From contig JALWDJ010000033.1 of assembly GCA_027014605.1 (NCBI GenBank), positions 2,022 to 40,932 of the forward strand: a stretch of 38,911 nucleotides of DNA. Reading direction: 5' to 3'. The DNA comes from Campylobacteraceae bacterium. Lineage in GTDB: Bacteria > Campylobacterota > Campylobacteria > Campylobacterales > Sulfurovaceae. Within the stretch, counting starts at the first letter, position 1, and each line of letters begins with the position of its first letter. The translations under genes were made by a program, and so were the position numbers. Shown here piece by piece: positions 1-38,911 of this stretch. The notes under the pieces were generated by a model, which worked only from the letters and a program-made list of their open reading frames with translations, searched no databases and was not told where the DNA came from.

Positions 1-96
1 TGAACATATGTCAAGAATTTAAATAATATTTAAAAAAAATAAAAATAAAAGTTACATTTAGAATAAAATAAAAATTCAAAATTAAATAAACTATTT

Positions 97-2229
97 CTAT
101 TTTAAAAGAGATACTATCTTTTTTATCTCCATAGAGTTATTTAAATCATCTCTATATATATTTTTATAAAGTTTTAGTGATTTTTCTAGCATCTCTTTTG
201 CTCTACTCTTATCAAGACTCCTATATAATTCTCCATAATCCATTAATATCTTAGCCTGTCTGCTTCTACTCTTATAAATCTCTAACATATCTTCAAAATT
301 TCTAAATGCATTTAGATAATCTTTTTTTGACATTAAAAGTATATTATATCTCATATCTGTTTGAAAATCTCGTTTTAAATGTAAAGATTTTTTATAATAT
401 TTTAATGCTAAATTCAATCTATTTTGCATTGCTAAAAGATGAGCTAAATAACTATAATTTTTTGACATTGACTTTTTATACTCTTCTAAATTATCATTTT
501 TTATACTATTTGATAAGATAATAGATTTATCTAATAATCTTTTTGCTTCTTTATAATTTTTAAATTTAGATTGAGAGATATATATCCATGCTATTGCATT
601 TTGAGATTTTATAATATTTAGTTTAGATTTAATACCTTTTAGATTTTTTGATTCCTCTATTACTCTTTTATATCCATCTATTGCATCTTTAAATTTAGCA
701 ACATAGCTAAATAGAGATGATTTATCATAATCTATCTCTATAGTACCGTTAGTATCATTTATATCTCTATATATCTTTAAAGCCATATTATAATTCTCTT
801 CTGCCTCTTTAAACTCTTTTTTCTTAGAAGAGATAAATCCTAAATTGTGATAAGATAGAGCTATATATTTTCTATATTTACTATTTTTAATAATTTTAAA
901 TCCATCTATATAACTCTTTTTAGAGAGTTTAAACTCCTCAATTTTCATATATGTTTTAGCTAGAGAATTATATGTCTTAAAAAGATTTAATCTATATTTT
1001 TTACTATCTTTAGAGTATAGTTCTCTATATAAATTTAATGCTTTCTTCCTATATTCAATAGATTTATTGAAATCATCTGTATCATTAGAGTAAAAATTAG
1101 CTACTACATTATAACTCCATGCTAAATCCTCTCCATATTTTTTAGGTTTTTGCTTATATAATCTTTTAAATTTTTCTAAGCTAGAGATATATTTCATCTC
1201 TGCTCTTTTTAGATTTTTTGCAGACTCTTCACTTTGATTTAAATCTTTTTGAACTTTAGATAATTTAGATAGTATAAATGGTGTTGTAGCTATATATTTT
1301 TCAAAATTTTTATTGGATAATTTTTTAGCAAGGGTTAGAGATTTTCTAAACTCTCTTTGAGATATATTAAAATCTCCCATTTTAATTTCCAAATCTGCTT
1401 TTTGCGTTAAAGCATTTAATTTATCATCTCTACTAATATAGTCTTTATCTAAAATTTTATCATAACACTTTATAGCTTTTGACAAATTTTTATTCTTTAT
1501 AAAATGGTTAGCATAACTATTTAACTCTTTTATAGTTGCATTAAAATCATCACTACTTAGATTTGCATCATCTAACTCAAATTTAATCCCCCCTTTACCT
1601 TTAAAACTCTTTACTAAGTTTTGAGAACTATATTGTGCTTTTTTACTAGGAGGAACCATATCAGATATAACTGCTGTTGTAATATCTAAAGCATTTATTA
1701 TCTCTGGCTCTATAAGATGATTTTGTGACTCAAAACTATCTTTTATCGCTTTTAGTTTAGCTACATCTAATTTTACAACTATAGTATCATTGACATCACT
1801 CTTTGTTATATTTTTTTGATAAAAAAGATATTGATGATTATAAAAATATAGTCCTATTTCAAATATTATAAATCCAATTATAGAGATAATTGCTATTAAA
1901 ATAGATATTTTAGGTAATTTTTTATCTCCTTTCTCCTCTTTTATCTTTCCTCTAAGTACAATATCAGGAATATCAGAAAAATCTTTTAAGAGTTGTTTTG
2001 CTCTATCTATCATCTCCTCTTCTTCATGAGTCATAATAATAATAGTTTTATGTTTTGCAATTTTAGCCTTAAAATGAAATCCAAACATCTCATTTCTATC
2101 TAAAATTTTTATCATATCCCATATTAATTGATTTGTTCTAATTGCTACTCCATGAATATCAGAACCATACTCAACTCCACCATCATGCGTTACATCTGTA
2201 TTTTCATAACTATTTTTTCTATTAGACAA
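97..2229 (-). CDS. Membrane-anchored TPR-repeat protein, function unknown
   Basis: A 710-residue protein. A hydrophilic N-terminal region (about 1-105) has no recognised fold. One membrane segment follows at about 107-130 (ISILIAIISIIGFIIFEIG), and the rest is a long helical part with repeated A/Y/F-rich 34-residue units typical of tetratricopeptide repeats (for example around AKTYMKIEEFKLSKKSY and AKFKDAIDGYKRV). Such arrays are protein-docking scaffolds. With this topology the TPR part would probably be periplasmic and the N-terminus cytoplasmic, but orientation is inferred. The start is TTG, chosen because AAGG lies 7 nt upstream and the sequence from there reads MSNRKNSYEN. It is transcribed away from the lipoprotein gene at 2372. 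No enzyme motif is visible and the partner is unknown. Confidence 0.75.
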   Translation of the reverse strand: MSNRKNSYENTDVTHDGGVEYGSDIHGVAIRTNQLIWDMIKILDRNEMFGFHFKAKIAKHKTIIIMTHEEEEMIDRAKQLLKDFSDIPDIVLRGKIKEEKGDKKLPKISILIAIISIIGFIIFEIGLYFYNHQYLFYQKNITKSDVNDTIVVKLDVAKLKAIKDSFESQNHLIEPEIINALDITTAVISDMVPPSKKAQYSSQNLVKSFKGKGGIKFELDDANLSSDDFNATIKELNSYANHFIKNKNLSKAIKCYDKILDKDYISRDDKLNALTQKADLEIKMGDFNISQREFRKSLTLAKKLSNKNFEKYIATTPFILSKLSKVQKDLNQSEESAKNLKRAEMKYISSLEKFKRLYKQKPKKYGEDLAWSYNVVANFYSNDTDDFNKSIEYRKKALNLYRELYSKDSKKYRLNLFKTYNSLAKTYMKIEEFKLSKKSYIDGFKIIKNSKYRKYIALSYHNLGFISSKKKEFKEAEENYNMALKIYRDINDTNGTIEIDYDKSSLFSYVAKFKDAIDGYKRVIEESKNLKGIKSKLNIIKSQNAIAWIYISQSKFKNYKEAKRLLDKSIILSNSIKNDNLEEYKKSMSKNYSYLAHLLAMQNRLNLALKYYKKSLHLKRDFQTDMRYNILLMSKKDYLNAFRNFEDMLEIYKSRSRQAKILMDYGELYRSLDKSRAKEMLEKSLKLYKNIYRDDLNNSMEIKKIVSLLK

Positions 2230-2316
2230 TTTATTACCTTAAGATTTTATTAAATATATAATATCATATACAAATATAATCTTAATTTAATCTTTAATAG
2301 TTTAATAATTTTTCTG

Positions 2317-2322
2317 TATAAT
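2317..2322 (+). promoter_or_regulatory. -10 box for the lipoprotein/methyltransferase pair
   Basis: A perfect TATAAT preceded directly by TG lies about 50 nt before the start at 2372. No clear -35 is seen, which is common in Campylobacterota promoters. The position is inferred from sequence only. Confidence 0.45.
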
Positions 2323-2371
2323 CATAAAAATAACTTATGTTATTTATATATATTTTAAAGAAGGAGATAAA

Positions 2372-3202
2372 ATGAAAATTTTAAGATTGTCTATGATAAT
2401 GGTTTCTCTAATACTACTTTTTAGTGGGTGTACACAGAGTATAAAAAAAGATGTATATCAAGAGCAGAATATCACAAGACCAGAGCTTACACCATATGAG
2501 TTAAATAAGATTGCTGACCAGATATATAAAAATGAAACAGGAGGAAATCCTAAATATCTAATGTATTGGTCCCCTAATGAAAATTTTGCATCTCTTGGAT
2601 ATGGACACTTTATATGGTATCCAAAAGATGAACCACAAAAATTTGATCAGACTTTCCCAGATATGATACAGTATTATATAGATAATAAGGTAGATATTCC
2701 AGATTGGCTTAAAAATAATAGAGATTGTCCTTGGAGAAATAAAAAGGAGTTTGAAAGAGCTAGAAAGAGTGATAAGCGATTTAAACAGTTAGAGAATATT
2801 ATCCTAAATACAAAAACACTACAGACAAAATTCTTTTTTGATAGAGTAGTTAATTCAATTCCAGAGATTATAAAATATGTACCAAAAGATAAGGTTGACT
2901 ATATTAAACATAACTATAATGCAGTTGCAGATACACAAGGTGGTTGGTATCCTCTAATTGATTATATCAACTTTAAAGGTAAAGGTATAAAGGAGACAGA
3001 GAAATATAATAATCAAGGTTGGGGACTACTTCAAGTTCTTCAAACTATGAGACCTGTTAAAAAAGGACCACAAGCTTTAAAAGAGTTCTCTAATGCAGCT
3101 AAAGTTGTCTTAAAGCAGAGAGTTAAAAATAAACCATCAGAGAGACACTTCCTCAAAGGATGGTTAAAACGAGCAGATACATATGCTAATCCAATCTATT
3201 AA
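2372..3202 (+). CDS. Lipoprotein with lysozyme-like motifs
   Basis: A 276-residue secreted lipoprotein. A hydrophobic N-terminal stretch ends in the lipobox LFSGC (Cys20), followed by a polar linker. The core carries NETGG (about 55-59) and, some 20 residues on, SLGYGHFIWYP. A Glu followed by a G-x-G-H turn recalls the active-site layout of T4-type (GH24) lysozymes, so a cell-wall-cleaving or wall-binding role is possible. This is an inference by eye; other lysozyme motifs are not evident. The C-terminal half (QGGWYPLIDYINFKGKG, then NNQGWGLLQVLQ) is well structured and probably part of the same domain. AAGGAG lies before the ATG. The methyltransferase gene starts 2 nt after its stop, so the two are probably co-translated. 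Confidence 0.7.
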   Translation: MKILRLSMIMVSLILLFSGCTQSIKKDVYQEQNITRPELTPYELNKIADQIYKNETGGNPKYLMYWSPNENFASLGYGHFIWYPKDEPQKFDQTFPDMIQYYIDNKVDIPDWLKNNRDCPWRNKKEFERARKSDKRFKQLENIILNTKTLQTKFFFDRVVNSIPEIIKYVPKDKVDYIKHNYNAVADTQGGWYPLIDYINFKGKGIKETEKYNNQGWGLLQVLQTMRPVKKGPQALKEFSNAAKVVLKQRVKNKPSERHFLKGWLKRADTYANPIY

Positions 3203-3204
3203 AA

Positions 3205-3762
3205 ATGAGTATAGAAGATAAAAAAAGATGGGATAGAAAATATCGAGAGAAGATAATCCCAACTAAAACTATTGAGGTTGTAGAAAATTATGCCAAATTA
3301 GCTAAAGGAAAAATAGCTTTAGATATTGCTTGTGGAATGGGTAGAAATAGCAGACTTTTAGCTAAAATGGGATTTATGGTTGAGGCTATTGATATTAGTC
3401 CATTAGCCTTAAACTCTCTAAAGGGAATAGAGAATATAAAAACTAAAGAGGTAGATTTAGATACATATAAACTAAAAGAGGACTTCTATGATTTAATAGT
3501 CTGTACCTACTTTTTAGAGCGTTCTCTATTTCCACAGATATATAAAGCACTAAAAAGAGATGGAATATTTATATTTGAAACCTTCAAAGAGCATAGTAAA
3601 AGTACTAAAGTTCCATCAAATAAAGACTTTTTACTAAAAGAGGGAGAGTTAAAAGAGATTTTCTCTAAAGATTATGAGATAATTCATTTAAGTGAAAGAT
3701 GGGGAAGAGACCACTTTAATAATAAGGTTCTAAGTGAATCTATTGTAGTAAGAAAAATATAA
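3205..3762 (+). CDS. Class I SAM-dependent methyltransferase
   Basis: A 185-residue single-domain methyltransferase. Motif I is ALDIACGMGRNSRLLA (about 38-53), followed by the acidic ribose-binding end of strand 2 (VEAIDIS) and the strand-4 segment YDLIVCTYFL. The size and motifs resemble the TehB/UbiE-like small-molecule methyltransferases, but nothing visible identifies the substrate. The ATG follows the lipoprotein stop after only two bases and has no Shine-Dalgarno of its own outside the upstream gene, which suggests translational coupling. It ends 8 nt from the convergent gene at 3771. Confidence 0.8.
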   Translation: MSIEDKKRWDRKYREKIIPTKTIEVVENYAKLAKGKIALDIACGMGRNSRLLAKMGFMVEAIDISPLALNSLKGIENIKTKEVDLDTYKLKEDFYDLIVCTYFLERSLFPQIYKALKRDGIFIFETFKEHSKSTKVPSNKDFLLKEGELKEIFSKDYEIIHLSERWGRDHFNNKVLSESIVVRKI

Positions 3763-3770
3763 TATTTCTC

Positions 3771-4361
3771 TTACTCTTTAATATCTTTGAAATCTCCTCT
3801 TCGCTTCTCTAGCTCTTCTCTATATTTTTTATAGTCTCCAAAATCAAAAAATTTATCATATCTTGAATGTTTATCTTTTAAAGGTTGTGAATGTTTAATT
3901 GGACACCAAAACTGCTCTGTTCTTGCTGAAATCTCTCTAACATAAGCAATTACACCATTAAAATATTCACAATATAGACAATTTATTCTCTCAACTTTAT
4001 CAAGATAGAATAGATTATATCTATCTATAATAATATAATCAGACCGTTTTACTTTTGGAATTTTATATATTGGGAAACATATTGCTTGATATATAGTTAC
4101 AAATATATCTGTAATAATTGCAGGTATAATCATCATCCAGATAAATGGAATTGTTAAAATAACTAAAAAAGAGAAAGATGATAGATATTTTACAGAACTT
4201 ATAAGCATTGATTTACCATCTTCTATAACACTCTTTTGAAACTTTATCTTTCTATTTTTAACTTCATAAAAAAACTCTTTCTGCTTCTTTTTAAACTCCT
4301 CTAATAACTCATCTTCTAACTCTTCTATCTGTTTTTTTATCTCATCAATTCTACTACTCAT
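3771..4361 (-). CDS. Coiled-coil membrane protein with C-terminal Cys-rich domain
   Basis: A 196-residue protein I do not recognise by name. Residues 1-45 are a charged heptad-like helix (SSRIDEIKKQIEELEDEL). Residues about 52-98 are hydrophobic and likely form two membrane passes. The C-terminal half is soluble, with INCLYCEYFNG (a C-x-x-C pair) and later FWCPIKHS, which could bind a metal. The arrangement suggests an inner-membrane protein with a small cytoplasmic Cys domain. It converges on the methyltransferase gene with 8 nt between stops and is divergent from the gene at 4432. Confidence 0.65.
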   Translation of the reverse strand: MSSRIDEIKKQIEELEDELLEEFKKKQKEFFYEVKNRKIKFQKSVIEDGKSMLISSVKYLSSFSFLVILTIPFIWMMIIPAIITDIFVTIYQAICFPIYKIPKVKRSDYIIIDRYNLFYLDKVERINCLYCEYFNGVIAYVREISARTEQFWCPIKHSQPLKDKHSRYDKFFDFGDYKKYREELEKRRGDFKDIKE

Positions 4362-4393
4362 AGCTTTTCCTAAAAATTTATTTTATTTTGTGA

Positions 4394-4399
4394 TATAAT
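4394..4399 (+). promoter_or_regulatory. Extended -10 box for the AMMECR1-MEMO gene
   Basis: TGA-TATAAT (TG at 4391-4392) lies 33 nt before the TTG start at 4432. It fits an extended -10 promoter with no clear -35. Confidence 0.5.
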
Positions 4400-4431
4400 T
4401 GTAGCATATCTTATAAAATCAGAGGTTTAAA

Positions 4432-5751
4432 TTGAAAAAAGAGCTACTTTTAGAGATAGCTAGAAAAGCTATAGAGGTTGAGTTTAATAATCAACATATA
4501 AATAAAAGCTATCTACTAAAAAAATATCCTGAACTTAAAGAGAAGAGAGCAGTTTTTGTTACTCTAAATAAAAAAGATGGAAACTTAAGAGGTTGTATAG
4601 GCTCATTAATTGCATATAAAACACTCTTAGATGATATTATCTCAAATGCAAAATCAGCAGCTTTTAGTGACCCCCGTTTTCCACCTCTAAAAAAAGAGGA
4701 GTTAAAAGATATAACAATTGAGATTTCTCTATTATCTCCATATAAAAAGTTAGAATATAGAGATATAGAGGATTTAAAGAGAAAAATTAGACCAAAAATT
4801 GATGGAGTTATACTAAAACTTGGAACTCATCAAGCCACTTTTCTACCACAAGTTTGGGAGGATATTCCAGATTTTAACTCATTTTTTGCTCATCTATGTC
4901 AAAAAGCAGGAGTTAACCCTTATAGCTGTTTAGAGAAGCATCCTGATATTTTTATATATCAAGTAGATAAGATAGAAGAGACAAATAGTAGAAAAATGAG
5001 TGTAACAGGAGCATTCTATCCTAATAGTTGTAGTAGTATAGAGAGCTATATAAAAGATTTTAATAGTAGAGAAAAATACACAAATGCAAAATTCAAACCA
5101 AAAGCAGTAGTTGTACCACATGCAGGATATATATATAGTGGATATATAGCAAATTTAGTATATAGACAGATAGATAAGAGTCAATTTAAAAAAGTTATTG
5201 TTATTGGACCTAGTCACCACTTCTACTATAAAGGAGCAAGTGTTGCCCTCTATAATAATTATAATACTCCATGTGGAGATATTCCAATAGATATAGAGTA
5301 TAGTAAAAAACTGATTGAAAAATATAAGATATTAGATTTTATCGATAATATGCACCATGAACACTCAACGGAGGTTCAGATGCCATTTATAAAACACTAT
5401 TTTGAAGATATAAAAGTAGTAGAGATAGTATATGGAGATATAGATTATAGAGATTTAGTTCCAATAGTTAAAGATATTTTAGATGATAAGGAGTCACTAC
5501 TTGTAGTAAGTACAGATTTAAGTCATTTTTATAGTTTAGAAAAAGCAAAAAAGATAGACTTAAACTGCTTAAAAGGGGTAGAGACTCTTAATGTTAATCT
5601 CTTAAATAGATGTGAAGCGTGTGGACTTTTAGGTCTAAAGGCTATAGTAGCTGTTGCTAAAAAGAGTCAAATTATAGATTATGGAACAAGCTATGAGAGT
5701 AGTAGAGATAGTAGAAGTGTAGTTGGATATATGTCAGCCATATTTCAATAG
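4432..5751 (+). CDS. AmmeMemoRadiSam system fusion: AMMECR1 domain plus MEMO1 domain
   Basis: A 439-residue fusion. Residues about 1-180 are an AMMECR1 domain, with the family hallmark LRGCIGSL, then SAAFSDPRFPPL and FLPQVWEDIPD. Residues about 190-439 are a MEMO-like (class III extradiol dioxygenase fold) domain with VVPHAGYIYSG, VIGPSHHFYYKG, HEHSTEVQMPF, STDLSHFY and EACGLLGLKA. These supply the His/His/Cys positions that bind metal in MEMO proteins. The family is linked genomically to a radical SAM protein as the AmmeMemoRadiSam system; that third partner is not in this window, and the biochemical role is unresolved. The start is TTG, with AGAGG 6 nt upstream. The secreted-protein gene at 5776 follows closely and is probably co-transcribed. 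Confidence 0.88.
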   Translation: MKKELLLEIARKAIEVEFNNQHINKSYLLKKYPELKEKRAVFVTLNKKDGNLRGCIGSLIAYKTLLDDIISNAKSAAFSDPRFPPLKKEELKDITIEISLLSPYKKLEYRDIEDLKRKIRPKIDGVILKLGTHQATFLPQVWEDIPDFNSFFAHLCQKAGVNPYSCLEKHPDIFIYQVDKIEETNSRKMSVTGAFYPNSCSSIESYIKDFNSREKYTNAKFKPKAVVVPHAGYIYSGYIANLVYRQIDKSQFKKVIVIGPSHHFYYKGASVALYNNYNTPCGDIPIDIEYSKKLIEKYKILDFIDNMHHEHSTEVQMPFIKHYFEDIKVVEIVYGDIDYRDLVPIVKDILDDKESLLVVSTDLSHFYSLEKAKKIDLNCLKGVETLNVNLLNRCEACGLLGLKAIVAVAKKSQIIDYGTSYESSRDSRSVVGYMSAIFQ

Positions 5752-5775
5752 AAAATTTAAATTAAAGGAGAAGAG

Positions 5776-6306
5776 ATGAGAATATATTTAATACTACTAA
5801 TATCAACACTCTTAGTAGCAGTAGATAAATTACCAGAAGAGATTAAGATACCTAAAGGGTATAGTGTTTTAAACTTTACAAAGGGAGATTTAAATCGTGA
5901 TAAGTTTCAAGATGCTATCTTAATCTTAAAACATAAAGATGAAGATAAAGAAGACTATAAAAGACCACTCTATATATTAATTGGAGATAGTAAAGGTAAA
6001 TTAAAAGTTGTAGCAGAGAATAATAACTCCGTATTGGGTTACTCTGACGGAGGGATATATGGTGACCCATTTAATGGAGTTACTATTAAAAAGGGCTACT
6101 TTTCCATAGAGCATTATGGAGGAAGTAATTGGAGATGGACAAGAATTGTTACATTTAAATATAATAAGAAAAAAAATAATTGGTTTCTATATAAAGATGG
6201 TGGAGAGTCATATCATATCTCAAATCCCCAAAAGATAACTACAGATATAGCCACTAAAAAAGATTTTGGAGTAGTCCCATTTACTAAATATAATATTTTT
6301 AAATAA
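5776..6306 (+). CDS. Secreted protein with a calcium-loop-like motif
   Basis: A 176-residue protein with an N-terminal signal peptide (MRIYLILLISTLLVA) and then a beta-rich domain. Near the start of the mature part, KGDLNRDKFQDAIL resembles the D-x-N-x-D-x-x-D calcium-binding loop of FG-GAP/VCBS-type repeats. Only one such loop is seen, so it is not a beta-propeller by itself. Aromatic-rich strands (EHYGGSNWRWTRIVTF) follow. AAAGGAG precedes the ATG. It starts 24 nt after the AMMECR1-MEMO stop and probably shares its message. Its function is unknown. Confidence 0.65.
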   Translation: MRIYLILLISTLLVAVDKLPEEIKIPKGYSVLNFTKGDLNRDKFQDAILILKHKDEDKEDYKRPLYILIGDSKGKLKVVAENNNSVLGYSDGGIYGDPFNGVTIKKGYFSIEHYGGSNWRWTRIVTFKYNKKKNNWFLYKDGGESYHISNPQKITTDIATKKDFGVVPFTKYNIFK

Positions 6307-6332
6307 CTTTTACTCTTATAGATAACTTTAGA

Positions 6333-6338
6333 TATAAT
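6333..6338 (+). promoter_or_regulatory. -10 box for leuC
   Basis: A TATAAT lies 32 nt before the leuC ATG, in the 64-nt gap after the preceding gene. No convincing -35 is seen. Confidence 0.45.
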
Positions 6339-6370
6339 TCACCTAATTTATTTACTATAAGGATTATAAT

Positions 6371-7651
6371 ATGGGACAGACCATTACTGAAAAAATCTTC
6401 TCTGAACATGCAAACAGAAGAGTTAAAGCTGGGGAGATTGTTAGAGTTGATATTGATATGATTATAGGTAATGATATTACAACGCCAATATCTATAAGAG
6501 CATTTGAAGAGAGTGGAGCTAAAAGTCTAGCAAGACCTGATAATTTTTCTATTGTTATGGACCACTATATACCTGCTAAGGATATAGCTTCAGCAAATCA
6601 AGCAAAAATATCAAGAGATTTTGCATATAAACATAATCTAAAATACTTTTTTGATGAGAAAGATATGGGAATTGAACATGCCTTGCTTCCTGAAAAGGGG
6701 CTTGTAGTTCCAGGTGATATTATTATTGGAGCTGACTCTCACACCTGCACACATGGAGCATTAGGTGCATTTAGTACAGGAATGGGAAGTACAGATATAT
6801 CATTTGGTATGATTACAGGTGGAAATTGGTTTAAAGTACCAGAGACTATTAAGGTAGAGCTTATTGGAAAACCTGCTAAACATATCTATGGAAAAGATAT
6901 AATCTTAGAGTTAATTCGCCAAATTGGTGTTGATGGTGCATTGTATAAGGCTATTGAGTTTGTGGGTGATGGGGTATCATATCTAAATATGGCAGATAGA
7001 TTTTCTATTGCAAATATGGTTATTGAGGCAGGAGCTAAAAATGGTATATTTGCAGTTGATAATATTACAGAAGAGTATTTAGAAGCGAGAGCTAAGATTA
7101 ATGGAGGACTTAGAGCAGAGCCTAAAATTCACTATTCAGATAGAGATGCGTCGTATTGCCAAACTATTACAATAGATATATCAAAACTATCACCTGTAGT
7201 TGCATACCCTTTCTTACCATCAAATGGTAAAAGCATAGAAAAGGCTGTATCAGATGACTTAAAAATAGACCAAGTTATGATAGGAAGTTGTACTAATGGT
7301 AGAATTGAGGATTTAAGAATTGCAAGTGAAATTGTAAAGGGTAAAAGAGTTGCAAAACATACTAGAATGATTGTTACACCTGCTACCCAAAAGATTTTAC
7401 TTCAAGCTCAAAAAGAGGGATTAATAGATACTCTTATAGAAGCAGGTGCTGTTGTATCAAATCCAACTTGTGGTGCATGTTTGGGTGGATATATGGGAAT
7501 TTTAGGAGATGGTGAGAGATGTGTAGCTACTACAAATCGTAACTTTGTAGGTAGAATGGGTGCTAGAACTTCAGAGATATATCTAGCAAACTCAGCAGTA
7601 GCGGCCTCATCTGCAATAGCAGGTAAGATTAGTGACCCAAGAGATATTTAA
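6371..7651 (+). CDS. leuC: 3-isopropylmalate dehydratase large subunit
   Basis: A 426-residue aconitase-superfamily large subunit of the shorter HacA/LeuC2 type. With LeuD it isomerises 2-isopropylmalate to 3-isopropylmalate in leucine synthesis. The [4Fe-4S] cluster cysteines are visible: C307 in IGSCTNGR, and C367 and C370 in NPTCGACLGG. The substrate loop GADSHTCTHGALGAFSTGMG is intact. The N-terminus MGQTITEKIFSEH is typical of Campylobacterota LeuC. A related homoaconitase role cannot be excluded from sequence alone. No leuD lies in the window, so the subunits are encoded apart or just outside. It is monocistronic, with its own -10 box and a hairpin directly at the stop. Confidence 0.92.
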   Translation: MGQTITEKIFSEHANRRVKAGEIVRVDIDMIIGNDITTPISIRAFEESGAKSLARPDNFSIVMDHYIPAKDIASANQAKISRDFAYKHNLKYFFDEKDMGIEHALLPEKGLVVPGDIIIGADSHTCTHGALGAFSTGMGSTDISFGMITGGNWFKVPETIKVELIGKPAKHIYGKDIILELIRQIGVDGALYKAIEFVGDGVSYLNMADRFSIANMVIEAGAKNGIFAVDNITEEYLEARAKINGGLRAEPKIHYSDRDASYCQTITIDISKLSPVVAYPFLPSNGKSIEKAVSDDLKIDQVMIGSCTNGRIEDLRIASEIVKGKRVAKHTRMIVTPATQKILLQAQKEGLIDTLIEAGAVVSNPTCGACLGGYMGILGDGERCVATTNRNFVGRMGARTSEIYLANSAVAASSAIAGKISDPRDI

Positions 7652-7684
7652 AATGATAAGCCTATCTTTTAGGATTATCATTTT
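7650..7684. terminator. Bidirectional hairpin between leuC and the KefB-type gene
   Basis: A ten-base arm AAAATGATAA pairs perfectly with TTATCATTTT, with an inner CCTA/TAGG stem separated by one mismatch. The hairpin spans the leuC stop and overlaps the last codons of the convergent gene, so it can serve both directions. The arms themselves give short A/T tracts. Confidence 0.55.
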
Positions 7685-9284
7685 CTAAAACTTTTTCAAC
7701 TAAAATATTCGAGACTATATCTATACTATTAATAATATTTTTAATATTTAAATCCTTAATAACATCAGCCTCAGAGCTATTTCTAACTTTTACAATAGTA
7801 TTAATATCAGCATCAAATGAGTTAATATTTTCACAAACTAAACGCATCTGATGTTCATTACTAATGGTTACAACTACAGCTATAGATTTTTTTATATTAA
7901 AATGTTCCAAAACACTTTTTTGAGCAGAATTTGCTAAAAATATAGCCTTTTCACCTTTGGCAATAGCACTATCTACTAATTTAATATCATGCTCTAAAAT
8001 TACATATAAAATATCTCTATCTCTTAATTTTTTTGATAGTTTCTTTCCAATAGCTCCATATCCACATATAATAACATGATTTTTATATCCTGTTGATTTA
8101 ATAGCCCTTTCTCTAAGTTTTGTTGGCTCTTTAAATAAAATATTTGCTATTGATTTGATATTATTCAGTATAAATGGTGTCAAAATCATGGAGAGTACAA
8201 CAGTCATAATCATAATCTGATTAGTATCAGATGAAATTAAATGATTGTTAAATGCTAATGAAAATATGGCTAAGGCAAACTCCCCTACCTGCATGAGAGT
8301 AAATGCACTCTTAAGTGCTGTTCTACTCTGTAAAAAAGACTTTAAAGATATAAATATAATTAAAGCTTTTATTAACATAATACCAAATAGTAGTGCTAAG
8401 ATAGTAGAGCTATGTTTAAGAGCAATTAATGGGTCTATCTGCATACCTATAGTTACAAAAAATATACCTAAAAGTATATCTCTAAATGGAATTAAATCAG
8501 CCTCTATCTTATAACGATATTTAGTCTCTGCAATTGTCATACCTGCAAGAAATGCTCCAAGGGAGTAGGAAAATCCAAAAAACTCTGCCAAAGTAGAAGA
8601 GGCTATAACAGTCAATAGAACTGAACCTAAAAATATCTCTTCAGAGTTAGATGATATTACCCAATTAAAAAATCTTTCTATAAAAAATTTACCAACAACA
8701 AACAGAATAATAAATACAACAATGGCACTAAGTAGAGTATGTATTAGAAGTTGAAATATGGAACTATTTTGAGAGGTAAATATAGAAATCATTAAAAGTA
8801 TTGGAATAACTGCTAAATCTTGAAATATTAATATTCCAACTGCAACTCTTCCAAAACCTGAATGTATCTGATTTTTTTCATTAAGTACCTTTAGAACAAT
8901 AGCAGTAGATGATAAAGCAAGAGCAAATCCTATTACAATTGCACTCTTAATATCCATATATAAAACATATATAGCTAATAGTGTAAATATAAAACCACTA
9001 AGAAATACCTGCATTGAACCATATAGAAAAACCTCTCGTTTCATACATCTCATATGTCCAATAGAAAACTCTAAACCTATTGTAAACATTAAAAATACAA
9101 TACCAAATTCAGCTAAATGAGATAGAGTCTCCTGTGAATGAATACCAAAATCAAATATCTGCATAGTTATAATACCTGTAATTATATATCCTATAACAGT
9201 TGGTATATCAAATTTTTTTAAAAAAACATTTATAATTGTAGAGATAGCTATAGTTACAATAAGTATAAGTAAAATTTTTTCCAT
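7662..9284 (-). CDS. KefB/CPA2-type cation:proton antiporter with RCK domain
   Basis: A 540-residue protein. Residues about 1-380 form a polytopic Na+/H+ exchanger-like domain of roughly 12 hydrophobic segments, including FGFSYSLGAFLAGMTIAETK and the GLEFSIGHMR loop typical of CPA2 transporters. Residues about 400-530 form a Rossmann RCK/TrkA-N domain starting HVIICGYGAIGKKL, with the nucleotide-binding G-x-G-x-x-G and the downstream acidic residue (VILEHD). It likely exports K+ or Na+ in exchange for protons, gated by a nucleotide. No TrkA-C domain is evident. It is the last gene of a minus-strand string guaA - secreted protein - kefB-like, with gaps of 24 and 10 nt. Ion specificity cannot be read from the sequence. 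Confidence 0.85.
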   Translation of the reverse strand: MEKILLILIVTIAISTIINVFLKKFDIPTVIGYIITGIITMQIFDFGIHSQETLSHLAEFGIVFLMFTIGLEFSIGHMRCMKREVFLYGSMQVFLSGFIFTLLAIYVLYMDIKSAIVIGFALALSSTAIVLKVLNEKNQIHSGFGRVAVGILIFQDLAVIPILLMISIFTSQNSSIFQLLIHTLLSAIVVFIILFVVGKFFIERFFNWVISSNSEEIFLGSVLLTVIASSTLAEFFGFSYSLGAFLAGMTIAETKYRYKIEADLIPFRDILLGIFFVTIGMQIDPLIALKHSSTILALLFGIMLIKALIIFISLKSFLQSRTALKSAFTLMQVGEFALAIFSLAFNNHLISSDTNQIMIMTVVLSMILTPFILNNIKSIANILFKEPTKLRERAIKSTGYKNHVIICGYGAIGKKLSKKLRDRDILYVILEHDIKLVDSAIAKGEKAIFLANSAQKSVLEHFNIKKSIAVVVTISNEHQMRLVCENINSFDADINTIVKVRNSSEADVIKDLNIKNIINSIDIVSNILVEKVLENDNPKR

Positions 9285-9294
9285 TTACGACTCT

Positions 9295-9780
9295 CTACCT
9301 AGTTATTATAGCTCTAAAGCCCATTCTATACTCTTTATAGGCAGGAATATTTTTAAAAAAAAACTCAATATAGTTATAATCTTCATCATTATTCTCATTT
9401 TGACTCAGAGTAGCTCCGCCATCAGTTGAATAACTAATAATACACCCTCCATCACAGATAGCAGAACCTTTAATATATTTAGCTCCATTTGGAATAGGAT
9501 TTTTTACAACAATACCTTTTCTTGACTCACTATTACTATTTATAACTCTATTGATATATACAACTCTACTTCCAATCTCTACTCTTTTTACTGGAATATT
9601 TTTCCCATTTCTCTCTTGAAATACGAAAGTTTCTAAAATAATATTTTTAAGAGGATTTTCTTTAACTGCTTGATTTACCTCCCTAATCTCCTCTTGATTA
9701 TACTGCTCATCATAATTTATAGTACTACCCATAGGATATAATAGACCTAATATAAAAAATATTAATAGTAAAATTCTCAT
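9295..9780 (-). CDS. Secreted protein with a DUF11-like beta domain
   Basis: A 161-residue protein with an N-terminal signal segment (MRILLLIFFILGLLYPMGS). The second half (VEIGSRVVYINRVINSNSES, then VVKNPIPNGAKYIKGSAICD) follows the pattern of DUF11-type repeats, in which a statement of an ordinary relation is followed by N-P-x-P-x-G/x-x-Y. One Cys pair (ICDGGCII) may form a disulphide outside the membrane. AAAGGAG lies 7 nt before the ATG. It sits between guaA and the KefB-type gene in the same direction with small gaps, so it is likely co-transcribed with them, although no functional link is apparent. Confidence 0.65.
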   Translation of the reverse strand: MRILLLIFFILGLLYPMGSTINYDEQYNQEEIREVNQAVKENPLKNIILETFVFQERNGKNIPVKRVEIGSRVVYINRVINSNSESRKGIVVKNPIPNGAKYIKGSAICDGGCIISYSTDGGATLSQNENNDEDYNYIEFFFKNIPAYKEYRMGFRAIITR

Positions 9781-9804
9781 AATATAACTCCTTTAAAAAA
9801 AAAT

Positions 9805-11337
9805 CTACTCCCACTCAATAGTAGCAGGTGGTTTAGATGAAATATCATAGACTACCCTATTTATCCCATCAATCTCATTTATTATTCTCCTACTCATCTG
9901 CTCTAAGATATTGTATGGAATATGTGCAAATGTGGCTGTCATCCCATCAACAGACTCTACCATTCTAATAGCTACAGTATTATCATAAGTTCTATTATCT
10001 CCCATAACTCCCACAGATTGAACATTAAGTAAAACAGTAAATGCTTGCCAAACTTTATCATAATAGCCTGTTGCCTTTAGCTCCTCTTGCATAATAGCAT
10101 CGCTCTCTCTAAGAAGTCTTAAAGCCTCTTCATTAACCTCTCCCATAACTCTAATAGCAAGTCCAGGTCCAGGGAAAGGGTGTCTTGCTATCATCTGTTT
10201 TGGCAAACCCAACTCAAGCCCCAATTTTCTAACCTCATCTTTAAAAATCTCTCTTAAAGGCTCAACTAATTCAAAACTCATCCAATCAGGAAGTCCCCCA
10301 ACATTATGGTGTGATTTAATTGTTTTTGATGGACCTTTAACTGATACAGATTCAATTACATCAGTATATAGTGTACCTTGTGCTAAAAAACTGACATCTT
10401 TATGCTTACTAGCCTCTCTATCAAATACCTCTATAAACTTCTCTCCAATAATCTTTCTCTTCTGCTCTGGGTCAGTAATACCTTTTAGAGCCTTCATAAA
10501 CTCATCTTTGGCATCAATAGTGATTAGAGGAATATCTAATAGCTTAAACATATTTTGAACCTGCTCTGCTTCATCTTTTCTAAGAAGTCCTTGGTCAACA
10601 AATACGCATATTAACTGCTCTTTAGAGAGTGCCTCATTAAGTAGAGCTGATACGACAGAGCTATCTACTCCTCCACTCACTCCACATAAAACTTTTTTAT
10701 CCCCAACCTGCTCTCGTATTGCCTTAATCTTCTCTTTCGCAAAGCTTCCCATATTCCAAGTACTACTACAGCCACAAATATATTTTGCAAAGTTTTTTAG
10801 AAGTTTAGTACCCTCTACTGTATGGTGTACCTCTGGGTGAAACTGAAATGCATAAATCTTCTTCTTTTCATAAGCAATACTAGCATAGGGTGAATTTTCA
10901 CTTCTTCCAATAACCTTAAATCCCTCTGGTAGTCGCTCTACTCTATCTCCATGGCTCATCCATACTGTACCACTACTCATTCCTCTAAATATAGGAGACT
11001 CTTCTATTAAAAGTTCTGCTTTACCATACTCATGGCAAGTTGCAGGAACAACCTCTCCTCCAAAGTGTTGAGTAATTAGTTGCATTCCGTAACATATACC
11101 CATAATAGGTAAATCTAAATCCCAAATTTCTTCAGTTGGCTTATAAGCATCCTTAGCATAAACAGACGCAGGACCTCCTGATAATATAATCCCTTGTGGC
11201 TTTTTTGCCTTAATATTCTCTATATCTTCTCTATATGGAACTACTTCGCAATAGACCCCACTCTCTCTTAATTTTCTTGCAATTAGTTGTGTATATTGTG
11301 AGCCAAAATCTAATACTAATATTGGTACTTGTTTCAT
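9805..11337 (-). CDS. guaA: GMP synthase (glutamine-hydrolysing)
   Basis: A 510-residue protein of normal length. It converts XMP to GMP using glutamine and ATP in the cytosol. Residues 1-190 are the class I glutamine amidotransferase with C82 in GICYGMQL and H167/E169 in FQFHPEV. Residues about 205-390 are the ATP pyrophosphatase with the PP-loop SGGVDSS (221-227). The C-terminal dimerisation domain ends in KPPATIEWE, as in other GuaA proteins. All catalytic residues are present. It appears to lead a minus-strand operon that continues into the two genes at 9295 and 7662. Confidence 0.97.
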
Positions 11338-11381
11338 GAATTTCCTTTTTTTAAGTCTATTATTGAAGTTTTAAATGCGAG

Positions 11382-11387
11382 ATTATA
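11382..11387 (-). promoter_or_regulatory. -10 box for guaA
   Basis: On the minus strand TATAAT lies about 45 nt before the guaA ATG, in the 119-nt gap downstream of nhaD. An AT-rich stretch sits upstream, with no clear -35. Confidence 0.4.
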
Positions 11388-11420
11388 CACTATATTTTAT
11401 ATATAGTAAATAGAGAAGAA

Positions 11421-11439
11421 GCATAGCTTAATACTATGC
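11421..11439 (-). terminator. Hairpin terminator of nhaD
   Basis: GCATAG and CTATGC form a six-base stem with a 7-nt loop, 17 nt beyond the nhaD stop. On the minus strand it is followed by the T-rich TTCTTCTCTATTTA. Confidence 0.5.
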
Positions 11440-11456
11440 CTAAAAATGGAAATACT

Positions 11457-12782
11457 TTAACCTATATGTAGTAAATCAAATTGAACATACCATATTAAAA
11501 CAGATAAGATATAACCTAATAGTACTGTCCAAGCATATTTCATATGTGAACTAAAGGTATAAATACCATGAAGTTTTCCCATAACTCCAACTCCAGCAGC
11601 AGAACCAAAAGAGATTAAACTTCCACCAATTCCTGCTGTCATTGTTACTAACATCCACTGCTCTTGTATAGATACAGGATTAGACCCCATATTTGGGTCT
11701 GCTTTTAGTACAGCTGACATTACAGGTACATTATCAACAATAGCAGATAAGAAACCTACCCCTATATTTACAGCAGTGGCTCCAAACTGATTATATAGTG
11801 CAGTAAAATACTCTAAAAATCCTAAAAAGTGTAATCCACCAACAGCAGCTAAAATTCCAAAGAAAAATAATAGAGTATCATTCTCAACTTTTGCAATCCA
11901 TGCAAATACATTAACTTTTGTAGCAGAGTCATTGCTACTCTCATTTAATCCATAAACATATAATTTTAAAATTGCTAAACCAAACATCATTCCCCACATA
12001 GCTGGTAGATGCAATAGTTGATGTGAAATAATTGCTAAAACTATAGTTAAAGCAAATAGTCCAATAATTACTTTTCCACCCTTTTCTATCTTAGCTGGTT
12101 CTTCATTCACATTAAATGGAGGTGTTCCATTTGGAATAAATCTACTTAATAGAAATGCTGTAAGTCCCCAACCTAAAAATGATGCAGGAAATAGAAATAG
12201 AAATTCTGTAAAACTAGCTCGTCCATCAACCCAAACCATAAGAGTTGTAATATCTCCAAATGGACTCCAAGCTCCACCTGCATTAGCAGCCACAACAATA
12301 TTAATTGCACTAGGAACTAAAAACTCTTTACTATCTCTATCTATTGTGATTAATACAGTTGACAATATAAGTGCAGTAGTTAAATTATCTGCAACAGGAG
12401 ATATAAAAAATGCTAATAAACCTGTAACCCAAAATAGTTTTTTATAGCTGTAACCTTTTGAAACAAGATTATATCTAAGAGTTGTAAATACTCCTCTATC
12501 AATCATAGCCTCAATATATGTCATAGCTACAAATAGGAAAAAGAAAATTCCAGATATTTCAACAATTAAATGTTCAACCTCTTTTTCTAAAATCTTACCA
12601 TCTAATCCATGTATAGCAAAGTAGAAACCAATTAACATAAATATACCAGTCCCTGTTAAAAGAGCTGGTTTTGCTTTATTAATTCTATATTTATCTTCCG
12701 TAGCAATAAAATAGTATCCTATAATAAAAAAAGCTAACGACAATAACCCAACCCATGTGGTTGCTAAATTTAAATCATGCAT
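11457..12782 (-). CDS. nhaD: Na+/H+ antiporter, NhaD family
   Basis: A 441-residue polytopic membrane protein of the ion-transporter (IT) superfamily, with about 11-12 hydrophobic segments. Conserved NhaD features include FISPVADNLTTALILSTVLI, NIVVAANAGGAWSPFGDITT and FLSAIVDNVPVMSAVL. The repeated P-x-x-D-N motifs of the two inverted halves form the ion site in this fold. It extrudes Na+ in exchange for protons, fitting a marine or saline habitat. GGAG lies upstream of the ATG. It is probably monocistronic, with its own -10 box and a terminator hairpin after the stop. Confidence 0.9.
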   Translation of the reverse strand: MHDLNLATTWVGLLSLAFFIIGYYFIATEDKYRINKAKPALLTGTGIFMLIGFYFAIHGLDGKILEKEVEHLIVEISGIFFFLFVAMTYIEAMIDRGVFTTLRYNLVSKGYSYKKLFWVTGLLAFFISPVADNLTTALILSTVLITIDRDSKEFLVPSAINIVVAANAGGAWSPFGDITTLMVWVDGRASFTEFLFLFPASFLGWGLTAFLLSRFIPNGTPPFNVNEEPAKIEKGGKVIIGLFALTIVLAIISHQLLHLPAMWGMMFGLAILKLYVYGLNESSNDSATKVNVFAWIAKVENDTLLFFFGILAAVGGLHFLGFLEYFTALYNQFGATAVNIGVGFLSAIVDNVPVMSAVLKADPNMGSNPVSIQEQWMLVTMTAGIGGSLISFGSAAGVGVMGKLHGIYTFSSHMKYAWTVLLGYILSVLIWYVQFDLLHIG

Positions 12783-12811
12783 ATATCCACTCCATCTAAT
12801 TATAATAATAG

Positions 12812-12817
12812 ATATTA
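12812..12817 (-). promoter_or_regulatory. -10 box for nhaD
   Basis: On the minus strand TATAAT lies 29 nt before the nhaD ATG, between it and the smpB terminator hairpin. Confidence 0.4.
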
Positions 12818-12862
12818 TAGTAGAAACTAGTGATATTTCCTAAATATTAAATAGTAGTATAA

Positions 12863-12887
12863 TAAAAGAGAAAAATAGTCTCTTTTA
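12863..12887 (-). terminator. Hairpin terminator of smpB
   Basis: A nine-base perfect stem (TAAAAGAGA with TCTCTTTTA) and a 7-nt loop, 22 nt past the smpB stop. The minus-strand 3' arm runs into TTTTATTATAC. Confidence 0.5.
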
Positions 12888-12909
12888 GTAACACTTAAGA
12901 ATTATAAAA

Positions 12910-13362
12910 TTAATAATTTTTCATAGCTTGTTGTGCCTCTCTTAGTAGAGTTTTCTTCTTTAGTGTCTCTCTCTTATCATGTAGCTTCTTACCCTTAGCT
13001 AAAGCTATACTAACTTTAGCTAAATTTCTCCTATTAAAATATATACTAAGAGGAACAATAGTCATTCCATCTTTAGTAATTTTGCCAAAAAGTTTATCTA
13101 ACTCCTTTTTGTGCATAAGTAGTTTTCTTGGACTTCTTGTATCTCTTGCAAAATTTCTATTAGTTGTATCTAGGTGTGCAATATGAGCATTCATTAGATA
13201 TAACTCACCTTTAATAAAGCGACAAAAGGCATCATTTAGATTTGCTTTTTTTGCTCTTAGTGCTTTAACTTCACTACCTTGAAGTACAATACCAGCTTCA
13301 AATTTTTCTAATATCTCATAATCATAATATGCTTTTTTATTTTTTGCAATCGTTGTTGACAT
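12910..13362 (-). CDS. smpB: SsrA-binding protein SmpB
   Basis: A 150-residue protein of usual length. It binds tmRNA and places it in the A site of stalled ribosomes during trans-translation. Hallmarks are [20 protein letters not shown] at the N-terminus, [16 protein letters not shown], and the basic C-terminal tail [15 protein letters not shown] that mimics the tRNA anticodon stem. The tmRNA gene is not in this window. It is the third gene of a run SGNH-fold protein - ispE - smpB, 33 nt after the ispE stop. Confidence 0.97.
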
Positions 13363-13395
13363 AATATATTCTTTTTATAAAATTATATCTAAAAT

Positions 13396-14163
13396 CTAAC
13401 TCAATTTAAAAAAGGTACTACCACTACCAGAAAAGTACCACCCCTCTTTTGCTACCTCTTGAAGTTTTGGATATGCAATAAGTGAAGCTCTATATAAATC
13501 ATTTGCCATAGTAGCATCTATATGAGATAGTAGCTCTTTTGAGGTTAACTTATCCCAACCTTTAAATGAGTCTAAATCTATCTTATCTAAAAACTCTCTT
13601 TTAAAAGTTTTATATACTAAAGCTGTATTGCAGTGAATATTTGGAGTATATAGTTCTATATTATAGCTATCCTCTTTAAACTCCTCTATAATCTCTCCAA
13701 AACCTCTAACATTAGCCGAGTCATAATTATATATAAAGAATGGAATATCAGCTCCAACTTTTGAGCCTATTTTTGAGAGAGTTGGAGTATCTATATCTAA
13801 GTTACAGACTCTATTTAAAAGACGCATAAATGTAGCTCCATCACTACTTCCCCCACCTAAACCAGCACCTGATGGGATATTTTTTACCACTAGAACTTTA
13901 TGATTTCTAAAAAAATTATCTATTTTAGATTTATCTTCTATATACTCTCTTATTGCAATATATGATTTATATATAGTATTCTCTTCTAGTTCAATATCTC
14001 CACACCCCTCTATTATAAAACTATTACACTTTTGAGGTATAAAAGATACCATATCATATAGAGTTTTAACCTTTATAAATCTTGACAGTATAGTATGATA
14101 CCCATCTATATATCCTGTTATTTTTAAAAAACTATTTATTTTAGCATAAGCTCTCTCTTCCAT
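13396..14163 (-). CDS. ispE: 4-diphosphocytidyl-2-C-methyl-D-erythritol kinase
   Basis: A 255-residue GHMP kinase, slightly shorter than the E. coli enzyme, as usual in Campylobacterota. It phosphorylates CDP-ME in the non-mevalonate isoprenoid pathway. Seen directly: the N-terminal AYAKINSFLKITG with its catalytic Lys, the ATP loop PSGAGLGGGSSDGA (97-110), D139 in GADIPFF, and the C-terminal GSGSTFFKL. It starts 9 nt after the SGNH-fold gene's stop and lies upstream of smpB; an ispE-smpB pairing is common in this phylum. Confidence 0.95.
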   Translation of the reverse strand: MEERAYAKINSFLKITGYIDGYHTILSRFIKVKTLYDMVSFIPQKCNSFIIEGCGDIELEENTIYKSYIAIREYIEDKSKIDNFFRNHKVLVVKNIPSGAGLGGGSSDGATFMRLLNRVCNLDIDTPTLSKIGSKVGADIPFFIYNYDSANVRGFGEIIEEFKEDSYNIELYTPNIHCNTALVYKTFKREFLDKIDLDSFKGWDKLTSKELLSHIDATMANDLYRASLIAYPKLQEVAKEGWYFSGSGSTFFKLS

Positions 14164-14172
14164 CTGACTCCC

Positions 14173-14763
14173 TTAGATAAACCACCAACCTTTCCAATTA
14201 TAGATATGATTAGCAATTATTTCATGCCCTTTTTCTGTTGGATGTATATTATCATTTTTTTTAATATCCTCTATCCAATCTATATCATTAATTAAAATTT
14301 TAAATATAGATAAATAATTTATACCCAACATTCCACAAACAGTAGAGTAAGCCTCATCATAACTCTTTATCCTAGCATTATGTATCTCATCAATAACAGC
14401 AGTAGGTCCTATCATAGCTACATTATATTTTACCTTTGCCCTACCAATAATAGCTCTAGCATTTTTCATACTATCTATTAATGATACTTTTACTCTCTTA
14501 TTTTCTATAATACTATCACTCAGACCAAAAGAGAATACAATACAGTTAATAGATGAATTAGATAATCTTCTATTAACCTCTATCTCCCATCTATCTACTA
14601 TATCTGATGAGGTATCTCCAACAACTCCTAAATTGTAATGGGTAATATAGTGTTTACTATTTTGACTAATTCTGCTTAAACGACCAGCCCAACCCAATAG
14701 AGTCGAGTCACCAATACCATTAAGTATAGTATCTCCAATATAACAAATCCTTACATTTTCCAT
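14173..14763 (-). CDS. SGNH/GDSL-fold protein with altered catalytic residues
   Basis: A 196-residue single-domain protein of the SGNH hydrolase (lysophospholipase/esterase) fold. Block I reads IGDTILNGIGDSTLLGW, where the family normally has GDS-L-T-x-G-x-GDP-x-x-LGW. By this alignment the nucleophile position (residue 12) is Thr, not Ser. Block II Gly is present in LGVVGDTSSD. Block III is FGLSD instead of G-x-ND, so the oxyanion-hole Asn is Ser82. Block V DNIHPTEKGH keeps Asp171 and His174. S20 in GDST is an alternative nucleophile but aligns with the Pro of the usual motif. Activity may be changed or lost. It is the first gene of the run leading to ispE and smpB; AAGGAG precedes the ATG. 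Confidence 0.8.
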   Translation of the reverse strand: MENVRICYIGDTILNGIGDSTLLGWAGRLSRISQNSKHYITHYNLGVVGDTSSDIVDRWEIEVNRRLSNSSINCIVFSFGLSDSIIENKRVKVSLIDSMKNARAIIGRAKVKYNVAMIGPTAVIDEIHNARIKSYDEAYSTVCGMLGINYLSIFKILINDIDWIEDIKKNDNIHPTEKGHEIIANHIYNWKGWWFI

Positions 14764-14785
14764 AATAAAAATCTCCTTAATAACT

Positions 14786-14791
14786 ATTATA
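14786..14791 (-). promoter_or_regulatory. -10 box for the SGNH-ispE-smpB run
   Basis: On the minus strand TATAAT lies about 22 nt before the ATG at 14763, followed closely by AAGGAG. The leader would be short. Confidence 0.4.
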
Positions 14792-14868
14792 TCTAAATAA
14801 TAATTTAAATTAGGAGTAGTTTATTAACATTAAATATCTAACTAGATAGCTAGAGATAAAAAAATAAA

Positions 14869-15888
14869 CTATTTAACTTCAGGTTTTGCTGTCTTTTGTG
14901 TACTTGGAGCTAAAACAGGATATTTAATATCTGGTTTTTCTCCTGTAAGTGATTTTAAAAATGTAACAATTTTATTGGCATCGCTATCTGAAATTTTCAT
15001 AGAAAGTTGAGTAATTCCCATCTCTTGAACTGCCTCTTTTAAACTCCAAACTTTACCATTATGAAAATATGGTGCTGTCTCCTCAATATTACGCAGAGTT
15101 GGTACTTTTACCATACCATTTTTATCACCTTTAAAATCTCCTATATCTCTATATTTATACTGCTTATTAGCATCAAATGGTTGCATACTTCCACCAAGAG
15201 CTATTCCTGTATGACATGCTGTACACCCTTTTTCAATAAATAATTTAAGTCCCTCTTGCTCATCTTTAGTAAGACTATTTTCATCTCCTAAGAGAAAAGC
15301 ATCATAACGAGATGGAGTAACAAGAGTTCTTTCAAAAGTAGCAATGGTATCAGCAATCTTTTTAAAATCTATTTTTACATCTTTTCCATAGGCTTCTTTA
15401 AATTCCGAGACATATTGAGGAATAGAGTCAATACGCCCTACAACTAACTCTTTAGGTGATGCCATCTCAGGTGTTGCTTGGATAGGACCTTGTGCTTGGT
15501 TCTCTAAATCAGGACTTCTTCCATCCCAAAACTGTTTTTTATTAAATACAGAATTGTAAACTGTTGGAGAGTTTAGATGATGAGGATTTGCTGTCCATTT
15601 ATGTCCAATAGCAGCTTCAACTCCATCAACTCCACCAAGTGCTAGGTTATGACAAGTATTACAACTAATAAGTCCACTCTTTGAGAGACGAGGGTCAAAA
15701 TATAACTTTTTACCTAACTCAACTTTAGCTTTAGTAATTGGATTTTTACTATTATCAATTAATTTTAGTATCTCCTCTTCTGAGTGAGGAATAGGTTTTA
15801 ATCCTGCATCAATTGCCTGTTTTATTAATGGATTAGTCGCCACTGCTCCAACAGTCAAAAGTGAAATAAATAGAAATGTTTTTTTCAT
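14869..15888 (-). CDS. Periplasmic di-haem cytochrome c peroxidase
   Basis: A 339-residue exported protein (signal peptide MKKTFLFISLLTVGAVATNP). Two CxxCH haem sites are present: CNTCH at 76-80 and CTACH at 222-226. Other family motifs include ELGKKLYFDPRLS, LNSPTVYNSVFN, QFWDGRSPDLENQAQGPI and VPTLRNIEETAPYFHNGKV. It reduces H2O2 to water in the periplasm with electrons from a small c-type cytochrome, acting in oxidative defence or peroxide respiration. MauG-like oxidases share the fold, but the length and motifs favour the peroxidase. A C-terminal extension rich in Lys/Pro (APSTQKTAKPEVK) is short and of unknown role. It has its own -10 box. Confidence 0.93.
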   Translation of the reverse strand: MKKTFLFISLLTVGAVATNPLIKQAIDAGLKPIPHSEEEILKLIDNSKNPITKAKVELGKKLYFDPRLSKSGLISCNTCHNLALGGVDGVEAAIGHKWTANPHHLNSPTVYNSVFNKKQFWDGRSPDLENQAQGPIQATPEMASPKELVVGRIDSIPQYVSEFKEAYGKDVKIDFKKIADTIATFERTLVTPSRYDAFLLGDENSLTKDEQEGLKLFIEKGCTACHTGIALGGSMQPFDANKQYKYRDIGDFKGDKNGMVKVPTLRNIEETAPYFHNGKVWSLKEAVQEMGITQLSMKISDSDANKIVTFLKSLTGEKPDIKYPVLAPSTQKTAKPEVK

Positions 15889-15924
15889 TAATTATCCTAA
15901 TAAATTATTTTTTATATGGATAAA

Positions 15925-15930
15925 ATTATA
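15925..15930 (-). promoter_or_regulatory. -10 box for the cytochrome c peroxidase gene
   Basis: On the minus strand TATAAT lies about 37 nt before the ATG, back to back with the plus-strand -10 at 15963. Confidence 0.45.
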
Positions 15931-15962
15931 TCTCAAATTACTAAAAAAGAGTATTCATCTGC

Positions 15963-15968
15963 TATAAT
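15963..15968 (+). promoter_or_regulatory. Extended -10 box for the glycosyltransferase gene
   Basis: TGC-TATAAT (TG at 15960-15961) lies 31 nt before the TTG start at 16000. It is divergent from the peroxidase promoter. Confidence 0.5.
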
Positions 15969-15999
15969 TCAAATCAATAATCTCATATAAGGATTTCTA

Positions 16000-17529
16000 T
16001 TGAATTTAGAAAAAAACTATATAACTATTTTACTATTTTTTATAATTACTGCTTTTTTTATCCCATTAGGATTTGCTCCACTATTTGACCTTGATGAGGG
16101 TGCATTTAGTGAGGCAACAAGAGAGATGTTAGTTGGGGAGGACTATATTACTACCTATCTAAATGGAAATCTTAGATTTGATAAACCGATACTTATATAT
16201 TGGTTACAGCTAATTAGTGTTAAGAGTTTTGGATTAAATGAGATAGCTCTAAGGCTACCATCTGCTTTTGCTAGTTCTGTTTGGGCATTTAGTATATACT
16301 TTTTTACTAAAAGGGTTATAGATAATAAAATAGCATTTTTTTCCACTATCTTTATGGTTACCTCTCTTCAGATTAATATAATTGCAAAAGCCTCTATTGC
16401 TGATGCTCTACTTAATATGTTTATTGCTCTATCTATGTTTACGCTCTATTACTATTTTAAATATAGAGATAAAAAATATATCTATTTAGCATTTCTATTT
16501 GTAGCATTAGGGACACTCACTAAAGGTCCTGTTGCCATTATGATACCTTTTATTGTTACTCTTATATTTTTCTCTATAAAAGGAGAGTTTAAAGAGTGGC
16601 TTAGAGTTATATTTAATCCTATTGGAATTTTAATCTTTATAATAGTTGCCTTTCCTTGGTATATTGCTGAATATATAGCACAAGGACAAGCCTTTATAGA
16701 TGGATTTTTTCTAAAACATAATCTTAGTCGTTTTAGCTCACCAATGGAACACCATAGTGGAAATATACTCTATTTTATCCCTGTATTAATTATTGGAGTT
16801 ATGCCATTTACATATTTTATATTAAAGGCTATTAAGAGTTTTAAAACCTATTTTATAGATGATTTAAAAGCTTATCTATTTATATGGTTTGCATTTGTAT
16901 TTATCTTTTTCTCTCTATCTGGAACTAAACTACCTCACTATATAATCTATGGATATACTCCTATATTTATATTAGGTGCATTATATATAAAAGAGGATTT
17001 TAATAAAAAATATCTAATCTATCCACTCCTAATACTTTTAGTTCTACTTCTATTTCTACCTGATATTGCAACTCTATTTAAGAGTGATATAAGAGATAAA
17101 TTGGCTGTTGTTTTAATAGAGAATGCCTATGAGTCATTTGATATTATATATAGATTATCTATTATAGCTCTAATTATATTTTCTATCTTTCTATTAATAA
17201 AATCTATAAAAAGTGAGTATCTAATTTTAGGAGTTGGATTTATTATGATAGTTTTAGTAAATTTTATTGCCATTCCTACTTATGGTAAACTTATGCAAGA
17301 GCCAATTAAAGAGGCTGGACTCTTAGCAAAAGAGGGAGGATATAGAGATATAATCACTTATAAAATCAATAATCCATCTTTTAATGTTTACTATGAGGGG
17401 TTAACTCTAAAAAGGAAACCTAAAGAGGGAGATATAGTTTTTACAAAGGTTACAAAATTAAAAGATTTTAAAAAGTATAAAACTTTATATATTAAAAATG
17501 GATTTTCTCTTATACAGATTAAAAAGTAG
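16000..17529 (+). CDS. ArnT/PMT-family membrane glycosyltransferase
   Basis: A 509-residue polytopic protein of the GT-C fold, with about 12 hydrophobic segments. The first periplasmic loop has the family signature FDLDEGAFSEATREML (acidic catalytic residues) and then NGNLRFDKPILIYWLQ. The motif GTLTKGPVA (about 173-181) and SGTKLPHYIIYGYTP are also typical of ArnT-like transferases that move sugars from polyprenyl-phosphate donors onto lipid A or proteins. The acceptor is not visible; no arn genes are nearby. The start is TTG with AAGGA 6 nt upstream. Its last 11 bases overlap the 3' end of the convergent gene at 17519. Confidence 0.88.
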   Translation: MNLEKNYITILLFFIITAFFIPLGFAPLFDLDEGAFSEATREMLVGEDYITTYLNGNLRFDKPILIYWLQLISVKSFGLNEIALRLPSAFASSVWAFSIYFFTKRVIDNKIAFFSTIFMVTSLQINIIAKASIADALLNMFIALSMFTLYYYFKYRDKKYIYLAFLFVALGTLTKGPVAIMIPFIVTLIFFSIKGEFKEWLRVIFNPIGILIFIIVAFPWYIAEYIAQGQAFIDGFFLKHNLSRFSSPMEHHSGNILYFIPVLIIGVMPFTYFILKAIKSFKTYFIDDLKAYLFIWFAFVFIFFSLSGTKLPHYIIYGYTPIFILGALYIKEDFNKKYLIYPLLILLVLLLFLPDIATLFKSDIRDKLAVVLIENAYESFDIIYRLSIIALIIFSIFLLIKSIKSEYLILGVGFIMIVLVNFIAIPTYGKLMQEPIKEAGLLAKEGGYRDIITYKINNPSFNVYYEGLTLKRKPKEGDIVFTKVTKLKDFKKYKTLYIKNGFSLIQIKK

Positions 17530-17923
17530 GTAATTTAGGATTAGGATTTAATAGGGCTTCTCTAAACTCATCTTGAGTTATTTCACCCGAGAGGTATCTT
17601 CCTTGAATATATTCCATATAATCAATAAAATCTTGTTTAAATTTTTCATCATCAATAACTCTATCTCTTATAAATTCAGACATAATATCTATATCTGGAA
17701 AATCTAATATCATCTCATCTTTAAGAGATGAATTTTTCCAAATATCTATCTTTTTTTCTAAGGAGAGACCTTTTAATGTTAATACACTATCTCCTATCTC
17801 ATTTAGTGAATAGTAACTACTATATTGAGTTGACTCTATTTTAGCACTTTTAGATGATAAATCGTCCATTTCGACAAGTAAAAATACCAGAGAAACTTCT
17901 ATTAAAAATATTATAATCTGCAT
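17519..17923 (-). CDS. Small protein with N-terminal membrane segment, unknown
   Basis: A 134-residue protein. A hydrophobic N-terminal segment (MQIIIFLIEVSLVFLLV) is followed by an acidic, mostly helical domain with SLNEIGDSVLTLKGLSLEKK and YLSGEITQDEFREAL. I do not recognise the family. It is probably anchored in the inner membrane with the body outside or, if the segment is cleaved, periplasmic. It overlaps the ArnT-like gene tail to tail by 11 bp. An extended -10 box sits 27 nt upstream of the ATG, but the Shine-Dalgarno is weak. Confidence 0.6.
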   Translation of the reverse strand: MQIIIFLIEVSLVFLLVEMDDLSSKSAKIESTQYSSYYSLNEIGDSVLTLKGLSLEKKIDIWKNSSLKDEMILDFPDIDIMSEFIRDRVIDDEKFKQDFIDYMEYIQGRYLSGEITQDEFREALLNPNPKLPTF

Positions 17924-17950
17924 TTAAAATTCTTAATTTGGAATATATAA

Positions 17951-17956
17951 ATTATA
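17951..17956 (-). promoter_or_regulatory. Extended -10 box for the small membrane protein gene
   Basis: On the minus strand TGC-TATAAT lies 27 nt before the ATG at 17923. It falls in the 50-nt gap after the thioredoxin-fold gene. Confidence 0.4.
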
Positions 17957-17973
17957 GCAGATTAAATTTAAGT

Positions 17974-18501
17974 TTATTTTAAGTTATCTTTTAACTCTTT
18001 TGTAGTTGATATATACTTAACTCCTGTAATCACTTTATCTTTTAAAGAAATAATTGCAATCTTATCTGCCTCTTTTTCATTTTTTAACTTTTTTGCAATA
18101 TTTTCATCATAAATTAATAAAACAGAGTATTTACTTTTTCTTAAATCAGGCAGTGCAAAAGTATTTCTAATAACAGTTGGCATTGGACTAATATCTGCTA
18201 TAAATAGTGCATCTTTTTTTTTCAAGAAATCTTTATCTTCTCCATTTAAAAATGCCTTTACATCATGTCCTGTAGATTTTGCAAAAACTAAGATAAGTTT
18301 TTTTGTATTATCACTTAATGAGTGAGATTTATCAAATTGGTCTGGAAGAGTAAAATCTAATTTAGAACCAACCTCTATACCCTTAGATGCTTTTGCAAAA
18401 TACTTACTTGGGTCATAATTATCTTTACCGTTTATAGCAAAAATTGATGCCATAGCTATAACAATAAGGGCTAAAAGCCCTAATATAATCTTTTTTATCA
18501 T
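17974..18501 (-). CDS. Exported thioredoxin-fold protein without CxxC
   Basis: A 175-residue protein with an N-terminal membrane or signal segment (IKKIILGLLALIVIAMASIF). The rest resembles AhpC/YtfJ-like thioredoxin folds: GSKLDFTLPDQFDKSHSLSD looks like the opening of a peroxiredoxin-type domain, followed by KKLILVFAKSTG in the place of the redox loop. The redox cysteines are absent; the predicted protein contains no CxxC. It is therefore more likely a binding or structural relative than a thiol oxidoreductase. It lies 14 nt downstream of purT in the same direction and is probably co-transcribed with it. Its function is unknown. Confidence 0.65.
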   Translation of the reverse strand: MIKKIILGLLALIVIAMASIFAINGKDNYDPSKYFAKASKGIEVGSKLDFTLPDQFDKSHSLSDNTKKLILVFAKSTGHDVKAFLNGEDKDFLKKKDALFIADISPMPTVIRNTFALPDLRKSKYSVLLIYDENIAKKLKNEKEADKIAIISLKDKVITGVKYISTTKELKDNLK

Positions 18502-18515
18502 AAAAAATCCTTTTC

Positions 18516-19682
18516 TTATTTATCATTAATTAAATTAGTTATCTCTAATGCTCTCTTTTTAGCATCTTCTATATTATCATCTAAAACTAAAGATAGAGCT
18601 AATCTTCTTCCAATATGTGACTCTGGTTTACTAAAAATCCTTATAAATGAGTTTTTAGAGAATGCAGAGTTAGGAACTTCTATTTTAGGATTTTTAGACT
18701 CACTCTTAGCCTTATATGCTCCACTAGCACCTGCTCCATAGAATGTAAAATCCAAAGGTAATCCTAAGACTGCTCTAACATGCAGTGCAAACTCACTTTG
18801 AGATTGAGTTATAAGTGTTACCATTCCTGTATCGTGTGGTCGTGGACTAAGTTCTGAAAAATATACCTCATCATTTTTTATAAAAAATTCAACTCCAAAT
18901 ATTCCTCTTCCACCTAAACCATCTGTTACTTTTTTTGCAATCTTTTTAGCTTTCTCTAACGCTTGTTTACTCATCTTCATTGGTTGCCATGATAAAATAT
19001 AGTCTCCATCTTTTTGAAGATGTCCTATAGGCTCACAAAATATGGTCTCATTTTTGGTTCTTGTAGTTAGTAGTGTAATCTCATAATCAAAAGATATAAA
19101 CTCTTCTACTATAAGCTCACTAGCATCTCCTCTAGCCTCTTTTGCTATCTCCCATGAGTTCTCTATATCATCACTACTTTTAGCAATACTCTGCCCATGT
19201 CCTGAACTACTCATTACAGGCTTTATAACTGCTGGAAAACCAATCTCATTAATAGCCTCTCTTAACTCATCTAAACTCTTGACAAATCTATATCTACTTG
19301 TCTTTATACCAAGCTCTTCAGAAGCAAAGACTCTTATATTTTTTCTATTCATAGTCTTATTGACAGCTTCGGCATTTGGAATTACATGAAAGCCTCTCTT
19401 TTCAGCTTCAAATAGTGCGTCAATAGATATGGCTTCAACCTCTGGTAAGATATATGTAGGCTTCTCTTTTTCAATAACCTCAATAACCTCATCTCTATTT
19501 AGCATATCAATAACATAAGCTCTATGTGATACTAAATGTGCAGGTGCATTTTTATACTTATCAACAGCAATTACCTCAATTCCTAACCTTTGAGCCTCAA
19601 TAGCTACCTCTTTACCAAGTTCTCCTGAACCAAGTAGCATTATCTTTATAGACTCTTCTTGTAGTGGAGTAGTAAATAACAT
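18516..19682 (-). CDS. purT: Formate-dependent phosphoribosylglycinamide formyltransferase
   Basis: A 388-residue ATP-grasp enzyme of the PurK/PurT family and of normal PurT length. It makes formyl-GAR from GAR, formate and ATP in purine synthesis. Seen: the N-terminal [20 protein letters not shown], the PurT-type [22 protein letters not shown], the ATP-grasp flexible loop [10 protein letters not shown] and the metal-binding [19 protein letters not shown]. The C-terminus is short but complete. PurT makes purine synthesis independent of 10-formyl-THF at this step. AAAGG lies 6 nt before the ATG; a TGA-TACAAT -10-like box is at 19711-19716 on the minus strand. Confidence 0.95.
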
Positions 19683-19740
19683 CTATAACCTTTATGTAAA
19701 AATTTGGGATATTGTATCAAATTAGATTAAAAAGTAGAAA

Positions 19741-19758
19741 ACCACTTAAAAAAGTGGT
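19741..19758 (-). terminator. Rho-independent terminator of rpsU
   Basis: ACCACTT and AAGTGGT form a seven-base stem around a 4-nt loop, 10 nt past the rpsU stop. On the minus strand it is followed by TTTTCTACTTTTT. Confidence 0.6.
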
Positions 19759-19767
19759 CTATTTATA

Positions 19768-19980
19768 TTAGAGTCTTGCTTCATATCTTCTAAGCATATA
19801 TAGCTTTTTAAGAATTTTTTTACGAGTAGCAATCTTCTCTTTTTTTCTTCTCTCTGTTGGAGGCTCATAGTGTTGTCTTGCTCTAGCTTCTGTAACTATT
19901 AAGTTTCTATCACATTGTCTTTTAAATTTTCTGTAAGCATCATCAAATGAGTCTCTAGGACCAACTTTTATTCCTGGCAT
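19768..19980 (-). CDS. rpsU: Ribosomal protein bS21
   Basis: A 70-residue small-subunit protein, very basic, with the family pattern [20 protein letters not shown] and a C-terminal run of Arg/Lys ([19 protein letters not shown]). The start is placed at this ATG, not eight codons earlier, because a perfect AGGAGGT lies 7 nt upstream of it and MPGIKV is the standard N-terminus. It is a single gene with its own -10 box and a strong terminator. It lies just upstream of the divergent restriction-modification genes. Confidence 0.97.
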
Positions 19981-20045
19981 ACTGTTCACCTCCTCTCTTA
20001 TCAAAGATTTCCTATAAAATATATAGAAGTGATAAAATCGAAGGA

Positions 20046-20051
20046 ATTATA
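20046..20051 (-). promoter_or_regulatory. -10 box for rpsU
   Basis: On the minus strand GATATAAT lies about 65 nt before the rpsU ATG. It would give a 5' UTR of roughly 60 nt. Confidence 0.4.
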
Positions 20052-20116
20052 TCTAAAAAATATTATGATTAGGTGATTTGTGATAGAATAAAATTAATAA
20101 AATTGTATAGATTACA

Positions 20117-20132
20117 TATAATTAAATATAAT
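20117..20132 (+). promoter_or_regulatory. -10 boxes for the restriction-modification operon
   Basis: Two TATAAT copies, at 20117-20122 and 20127-20132, lie 18-33 nt before the methyltransferase ATG. Which one is used cannot be decided from sequence. Confidence 0.4.
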
Positions 20133-20150
20133 AATTAAAAAGGAATATTT

Positions 20151-21083
20151 ATGAAGGTAGGAGGATTATTTGCAGGAATTGGTGGTATTGAGCTTGGTTT
20201 TAAAAATGCAGGTTTTGATATTGCTTGGGCAAATGAGATAGATAAAAAAGCTTCTATTACTTACCGATTAAATCATAAACATAAACTCTTTGAAAAAGAT
20301 TTAAATGATTTACAAACTTCAGAAGTTGAGCCTGTTGATATTTTGACAGGGGGATTTCCTTGTCAAGCATTTTCAATTGCAGGGTATCAAAAGGGCTTTA
20401 GAGATGATAGAGGAAATATATTTTTTCAAATATTAAGATTTGTAGATGATTTAGAACCTAAAATAGTTTTTCTTGAAAATGTTAAAAATCTTGTAAGTCA
20501 TGATAAGGGTAGAACTTTTAAGCGTATCTGTTTGGAGTTAGAAGATAGAGGCTATACACTTAAATATAAAGTATTAAATTCTGCTGAATATGGAGATGTT
20601 CCTCAAAATAGAGAAAGAATATATATAGTAGCTTTTAAAGATAAAAATGTAGCAGAGCGTTTCTCTTTTCCTAAACCTAAAAAACTAACTAAAAAAGTAA
20701 CTGATTTGATAGAAAAGTCTGTTGATGAGAAATATTACTATAAAAATAGTAGATATTACGAGCAGTTAAAAGAGGAGATGAAAAACAGAGATTCTGTTTA
20801 TCAATGGAGAAGAGTCTATGTAAGAGAAAATAAAAGTAAAGTATGTCCAACACTAACAGCAAATATGGGAACAGGTGGACATAATGTACCTTTAATTATA
20901 GATGAAAAAGATATAAGAAAATTAACACCAAGAGAGTGTGCTAGATTTCAGGGGTACTCTGATAGCTTTAAATTTCCTCCAAAATTGGCTAATTCCGCTC
21001 TCTATAAACAGATAGGAAATTCAGTTACAGTTCCTGTTATAGAAGCGATTGCTAACGAGATTAAAAAGGCTATAGATGTGTAG
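20151..21083 (+). CDS. DNA (cytosine-5) methyltransferase of a type II R-M system
   Basis: A 310-residue C5 methyltransferase with the ordered motifs: I GLFAGIGGIELGF, IV GGFPCQAFS with catalytic C71, VI FLENVKNL (E109), VIII PQNRERIYIV, then the target-recognition region about 190-255, IX RKLTPRECARFQGY and X KQIGNSVTVPVIEAI. It adds a methyl group to a cytosine in a short DNA site, shielding the host from the partner nuclease. The site cannot be read from sequence. The following endonuclease gene overlaps it by 8 bp (ATGTGTAG), which couples their translation. The pair sits between rpsU and nnrD, a usual place for a horizontally acquired cassette. Confidence 0.95.
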   Translation: MKVGGLFAGIGGIELGFKNAGFDIAWANEIDKKASITYRLNHKHKLFEKDLNDLQTSEVEPVDILTGGFPCQAFSIAGYQKGFRDDRGNIFFQILRFVDDLEPKIVFLENVKNLVSHDKGRTFKRICLELEDRGYTLKYKVLNSAEYGDVPQNRERIYIVAFKDKNVAERFSFPKPKKLTKKVTDLIEKSVDEKYYYKNSRYYEQLKEEMKNRDSVYQWRRVYVRENKSKVCPTLTANMGTGGHNVPLIIDEKDIRKLTPRECARFQGYSDSFKFPPKLANSALYKQIGNSVTVPVIEAIANEIKKAIDV

Positions 21084-21846
21084 ATATATAGATGAGTTAA
21101 AAAAGCATAATTATAAAAAGAACTCTATTAAAGGTATTGCTAAAAAATATGGATTGAGTGAATCTCAATTAAAAAAATATTATCAAACTAAGTTTTTTCA
21201 AGATATAGCACATAAGGTTGATTTAGAAAAGCTATCGAAGTTAAATATTAATGAAATTGAAAAGCTATTAGAGAGTGAAATATTAAAAAGTGAGTTTAAA
21301 TTTATAAAAGTTGATTTAAAGAAGATTATAGAAAAATCTCTATATATAGCATTAACTAATGGGTTTAGTAATAATATAAACCATATAGAGAGTGGTGTAA
21401 TGACTGCTAATGCAGGAGATAGTGCAGAGTTTATATTTGTAGCTAGAGCTATATTAGCAGGATTTAATTGTAGTAGTGTAGATGTTAGAAGTAGTCGCTA
21501 TGATGCCATTATAGATGTAGATGGAATACTTTTGAGAGTTCAGATAAAAGGGATTAGTTCAGGTAATGTTATTAGTTTCAAAGATAGAGATAGAGGTGGA
21601 CAAGGAATAGACCATACTCATGAAAGCAATATCGGGAAAAGAATAACTTCAAAAGATTGTGATATTTATGTTGCAGTTGATAAACAGGTTGGTATTTGCT
21701 ATATTATTCCTATAGAGTTTGCTGATAATCTTTCTGATGATGAGTGCAAAAGAGTAAAATTACAAGATGTTGAGATATATAAAGAGAATTGGAATATTGT
21801 AAAAGAGAAATCAATAAATTTAAAGAAAAAATTTGGAGATATTTAA
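21076..21846 (+). CDS. Putative type II restriction endonuclease partner
   Basis: A 256-residue protein with no family name I recognise. The N-terminal region has a helix-turn-helix-like stretch (NSIKGIAKKYGLSESQLKKY, about 16-35). The C-terminal half has a PD-(D/E)xK-like core: E118 in GDSAEFIFVAR, D143 in SSRYDAIIDVDG, and Q156-x-K158 in LLRVQIKG. Gln replaces the usual acidic residue, as in several endonuclease subfamilies. Because it overlaps the cytosine methyltransferase gene by 8 bp and has this fold, it is inferred to be the cognate nuclease. Its stop overlaps the nnrD start (TAATG). The Met at 21076 is the only start that gives the coupling seen. Confidence 0.75.
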   Translation: MCRYIDELKKHNYKKNSIKGIAKKYGLSESQLKKYYQTKFFQDIAHKVDLEKLSKLNINEIEKLLESEILKSEFKFIKVDLKKIIEKSLYIALTNGFSNNINHIESGVMTANAGDSAEFIFVARAILAGFNCSSVDVRSSRYDAIIDVDGILLRVQIKGISSGNVISFKDRDRGGQGIDHTHESNIGKRITSKDCDIYVAVDKQVGICYIIPIEFADNLSDDECKRVKLQDVEIYKENWNIVKEKSINLKKKFGDI

Positions 21847-23264
21847 TGCAACCACTATATAAGTCATGTTATGAGATGGATAAGAGATGTTATGATGAGT
21901 ATCTTTTAACTGAAGATATATTAATGGAACACGCTTCTATGGGTATGGAGAGGTATATAAGAGAGAATTTTAAAAAGGGGAGTTCTGTCTTAATTGTTGC
22001 TGGAGTTGGAAATAATGGTGCTGATGGGATAGTTTTAGCTAGACTTTTAGAGGGTGATTATAGAGTCTTTTTATATGTTCCATTTGGAGTAAAGTCTCCT
22101 ATGGCAAAACTTCAACTATCAAGAGTTAAAAGATTAAATATAGAGATTATAGACGAGGTTAGAGAAGCTGATATTATTGTAGATGCAATATTTGGAGCTG
22201 GACTTAGTAGAGAGTTAGATGAAAAGACAAGAAAACTTATTGTTAAGTTAGAGGAGTTAAATGGATTTAAGATAGCATGTGATGTTCCAACAGGTATTGA
22301 TATTGATGGAAATCCGCTACCTATGGCATTTATTGCAGATGTTACTATTACTATGGGTGCATTAAAAGAGTCACTATATTCTGATATGGCAAAGGATTTT
22401 GTAGGAGAGGTAATCTGTGTGGACTTAGGTGTAAGCTATAAGATATATATAGATGGATTTAGTAGTGATTTATATCTTTTAGAGCAGAGTGATATGAAAC
22501 TCCCCCATAGAGATTTTTCTAAAAAGACACATAAAGGGACTTTTGGACATTTAGCTGTAGTTGTAGGAGAGAAAGAGGGGGCAGGGGTAATGTCTGCCTC
22601 TTCTGCTTTAAGATTTGGAGCTGGGCTTGTTACAGTTGTTGGAGATTTATTTAATACAGAACTGCCTATATATCTTATGAATGGTTTAACTCTCCCTAAA
22701 AAAACTACTGCAGTAGCTTTTGGAATGGGATTTGGATATGATTTTGAAGAAGAGATAGTTGATGATATAATAGATAGTGATTTACCAATAGTTCTTGATG
22801 CAGATATATTTAGTTCAGAGAGAGTTTTAGAGTTTTTGGAGAATAGAGATAGAGAGATAGTTTTAACTCCACACCCAAGAGAGTTTGTAAGCTTATGGAA
22901 TATGACTATAGATGAACCAATTAATATATCTATTTTACAGGCTAACCGTTTTAATAAAGTTCGAGAGTTCTGCTCTCTATTTCCAAATGTAACTCTACTA
23001 CTAAAGGGGGCTAATATGATTATTGGTCAAGATAATAGACTATTTGTAAACCCTTATGGTAGTTCTAATCTTAGTAAAGGTGGGAGTGGAGATGTGCTTA
23101 GTGGAGTTATAGGTTCACTTCTAGCACAGGGTTGGAGTGGATTAGACTCTGCAATCTCTGCATCACTAGCTTTAACAACTGCTTCAAATCTATATAGTGG
23201 AGCAGACTACTCTATGCTTCCGACTGATATAATAGAAAATTTAGCTAAAATTACAAAATTATAA
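21846..23264 (+). CDS. nnr: Bifunctional NAD(P)HX epimerase/dehydratase
   Basis: A 472-residue fusion that repairs hydrated NAD(P)H. Residues about 1-210 are the YjeF-N epimerase domain (VAGVGNNGADGIVLARLL, DAIFGAGLSREL, CDVPTGIDIDG). Residues about 220-472 are the ribokinase-like NAD(P)HX dehydratase domain (GTFGHLAVVVGEKEGAG, VLDADIF, LTPHPREF, LLKGANMII, NLSKGGSGDVLSGVIGSLLA). The start is placed at the ATG overlapping the endonuclease stop (TAATG), because MQPLYKSCYEMDK matches family N-termini and GGAG lies 7 nt upstream. A longer frame beginning at 21789 only reads into the upstream gene. hisD follows after 14 nt. Confidence 0.93.
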   Translation: MQPLYKSCYEMDKRCYDEYLLTEDILMEHASMGMERYIRENFKKGSSVLIVAGVGNNGADGIVLARLLEGDYRVFLYVPFGVKSPMAKLQLSRVKRLNIEIIDEVREADIIVDAIFGAGLSRELDEKTRKLIVKLEELNGFKIACDVPTGIDIDGNPLPMAFIADVTITMGALKESLYSDMAKDFVGEVICVDLGVSYKIYIDGFSSDLYLLEQSDMKLPHRDFSKKTHKGTFGHLAVVVGEKEGAGVMSASSALRFGAGLVTVVGDLFNTELPIYLMNGLTLPKKTTAVAFGMGFGYDFEEEIVDDIIDSDLPIVLDADIFSSERVLEFLENRDREIVLTPHPREFVSLWNMTIDEPINISILQANRFNKVREFCSLFPNVTLLLKGANMIIGQDNRLFVNPYGSSNLSKGGSGDVLSGVIGSLLAQGWSGLDSAISASLALTTASNLYSGADYSMLPTDIIENLAKITKL

Positions 23265-23278
23265 TTAGGAGATAGAGA

Positions 23279-24571
23279 TTGAAGATATTTAATACCAACG
23301 ATAGAGAGTTTGATACTCAATTTAGTGAGCTTTTAAAAAGAGGTGCTATGGATATTGATGAGGTGAGTATCACTGTTAAAAATCTATTAGATGAGATTAA
23401 AGAGAGTGGGGATAGTGCATTAAAGGCTCATATAGGTAGATTTGATAGATGGACTCCTAAAAGTAGTAGTGATTTAATGGTATCTGTTGAGTCAATGGAG
23501 AGAGCATATAATAGTTTAGATAGCTCTTTAAGAGATGCACTTCATTTAGCTTATGATAGGATAGAGAGTTATCACCAAAAGCTTATGCCTAAATCTTGGA
23601 TTGATTTTGAAGATAATGGAAATATATTGGGACAGAAGGTAACAGCAGTTGATAGAGCAGGACTATATATCCCCGGTGGAAAGGCATCTTATCCTAGCTC
23701 TCTACTTATGAATGCAATTCCTGCCTCTGTTGCAGGTGTTAAAGATATTATTGTCTGTACTCCAGCTCCTGATAATGAGTTAAATGAGCTACTTCTCTCA
23801 GCTTGTTATCTATGTGGAGTTAAAAAAGTCTTTAAAGTTGGTGGAGCTTCTGCTATTGGTGCTATGGCTTATGGAACAGAGAGTATCTCAAAAGTTGATG
23901 TTATTACAGGTCCGGGGAATATATTTGTAGCTACTGCTAAAAAGTTGGTCTATGGAGAAGTAAATATCGATATGATAGCAGGACCTAGTGAGATTGGGAT
24001 ATTAGCAGATAGCTCTAGTAGAGCTGATTATATAGCTATAGATTTACTATCTCAAGCAGAGCATGATGAGATGGCAAGTTCTATCTTAATTACAACAGAT
24101 GAGAGCTTAGCTAAAGAGGTATCTATAAAGGTAGAAGAGTTTTTATCTACTCTATCAAGAGAGACAATAGCAAGAGCATCTATTGAGAATAGAGGTGCTA
24201 TTATTGTAACTGATAATATGGATAGAGCTATATCTCTTATGAACCAAATAGCACCTGAACACCTAGAGGTAGTTACTAAAAATCCTATGGAGCTACTCCC
24301 AAAGATAAAACATGCAGGAGCAATATTTTTAGGACAATATACACCAGAGCCAATTGGTGACTATATAGCAGGACCTAATCATACTCTACCTACAGGTGGA
24401 ACAGCAAAATTCTATTCACCTCTTAGTGTAGATAACTTTTTAAAAAAATCATCTATTATTGCTATGAGTCAACGGGGTATAAATGATATTGGAAGAGAGT
24501 GTGCAATGATAGCAGATATGGAAGGATTAACAGCACATAAAAAATCTGTTACATTAAGATTAGATGATTAA
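23279..24571 (+). CDS. hisD: Histidinol dehydrogenase
   Basis: A 430-residue enzyme of usual length. It oxidises L-histidinol to L-histidine in two NAD-dependent steps. Motifs seen: GLYIPGGKASYPSSLLMNAI, GPGNIFVATAKK, IAGPSEIGILAD, AEHDEMASSIL and PIGDYIAGPNHTLPTGGTA. The Zn ligand and catalytic Glu/His positions are in IAPEHLEV and GPNHTLP. The start is TTG, with AGGAG 7 nt upstream. It follows nnr closely and is probably transcribed from the restriction-modification promoter or a nearer unseen one. A strong hairpin ends the unit. Confidence 0.96.
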   Translation: MKIFNTNDREFDTQFSELLKRGAMDIDEVSITVKNLLDEIKESGDSALKAHIGRFDRWTPKSSSDLMVSVESMERAYNSLDSSLRDALHLAYDRIESYHQKLMPKSWIDFEDNGNILGQKVTAVDRAGLYIPGGKASYPSSLLMNAIPASVAGVKDIIVCTPAPDNELNELLLSACYLCGVKKVFKVGGASAIGAMAYGTESISKVDVITGPGNIFVATAKKLVYGEVNIDMIAGPSEIGILADSSSRADYIAIDLLSQAEHDEMASSILITTDESLAKEVSIKVEEFLSTLSRETIARASIENRGAIIVTDNMDRAISLMNQIAPEHLEVVTKNPMELLPKIKHAGAIFLGQYTPEPIGDYIAGPNHTLPTGGTAKFYSPLSVDNFLKKSSIIAMSQRGINDIGRECAMIADMEGLTAHKKSVTLRLDD

Positions 24572-24589
24572 AGGGGAGTCCCCCCTTTA
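24569..24589. terminator. GC-rich bidirectional terminator after hisD
   Basis: TAAAGGGG and CCCCTTTA form a perfect 8-bp stem around a 5-nt loop. The stem begins at the hisD stop codon and ends 7 nt before the stop of the convergent response-regulator gene. TATTAATTTTA follows on the plus strand. Confidence 0.6.
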
Positions 24590-24595
24590 TTAATT

Positions 24596-25141
24596 TTAAA
24601 GATTATAGAAGTGTTTTAATGCTCTAATAATCATAGCATTTTTAGAGATACTCTCACTTTTTGCATCTGTATCAACTTGCTCATATAAATCAAGTGGAAG
24701 TGTGATTGAGAAAATTTTTGTTCTATTTTTTTTCTGTTTTTTAATATCAGAAACAATATCTTTTAAAACATCAATCATCTTATCTGTATTAATTGGTTTT
24801 CTAATAAAGTTATTTACACCAATTTTTACAGCTTCCGAAATATTGCCCATATCATCACTTGCAGATACAACAACAATCATCTGTTTTGCATTAATCTCTC
24901 TAATCTCTTTTGCAATCTCTAAACCACTCTTACCAGGTAAAATTATATCTACAAAGATTATATCAGGTTGATATTTCTCATATAACTCTAACGCACTCTC
25001 ACCATCTAATGCAGAATAAACTTCAGCAAAGAAATTTCTAAGTGTTTTACACATTAAATCATTTGTCTCTGGGTCATCTTCTAGTACCATTGTTTTTAGT
25101 TTTTTAGTCTCTTCAACGATTTTCATTAAGTCATTATTCAT
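24596..25141 (-). CDS. Response regulator with C-terminal ribbon-helix-helix domain
   Basis: A 181-residue protein. Residues about 14-130 are a CheY-like receiver with the acidic pocket EDD (21-23), phospho-acceptor D65 in IIFVDIILPG, S93 in VVSAS and K115 in FIRKP. Residues about 139-181 (RTKIFSITLPLDLYEQVD, then ESISKNAMIIRALKHFYNL) read as a CopG/Arc-type ribbon-helix-helix, a DNA-binding dimer fold. RHH is a rare output domain for response regulators, which usually carry winged-helix or HTH outputs. No histidine kinase is adjacent. A minus-strand TGT-TACAAT -10-like box lies at 25172-25177. Phosphorylation-controlled DNA binding is inferred. Confidence 0.85.
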   Translation of the reverse strand: MNNDLMKIVEETKKLKTMVLEDDPETNDLMCKTLRNFFAEVYSALDGESALELYEKYQPDIIFVDIILPGKSGLEIAKEIREINAKQMIVVVSASDDMGNISEAVKIGVNNFIRKPINTDKMIDVLKDIVSDIKKQKKNRTKIFSITLPLDLYEQVDTDAKSESISKNAMIIRALKHFYNL

Positions 25142-25285
25142 AATTGCCTATTCCCTTTATATTTTTAATAGATTGTAACATGTTAATGATTAAGCTAAAT
25201 TAAAAGCTAATGAAAAAAGTTATACTTTATTTAAAATAACTGTTTTTTTAAATATAAAATATAATAATATAAATTTATTTTATAT

Positions 25286-26098
25286 TTATAATAACTTTTT
25301 TCTTACTCTAATCTCTTTGTCAAATCCCCATAATCTTCTATGTTCTTTAACCTTTTCTCTATTAATTGTCTCAATAAGCATAGACTCTCTATCTTCTAAC
25401 ATCATATAAATCTCGCCACTTGGCTCAACTAACATGCTATCTCCATAAAATTTCCATTTTATACCATTTTCAACAAATTCTCCTAATCTATTTGCTCTTA
25501 AAATATAGCAACTATGTAAAAAAGCTTTAGTTTTTATTATCTCTCTCCATCTATTATGTGAACCAAATGTAGATGCTGTAGGTAATAAAACTAAATCAAT
25601 CTTTTTATCCATAGCTATCTGCCAAAATTTATCAAAATGGACTTCAAATCCTCCCATAATCATAATTTTAAATCCATTAAGTTTAAATATCATAGGTGAT
25701 TTTAGAGGTTCTATCTTATTTGAAAAGAACTCTTTTTCATTCCAATGTTCATAAGGAATAAGTATCTGTTGTTCATAATAGCTAATAGATTTTGGAGTTA
25801 TTTTTGCAATAGATTTTATATATTTATCTCCATCTATTAATATAATAGGAACAATAAATACTATATTATATTGAATAGCACTCTTTTTTAGAGACTCAAG
25901 GTGTTTTTGAGTCTGCTCTTTTACCATCTTTTTTGGCATAGAGCTTAACTCTTTGAAGAAGTGATTTAAAACATATTCTCCAAATAAAATAAGTTCTACA
26001 CCTCTATTATGGGCAGTTCTTAGATAAAAATCTAATTTTGTAGCCTGCATACCTAGTGTTGGGAGTTGTAGTGCTGAGACTGTAAGGCTACTACTCAT
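25286..26098 (-). CDS. Nitrilase-fold protein lacking catalytic Lys and Cys
   Basis: A 270-residue member of the carbon-nitrogen hydrolase superfamily. The Glu of the E-K-C triad is present (E41 in LILFGEYVL). The lysine position in the Y-x-K-x-H-L type motif is Gln110 (YYEQQILIPYE). The cysteine position of the G-x-x-ICYD-type motif is Gly150 (IMIMGGFEVHF; codons GGA GGA). Other fold landmarks are normal: VLLPTAST, then WREIIKTKAFLHSCYILRAN. The protein is therefore probably not an amidase and may bind a ligand or act as a subunit. Its start overlaps the metX stop by 8 bp, so the pair is translationally coupled, which hints at a role near methionine or sulfur metabolism. Confidence 0.8.
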   Translation of the reverse strand: MSSSLTVSALQLPTLGMQATKLDFYLRTAHNRGVELILFGEYVLNHFFKELSSMPKKMVKEQTQKHLESLKKSAIQYNIVFIVPIILIDGDKYIKSIAKITPKSISYYEQQILIPYEHWNEKEFFSNKIEPLKSPMIFKLNGFKIMIMGGFEVHFDKFWQIAMDKKIDLVLLPTASTFGSHNRWREIIKTKAFLHSCYILRANRLGEFVENGIKWKFYGDSMLVEPSGEIYMMLEDRESMLIETINREKVKEHRRLWGFDKEIRVRKKLL

Positions 26099-27188
26099 TC
26101 AATACCTTTTTTATAATATAGCTAAACTTATCTATCTCAACTAAAAAGGCATCATGTCCATAATCACTATCTATCTCATGATACTCTACCTCTTGAGAGT
26201 TTCTTCTCATCATCTTATATATATGTCTCATCTCTTCAGGAAAAAATAGATAGTCACTTTTAAAAGAAATAAGTGTAGTCTCTGCTTTAATTCTTAAAAT
26301 CGCTTCATATAGTGAGTCATATCCCCTACTTAAATTAAATGTATTTATAGCCTTTATTATATATAGATAACTCATTGGGTCAAATAACTTTGAGAAATTA
26401 TTAGTATTATACTCCATATATCTCTCAACTTCATATCGTCCAAATAACTCAAATAGTCCATCATTATTAACATAGTTTCTTCCAAATTTTCTACTCATTG
26501 AGTTAGGTGATAGATATGAAATGTGCCCTGCAACTCTTCCAATAGCAAGTCCATCTAAACCATCTTTTTTAAAATCATCTTTTTCATAATTTCCATTTTT
26601 AAATCTAGGGTCTCTTCTAATAGCCTCCATGGCCACCTTATTAAAAGCTATTGCCCATGGTTGTGTTGCATAGGTTGTAGCTAGTGCTATGATTTTATCG
26701 GAGAAATTTGGATAGTCAACTCCAAATTGAAGTGCCTGCATACCACCCATAGAGCCACCAATAATAGCTTTTAAATGATATATTCCCAAATTACTAAGTA
26801 GCTGTTTTTGAGCTTTTATCATATCTTTAATAGTTATTACAGGAAATTTCAGTCTATATGGCTTATCACTAGGATAATTACTACTCATAGGTCCTGTACT
26901 TCCAAAACATGAACCAATAACATTTGTAGAGATTACAAAATATTTAGTTGTGTCTATCGCTTTACCATCACCAATGAGTCCATTCCACCAACCTGCTTTT
27001 CTATCACCCTCATATATTCCTGCAGCATGGGCAGAACCACTAAGTGCATGACATATTAAGATTACATTTGAAGCATCGCTATTTAACTCTCCATAAGTCT
27101 CATAAGCTATCTGATATGGCTCTAAAATTCGTCCACTCTCAAGATATAATGGAGTAGTAAATCTCTCTATTTTAGTTTCTATTTTCAT
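26091..27188 (-). CDS. metX: Homoserine O-acetyltransferase
   Basis: A 365-residue alpha/beta-hydrolase. It acetylates (or in some families succinylates) homoserine at the first committed step of methionine synthesis. Seen: NVILICHALSGSAHAAG, GPMSSNYPSDKPYR, the nucleophile elbow GGSMGGMQALQFG with S146, and the C-terminal catalytic His in SDYGHDAFLVE. The acetyl versus succinyl choice is not certain from sequence alone, although the overall length and motifs are of the MetX type. It is followed with 8 bp overlap by the nitrilase-fold gene. AAGG upstream of the ATG is rather far (about 11 nt). Confidence 0.92.
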   Translation of the reverse strand: MKIETKIERFTTPLYLESGRILEPYQIAYETYGELNSDASNVILICHALSGSAHAAGIYEGDRKAGWWNGLIGDGKAIDTTKYFVISTNVIGSCFGSTGPMSSNYPSDKPYRLKFPVITIKDMIKAQKQLLSNLGIYHLKAIIGGSMGGMQALQFGVDYPNFSDKIIALATTYATQPWAIAFNKVAMEAIRRDPRFKNGNYEKDDFKKDGLDGLAIGRVAGHISYLSPNSMSRKFGRNYVNNDGLFELFGRYEVERYMEYNTNNFSKLFDPMSYLYIIKAINTFNLSRGYDSLYEAILRIKAETTLISFKSDYLFFPEEMRHIYKMMRRNSQEVEYHEIDSDYGHDAFLVEIDKFSYIIKKVLNE

Positions 27189-27320
27189 TAGTTAATTTTA
27201 CCTTATATTAAATAAATTACATATAATACTAGTAAAAATATAATGAATTATAGATTTTATAAAGATAATTCATGATAAAATAACTCTAGTAAACATTTTT
27301 AAATAAGGGAAGTTATAATT

Positions 27321-28166
27321 ATGAAAATAAAAATATTAATATTCCTTCTTATTACATCATTTATACAATTAAATGCAATGAGTGATGGTAGTATCAAGGA
27401 TTATATGAAAAAATATGTTGAAAAAAAAATGAATGCAGAAGTTATGCATGTTGATATAATATCAAGCTATCCTATCGATAATGCTAAGGGGTGGAGCGTA
27501 TATTTTTTGTCTATGAGAGTTAAAGTTAAACTAGGAGATACTACTCAAGAGGCAATAGTTCCTCAAACGGTATTTGTAAAGGGAGATAGAATAACTTTAA
27601 AACTTATGAAGAAAGATAATGGTAAAGTCATAAACTATTCAAAAATATTAAAACCAAAAGTACCACAAAGTGCTTATGATGATAAACATCTTTTACTTGG
27701 GAGTAAGGATGCACCACATAAAATTATATTTTTCTCTGACCCATTTTGTCCATTTTGTAAAAGAAAAGTTATAGATATTGTAAATGTTGTAGAAAAAAAT
27801 CCAAAAATATATGGACTATACTATTATCATTTACCATTAACCAATATCCACCCAGCAGCAGAGATAGTATCAAGAGCTATGCTTATTTTTCAACAAAAAG
27901 GAGATATTAATAACATGTTAAAACTATATAGACTTTTTGTTGAACCAACAGAGACAGATATTAATAAGATTTTTCATGCAATTAAGTTAAAAACTGGTGT
28001 ACAACTTACTAAAGCACAGATTGAAGCACCAGAGATAACAGAGGCTCTTAGATTTGATATGGCAATGAGAAGAAGACTTCAAGTTACAGGAACTCCAACT
28101 ATATTTATAGATGGTAAGTGGGATAGAACAAGAAAAGAGTTTGCAAAATATGCTAAGGAGAAATAG
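27321..28166 (+). CDS. DsbC/DsbG-like periplasmic thiol:disulfide protein
   Basis: A 281-residue exported protein (signal peptide MKIKILIFLLITSFIQLNA). Residues about 20-115 form an N-terminal domain with no cysteines. Residues about 125-281 form a thioredoxin-fold domain with FFSDPFCPFCKRKV, the redox pair C143-P-F-C146, and the cis-Pro loop VTGTPTIFIDGKW. This layout matches disulphide isomerases or reductases of the DsbC/G family that act on cell-envelope proteins. An oxidase (DsbA-like) role is also possible; CPFC is not the usual CPHC of DsbA. It is probably monocistronic, since a -10 box for the next gene starts immediately after its stop. Confidence 0.85.
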   Translation: MKIKILIFLLITSFIQLNAMSDGSIKDYMKKYVEKKMNAEVMHVDIISSYPIDNAKGWSVYFLSMRVKVKLGDTTQEAIVPQTVFVKGDRITLKLMKKDNGKVINYSKILKPKVPQSAYDDKHLLLGSKDAPHKIIFFSDPFCPFCKRKVIDIVNVVEKNPKIYGLYYYHLPLTNIHPAAEIVSRAMLIFQQKGDINNMLKLYRLFVEPTETDINKIFHAIKLKTGVQLTKAQIEAPEITEALRFDMAMRRRLQVTGTPTIFIDGKWDRTRKEFAKYAKEK

Positions 28167-28167
28167 C

Positions 28168-28173
28168 TATAAT
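28168..28173 (+). promoter_or_regulatory. -10 box for the M3 oligopeptidase gene
   Basis: TATAAT lies directly after the stop of the upstream gene and 30 nt before the ATG at 28204. AGGA sits 6 nt before that ATG. Confidence 0.45.
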
Positions 28174-28203
28174 CCCAAAAAAATTTAATATTTAGGATTA
28201 TAG

Positions 28204-30153
28204 ATGAGCTTTAGAGAGTTTAGATTAGAGAATTTAGAGAAGTTTCCAAAAGAGTTAGAGACTCTTTTAGAGAGACAGTTAGAGGCTATTGATAATATTG
28301 TAAATAGTAGTAACAGCAGTTATCGAGATGTTTTAAAACCTCTCCAAGATTTAGAGAGTGAACTTGAGATATTTTTTACACCTCTTTCACATCTAAATAG
28401 TGTAAATAATTCAGATAAAACAAAAGAGGCTTATGAGAAGTCTCTTCCACAAATATCAAAATTTCATAGTAAAATATCTCAAAATGAGAAACTATTTCAT
28501 AAAATAAAGAGTTTAAAATCAAATAACTTAGAGGAGAGCAGAGTCATTAAAAATAGTATTAGAGATTTTATACTCTCTGGTACAAAGTTATCTATGGAGA
28601 AGAAAAAGGAGTTAGAGGAGATAAATTTAGAGCTTAGTGAGTTATCAAATAGTTTTTTTCAAAATCTGCTTGATGCAAATAACTCTTATGAGTTAATAAT
28701 AGAAGATAGCAATGATATTAAGGGTATTCCTGATAGTGATTTAGCTTTAGCAAAAAGAGTTATTGATGGCAAAGAGATATATAGATTTACTCTTCAACTT
28801 CCTAGTTATCTAGCCTATATGACATATGGAGTAAATAGAGAGTATAGAGAGATGCTCTATAAAGCATACTCAACTAGAGCTCCTAAAAATAGTGAAATAA
28901 TAGATAAGATACTTCTATTAAGAGATAGAGAGGCAAAACTCTTAGGATTTAATAATTATACAGAGCTTTCATTAGAGACAAAAGATGCTCCATCGGCTAA
29001 AGCTGTTATAAATTTTTTAGAAAAATTATTAAAACTAGCAAAACCACAAGCTATAAAAGAGCTAGAGGAGCTAAAAGAGTTTGCCTTTAGAGTTGATGGA
29101 ATAGAGTCTATTCAACCTTTTGATATTGCATACTATAGTGAAAAGTTAAAGAGAGTTAAATTTCATTTTGATGAGAATATGACAAAACCCTATTTTGAGC
29201 GAAATAGAGTCTTAAATGGACTATTAGGAGTAGTATCTAATCTATTTAGAGTTGAATTTAGAGAAGCAGATACTTATATATGGGATAATAGTGTAAAGGT
29301 TTTTGATATATATAGAGATAATATATTGTCTGGAAGAGTCTATTTTGATTTAGAGACTAGAGAGACAAAGAGGGGTGGGGCATGGATGCACAATTGGCAG
29401 ACTCACTTTATAAATAGCCAAGGAGAAATAGAGTTACCTGTTGTATTTATTGTAGCAAATTTTCCAGCTTCAACAAAAGATACCCCAAGTCTATTAAGAC
29501 ATGATGATGTAGTTACACTATTTCATGAGATGGGACATGGAATACACCATCTATTCTCAAAATGTAGTGAGTACTCTATATCAGGAGTTAATGGTATAGC
29601 TTTGGATGTTGTAGAGTTTCCATCACAATTCTTAGAAAATTTTGCTTATGAGAAAGAGATACTCAAAAAATTTGCATTTCACTATAAGAGAGATGAACCT
29701 ATGAGTAGTGAGCTTTTAGATAAAATAAAGGGAGCTAAAAATTTTCAATCAGCACTAGGACTTCTTAGACAGATAGAATTTTCTCTATTTGATATTAAAC
29801 TTCATCAAAAACTATATCAAGGAGATGAGGTTCAAGCTTTACTAGATACTATTAGAGAGGAGACATCACTAATAAAAGTTCCAAAATATAACAAGTTTCA
29901 GAATGGATTTGGACATATATTTTCTGGTGGATATTCTGCTGGATACTATAGTTATAAGTGGGCAGAAGTATTAAGTGCAGATGCTTTTTTTGAGTGTTTA
30001 GATAGTAATGGAAAATTTAATCAAGAAAAAGCTGATGAATATTATAATTTTATATTAAGTAGAGGAGCTAGTGAAGATATGAGTGTTCTTTATAAGAGAT
30101 GGTTAGGTAGAGATGCAAAAATAGAAGCACTTTTAAAATTATATGAAATATAG
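28204..30153 (+). CDS. M3-family oligopeptidase (oligopeptidase A/PrlC-like)
   Basis: A 649-residue cytosolic zinc metallopeptidase, near the 650-700 residues of oligopeptidase A. The zinc motif is H441-E442-M-G-H445 (FHEMGHGIHHLF), with the third ligand Glu471 in VVEFPSQF. Other landmarks are GRVYFDLETRETKRGGAW and, near the C-terminus, SGGYSAGYYSYKWAEVLSAD, which carries the substrate-binding Tyr/His region. It cleaves short peptides, for example signal-peptide fragments and proteasome-like products. No signal peptide is present. It appears to be monocistronic, with a -10 box after the upstream gene's stop and a hairpin beyond its own stop. Confidence 0.94.
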   Translation: MSFREFRLENLEKFPKELETLLERQLEAIDNIVNSSNSSYRDVLKPLQDLESELEIFFTPLSHLNSVNNSDKTKEAYEKSLPQISKFHSKISQNEKLFHKIKSLKSNNLEESRVIKNSIRDFILSGTKLSMEKKKELEEINLELSELSNSFFQNLLDANNSYELIIEDSNDIKGIPDSDLALAKRVIDGKEIYRFTLQLPSYLAYMTYGVNREYREMLYKAYSTRAPKNSEIIDKILLLRDREAKLLGFNNYTELSLETKDAPSAKAVINFLEKLLKLAKPQAIKELEELKEFAFRVDGIESIQPFDIAYYSEKLKRVKFHFDENMTKPYFERNRVLNGLLGVVSNLFRVEFREADTYIWDNSVKVFDIYRDNILSGRVYFDLETRETKRGGAWMHNWQTHFINSQGEIELPVVFIVANFPASTKDTPSLLRHDDVVTLFHEMGHGIHHLFSKCSEYSISGVNGIALDVVEFPSQFLENFAYEKEILKKFAFHYKRDEPMSSELLDKIKGAKNFQSALGLLRQIEFSLFDIKLHQKLYQGDEVQALLDTIREETSLIKVPKYNKFQNGFGHIFSGGYSAGYYSYKWAEVLSADAFFECLDSNGKFNQEKADEYYNFILSRGASEDMSVLYKRWLGRDAKIEALLKLYEI

Positions 30154-30158
30154 ATATA

Positions 30159-30178
30159 GAGTGGCATTTATGCCACTC
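30159..30178. terminator. Hairpin between the oligopeptidase and glnK genes
   Basis: GAGTGGCAT and ATGCCACTC form a perfect 9-bp inverted repeat 6 nt after the oligopeptidase stop and 12 nt from the glnK stop. The flank on the plus strand is A-rich rather than T-rich, so intrinsic termination is less certain; it could serve either convergent gene. Confidence 0.45.
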
Positions 30179-30190
30179 AAAAAATTAAGC

Positions 30191-30535
<345 letters not shown>

Positions 30536-30567
30536 CTATCCTTTATTTAAAATTAGCAAAAAACCTC

Positions 30568-31830
30568 CTATAGGTTCATTGCTTTCTCTCCATGAGTTGC
30601 CTCATCAAGACCTTTAAATTCAGTCTCTTCATCAACTCTTCCACCACCTGTTAATGCTGATGATATAAAGAATATTATAGCTGTCATAATAGAGCTATAT
30701 ACAACGGTTAATCCTATAGCTTTAAATTGCGCTAACATCTGAGTACCTAATGCATAATTATCTGCTTTTAAATATGGAGCAATAAATAGTGCTGTTGCAA
30801 TAGACCCCCAAATACCAACTAAACCGTGTACCCAAAAAGCATCTAAGCTATCATCAACTTTAAATATTTTTTTAAGTTTAGATACACCAACAAATCCTAG
30901 CATACCGCCAACGAGACCAATAATAATAGCACCAATTACATCAGTACTACCAGAAGCAGGAGTAATAGCAACAAGACCAGCAACAGCACCAGATGCACCA
31001 CCAATTAGTGTTGGAGTCTTATAGACTATATATTCAGCAATTAACCAACCAATAACACCTAAAGCAGCAGCTACATTTGTAACTAAAAATGCATTACCAG
31101 CAACACCATCAGCCGCAACTTCACTACCTGCATTAAATCCAAACCAACCAAACCATAATAGAGAAGAACCTAAAACAGCAAGTACAGGAGAGAATGGTTT
31201 CATGGCAATTGTACCATACCCTTTTCTATTACCAAGTATCATAGCTACAACAAATCCTGCAATACCAGCATTAATATGAACAACAGTACCACCAGCAAAA
31301 TCCATCTCACCGAAATTTAGAGTTGTACCTCCACCCCATGCCCAGTGTGTAATTGGTGCATACACCACTAAAATCCAAAGAGCAGAGAAGATTGTAAATG
31401 TTGAAAATTTAACTCTCTCAATCATTGAACCACTTGCAATAGCTACAGCAATAGCTGCAAATGTTCCTTGAAATGCAACAAACAGAAGCTCTGGAATAGT
31501 TCCACTTAGACTCTTATCTGTAATTCCTGATAAGAGAATTTTCCCTGTTCCAATAAAATCACCATCTCCAAAAGCTATACTATAACCAGCAATAACCCAT
31601 ATAAGAGTACCAATAGCAAACGCTATTAAACTCATACCCATTGTATTTAAAACATTTTTACTTCGTGTCATACCACCATAAAATAGTGCTAAACCTGCTG
31701 GTGTCATTAACATAACAAAAGCAGTAGCTACAATCATCCATGCAGTATCTCCACTACTCAGTTTATCTTCTGCCATAGCAAATATAGGTAATGATAGCAT
31801 GGTCAATAGTGCTAAAAATTTATTTCTCAT
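30568..31830 (-). CDS. amt: Ammonium transporter AmtB
   Basis: A 420-residue channel protein with a cleavable N-terminal signal (MRNKFLALLTMLSLPIFAMA) and about 11 membrane helices. Family features: the start of helix 1 DTAWMIVATAFVMLMTPAGL, ALFYGGMTRSKNVLNTMGMS, the first pore His in GGTVVHINAGIAGFVVA, and the second in DAFWVHGLVGIWGSI. It moves ammonium into the cell and is inhibited by GlnK. The start is placed at MRNKF, because AAGGAG lies 9 nt upstream. A longer frame from 31878 adds 16 residues with no Shine-Dalgarno and is rejected. Confidence 0.96.
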   Translation of the reverse strand: MRNKFLALLTMLSLPIFAMAEDKLSSGDTAWMIVATAFVMLMTPAGLALFYGGMTRSKNVLNTMGMSLIAFAIGTLIWVIAGYSIAFGDGDFIGTGKILLSGITDKSLSGTIPELLFVAFQGTFAAIAVAIASGSMIERVKFSTFTIFSALWILVVYAPITHWAWGGGTTLNFGEMDFAGGTVVHINAGIAGFVVAMILGNRKGYGTIAMKPFSPVLAVLGSSLLWFGWFGFNAGSEVAADGVAGNAFLVTNVAAALGVIGWLIAEYIVYKTPTLIGGASGAVAGLVAITPASGSTDVIGAIIIGLVGGMLGFVGVSKLKKIFKVDDSLDAFWVHGLVGIWGSIATALFIAPYLKADNYALGTQMLAQFKAIGLTVVYSSIMTAIIFFISSALTGGGRVDEETEFKGLDEATHGEKAMNL

Positions 31831-31859
31831 AAATCTTATCTCCTTAAAATTTTTATAGT

Positions 31860-31865
31860 AGTATA
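31860..31865 (-). promoter_or_regulatory. Extended -10 box for amt-glnK
   Basis: On the minus strand TGT-TATACT lies 29 nt before the amt ATG. No sigma-54 type GG-N10-GC element was found in the 223-nt gap to the divergent porin gene. Confidence 0.4.
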
Positions 31866-32012
31866 ACAAGATACACAAAAGAATAGTGTATAAAAAATAA
31901 TCAATTTAGAAAATATAGCTAAAACTTATATTTTAACATTACTTTTTTACTCATGATAATAATTGTCCAAATTTTAAACACTATGCTACTAAATAATGCA
32001 AATCTTTTTATG

Positions 32013-32018
32013 TATAAT
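32013..32018 (+). promoter_or_regulatory. -10 box for the porin gene
   Basis: TG-TATAAT lies 36 nt before the porin ATG, with AAAGGA close to the ATG. Confidence 0.45.
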
Positions 32019-32053
32019 AACCTATAAAATAATTCAAAGTCAAAGGAATAAAT

Positions 32054-33187
32054 ATGAAGTTTTCAAAATTAAGTCTAATCACACTATTAGCAATAAGTAG
32101 TGCATACTCAGCAGATAGTACTATATCTGGTGATGTAAAAGTATTTTACGGCACAGATGATATTAGAGAGCATGATATATTTGATAAGGGGGCTTCTTAT
32201 GGAGATGCTTCTATAAGTATAGATTATAGTAAAAAAATTAATGATAATCTATCTTTAAATGCAGGAATAACAGGTATCTCTACACTTGGATTAGAAAATA
32301 CTTTAGTAAGTAGTGTATGGGCAGGAGCTGGAAAAACAGGTGTAGAAGATACTGCATGGCTTGATGTTGCAAATCTTACTGCAAAATTTGATAAAACTAC
32401 AGCTATAATAGGAAGACAAAAACTAGATACACCTCTAGCATTTACAGAGACATGGAATATTGTAGAGAATACTTTTGATGCATTTACATTTATTAATGCA
32501 GATATTCCAAAGACTCAAATCATAGCTTCAGCAGTAACTAGAGCTAATGGTAATGCTATATCTAATTTTACAAATCTTCAAGGGGGAATGACAGATTTAG
32601 GTGATGGTATATATACAGCAGGATTGGTGACTAAACTTATCCCACAAACAACTCTTCAAGCTTGGTACTATGAGGGTAATGGTCTTCTAAATACTAAAAA
32701 AACTTGGGTACAAGCAGATGCTAATGTAGTTGATGGAGTTAGCGTTGGAGCTCAATTTGCAAATGATGATAAAGATGCACAATTTATGGCAGGAAAAATT
32801 GGATTTGATAAAGATAATTTTAGTGCCTATGTAGCATTCTCACAAGCAGACGATAAAGGTAAGGTTGATTTTACTAACTTTGGTGGATTTGGAGGTTCTA
32901 AAGCATATACTGAAGCGTGGTGGAATTTTGGATATGTAACAAGACCAGATGCAACCACTGTTGCAGGTGGAGCATCTTATGATTTAGGTTCTATAAAATT
33001 TGGTGCACAATATACGACAGTTGATAGTGGAGCATTAAATGATGATATGGACGAACTAACAATTACAGCAGATACTAAGATTAAAGGTATTGATACATCA
33101 TTTGCATTTATTAATACAACAGCAGATGATAAAGATTTTGATGGAAATACAGTTCAAGCTTACTTAACAGTACCATTTTCTCTATAA
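32054..33187 (+). CDS. Outer-membrane porin-like beta-barrel protein
   Basis: A 377-residue protein with a signal peptide (KLSLITLLAISSAYSA) and a mature part of alternating hydrophobic beta strands. It ends in LTVPFSL, with an aromatic/hydrophobic C-terminus typical of outer-membrane barrels. Gly- and Asp-rich turns (GKTGVEDTAWLDVANLTA, TVAGGASYDLGSIKFGAQY) fit a 16-18-strand OprD- or Campylobacter-type porin. The substrate is unknown. Because it is transcribed away from amt across a 223-nt gap, it may share a nitrogen-related control region, but this is only positional. Confidence 0.75.
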   Translation: MKFSKLSLITLLAISSAYSADSTISGDVKVFYGTDDIREHDIFDKGASYGDASISIDYSKKINDNLSLNAGITGISTLGLENTLVSSVWAGAGKTGVEDTAWLDVANLTAKFDKTTAIIGRQKLDTPLAFTETWNIVENTFDAFTFINADIPKTQIIASAVTRANGNAISNFTNLQGGMTDLGDGIYTAGLVTKLIPQTTLQAWYYEGNGLLNTKKTWVQADANVVDGVSVGAQFANDDKDAQFMAGKIGFDKDNFSAYVAFSQADDKGKVDFTNFGGFGGSKAYTEAWWNFGYVTRPDATTVAGGASYDLGSIKFGAQYTTVDSGALNDDMDELTITADTKIKGIDTSFAFINTTADDKDFDGNTVQAYLTVPFSL

Positions 33188-33200
33188 AATTTTTGTGACC

Positions 33201-33223
33201 TAAGCAAGTCATAAAACTGCTTA
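33201..33223 (+). terminator. Hairpin terminator of the porin gene
   Basis: TAAGCA and TGCTTA pair with an inner GT/AC and one bulged A, 14 nt after the porin stop. ATAATTTTCACATTTTC follows. Confidence 0.45.
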
Positions 33224-33245
33224 TAATTTTCACATTTTCTTACAG

Positions 33246-33275
33246 ACCTATATATTTTTTACATTTTATATAGGT
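33246..33275. repeat. 9-bp inverted repeat upstream of yajC
   Basis: ACCTATATA (33246-33254) and TATATAGGT (33267-33275) are perfect inverted arms separated by a 12-nt T-rich loop. They lie in the 163-nt gap between the porin and yajC. This could be a second terminator or an operator; sequence does not decide. Confidence 0.4.
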
Positions 33276-33350
33276 TACTCAAAAGCCTTCTATTATATTC
33301 TTAATGGTAAAATTCCTACCAATTTTAAATAAACTTAAAGGATTTTCCTT

Positions 33351-33608
33351 ATGGCACAATTAGCACAATTTGCACCACTTATTATATTGTTTGGTATTTT
33401 CTACTTTTTAATTATCAGACCTCAACAGAAACAGCAAAAAGAACATGCAGAGATGTTAGCATCACTTAAAAAAGGTGATAAAATATTAACAACAGGTGGA
33501 CTTTATGCTGAGATAGCTAAGGTTGAAGAGGATTTTATTAAAATTAAACTCAATGATAAAACTATTGTAAAACTAGATAAAGCTTTTGTAACAAAAAAGG
33601 TAGATTAG
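33351..33608 (+). CDS. yajC: Preprotein translocase accessory subunit YajC
   Basis: An 85-residue protein with one N-terminal membrane helix (LAQFAPLIILFGIFYFLII), then the family motif RPQQKQQKEH and a small cytosolic beta domain (LKKGDKILTTGGLYAEIAK). It associates with SecDF-YidC in the inner membrane. AAAGGA precedes the ATG. secD starts 5 nt after its stop, so the genes form one operon with secF and dcd. Confidence 0.95.
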   Translation: MAQLAQFAPLIILFGIFYFLIIRPQQKQQKEHAEMLASLKKGDKILTTGGLYAEIAKVEEDFIKIKLNDKTIVKLDKAFVTKKVD

Positions 33609-33613
33609 TTATA

Positions 33614-35191
33614 ATGAACAAATTAAACTATAGAGTTGTTATTTTTCTCTTTGCCTTTCTATTTGGGATAATATTCTCTATCCCATCACTTACACAGAGT
33701 AGTGAAGGTAAAAAGATTACACTAGGACTTGATTTACAAGGTGGATTACATATGCTCCTCTCTGTAAAGAGTCAAGTTGCAGTTGAATCTAAAGTTAAAT
33801 CTATTGGTACTACAATTAAATATAAACTAGACGATGAAGATATTATCTTTGATGATTTAAAGATAGAAAATAAAAGTGTAAAGTTTGAACTATTAGATAA
33901 AGATGATTTAAAAAAATTGACTAAAATATTAAAAGACGATTTTAAAGATATTAATATTAAACAAGAGGGGCTTAAGTTTACTCTAACTCTAAATAAAAAA
34001 TTAATAGAAGAGACTAAAAAGAATGCTATTAAACAGGCAGTTGATACAATTAGAAATCGTCTAAATATGTTTGGACTAGCTGAGCCTACAGTAGCAAAAC
34101 AGGGCATTGATAAGATATTGGTTGAAGTTCCTGGAGTTAAGACACAAGCAGATGAGCAGAGAATTAGAGAACTTATTGCAAAAGCTGCACATCTTCAGAT
34201 GATGGCAGTAGATGAAGATAGAGATGCTAGAGTTGATACTATGAGTGAAGCTGAAGCTAAACAGTATGGAGATATTATATTAGCAGATGTATCTAACCCT
34301 AAAAAAAGATATCTTCTTCACTCAATTCCAATATTAGATGGTTCTATGTTAGTTGATGCAAAAGTTGGTTATGATAGACAAAATAATCAACCTCTAATTA
34401 ACTTTAAACTAAATGGACAGGGGGCTAAAATATTTGGAGACTTTTCAGGCAAAAATGTAGGAAAAAGAATGGCCATTGTTCTAGATAATAAAGTCTATTC
34501 AGCACCTGTTATTAGAGAGAGAATTGGTGGAGGTTCAGGACAGATATCTGGAAACTTTACACCACAAGAGGCACATGATATAGCAATTGCTCTTCGTTCT
34601 GGTGCATTATTAGCTCCTGTTCAAGTTGAAGAGAAGAGAAGTGTGGGACCTAGTCTTGGAGCTGATAGTATTAGAGCTAGTATGATAGCTCTTATTATTG
34701 GATTTTTATCTGTTGTGGTATTTATGTTTATCTATTATGGTATGGCAGGAGTTATTGCAGATATTGCACTTATTGCAAACCTATTTTTAATATTGGCTAT
34801 TATGTCTCTATTTGAAGCTACTTTGACACTTCCTGGTATGGCAGGTATTGTTTTAACTGTTGGTATGGCAGTCGATGCCAATGTTATTATTAATGAGAGA
34901 ATTAGAGAACTTCTACATGCTGGAAACTCAATAACAAAATCTATAGAGCAAGGATATAATAATGCCTTTACAGCTATTTGGGATGCAAATGTTACAACAC
35001 TTATAGCAGCAGTCGTTCTATTTGCCTATGGAACAGGTCCAATTAAGGGCTTCTCACTTACAATTAGTATTGGTATATTAGCCTCTATGCTTACAGCAAT
35101 CCTTGGAACTCATGGTATATATCAGTGGATATTACCAAAAATTGATAAAAATAGACTAGACTTCTGGTTTGGTATAAAAGGGGCAAAATAG
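33614..35191 (+). CDS. secD: Protein translocase subunit SecD
   Basis: A 525-residue RND-fold subunit, shorter than the 615 of E. coli, as usual in this phylum. The order is TM1 (about 5-25), the P1 periplasmic region beginning GLDLQGGLHMLLSV, then five C-terminal membrane helices from about residue 357. The TM4 proton-path residues are in GMAVDANVIINERIREL (Asp and Arg of the D-x-N pattern). With SecF it uses the proton gradient to help pull preproteins across the membrane. Its TAG stop overlaps the GTG start of secF by one base. Confidence 0.96.
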   Translation: MNKLNYRVVIFLFAFLFGIIFSIPSLTQSSEGKKITLGLDLQGGLHMLLSVKSQVAVESKVKSIGTTIKYKLDDEDIIFDDLKIENKSVKFELLDKDDLKKLTKILKDDFKDINIKQEGLKFTLTLNKKLIEETKKNAIKQAVDTIRNRLNMFGLAEPTVAKQGIDKILVEVPGVKTQADEQRIRELIAKAAHLQMMAVDEDRDARVDTMSEAEAKQYGDIILADVSNPKKRYLLHSIPILDGSMLVDAKVGYDRQNNQPLINFKLNGQGAKIFGDFSGKNVGKRMAIVLDNKVYSAPVIRERIGGGSGQISGNFTPQEAHDIAIALRSGALLAPVQVEEKRSVGPSLGADSIRASMIALIIGFLSVVVFMFIYYGMAGVIADIALIANLFLILAIMSLFEATLTLPGMAGIVLTVGMAVDANVIINERIRELLHAGNSITKSIEQGYNNAFTAIWDANVTTLIAAVVLFAYGTGPIKGFSLTISIGILASMLTAILGTHGIYQWILPKIDKNRLDFWFGIKGAK

Positions 35192-36165
35192 TGGAAGTAT
35201 TTAAATATAATCAACCAATAATAGGATTTATGGCAAATGCTAAAAAATTTGCTATACTATCTTTAAGTTTAGTTATTATATCTCTAGGACTCCTTTTCTT
35301 TAAGGGGTTAAATTATGGTATTGATTTTGCAGGTGGAACTGTAATTCAGGTAAAATATAAAGGTAATGCACCTATTCAAAAAATTAGAGATATTCTTCAT
35401 CAACACAAATCCTACAAAAATGCAAATGTTACATATTTTGGTTCAAATAGTGATATTGCAATTAAGACTAAAACAACCTCAAAAGATGTTAATGTTGATA
35501 TTAGTGACCAGATGAACACTCTATTAAAAGATACAGGTGAGTATGAGATAAGAGGTGTTGATATGGTAGGACCTGCTGTTGGTAATGAACTTAGAACACA
35601 AGGGCTTATGGCAATGGTTCTTTCTATACTTGGTATCTTAGCCTATATATCATTTAGATTTGAGTGGAGATTTGCATTAGCTTCAGTTTTAGCACTTGTT
35701 CATGATGTAACCATCAGTTTGGGAGCATTAGCTCTATTTCAGATAGATGTAAATCTACCTATATTAGCAGCAATTCTAACAATTTTAGGTTATTCTCTAA
35801 ATGATACTGTAATTGTATTTGATAGAATTAGAGAGGGAATTAGAACAATCAAAACAACCAATCTATCAGATGTTATTGATGAGTCTGTAACAAGAACTCT
35901 ATCAAGAACTACTCTAACTTCATTAACTACATTTTTTGTTGTACTGACTCTATATCTATTTGGTGGAGAGCTACTTAAAGGGTTTAGTTTTACACTCTTA
36001 GTAGGAGTTGTAGTTGGAACATACTCATCTATCTTTGTTGCTTCTCCAATCTTAATGTGGTTAAAATTCTCTATATCTGAATTTAGAGCTAAAGAGGCAG
36101 AAAAGTTAAAGAGAGAAAAAGAGAGAGAGAGAATGAGAGCTATGTATGAGCAGGGAACTATATAA
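35191..36165 (+). CDS. secF: Protein translocase subunit SecF
   Basis: A 324-residue partner of SecD with the same half-transporter fold. TM1 is at about 20-38, followed by GLNYGIDFAGGTVIQV, a small periplasmic domain, then five helices. TM4 has GYSLNDTVIVFDRIREG, the standard SecF motif. The start is GTG, one-base overlap with the secD stop (TAGTG). The C-terminal tail is long, charged and helical (FRAKEAEKLKREKERERMRA) and is probably cytosolic. dcd starts 3 nt after its stop. Confidence 0.96.
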   Translation: MEVFKYNQPIIGFMANAKKFAILSLSLVIISLGLLFFKGLNYGIDFAGGTVIQVKYKGNAPIQKIRDILHQHKSYKNANVTYFGSNSDIAIKTKTTSKDVNVDISDQMNTLLKDTGEYEIRGVDMVGPAVGNELRTQGLMAMVLSILGILAYISFRFEWRFALASVLALVHDVTISLGALALFQIDVNLPILAAILTILGYSLNDTVIVFDRIREGIRTIKTTNLSDVIDESVTRTLSRTTLTSLTTFFVVLTLYLFGGELLKGFSFTLLVGVVVGTYSSIFVASPILMWLKFSISEFRAKEAEKLKREKERERMRAMYEQGTI

Positions 36166-36168
36166 TCT

Positions 36169-37965
36169 ATGGGACTTAAATCAGATAGCTGGATAAGAGA
36201 GAAATCTCTTAAAGAGGGTATGATAACCCCTTTTTGTGAAGACTTAGTAGGAGAGGGAGTTGTCTCTTATGGACTTAGCTCATATGGGTATGATATTCGT
36301 GTAAGTGATGAATTTAAAATTTTTACAAATATCAATGCAGAGGTAGTTGACCCAAAAGATTTTAATAATAATAATGTAGTTGATTTTAAAGGTGATGTCT
36401 GTATAGTTCCTCCAAACTCATTTGCTTTAGCTAGAACAGTTGAGTATTTTAAGATACCAAAAGATACATTAGCAATATGTTTGGGAAAATGTTTAACAGG
36501 TGATAGTAGAGTTTTAAATGGAGATGATGGCTCATATCTTCCGATTAGAGAGTTTAATAGTGTAAAATCTACTATCGTCTTTGATAATTTTCAGACAACA
36601 AGAGCTAAAATATTAAATTTTATACCAAATGGAATTAAAAAGGTATATAGGCTTAAGACTAAAGCAGGATTGGAGATAAAAGCGACCTCAAATCACCCCT
36701 TTTTGCAGGTTGATGGGTGGAGAGAGTTAAAAGATTTAAAAGAGGGAGATAGAATTGCAGTTGCAAGAGCTATACCTTTTTTTGGTAAAGAGGATTTACC
36801 AGCTTGGGAAGCATCACTTTTAGGATTGATGATTTCAGAGGGGCAGTGTGATACAGAAGGTCACAGTCCTACCTTTACAACAGAAGATGAAGTTTTAGCA
36901 GAGTTACTTATAAAGAGTGTAAAAGAGGGGTTAGGTTGTGAAGTAACAAAAAAAGAACCTTATGGTTATAGAATTGTTAATAGAAAAAAAAGAGGTGGTA
37001 CTATGAGTAGAAATAGAGCCACTCTATGGTTAAAAGAGTATAAGCTTAATGTAAAATCGGAAAAGAAATTTGTTCCACAATCTATTTTTAGAGCAAAAAA
37101 AGAGAGTGTTATTCTATTTCTACAAACACTCTATTCAGGTGATGGCTCTATCTATAAATCAAAAGATGGTAAAGGTTTTTTTTTGGAGTACTACTCAAAC
37201 TCCAAGAGATTAATTGATGATATACACCATCTACTACTTAGATTTGGAATATTTGCTTTAATTAGAGAGAAGATTACACATATAGGAACAACTGCCTACA
37301 CTTTACAGATTACAGATAAAGATTTAATCCATAAATTCTATAGAGAGATAGGTTTCTATCCAAACTCTATAAAACAGAAAAGATTAGAGGAGATAATATC
37401 TCAAATTCCAAAAAGAAAAAAGAGCAACTTTGATACACTACCCAATGAAGCTTGGTCTATAGCAAAAGAGGCTATGAGTAGAAGAGGAGTTAGTTTTAAT
37501 AGTCTAAGAATAGAAACAAATTCAAAAAAATCTCTCTCATTAAAAGATGCTAGATTGATTGTAGAGAATACAGAAGATAAAAATTTAAACTCTCTACTAC
37601 AATCAGACTCACCTATTTGGGATACTATAAAAAGTATAGAGTATATAGGGGAAGATGAGGTTTTTGATTTGGAAGTTCCAAACTATCATAACTTTATAGC
37701 AAATGATATTGTAGTTCACAACTCCACCTATGCAAGATGTGGCATTATTGTAAATGTGACTCCATTTGAGCCAGAGTTTGAGGGGCATATTACAATAGAG
37801 ATTTCAAATACAACTCCACTACCTGCTAAGATATATGCAAATGAGGGGATAGCACAGGTTCTATTTTTTCAAGGTGATGAGCAGTGTGAGGTAACCTATG
37901 GAGATAGAAAAGGTAAATATCAAAAACAGAGAGGCATTACTCTACCAAAGATTTTAAAATCTTAG
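36169..37965 (+). CDS. dcd: dCTP deaminase precursor interrupted by an intein
   Basis: A 598-residue precursor made of two dCTP deaminase parts around a 411-residue intein. The N-extein is residues 1-107 and the C-extein 519-598, giving a 187-residue mature enzyme, close to the 193 of E. coli Dcd. The mature enzyme deaminates dCTP to dUTP on the route to dTTP. The junction reads LGK / S-TYARCG, so the extein Ser corresponds to the catalytic Ser111 of E. coli; Arg112 and Glu133 (mature numbering) match Arg115 and Glu138. The N-terminal core ([18 protein letters not shown]) and C-terminal end ([11 protein letters not shown]) are normal. No frameshift or stop interrupts the frame. The enzyme cannot work unless spliced. 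It is the last gene of the yajC-secD-secF operon. Confidence 0.95.
36490..37722 (+). mobile_element. Intein with LAGLIDADG homing endonuclease, in dcd
   Basis: A 411-residue in-frame insertion encoding an intein. Block A starts with the nucleophile Cys ([14 protein letters not shown]). Block B has the TxxH-type motif in [16 protein letters not shown]. Two LAGLIDADG-type helices follow: [10 protein letters not shown] (block C) and [11 protein letters not shown] (block E), each with its acidic residue (Glu, Asp). Block F is [19 protein letters not shown] and block G is IVVHN, with penultimate His and terminal Asn, then extein Ser as the +1 nucleophile. All residues for class 1 splicing and for a two-motif endonuclease are present, so it is probably active in splicing and possibly in homing. 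The insertion falls exactly at a conserved catalytic motif, as is usual for inteins. Confidence 0.95.
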
Positions 37966-38112
37966 AGTATTCCATTTTAAGAAATTAAATAAGCCAAGTT
38001 GATATATTATTTGGCATTAGTTTACAAACTTTTTCTCAACGCTCTATAAAATAGCACTGTTACGAGGTTTTAACGCATGAGATATTTTTGATATTTCCCA
38101 TAAAATAGGCTA
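37966..38112 (+). promoter_or_regulatory. Candidate CRISPR leader
   Basis: 147 nt of non-coding, AT-rich DNA between dcd and the first repeat. It holds a sigma-70-like promoter (TTTACA at 38021-38026, an 18-nt gap, TATAAA at 38045-38050) aimed at the array. The last part, ACGAGGTTTTAACGCATGAG and then TTTCCCATAAAATAGG, lies against the first repeat and resembles a leader tail by position. A weak GCCAA/TTGGC dyad at 37993-38015 might act in ending dcd. The leader role is inferred from position, orientation of the array and the promoter; no homologous array was compared. Confidence 0.5.
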
Positions 38113-38300
38113 TGACCCGACTGTATTTATACGATAGGGGATTGAAACGAAATATATTATTACCCAAAGTTTTTAAGGTTCTTAGTGTAATTTGACCCGA
38201 CTGCTTTGCGATAGGGGATTGAAACCTAGAAATTATATACTGTCCCTATTGTTATATTTTCAAATGACCCGACTGTAGAGATACGATAGGGGATTAAGAC
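38113..38300 (+). CRISPR. Short CRISPR-like array, three repeats with variable hairpin centres
   Basis: Three repeats at 38113-38148 (36 nt), 38193-38225 (33 nt) and 38265-38300 (36 nt), with two unrelated intervening sequences of 44 and 39 nt. All repeats share TGACCCGACTG at the left and CGATAGGGGATT at the right. The first two end in GAAAC, typical of many CRISPR repeats; the last ends in AAGAC, like a decayed terminal repeat. The centres differ: TATTTATA, CTTTG and TAGAGATA. Each still allows a small stem: GTA-TTTA-TAC, GC-TTT-GC and GTA-GAGA-TAC. Outer CCC and GGG can pair as well. Direction is left to right, from the candidate leader to the degenerate end. No cas gene lies in the window, so its type is unknown; spacer lengths would fit type III better than type I. 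Confidence 0.7.
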
Positions 38301-38308
38301 AGAAAGCA

Positions 38309-38357
38309 GATAACTGTTATCAGTTTGTAGCTACAAACAATAAGCAGTTGTTGTTTG
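38309..38357. repeat. Cluster of palindromes after the array
   Basis: Three overlapping dyads directly follow the last repeat: GATAAC-T-GTTATC at 38309-38321, a perfect 16-bp palindrome GTTTGTAGCTACAAAC at 38323-38338, and CAAACAA/TTGTTTG arms at 38334-38340 and 38351-38357. They could end the array transcript, bind a regulator, or form alternate RNA hairpins. Confidence 0.5.
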
Positions 38358-38410
38358 CTTAACTCATGATAGTGGATATAAAAATCTTAAAATAAATAAT
38401 TTCTCCTATT

Positions 38411-38442
38411 AGACAAATTCTGTCTTTTAAAATTGCTATACT
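38411..38442 (+). promoter_or_regulatory. Promoter and possible operator of the HD-domain gene
   Basis: TGC-TATACT (TATACT at 38437-38442) is an extended -10 box 24 nt before the TTG start. AGACA/TGTCT arms (38411-38425, 5-nt spacer) cover the place where a -35 would lie and could be an operator. Confidence 0.4.
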
Positions 38443-38466
38443 TCTAAAAAAATATAGGAGCATAGT

Positions 38467-38911
38467 TTGACAGAGTTTATTGATTGGTTTTCAACCACCT
38501 ACCTAGAATATAAAGAAGAACTTTTAAATTGTCACCATAATTTTAATAATAGTGAAACAAATCCTTATCATGTGGAGGGTGACTGTTGGTCTCATATTAT
38601 GATGGTTTGTAAAGTAGTAGAGTTAAAAGGATATGACAAAATAGTACAAATATCTGCACTACTTCATGATATTGGTAAGCCACAATCAAGAAAGATAAAT
38701 CCCAAAAATAACCATATTCAATTTTTTGGACATGAGGAGATTTCTGCTATATTAGCTAAACCTATACTTAAAGAGCTAGTAGAGAATAAAAAAATAACTA
38801 ATGAGGAGTCCTTAGAGATAGAGGAGCTTATTTCATTACATGGAATACTCTATAAGATAACACATCAAGAGATTATAGAGAGATTTAAAGGTAGAGAGAA
38901 CTTTTTTAGAC
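38467..38911 (+). CDS. HD-domain phosphohydrolase-like protein (3' end cut by window)
   Basis: A reading frame of 148 codons that runs off the window edge, so the C-terminus is missing. Residues about 34-80 carry an HD-type metal site: H35 and H43 in NPYHVEGDCWSHIMMV, and H67-D68 in ALLHDIGKPQSR; a later candidate ligand is the His of FFGHEEISA. The H-x-EGD-x-W-x-H pattern is found in HD proteins next to or fused to nucleotidyltransferase or AAA/kinase domains, so a C-terminal partner domain may follow; this cannot be seen. The start is TTG, with AGGAG 6 nt upstream. It lies 166 nt after the CRISPR-like array in the same direction. No Cas10-type or other cas motif is seen in the visible part. 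Confidence 0.8.
   Translation, partial: MTEFIDWFSTTYLEYKEELLNCHHNFNNSETNPYHVEGDCWSHIMMVCKVVELKGYDKIVQISALLHDIGKPQSRKINPKNNHIQFFGHEEISAILAKPILKELVENKKITNEESLEIEELISLHGILYKITHQEIIERFKGRENFFR

Follow-up and report, generated by a model that had tools for sequence, protein, structure and literature searches.

The window, a stretch of 38,911 nt from a Campylobacteraceae contig, contains a short array of three direct repeats that is preceded by an A+T-rich leader and followed by an HD-domain protein gene. As the original prediction stated, and in agreement with both sequence and positions, the repeats have constant ends (flanks TGACCCGACTG and CGATAGGGGATT, exact in every copy) and variable centres, which read TATTTATA, CTTTG and TAGAGATA from the first copy to the third. 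The repeats begin further 5’ than was originally drawn, with A ahead of TGACCC in copies 1 and 3 and AATT ahead of it in copy 2. Counting these 5’ bases, which recur in pure arrays of relatives, all three repeats are exactly 37 nt long because their 5’ bases differ in this way. The third copy ends in ATTAAGAC rather than ATTGAAAC, a detail absent from the earlier description; an altered end is common in terminal CRISPR repeats. The window also carries, at 36169-37965, a dCTP deaminase gene with an intein and a LAGLIDADG domain (Pfam DCD, Intein_splicing, LAGLIDADG_3).

Table 1. The array and its surroundings in the window (G and C numbers are genomes and contigs of relatives).
Feature	Position	Strand	Basis or counterpart
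CRISPR leader, ~137 nt, ending ...TTTCCCATAAAATAGGCT	37975..38111	+	Comparison with leaders of relatives’ arrays
Repeat 1, type TATTTATA, 37 nt, ATGACCCGACTGTATTTATACGATAGGGGATTGAAAC	38112..38148	+	Same type in G006 C196, C292 and C294; CM score 63 bits
Spacer 1, 40 nt	38149..38188	+	
Repeat 2, type CTTTG, 37 nt, AATTTGACCCGACTGCTTTGCGATAGGGGATTGAAAC	38189..38225	+	Pure 4-copy array with the same AATT 5’ end, G011 C139 (L036)
Spacer 2, 38 nt	38226..38263	+	
Repeat 3 (terminal), type TAGAGATA, ending GATTAAGAC	38264..38300	+	21-copy pure array, G020 (L034)
Palindromic element copy (GTAGCTACAAACAATAAGCAGTTGTTGTTTGCTTAAC) in trailer	38327..38363	+	10 copies in 41 genomes
Possible relic, 3’ half of a fourth repeat (CATGATAGTGGAT, compare CGATAGGGGAT)	38365..38377	+	By eye
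HD-domain protein gene, running off the contig	38467..38910	+	Pfam HD; neighbours of homologues

The window locus is a real CRISPR array. Its 37-nt direct repeats lie within the 24-40 nt range and alternate with unique spacers of comparable length (40 and 38 nt), its A+T-rich leader beside the first repeat is common to several arrays, and cas genes are present in the genome (type III-A on contig C28 and a type I-B operon on C91). Near-identical repeats, found in the long homologous arrays, are replaced in the window by copies with three different centres. Identity of repeats within a CRISPR array is usual and not strictly defining; with all other array features present, the window array is an aberrant member of the class. 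Ahead of repeat 1 there is one weak promoter-like match, which is within chance expectation. No copy of spacer 1 was found elsewhere in 100 related genomes at ≤3 mismatches, and neither an exact 20-mer of either spacer nor the repeat pattern matched viral contigs.

A strict pattern search recovered the repeat family in 8 of 149 genomes of relatives. Since the family recurs in these eight other genomes and a reversed control pattern gave zero matches, it is not a product of chance. In a species-level genome collection, 14 contigs carry the family, and all of them come from Campylobacteraceae or Sulfurovaceae MAGs. Every long array keeps a single centre throughout, with unique spacers: pure arrays carry 21 copies of TAGAGATA (G020, L034), eight of TAGAAATA (G011 C168), five of CATTTTTG (G021 C188) and four of CTTTG (G011 C139, L036), and G026 has a run of four TAGAAATA repeats. 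The constant centre of the long arrays implies that normal first-repeat copying operates in the family. The original prediction had described the locus as not a plain CRISPR array, and had itself named homologous arrays with identical centres as contrary evidence; such pure arrays occur in the relatives, and that description is not supported. Because homologous arrays are constant in centre, the variation in the window is better attributed to the mixing of array lineages than to diversification in place.

Genes for Cas2 and a 747-761-aa RT-Cas1 fusion adjoin the arrays of G020, G021 and G011 C168. In G024, the best-assembled case with type III-D genes beside a family array, the order is cas6, cas10, III-D cas7/cas5, HD, csx20-like, csx1 (CARF-HEPN), WYL, cas2, RT-cas1 and array. 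Because long arrays adjoin cas2/RT-Cas1, with III-D genes in G024, the family consists of CRISPR repeats associated with type III systems using RT-Cas1. A family of structured repeats unrelated to CRISPR would agree with the mere three copies in the window and with its lack of any cas gene except for the terminal HD gene, which is linked to type III; it is almost certainly the wrong reading, given the relatives’ long arrays with unique spacers beside cas2/RT-cas1, their conserved leader and their ATTGAAAC 3’ end. Type III CRISPR arrays with RT-Cas1 fusion adaptation modules are already known (Silas et al. 2017, PMC5513706). Like those systems, the window has a repeat-spacer array with a leader, and its relatives have adjacent cas2 and RT-Cas1 as well as III-D effector genes (G024) with CARF/HEPN Csx1 and Csx20; unlike them, the window genome lacks RT-Cas1, and its array is short with three repeat types mixed.

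The window’s own genome (1.98 Mb in 97 contigs) carries the repeat at the window locus only. Although it is 99.99% complete, no RT-Cas1 was found in it; the sole match is a standalone Cas1b (27% identity) in what looks like a complete type I-B operon (contig C91), which comprises cas6, cas7/csh2, cas5, cas3, cas4, cas2, cas1 and, in the cas8 position, a gene for a 593-aa protein with no family match. A type III-A module (cas6, csm1/cas10, csm2, csm3, csm4) lies on contig C28. The genome has two Cas6 proteins and two effector modules without the integrase that adjoins family arrays elsewhere. The window array shares its repeat and leader family with RT-Cas1-linked arrays and lacks the linkage to RT-Cas1 and cas2 that is present in G011, G020, G021 and G024. 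Because RT-Cas1 is absent from its own genome, we do not claim the window array as a member of an RT-Cas1 system, and in such a genome it may be a relic without current function.

The HD gene of the window is a second copy, 96% identical in DNA, of the HD gene on contig C83 of the same genome, where the order is HD-csx20-csx1. Homologues precede csx20, csx1/CARF-HEPN and WYL genes in G024, G011 and G021, and csx20 on C83; by this neighbourhood, the window gene is a candidate type III CRISPR accessory gene. The protein of ~185 aa (window 38467-38910; L198, 8338-8889; L205, 11048-11602) is encoded before csx20 and csx1/WYL in several genomes. An ancestrally common array position with G007 C71, where an array also lies upstream of an HD gene, was considered, and orthology was not established: about 1.1 kb with other genes separates array and HD gene there, and no array precedes the HD gene at G000 C83 or G021 C139. 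At L038 (G007 C71, 780-2090), ORFs that by eye resemble a DarT/DarG-type toxin-antitoxin pair lie beside the HD gene and a solo family repeat.

Each centre of the window array recurs elsewhere as a type of its own. Type TATTTATA is the first repeat of all three G006 arrays, one of which has two copies of it, and outside the window it was observed only in these short arrays of one genome. Besides its pure array, type TAGAGATA is found as single copies directly behind the leader on contigs C71 and C8 of G007. The AATT 5’ end of the second window copy is also that of the pure CTTTG array. Because each centre recurs elsewhere as an array-specific type, the window array is probably a mosaic of three repeat types, brought together by recombination between array lineages; that the CTTTG copy retains the 5’ end of its lineage counts in favor of this reading. 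Recombination between CRISPR arrays is generally known.

Type switches occur in at least five arrays besides that of the window, within a small sample of about six mosaic arrays. At orthologous loci of two species, with different spacers (G011 C182 and G021 C100), TAGAAATA comes first and CATTTTTG last. The G006 C294 array starts with TATTTATA and ends with CATTTTTG, four TAGAAATA repeats precede a truncated terminal TGACCCGACTGCATTT in G026 C137, and TAGTAATA is followed by TAGAAATA in G022. The G024 array has 33 head-less 37-nt repeats and then three 35-nt repeats, the latter of a kind that adjoins standalone cas1 in G099, G106 and G108. For the window array, no donor arrays were found in its own genome as assembled. 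A metagenome assembly chimera, with the ends of three arrays misjoined at their common repeat ends, would suit a genome in 97 contigs and a contig that ends 611 nt past the array. We consider such a misassembly very unlikely, as the longest exact matches between copies (17, 15 and 12 nt) are shorter than usual assembly word lengths, and mosaics are present in other, independent assemblies, including the orthologous loci of two species.

The window leader shares 93, 90 and 88% identity with its counterparts in three G006 arrays whose first repeat is likewise of type TATTTATA, and 73-81% with leaders in G011, G020, G021 and G024. Among the 12 arrays with a readable leader, compared in between-genome pairs only, the last 60 nt of the leader show 94% identity where the first-repeat centre is the same vs. 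79% where the centres differ; none of 2000 label shuffles reached this difference, in a test with few arrays and a shuffle that ignores shared ancestry. The centre of the terminal repeat is not associated with the last 60 nt of the leader (81 vs. 83%; 1436 of 2000 shuffles), and the leader further upstream is associated with neither the first- nor the terminal-repeat type. These comparisons are strong support, though no proof, for joint inheritance of the proximal leader with the first repeat and for a different history at the far end of the array. The linkage fits replacement of the front of an array by array-array recombination. It could also be read, together with the RT-Cas1 genes adjoining several family arrays, as active diversification, in which the RT-Cas1 adaptation machinery rewrites the repeat centre and leader end during acquisition. 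This is highly improbable: runs of 21 (G020) and 33 (G024) repeats kept one centre, the same few types recur across species, and the window’s genome lacks RT-Cas1.

Replacement of leader and first repeat by array-array recombination is further supported by tandem leader-array-trailer units. In the mixed array on G021 C100, the leader matches that of C31b, a TAGAAATA array, at 93% identity, and the trailer behind the terminal CATTTTTG repeat shares 95% identity with the trailer of C188, a pure CATTTTTG array; just upstream lies the remnant of a second unit, consisting of a leader, AATTTGACCC (a CTTTG-type repeat start) and the same trailer. In G056, two arrays of different type are arranged in tandem. 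A lineage could thus be viewed as a unit of proximal leader and repeat type (hairpin centre and matching 5’ end), with the repeat 37 nt in total. New repeats would be copied from the first repeat, hence a lineage would normally be pure; when the leader and first repeat of a foreign unit replace the front of an array, e.g., through a deletion that joins tandem arrays at the short constant ends of their repeats, older repeats would remain at the far end. In the window, TAGAGATA would be the oldest type, followed by CTTTG and then by TATTTATA as the youngest. A Cas6 would cleave the transcript within the repeat, leaving an 8-nt ATTGAAAC handle, and the crRNAs may serve the type III-A (or I-B) effector whose genes lie elsewhere in this genome.

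All types are predicted by RNA folding to form one common hairpin, with a CCC/GGG stem and an inner stem; the folding z-scores of the window’s three types are modest (-1.1, -1.2 and -2.1). Covariation was tested over ten distinct repeat types. Two of the four inner-stem pairs show two-sided change (U-A/C-G, 5:5; G-C/A-U, 7:3), 98.6% of cells are paired, and the covariation score was reached by none of 500 shuffles, with slid structures performing worse; a narrower first set of types yielded one covarying pair only, the covariation stems from few independent events, and the outer stem is invariant. The claimed compensatory change with pairing kept is therefore real for the inner stem, with two pairs covarying on few independent events. 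The GAGA loop fits GNRA, as had been noted, and the TTTA and TTT loops do not.

In G024, where RT-Cas1 shares 86% identity with its G020 counterpart, the inner stem is deleted from the 33 repeats of the array. Because these repeats are without this stem, the inner hairpin is not essential and is dispensable in the family. Of the proposal of selection on RNA shape, the retention of pairing through compensatory pairs is supported, and the lack of an inner stem in this RT-Cas1 array speaks against a strong form of it. The other suggestion, that the centre is itself a variable element, is correct in part: the centre varies from one array type to another, and in three relatives’ arrays it contains inserted palindromic DNA. 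Drift in place under RNA-shape selection, with compensatory changes keeping the Cas6 hairpin, would account for the compensatory pairs across types and for their common predicted fold. However, exact recurrence of all three centres in other genomes, each as an array-specific type, is not expected from drift; the CTTTG copy moreover has the 5’ end of its own lineage, and a related array does without the inner stem. Shape is indeed conserved between lineages, but this leaves the mixture unexplained, and in-place drift as the cause of the mixture is unlikely and largely refuted.

Compensatory evolution of CRISPR repeat hairpins is known, and in I-C repeats the loop and upper stem are variable while the stem base and 3’ end are constant (CRISPRmap, PMC3783184). 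The family resembles these structured I-C repeats (PMC3783184) in its small hairpin kept by compensatory changes and in which parts vary or stay constant; it differs from the structured repeats of CRISPRmap in that a single array combines different variants and in that one related RT-Cas1 array has no upper stem. Natural variation here distinguishes the features that a CRISPR repeat has to retain (3’ half and CCC/GGG stem, along with total length) from exchangeable parts (hairpin head, 5’ end).

Total repeat length is kept while the centre varies. Repeats are 37 nt long in 10 of 10 type III-class arrays measured, with a GACCCGA-to-GGGG stretch of 4 to 16 nt, and 35-36 nt long in twelve arrays of another class, which in the cases checked adjoins standalone cas1. 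Arrays without known cas linkage were classed from their repeats and spacing, so the split into classes is in part circular; the 37-nt constancy still holds within the RT-Cas1-linked arrays alone (G011, G020, G021, G024). Compensation at the 5’ end would be expected if the length of the whole repeat is constrained. In types I-E, I-B and II-A, molecular rulers that measure a set distance from an internal motif determine where the second cut falls (Kim et al. 2019, PMC6895254). Repeat length is constant in those systems as it is here, there held by the integration step; an indel upstream of the ruler motif shifts their second cut equally, whereas in this family natural centre indels appear, from repeat comparison, to be offset at the 5’ end to a total of 37 nt. 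The 37-nt constancy despite centre indels offers a ready test of how the RT-Cas1 integrase measures repeat length.

We propose, tentatively and with some doubt, that repeat-type switching is a recurrent route of lineage change in the genus, in which proximal leader and first repeat would form one unit, the hairpin head would be an optional module, and head and 5’ end would change together with the repeat staying 37 nt. If true, arrays would carry a readable stratigraphy of switches, some of them, as in G024, between 37-nt repeats of the type III class and 35-nt repeats. The linkage of leader and first repeat suggests how another leader lineage could take over an array with old memories kept. 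A search of open-access full text found no description of three repeat types in register with fixed length, and nothing specific on mixed-repeat arrays or leader replacement in the literature searched, which is not proof of absence.

Solo or decayed family repeats are present at L105 (G031), L096 (G025) and L035 (G007), one of them shortly after a gene end and without a full leader. A relic of the cas1 3’ end lies upstream of the array leader at L083 (G021 C188, ~3536-3760) and in G025 C16 (9421-9504), which suggests that arrays were copied away from the RT-cas1 locus. Tails of ORFs that by eye resemble Rpn-type (PD-(D/E)XK transposase-like) genes abut the leaders of dispersed arrays just upstream (L031, L044 and L095).

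In three genomes, the palindromic element, with core GTAGCTACAAACAAYAAGCAGTTGTTGTTTGCTTAACGCTACTCATG, is inserted into the centres of distal CRISPR repeats; it also lies inside an apparent repeat of another array in G014 and, in the window, 3’ of the third repeat (38327-38363); sites include L032 (~305-420), L033 (~1406-1610), L037 (~438-530) and L146. The arrangement in the window, with the possible repeat relic (38365..38377) behind the element, recurs in L032 as element plus CATGATAGGGGATTGAAAC. Several of the 10 copies in 41 genomes lie inside or beside CRISPR repeats, and the element is possibly a small mobile element that targets the hairpins of these repeats.
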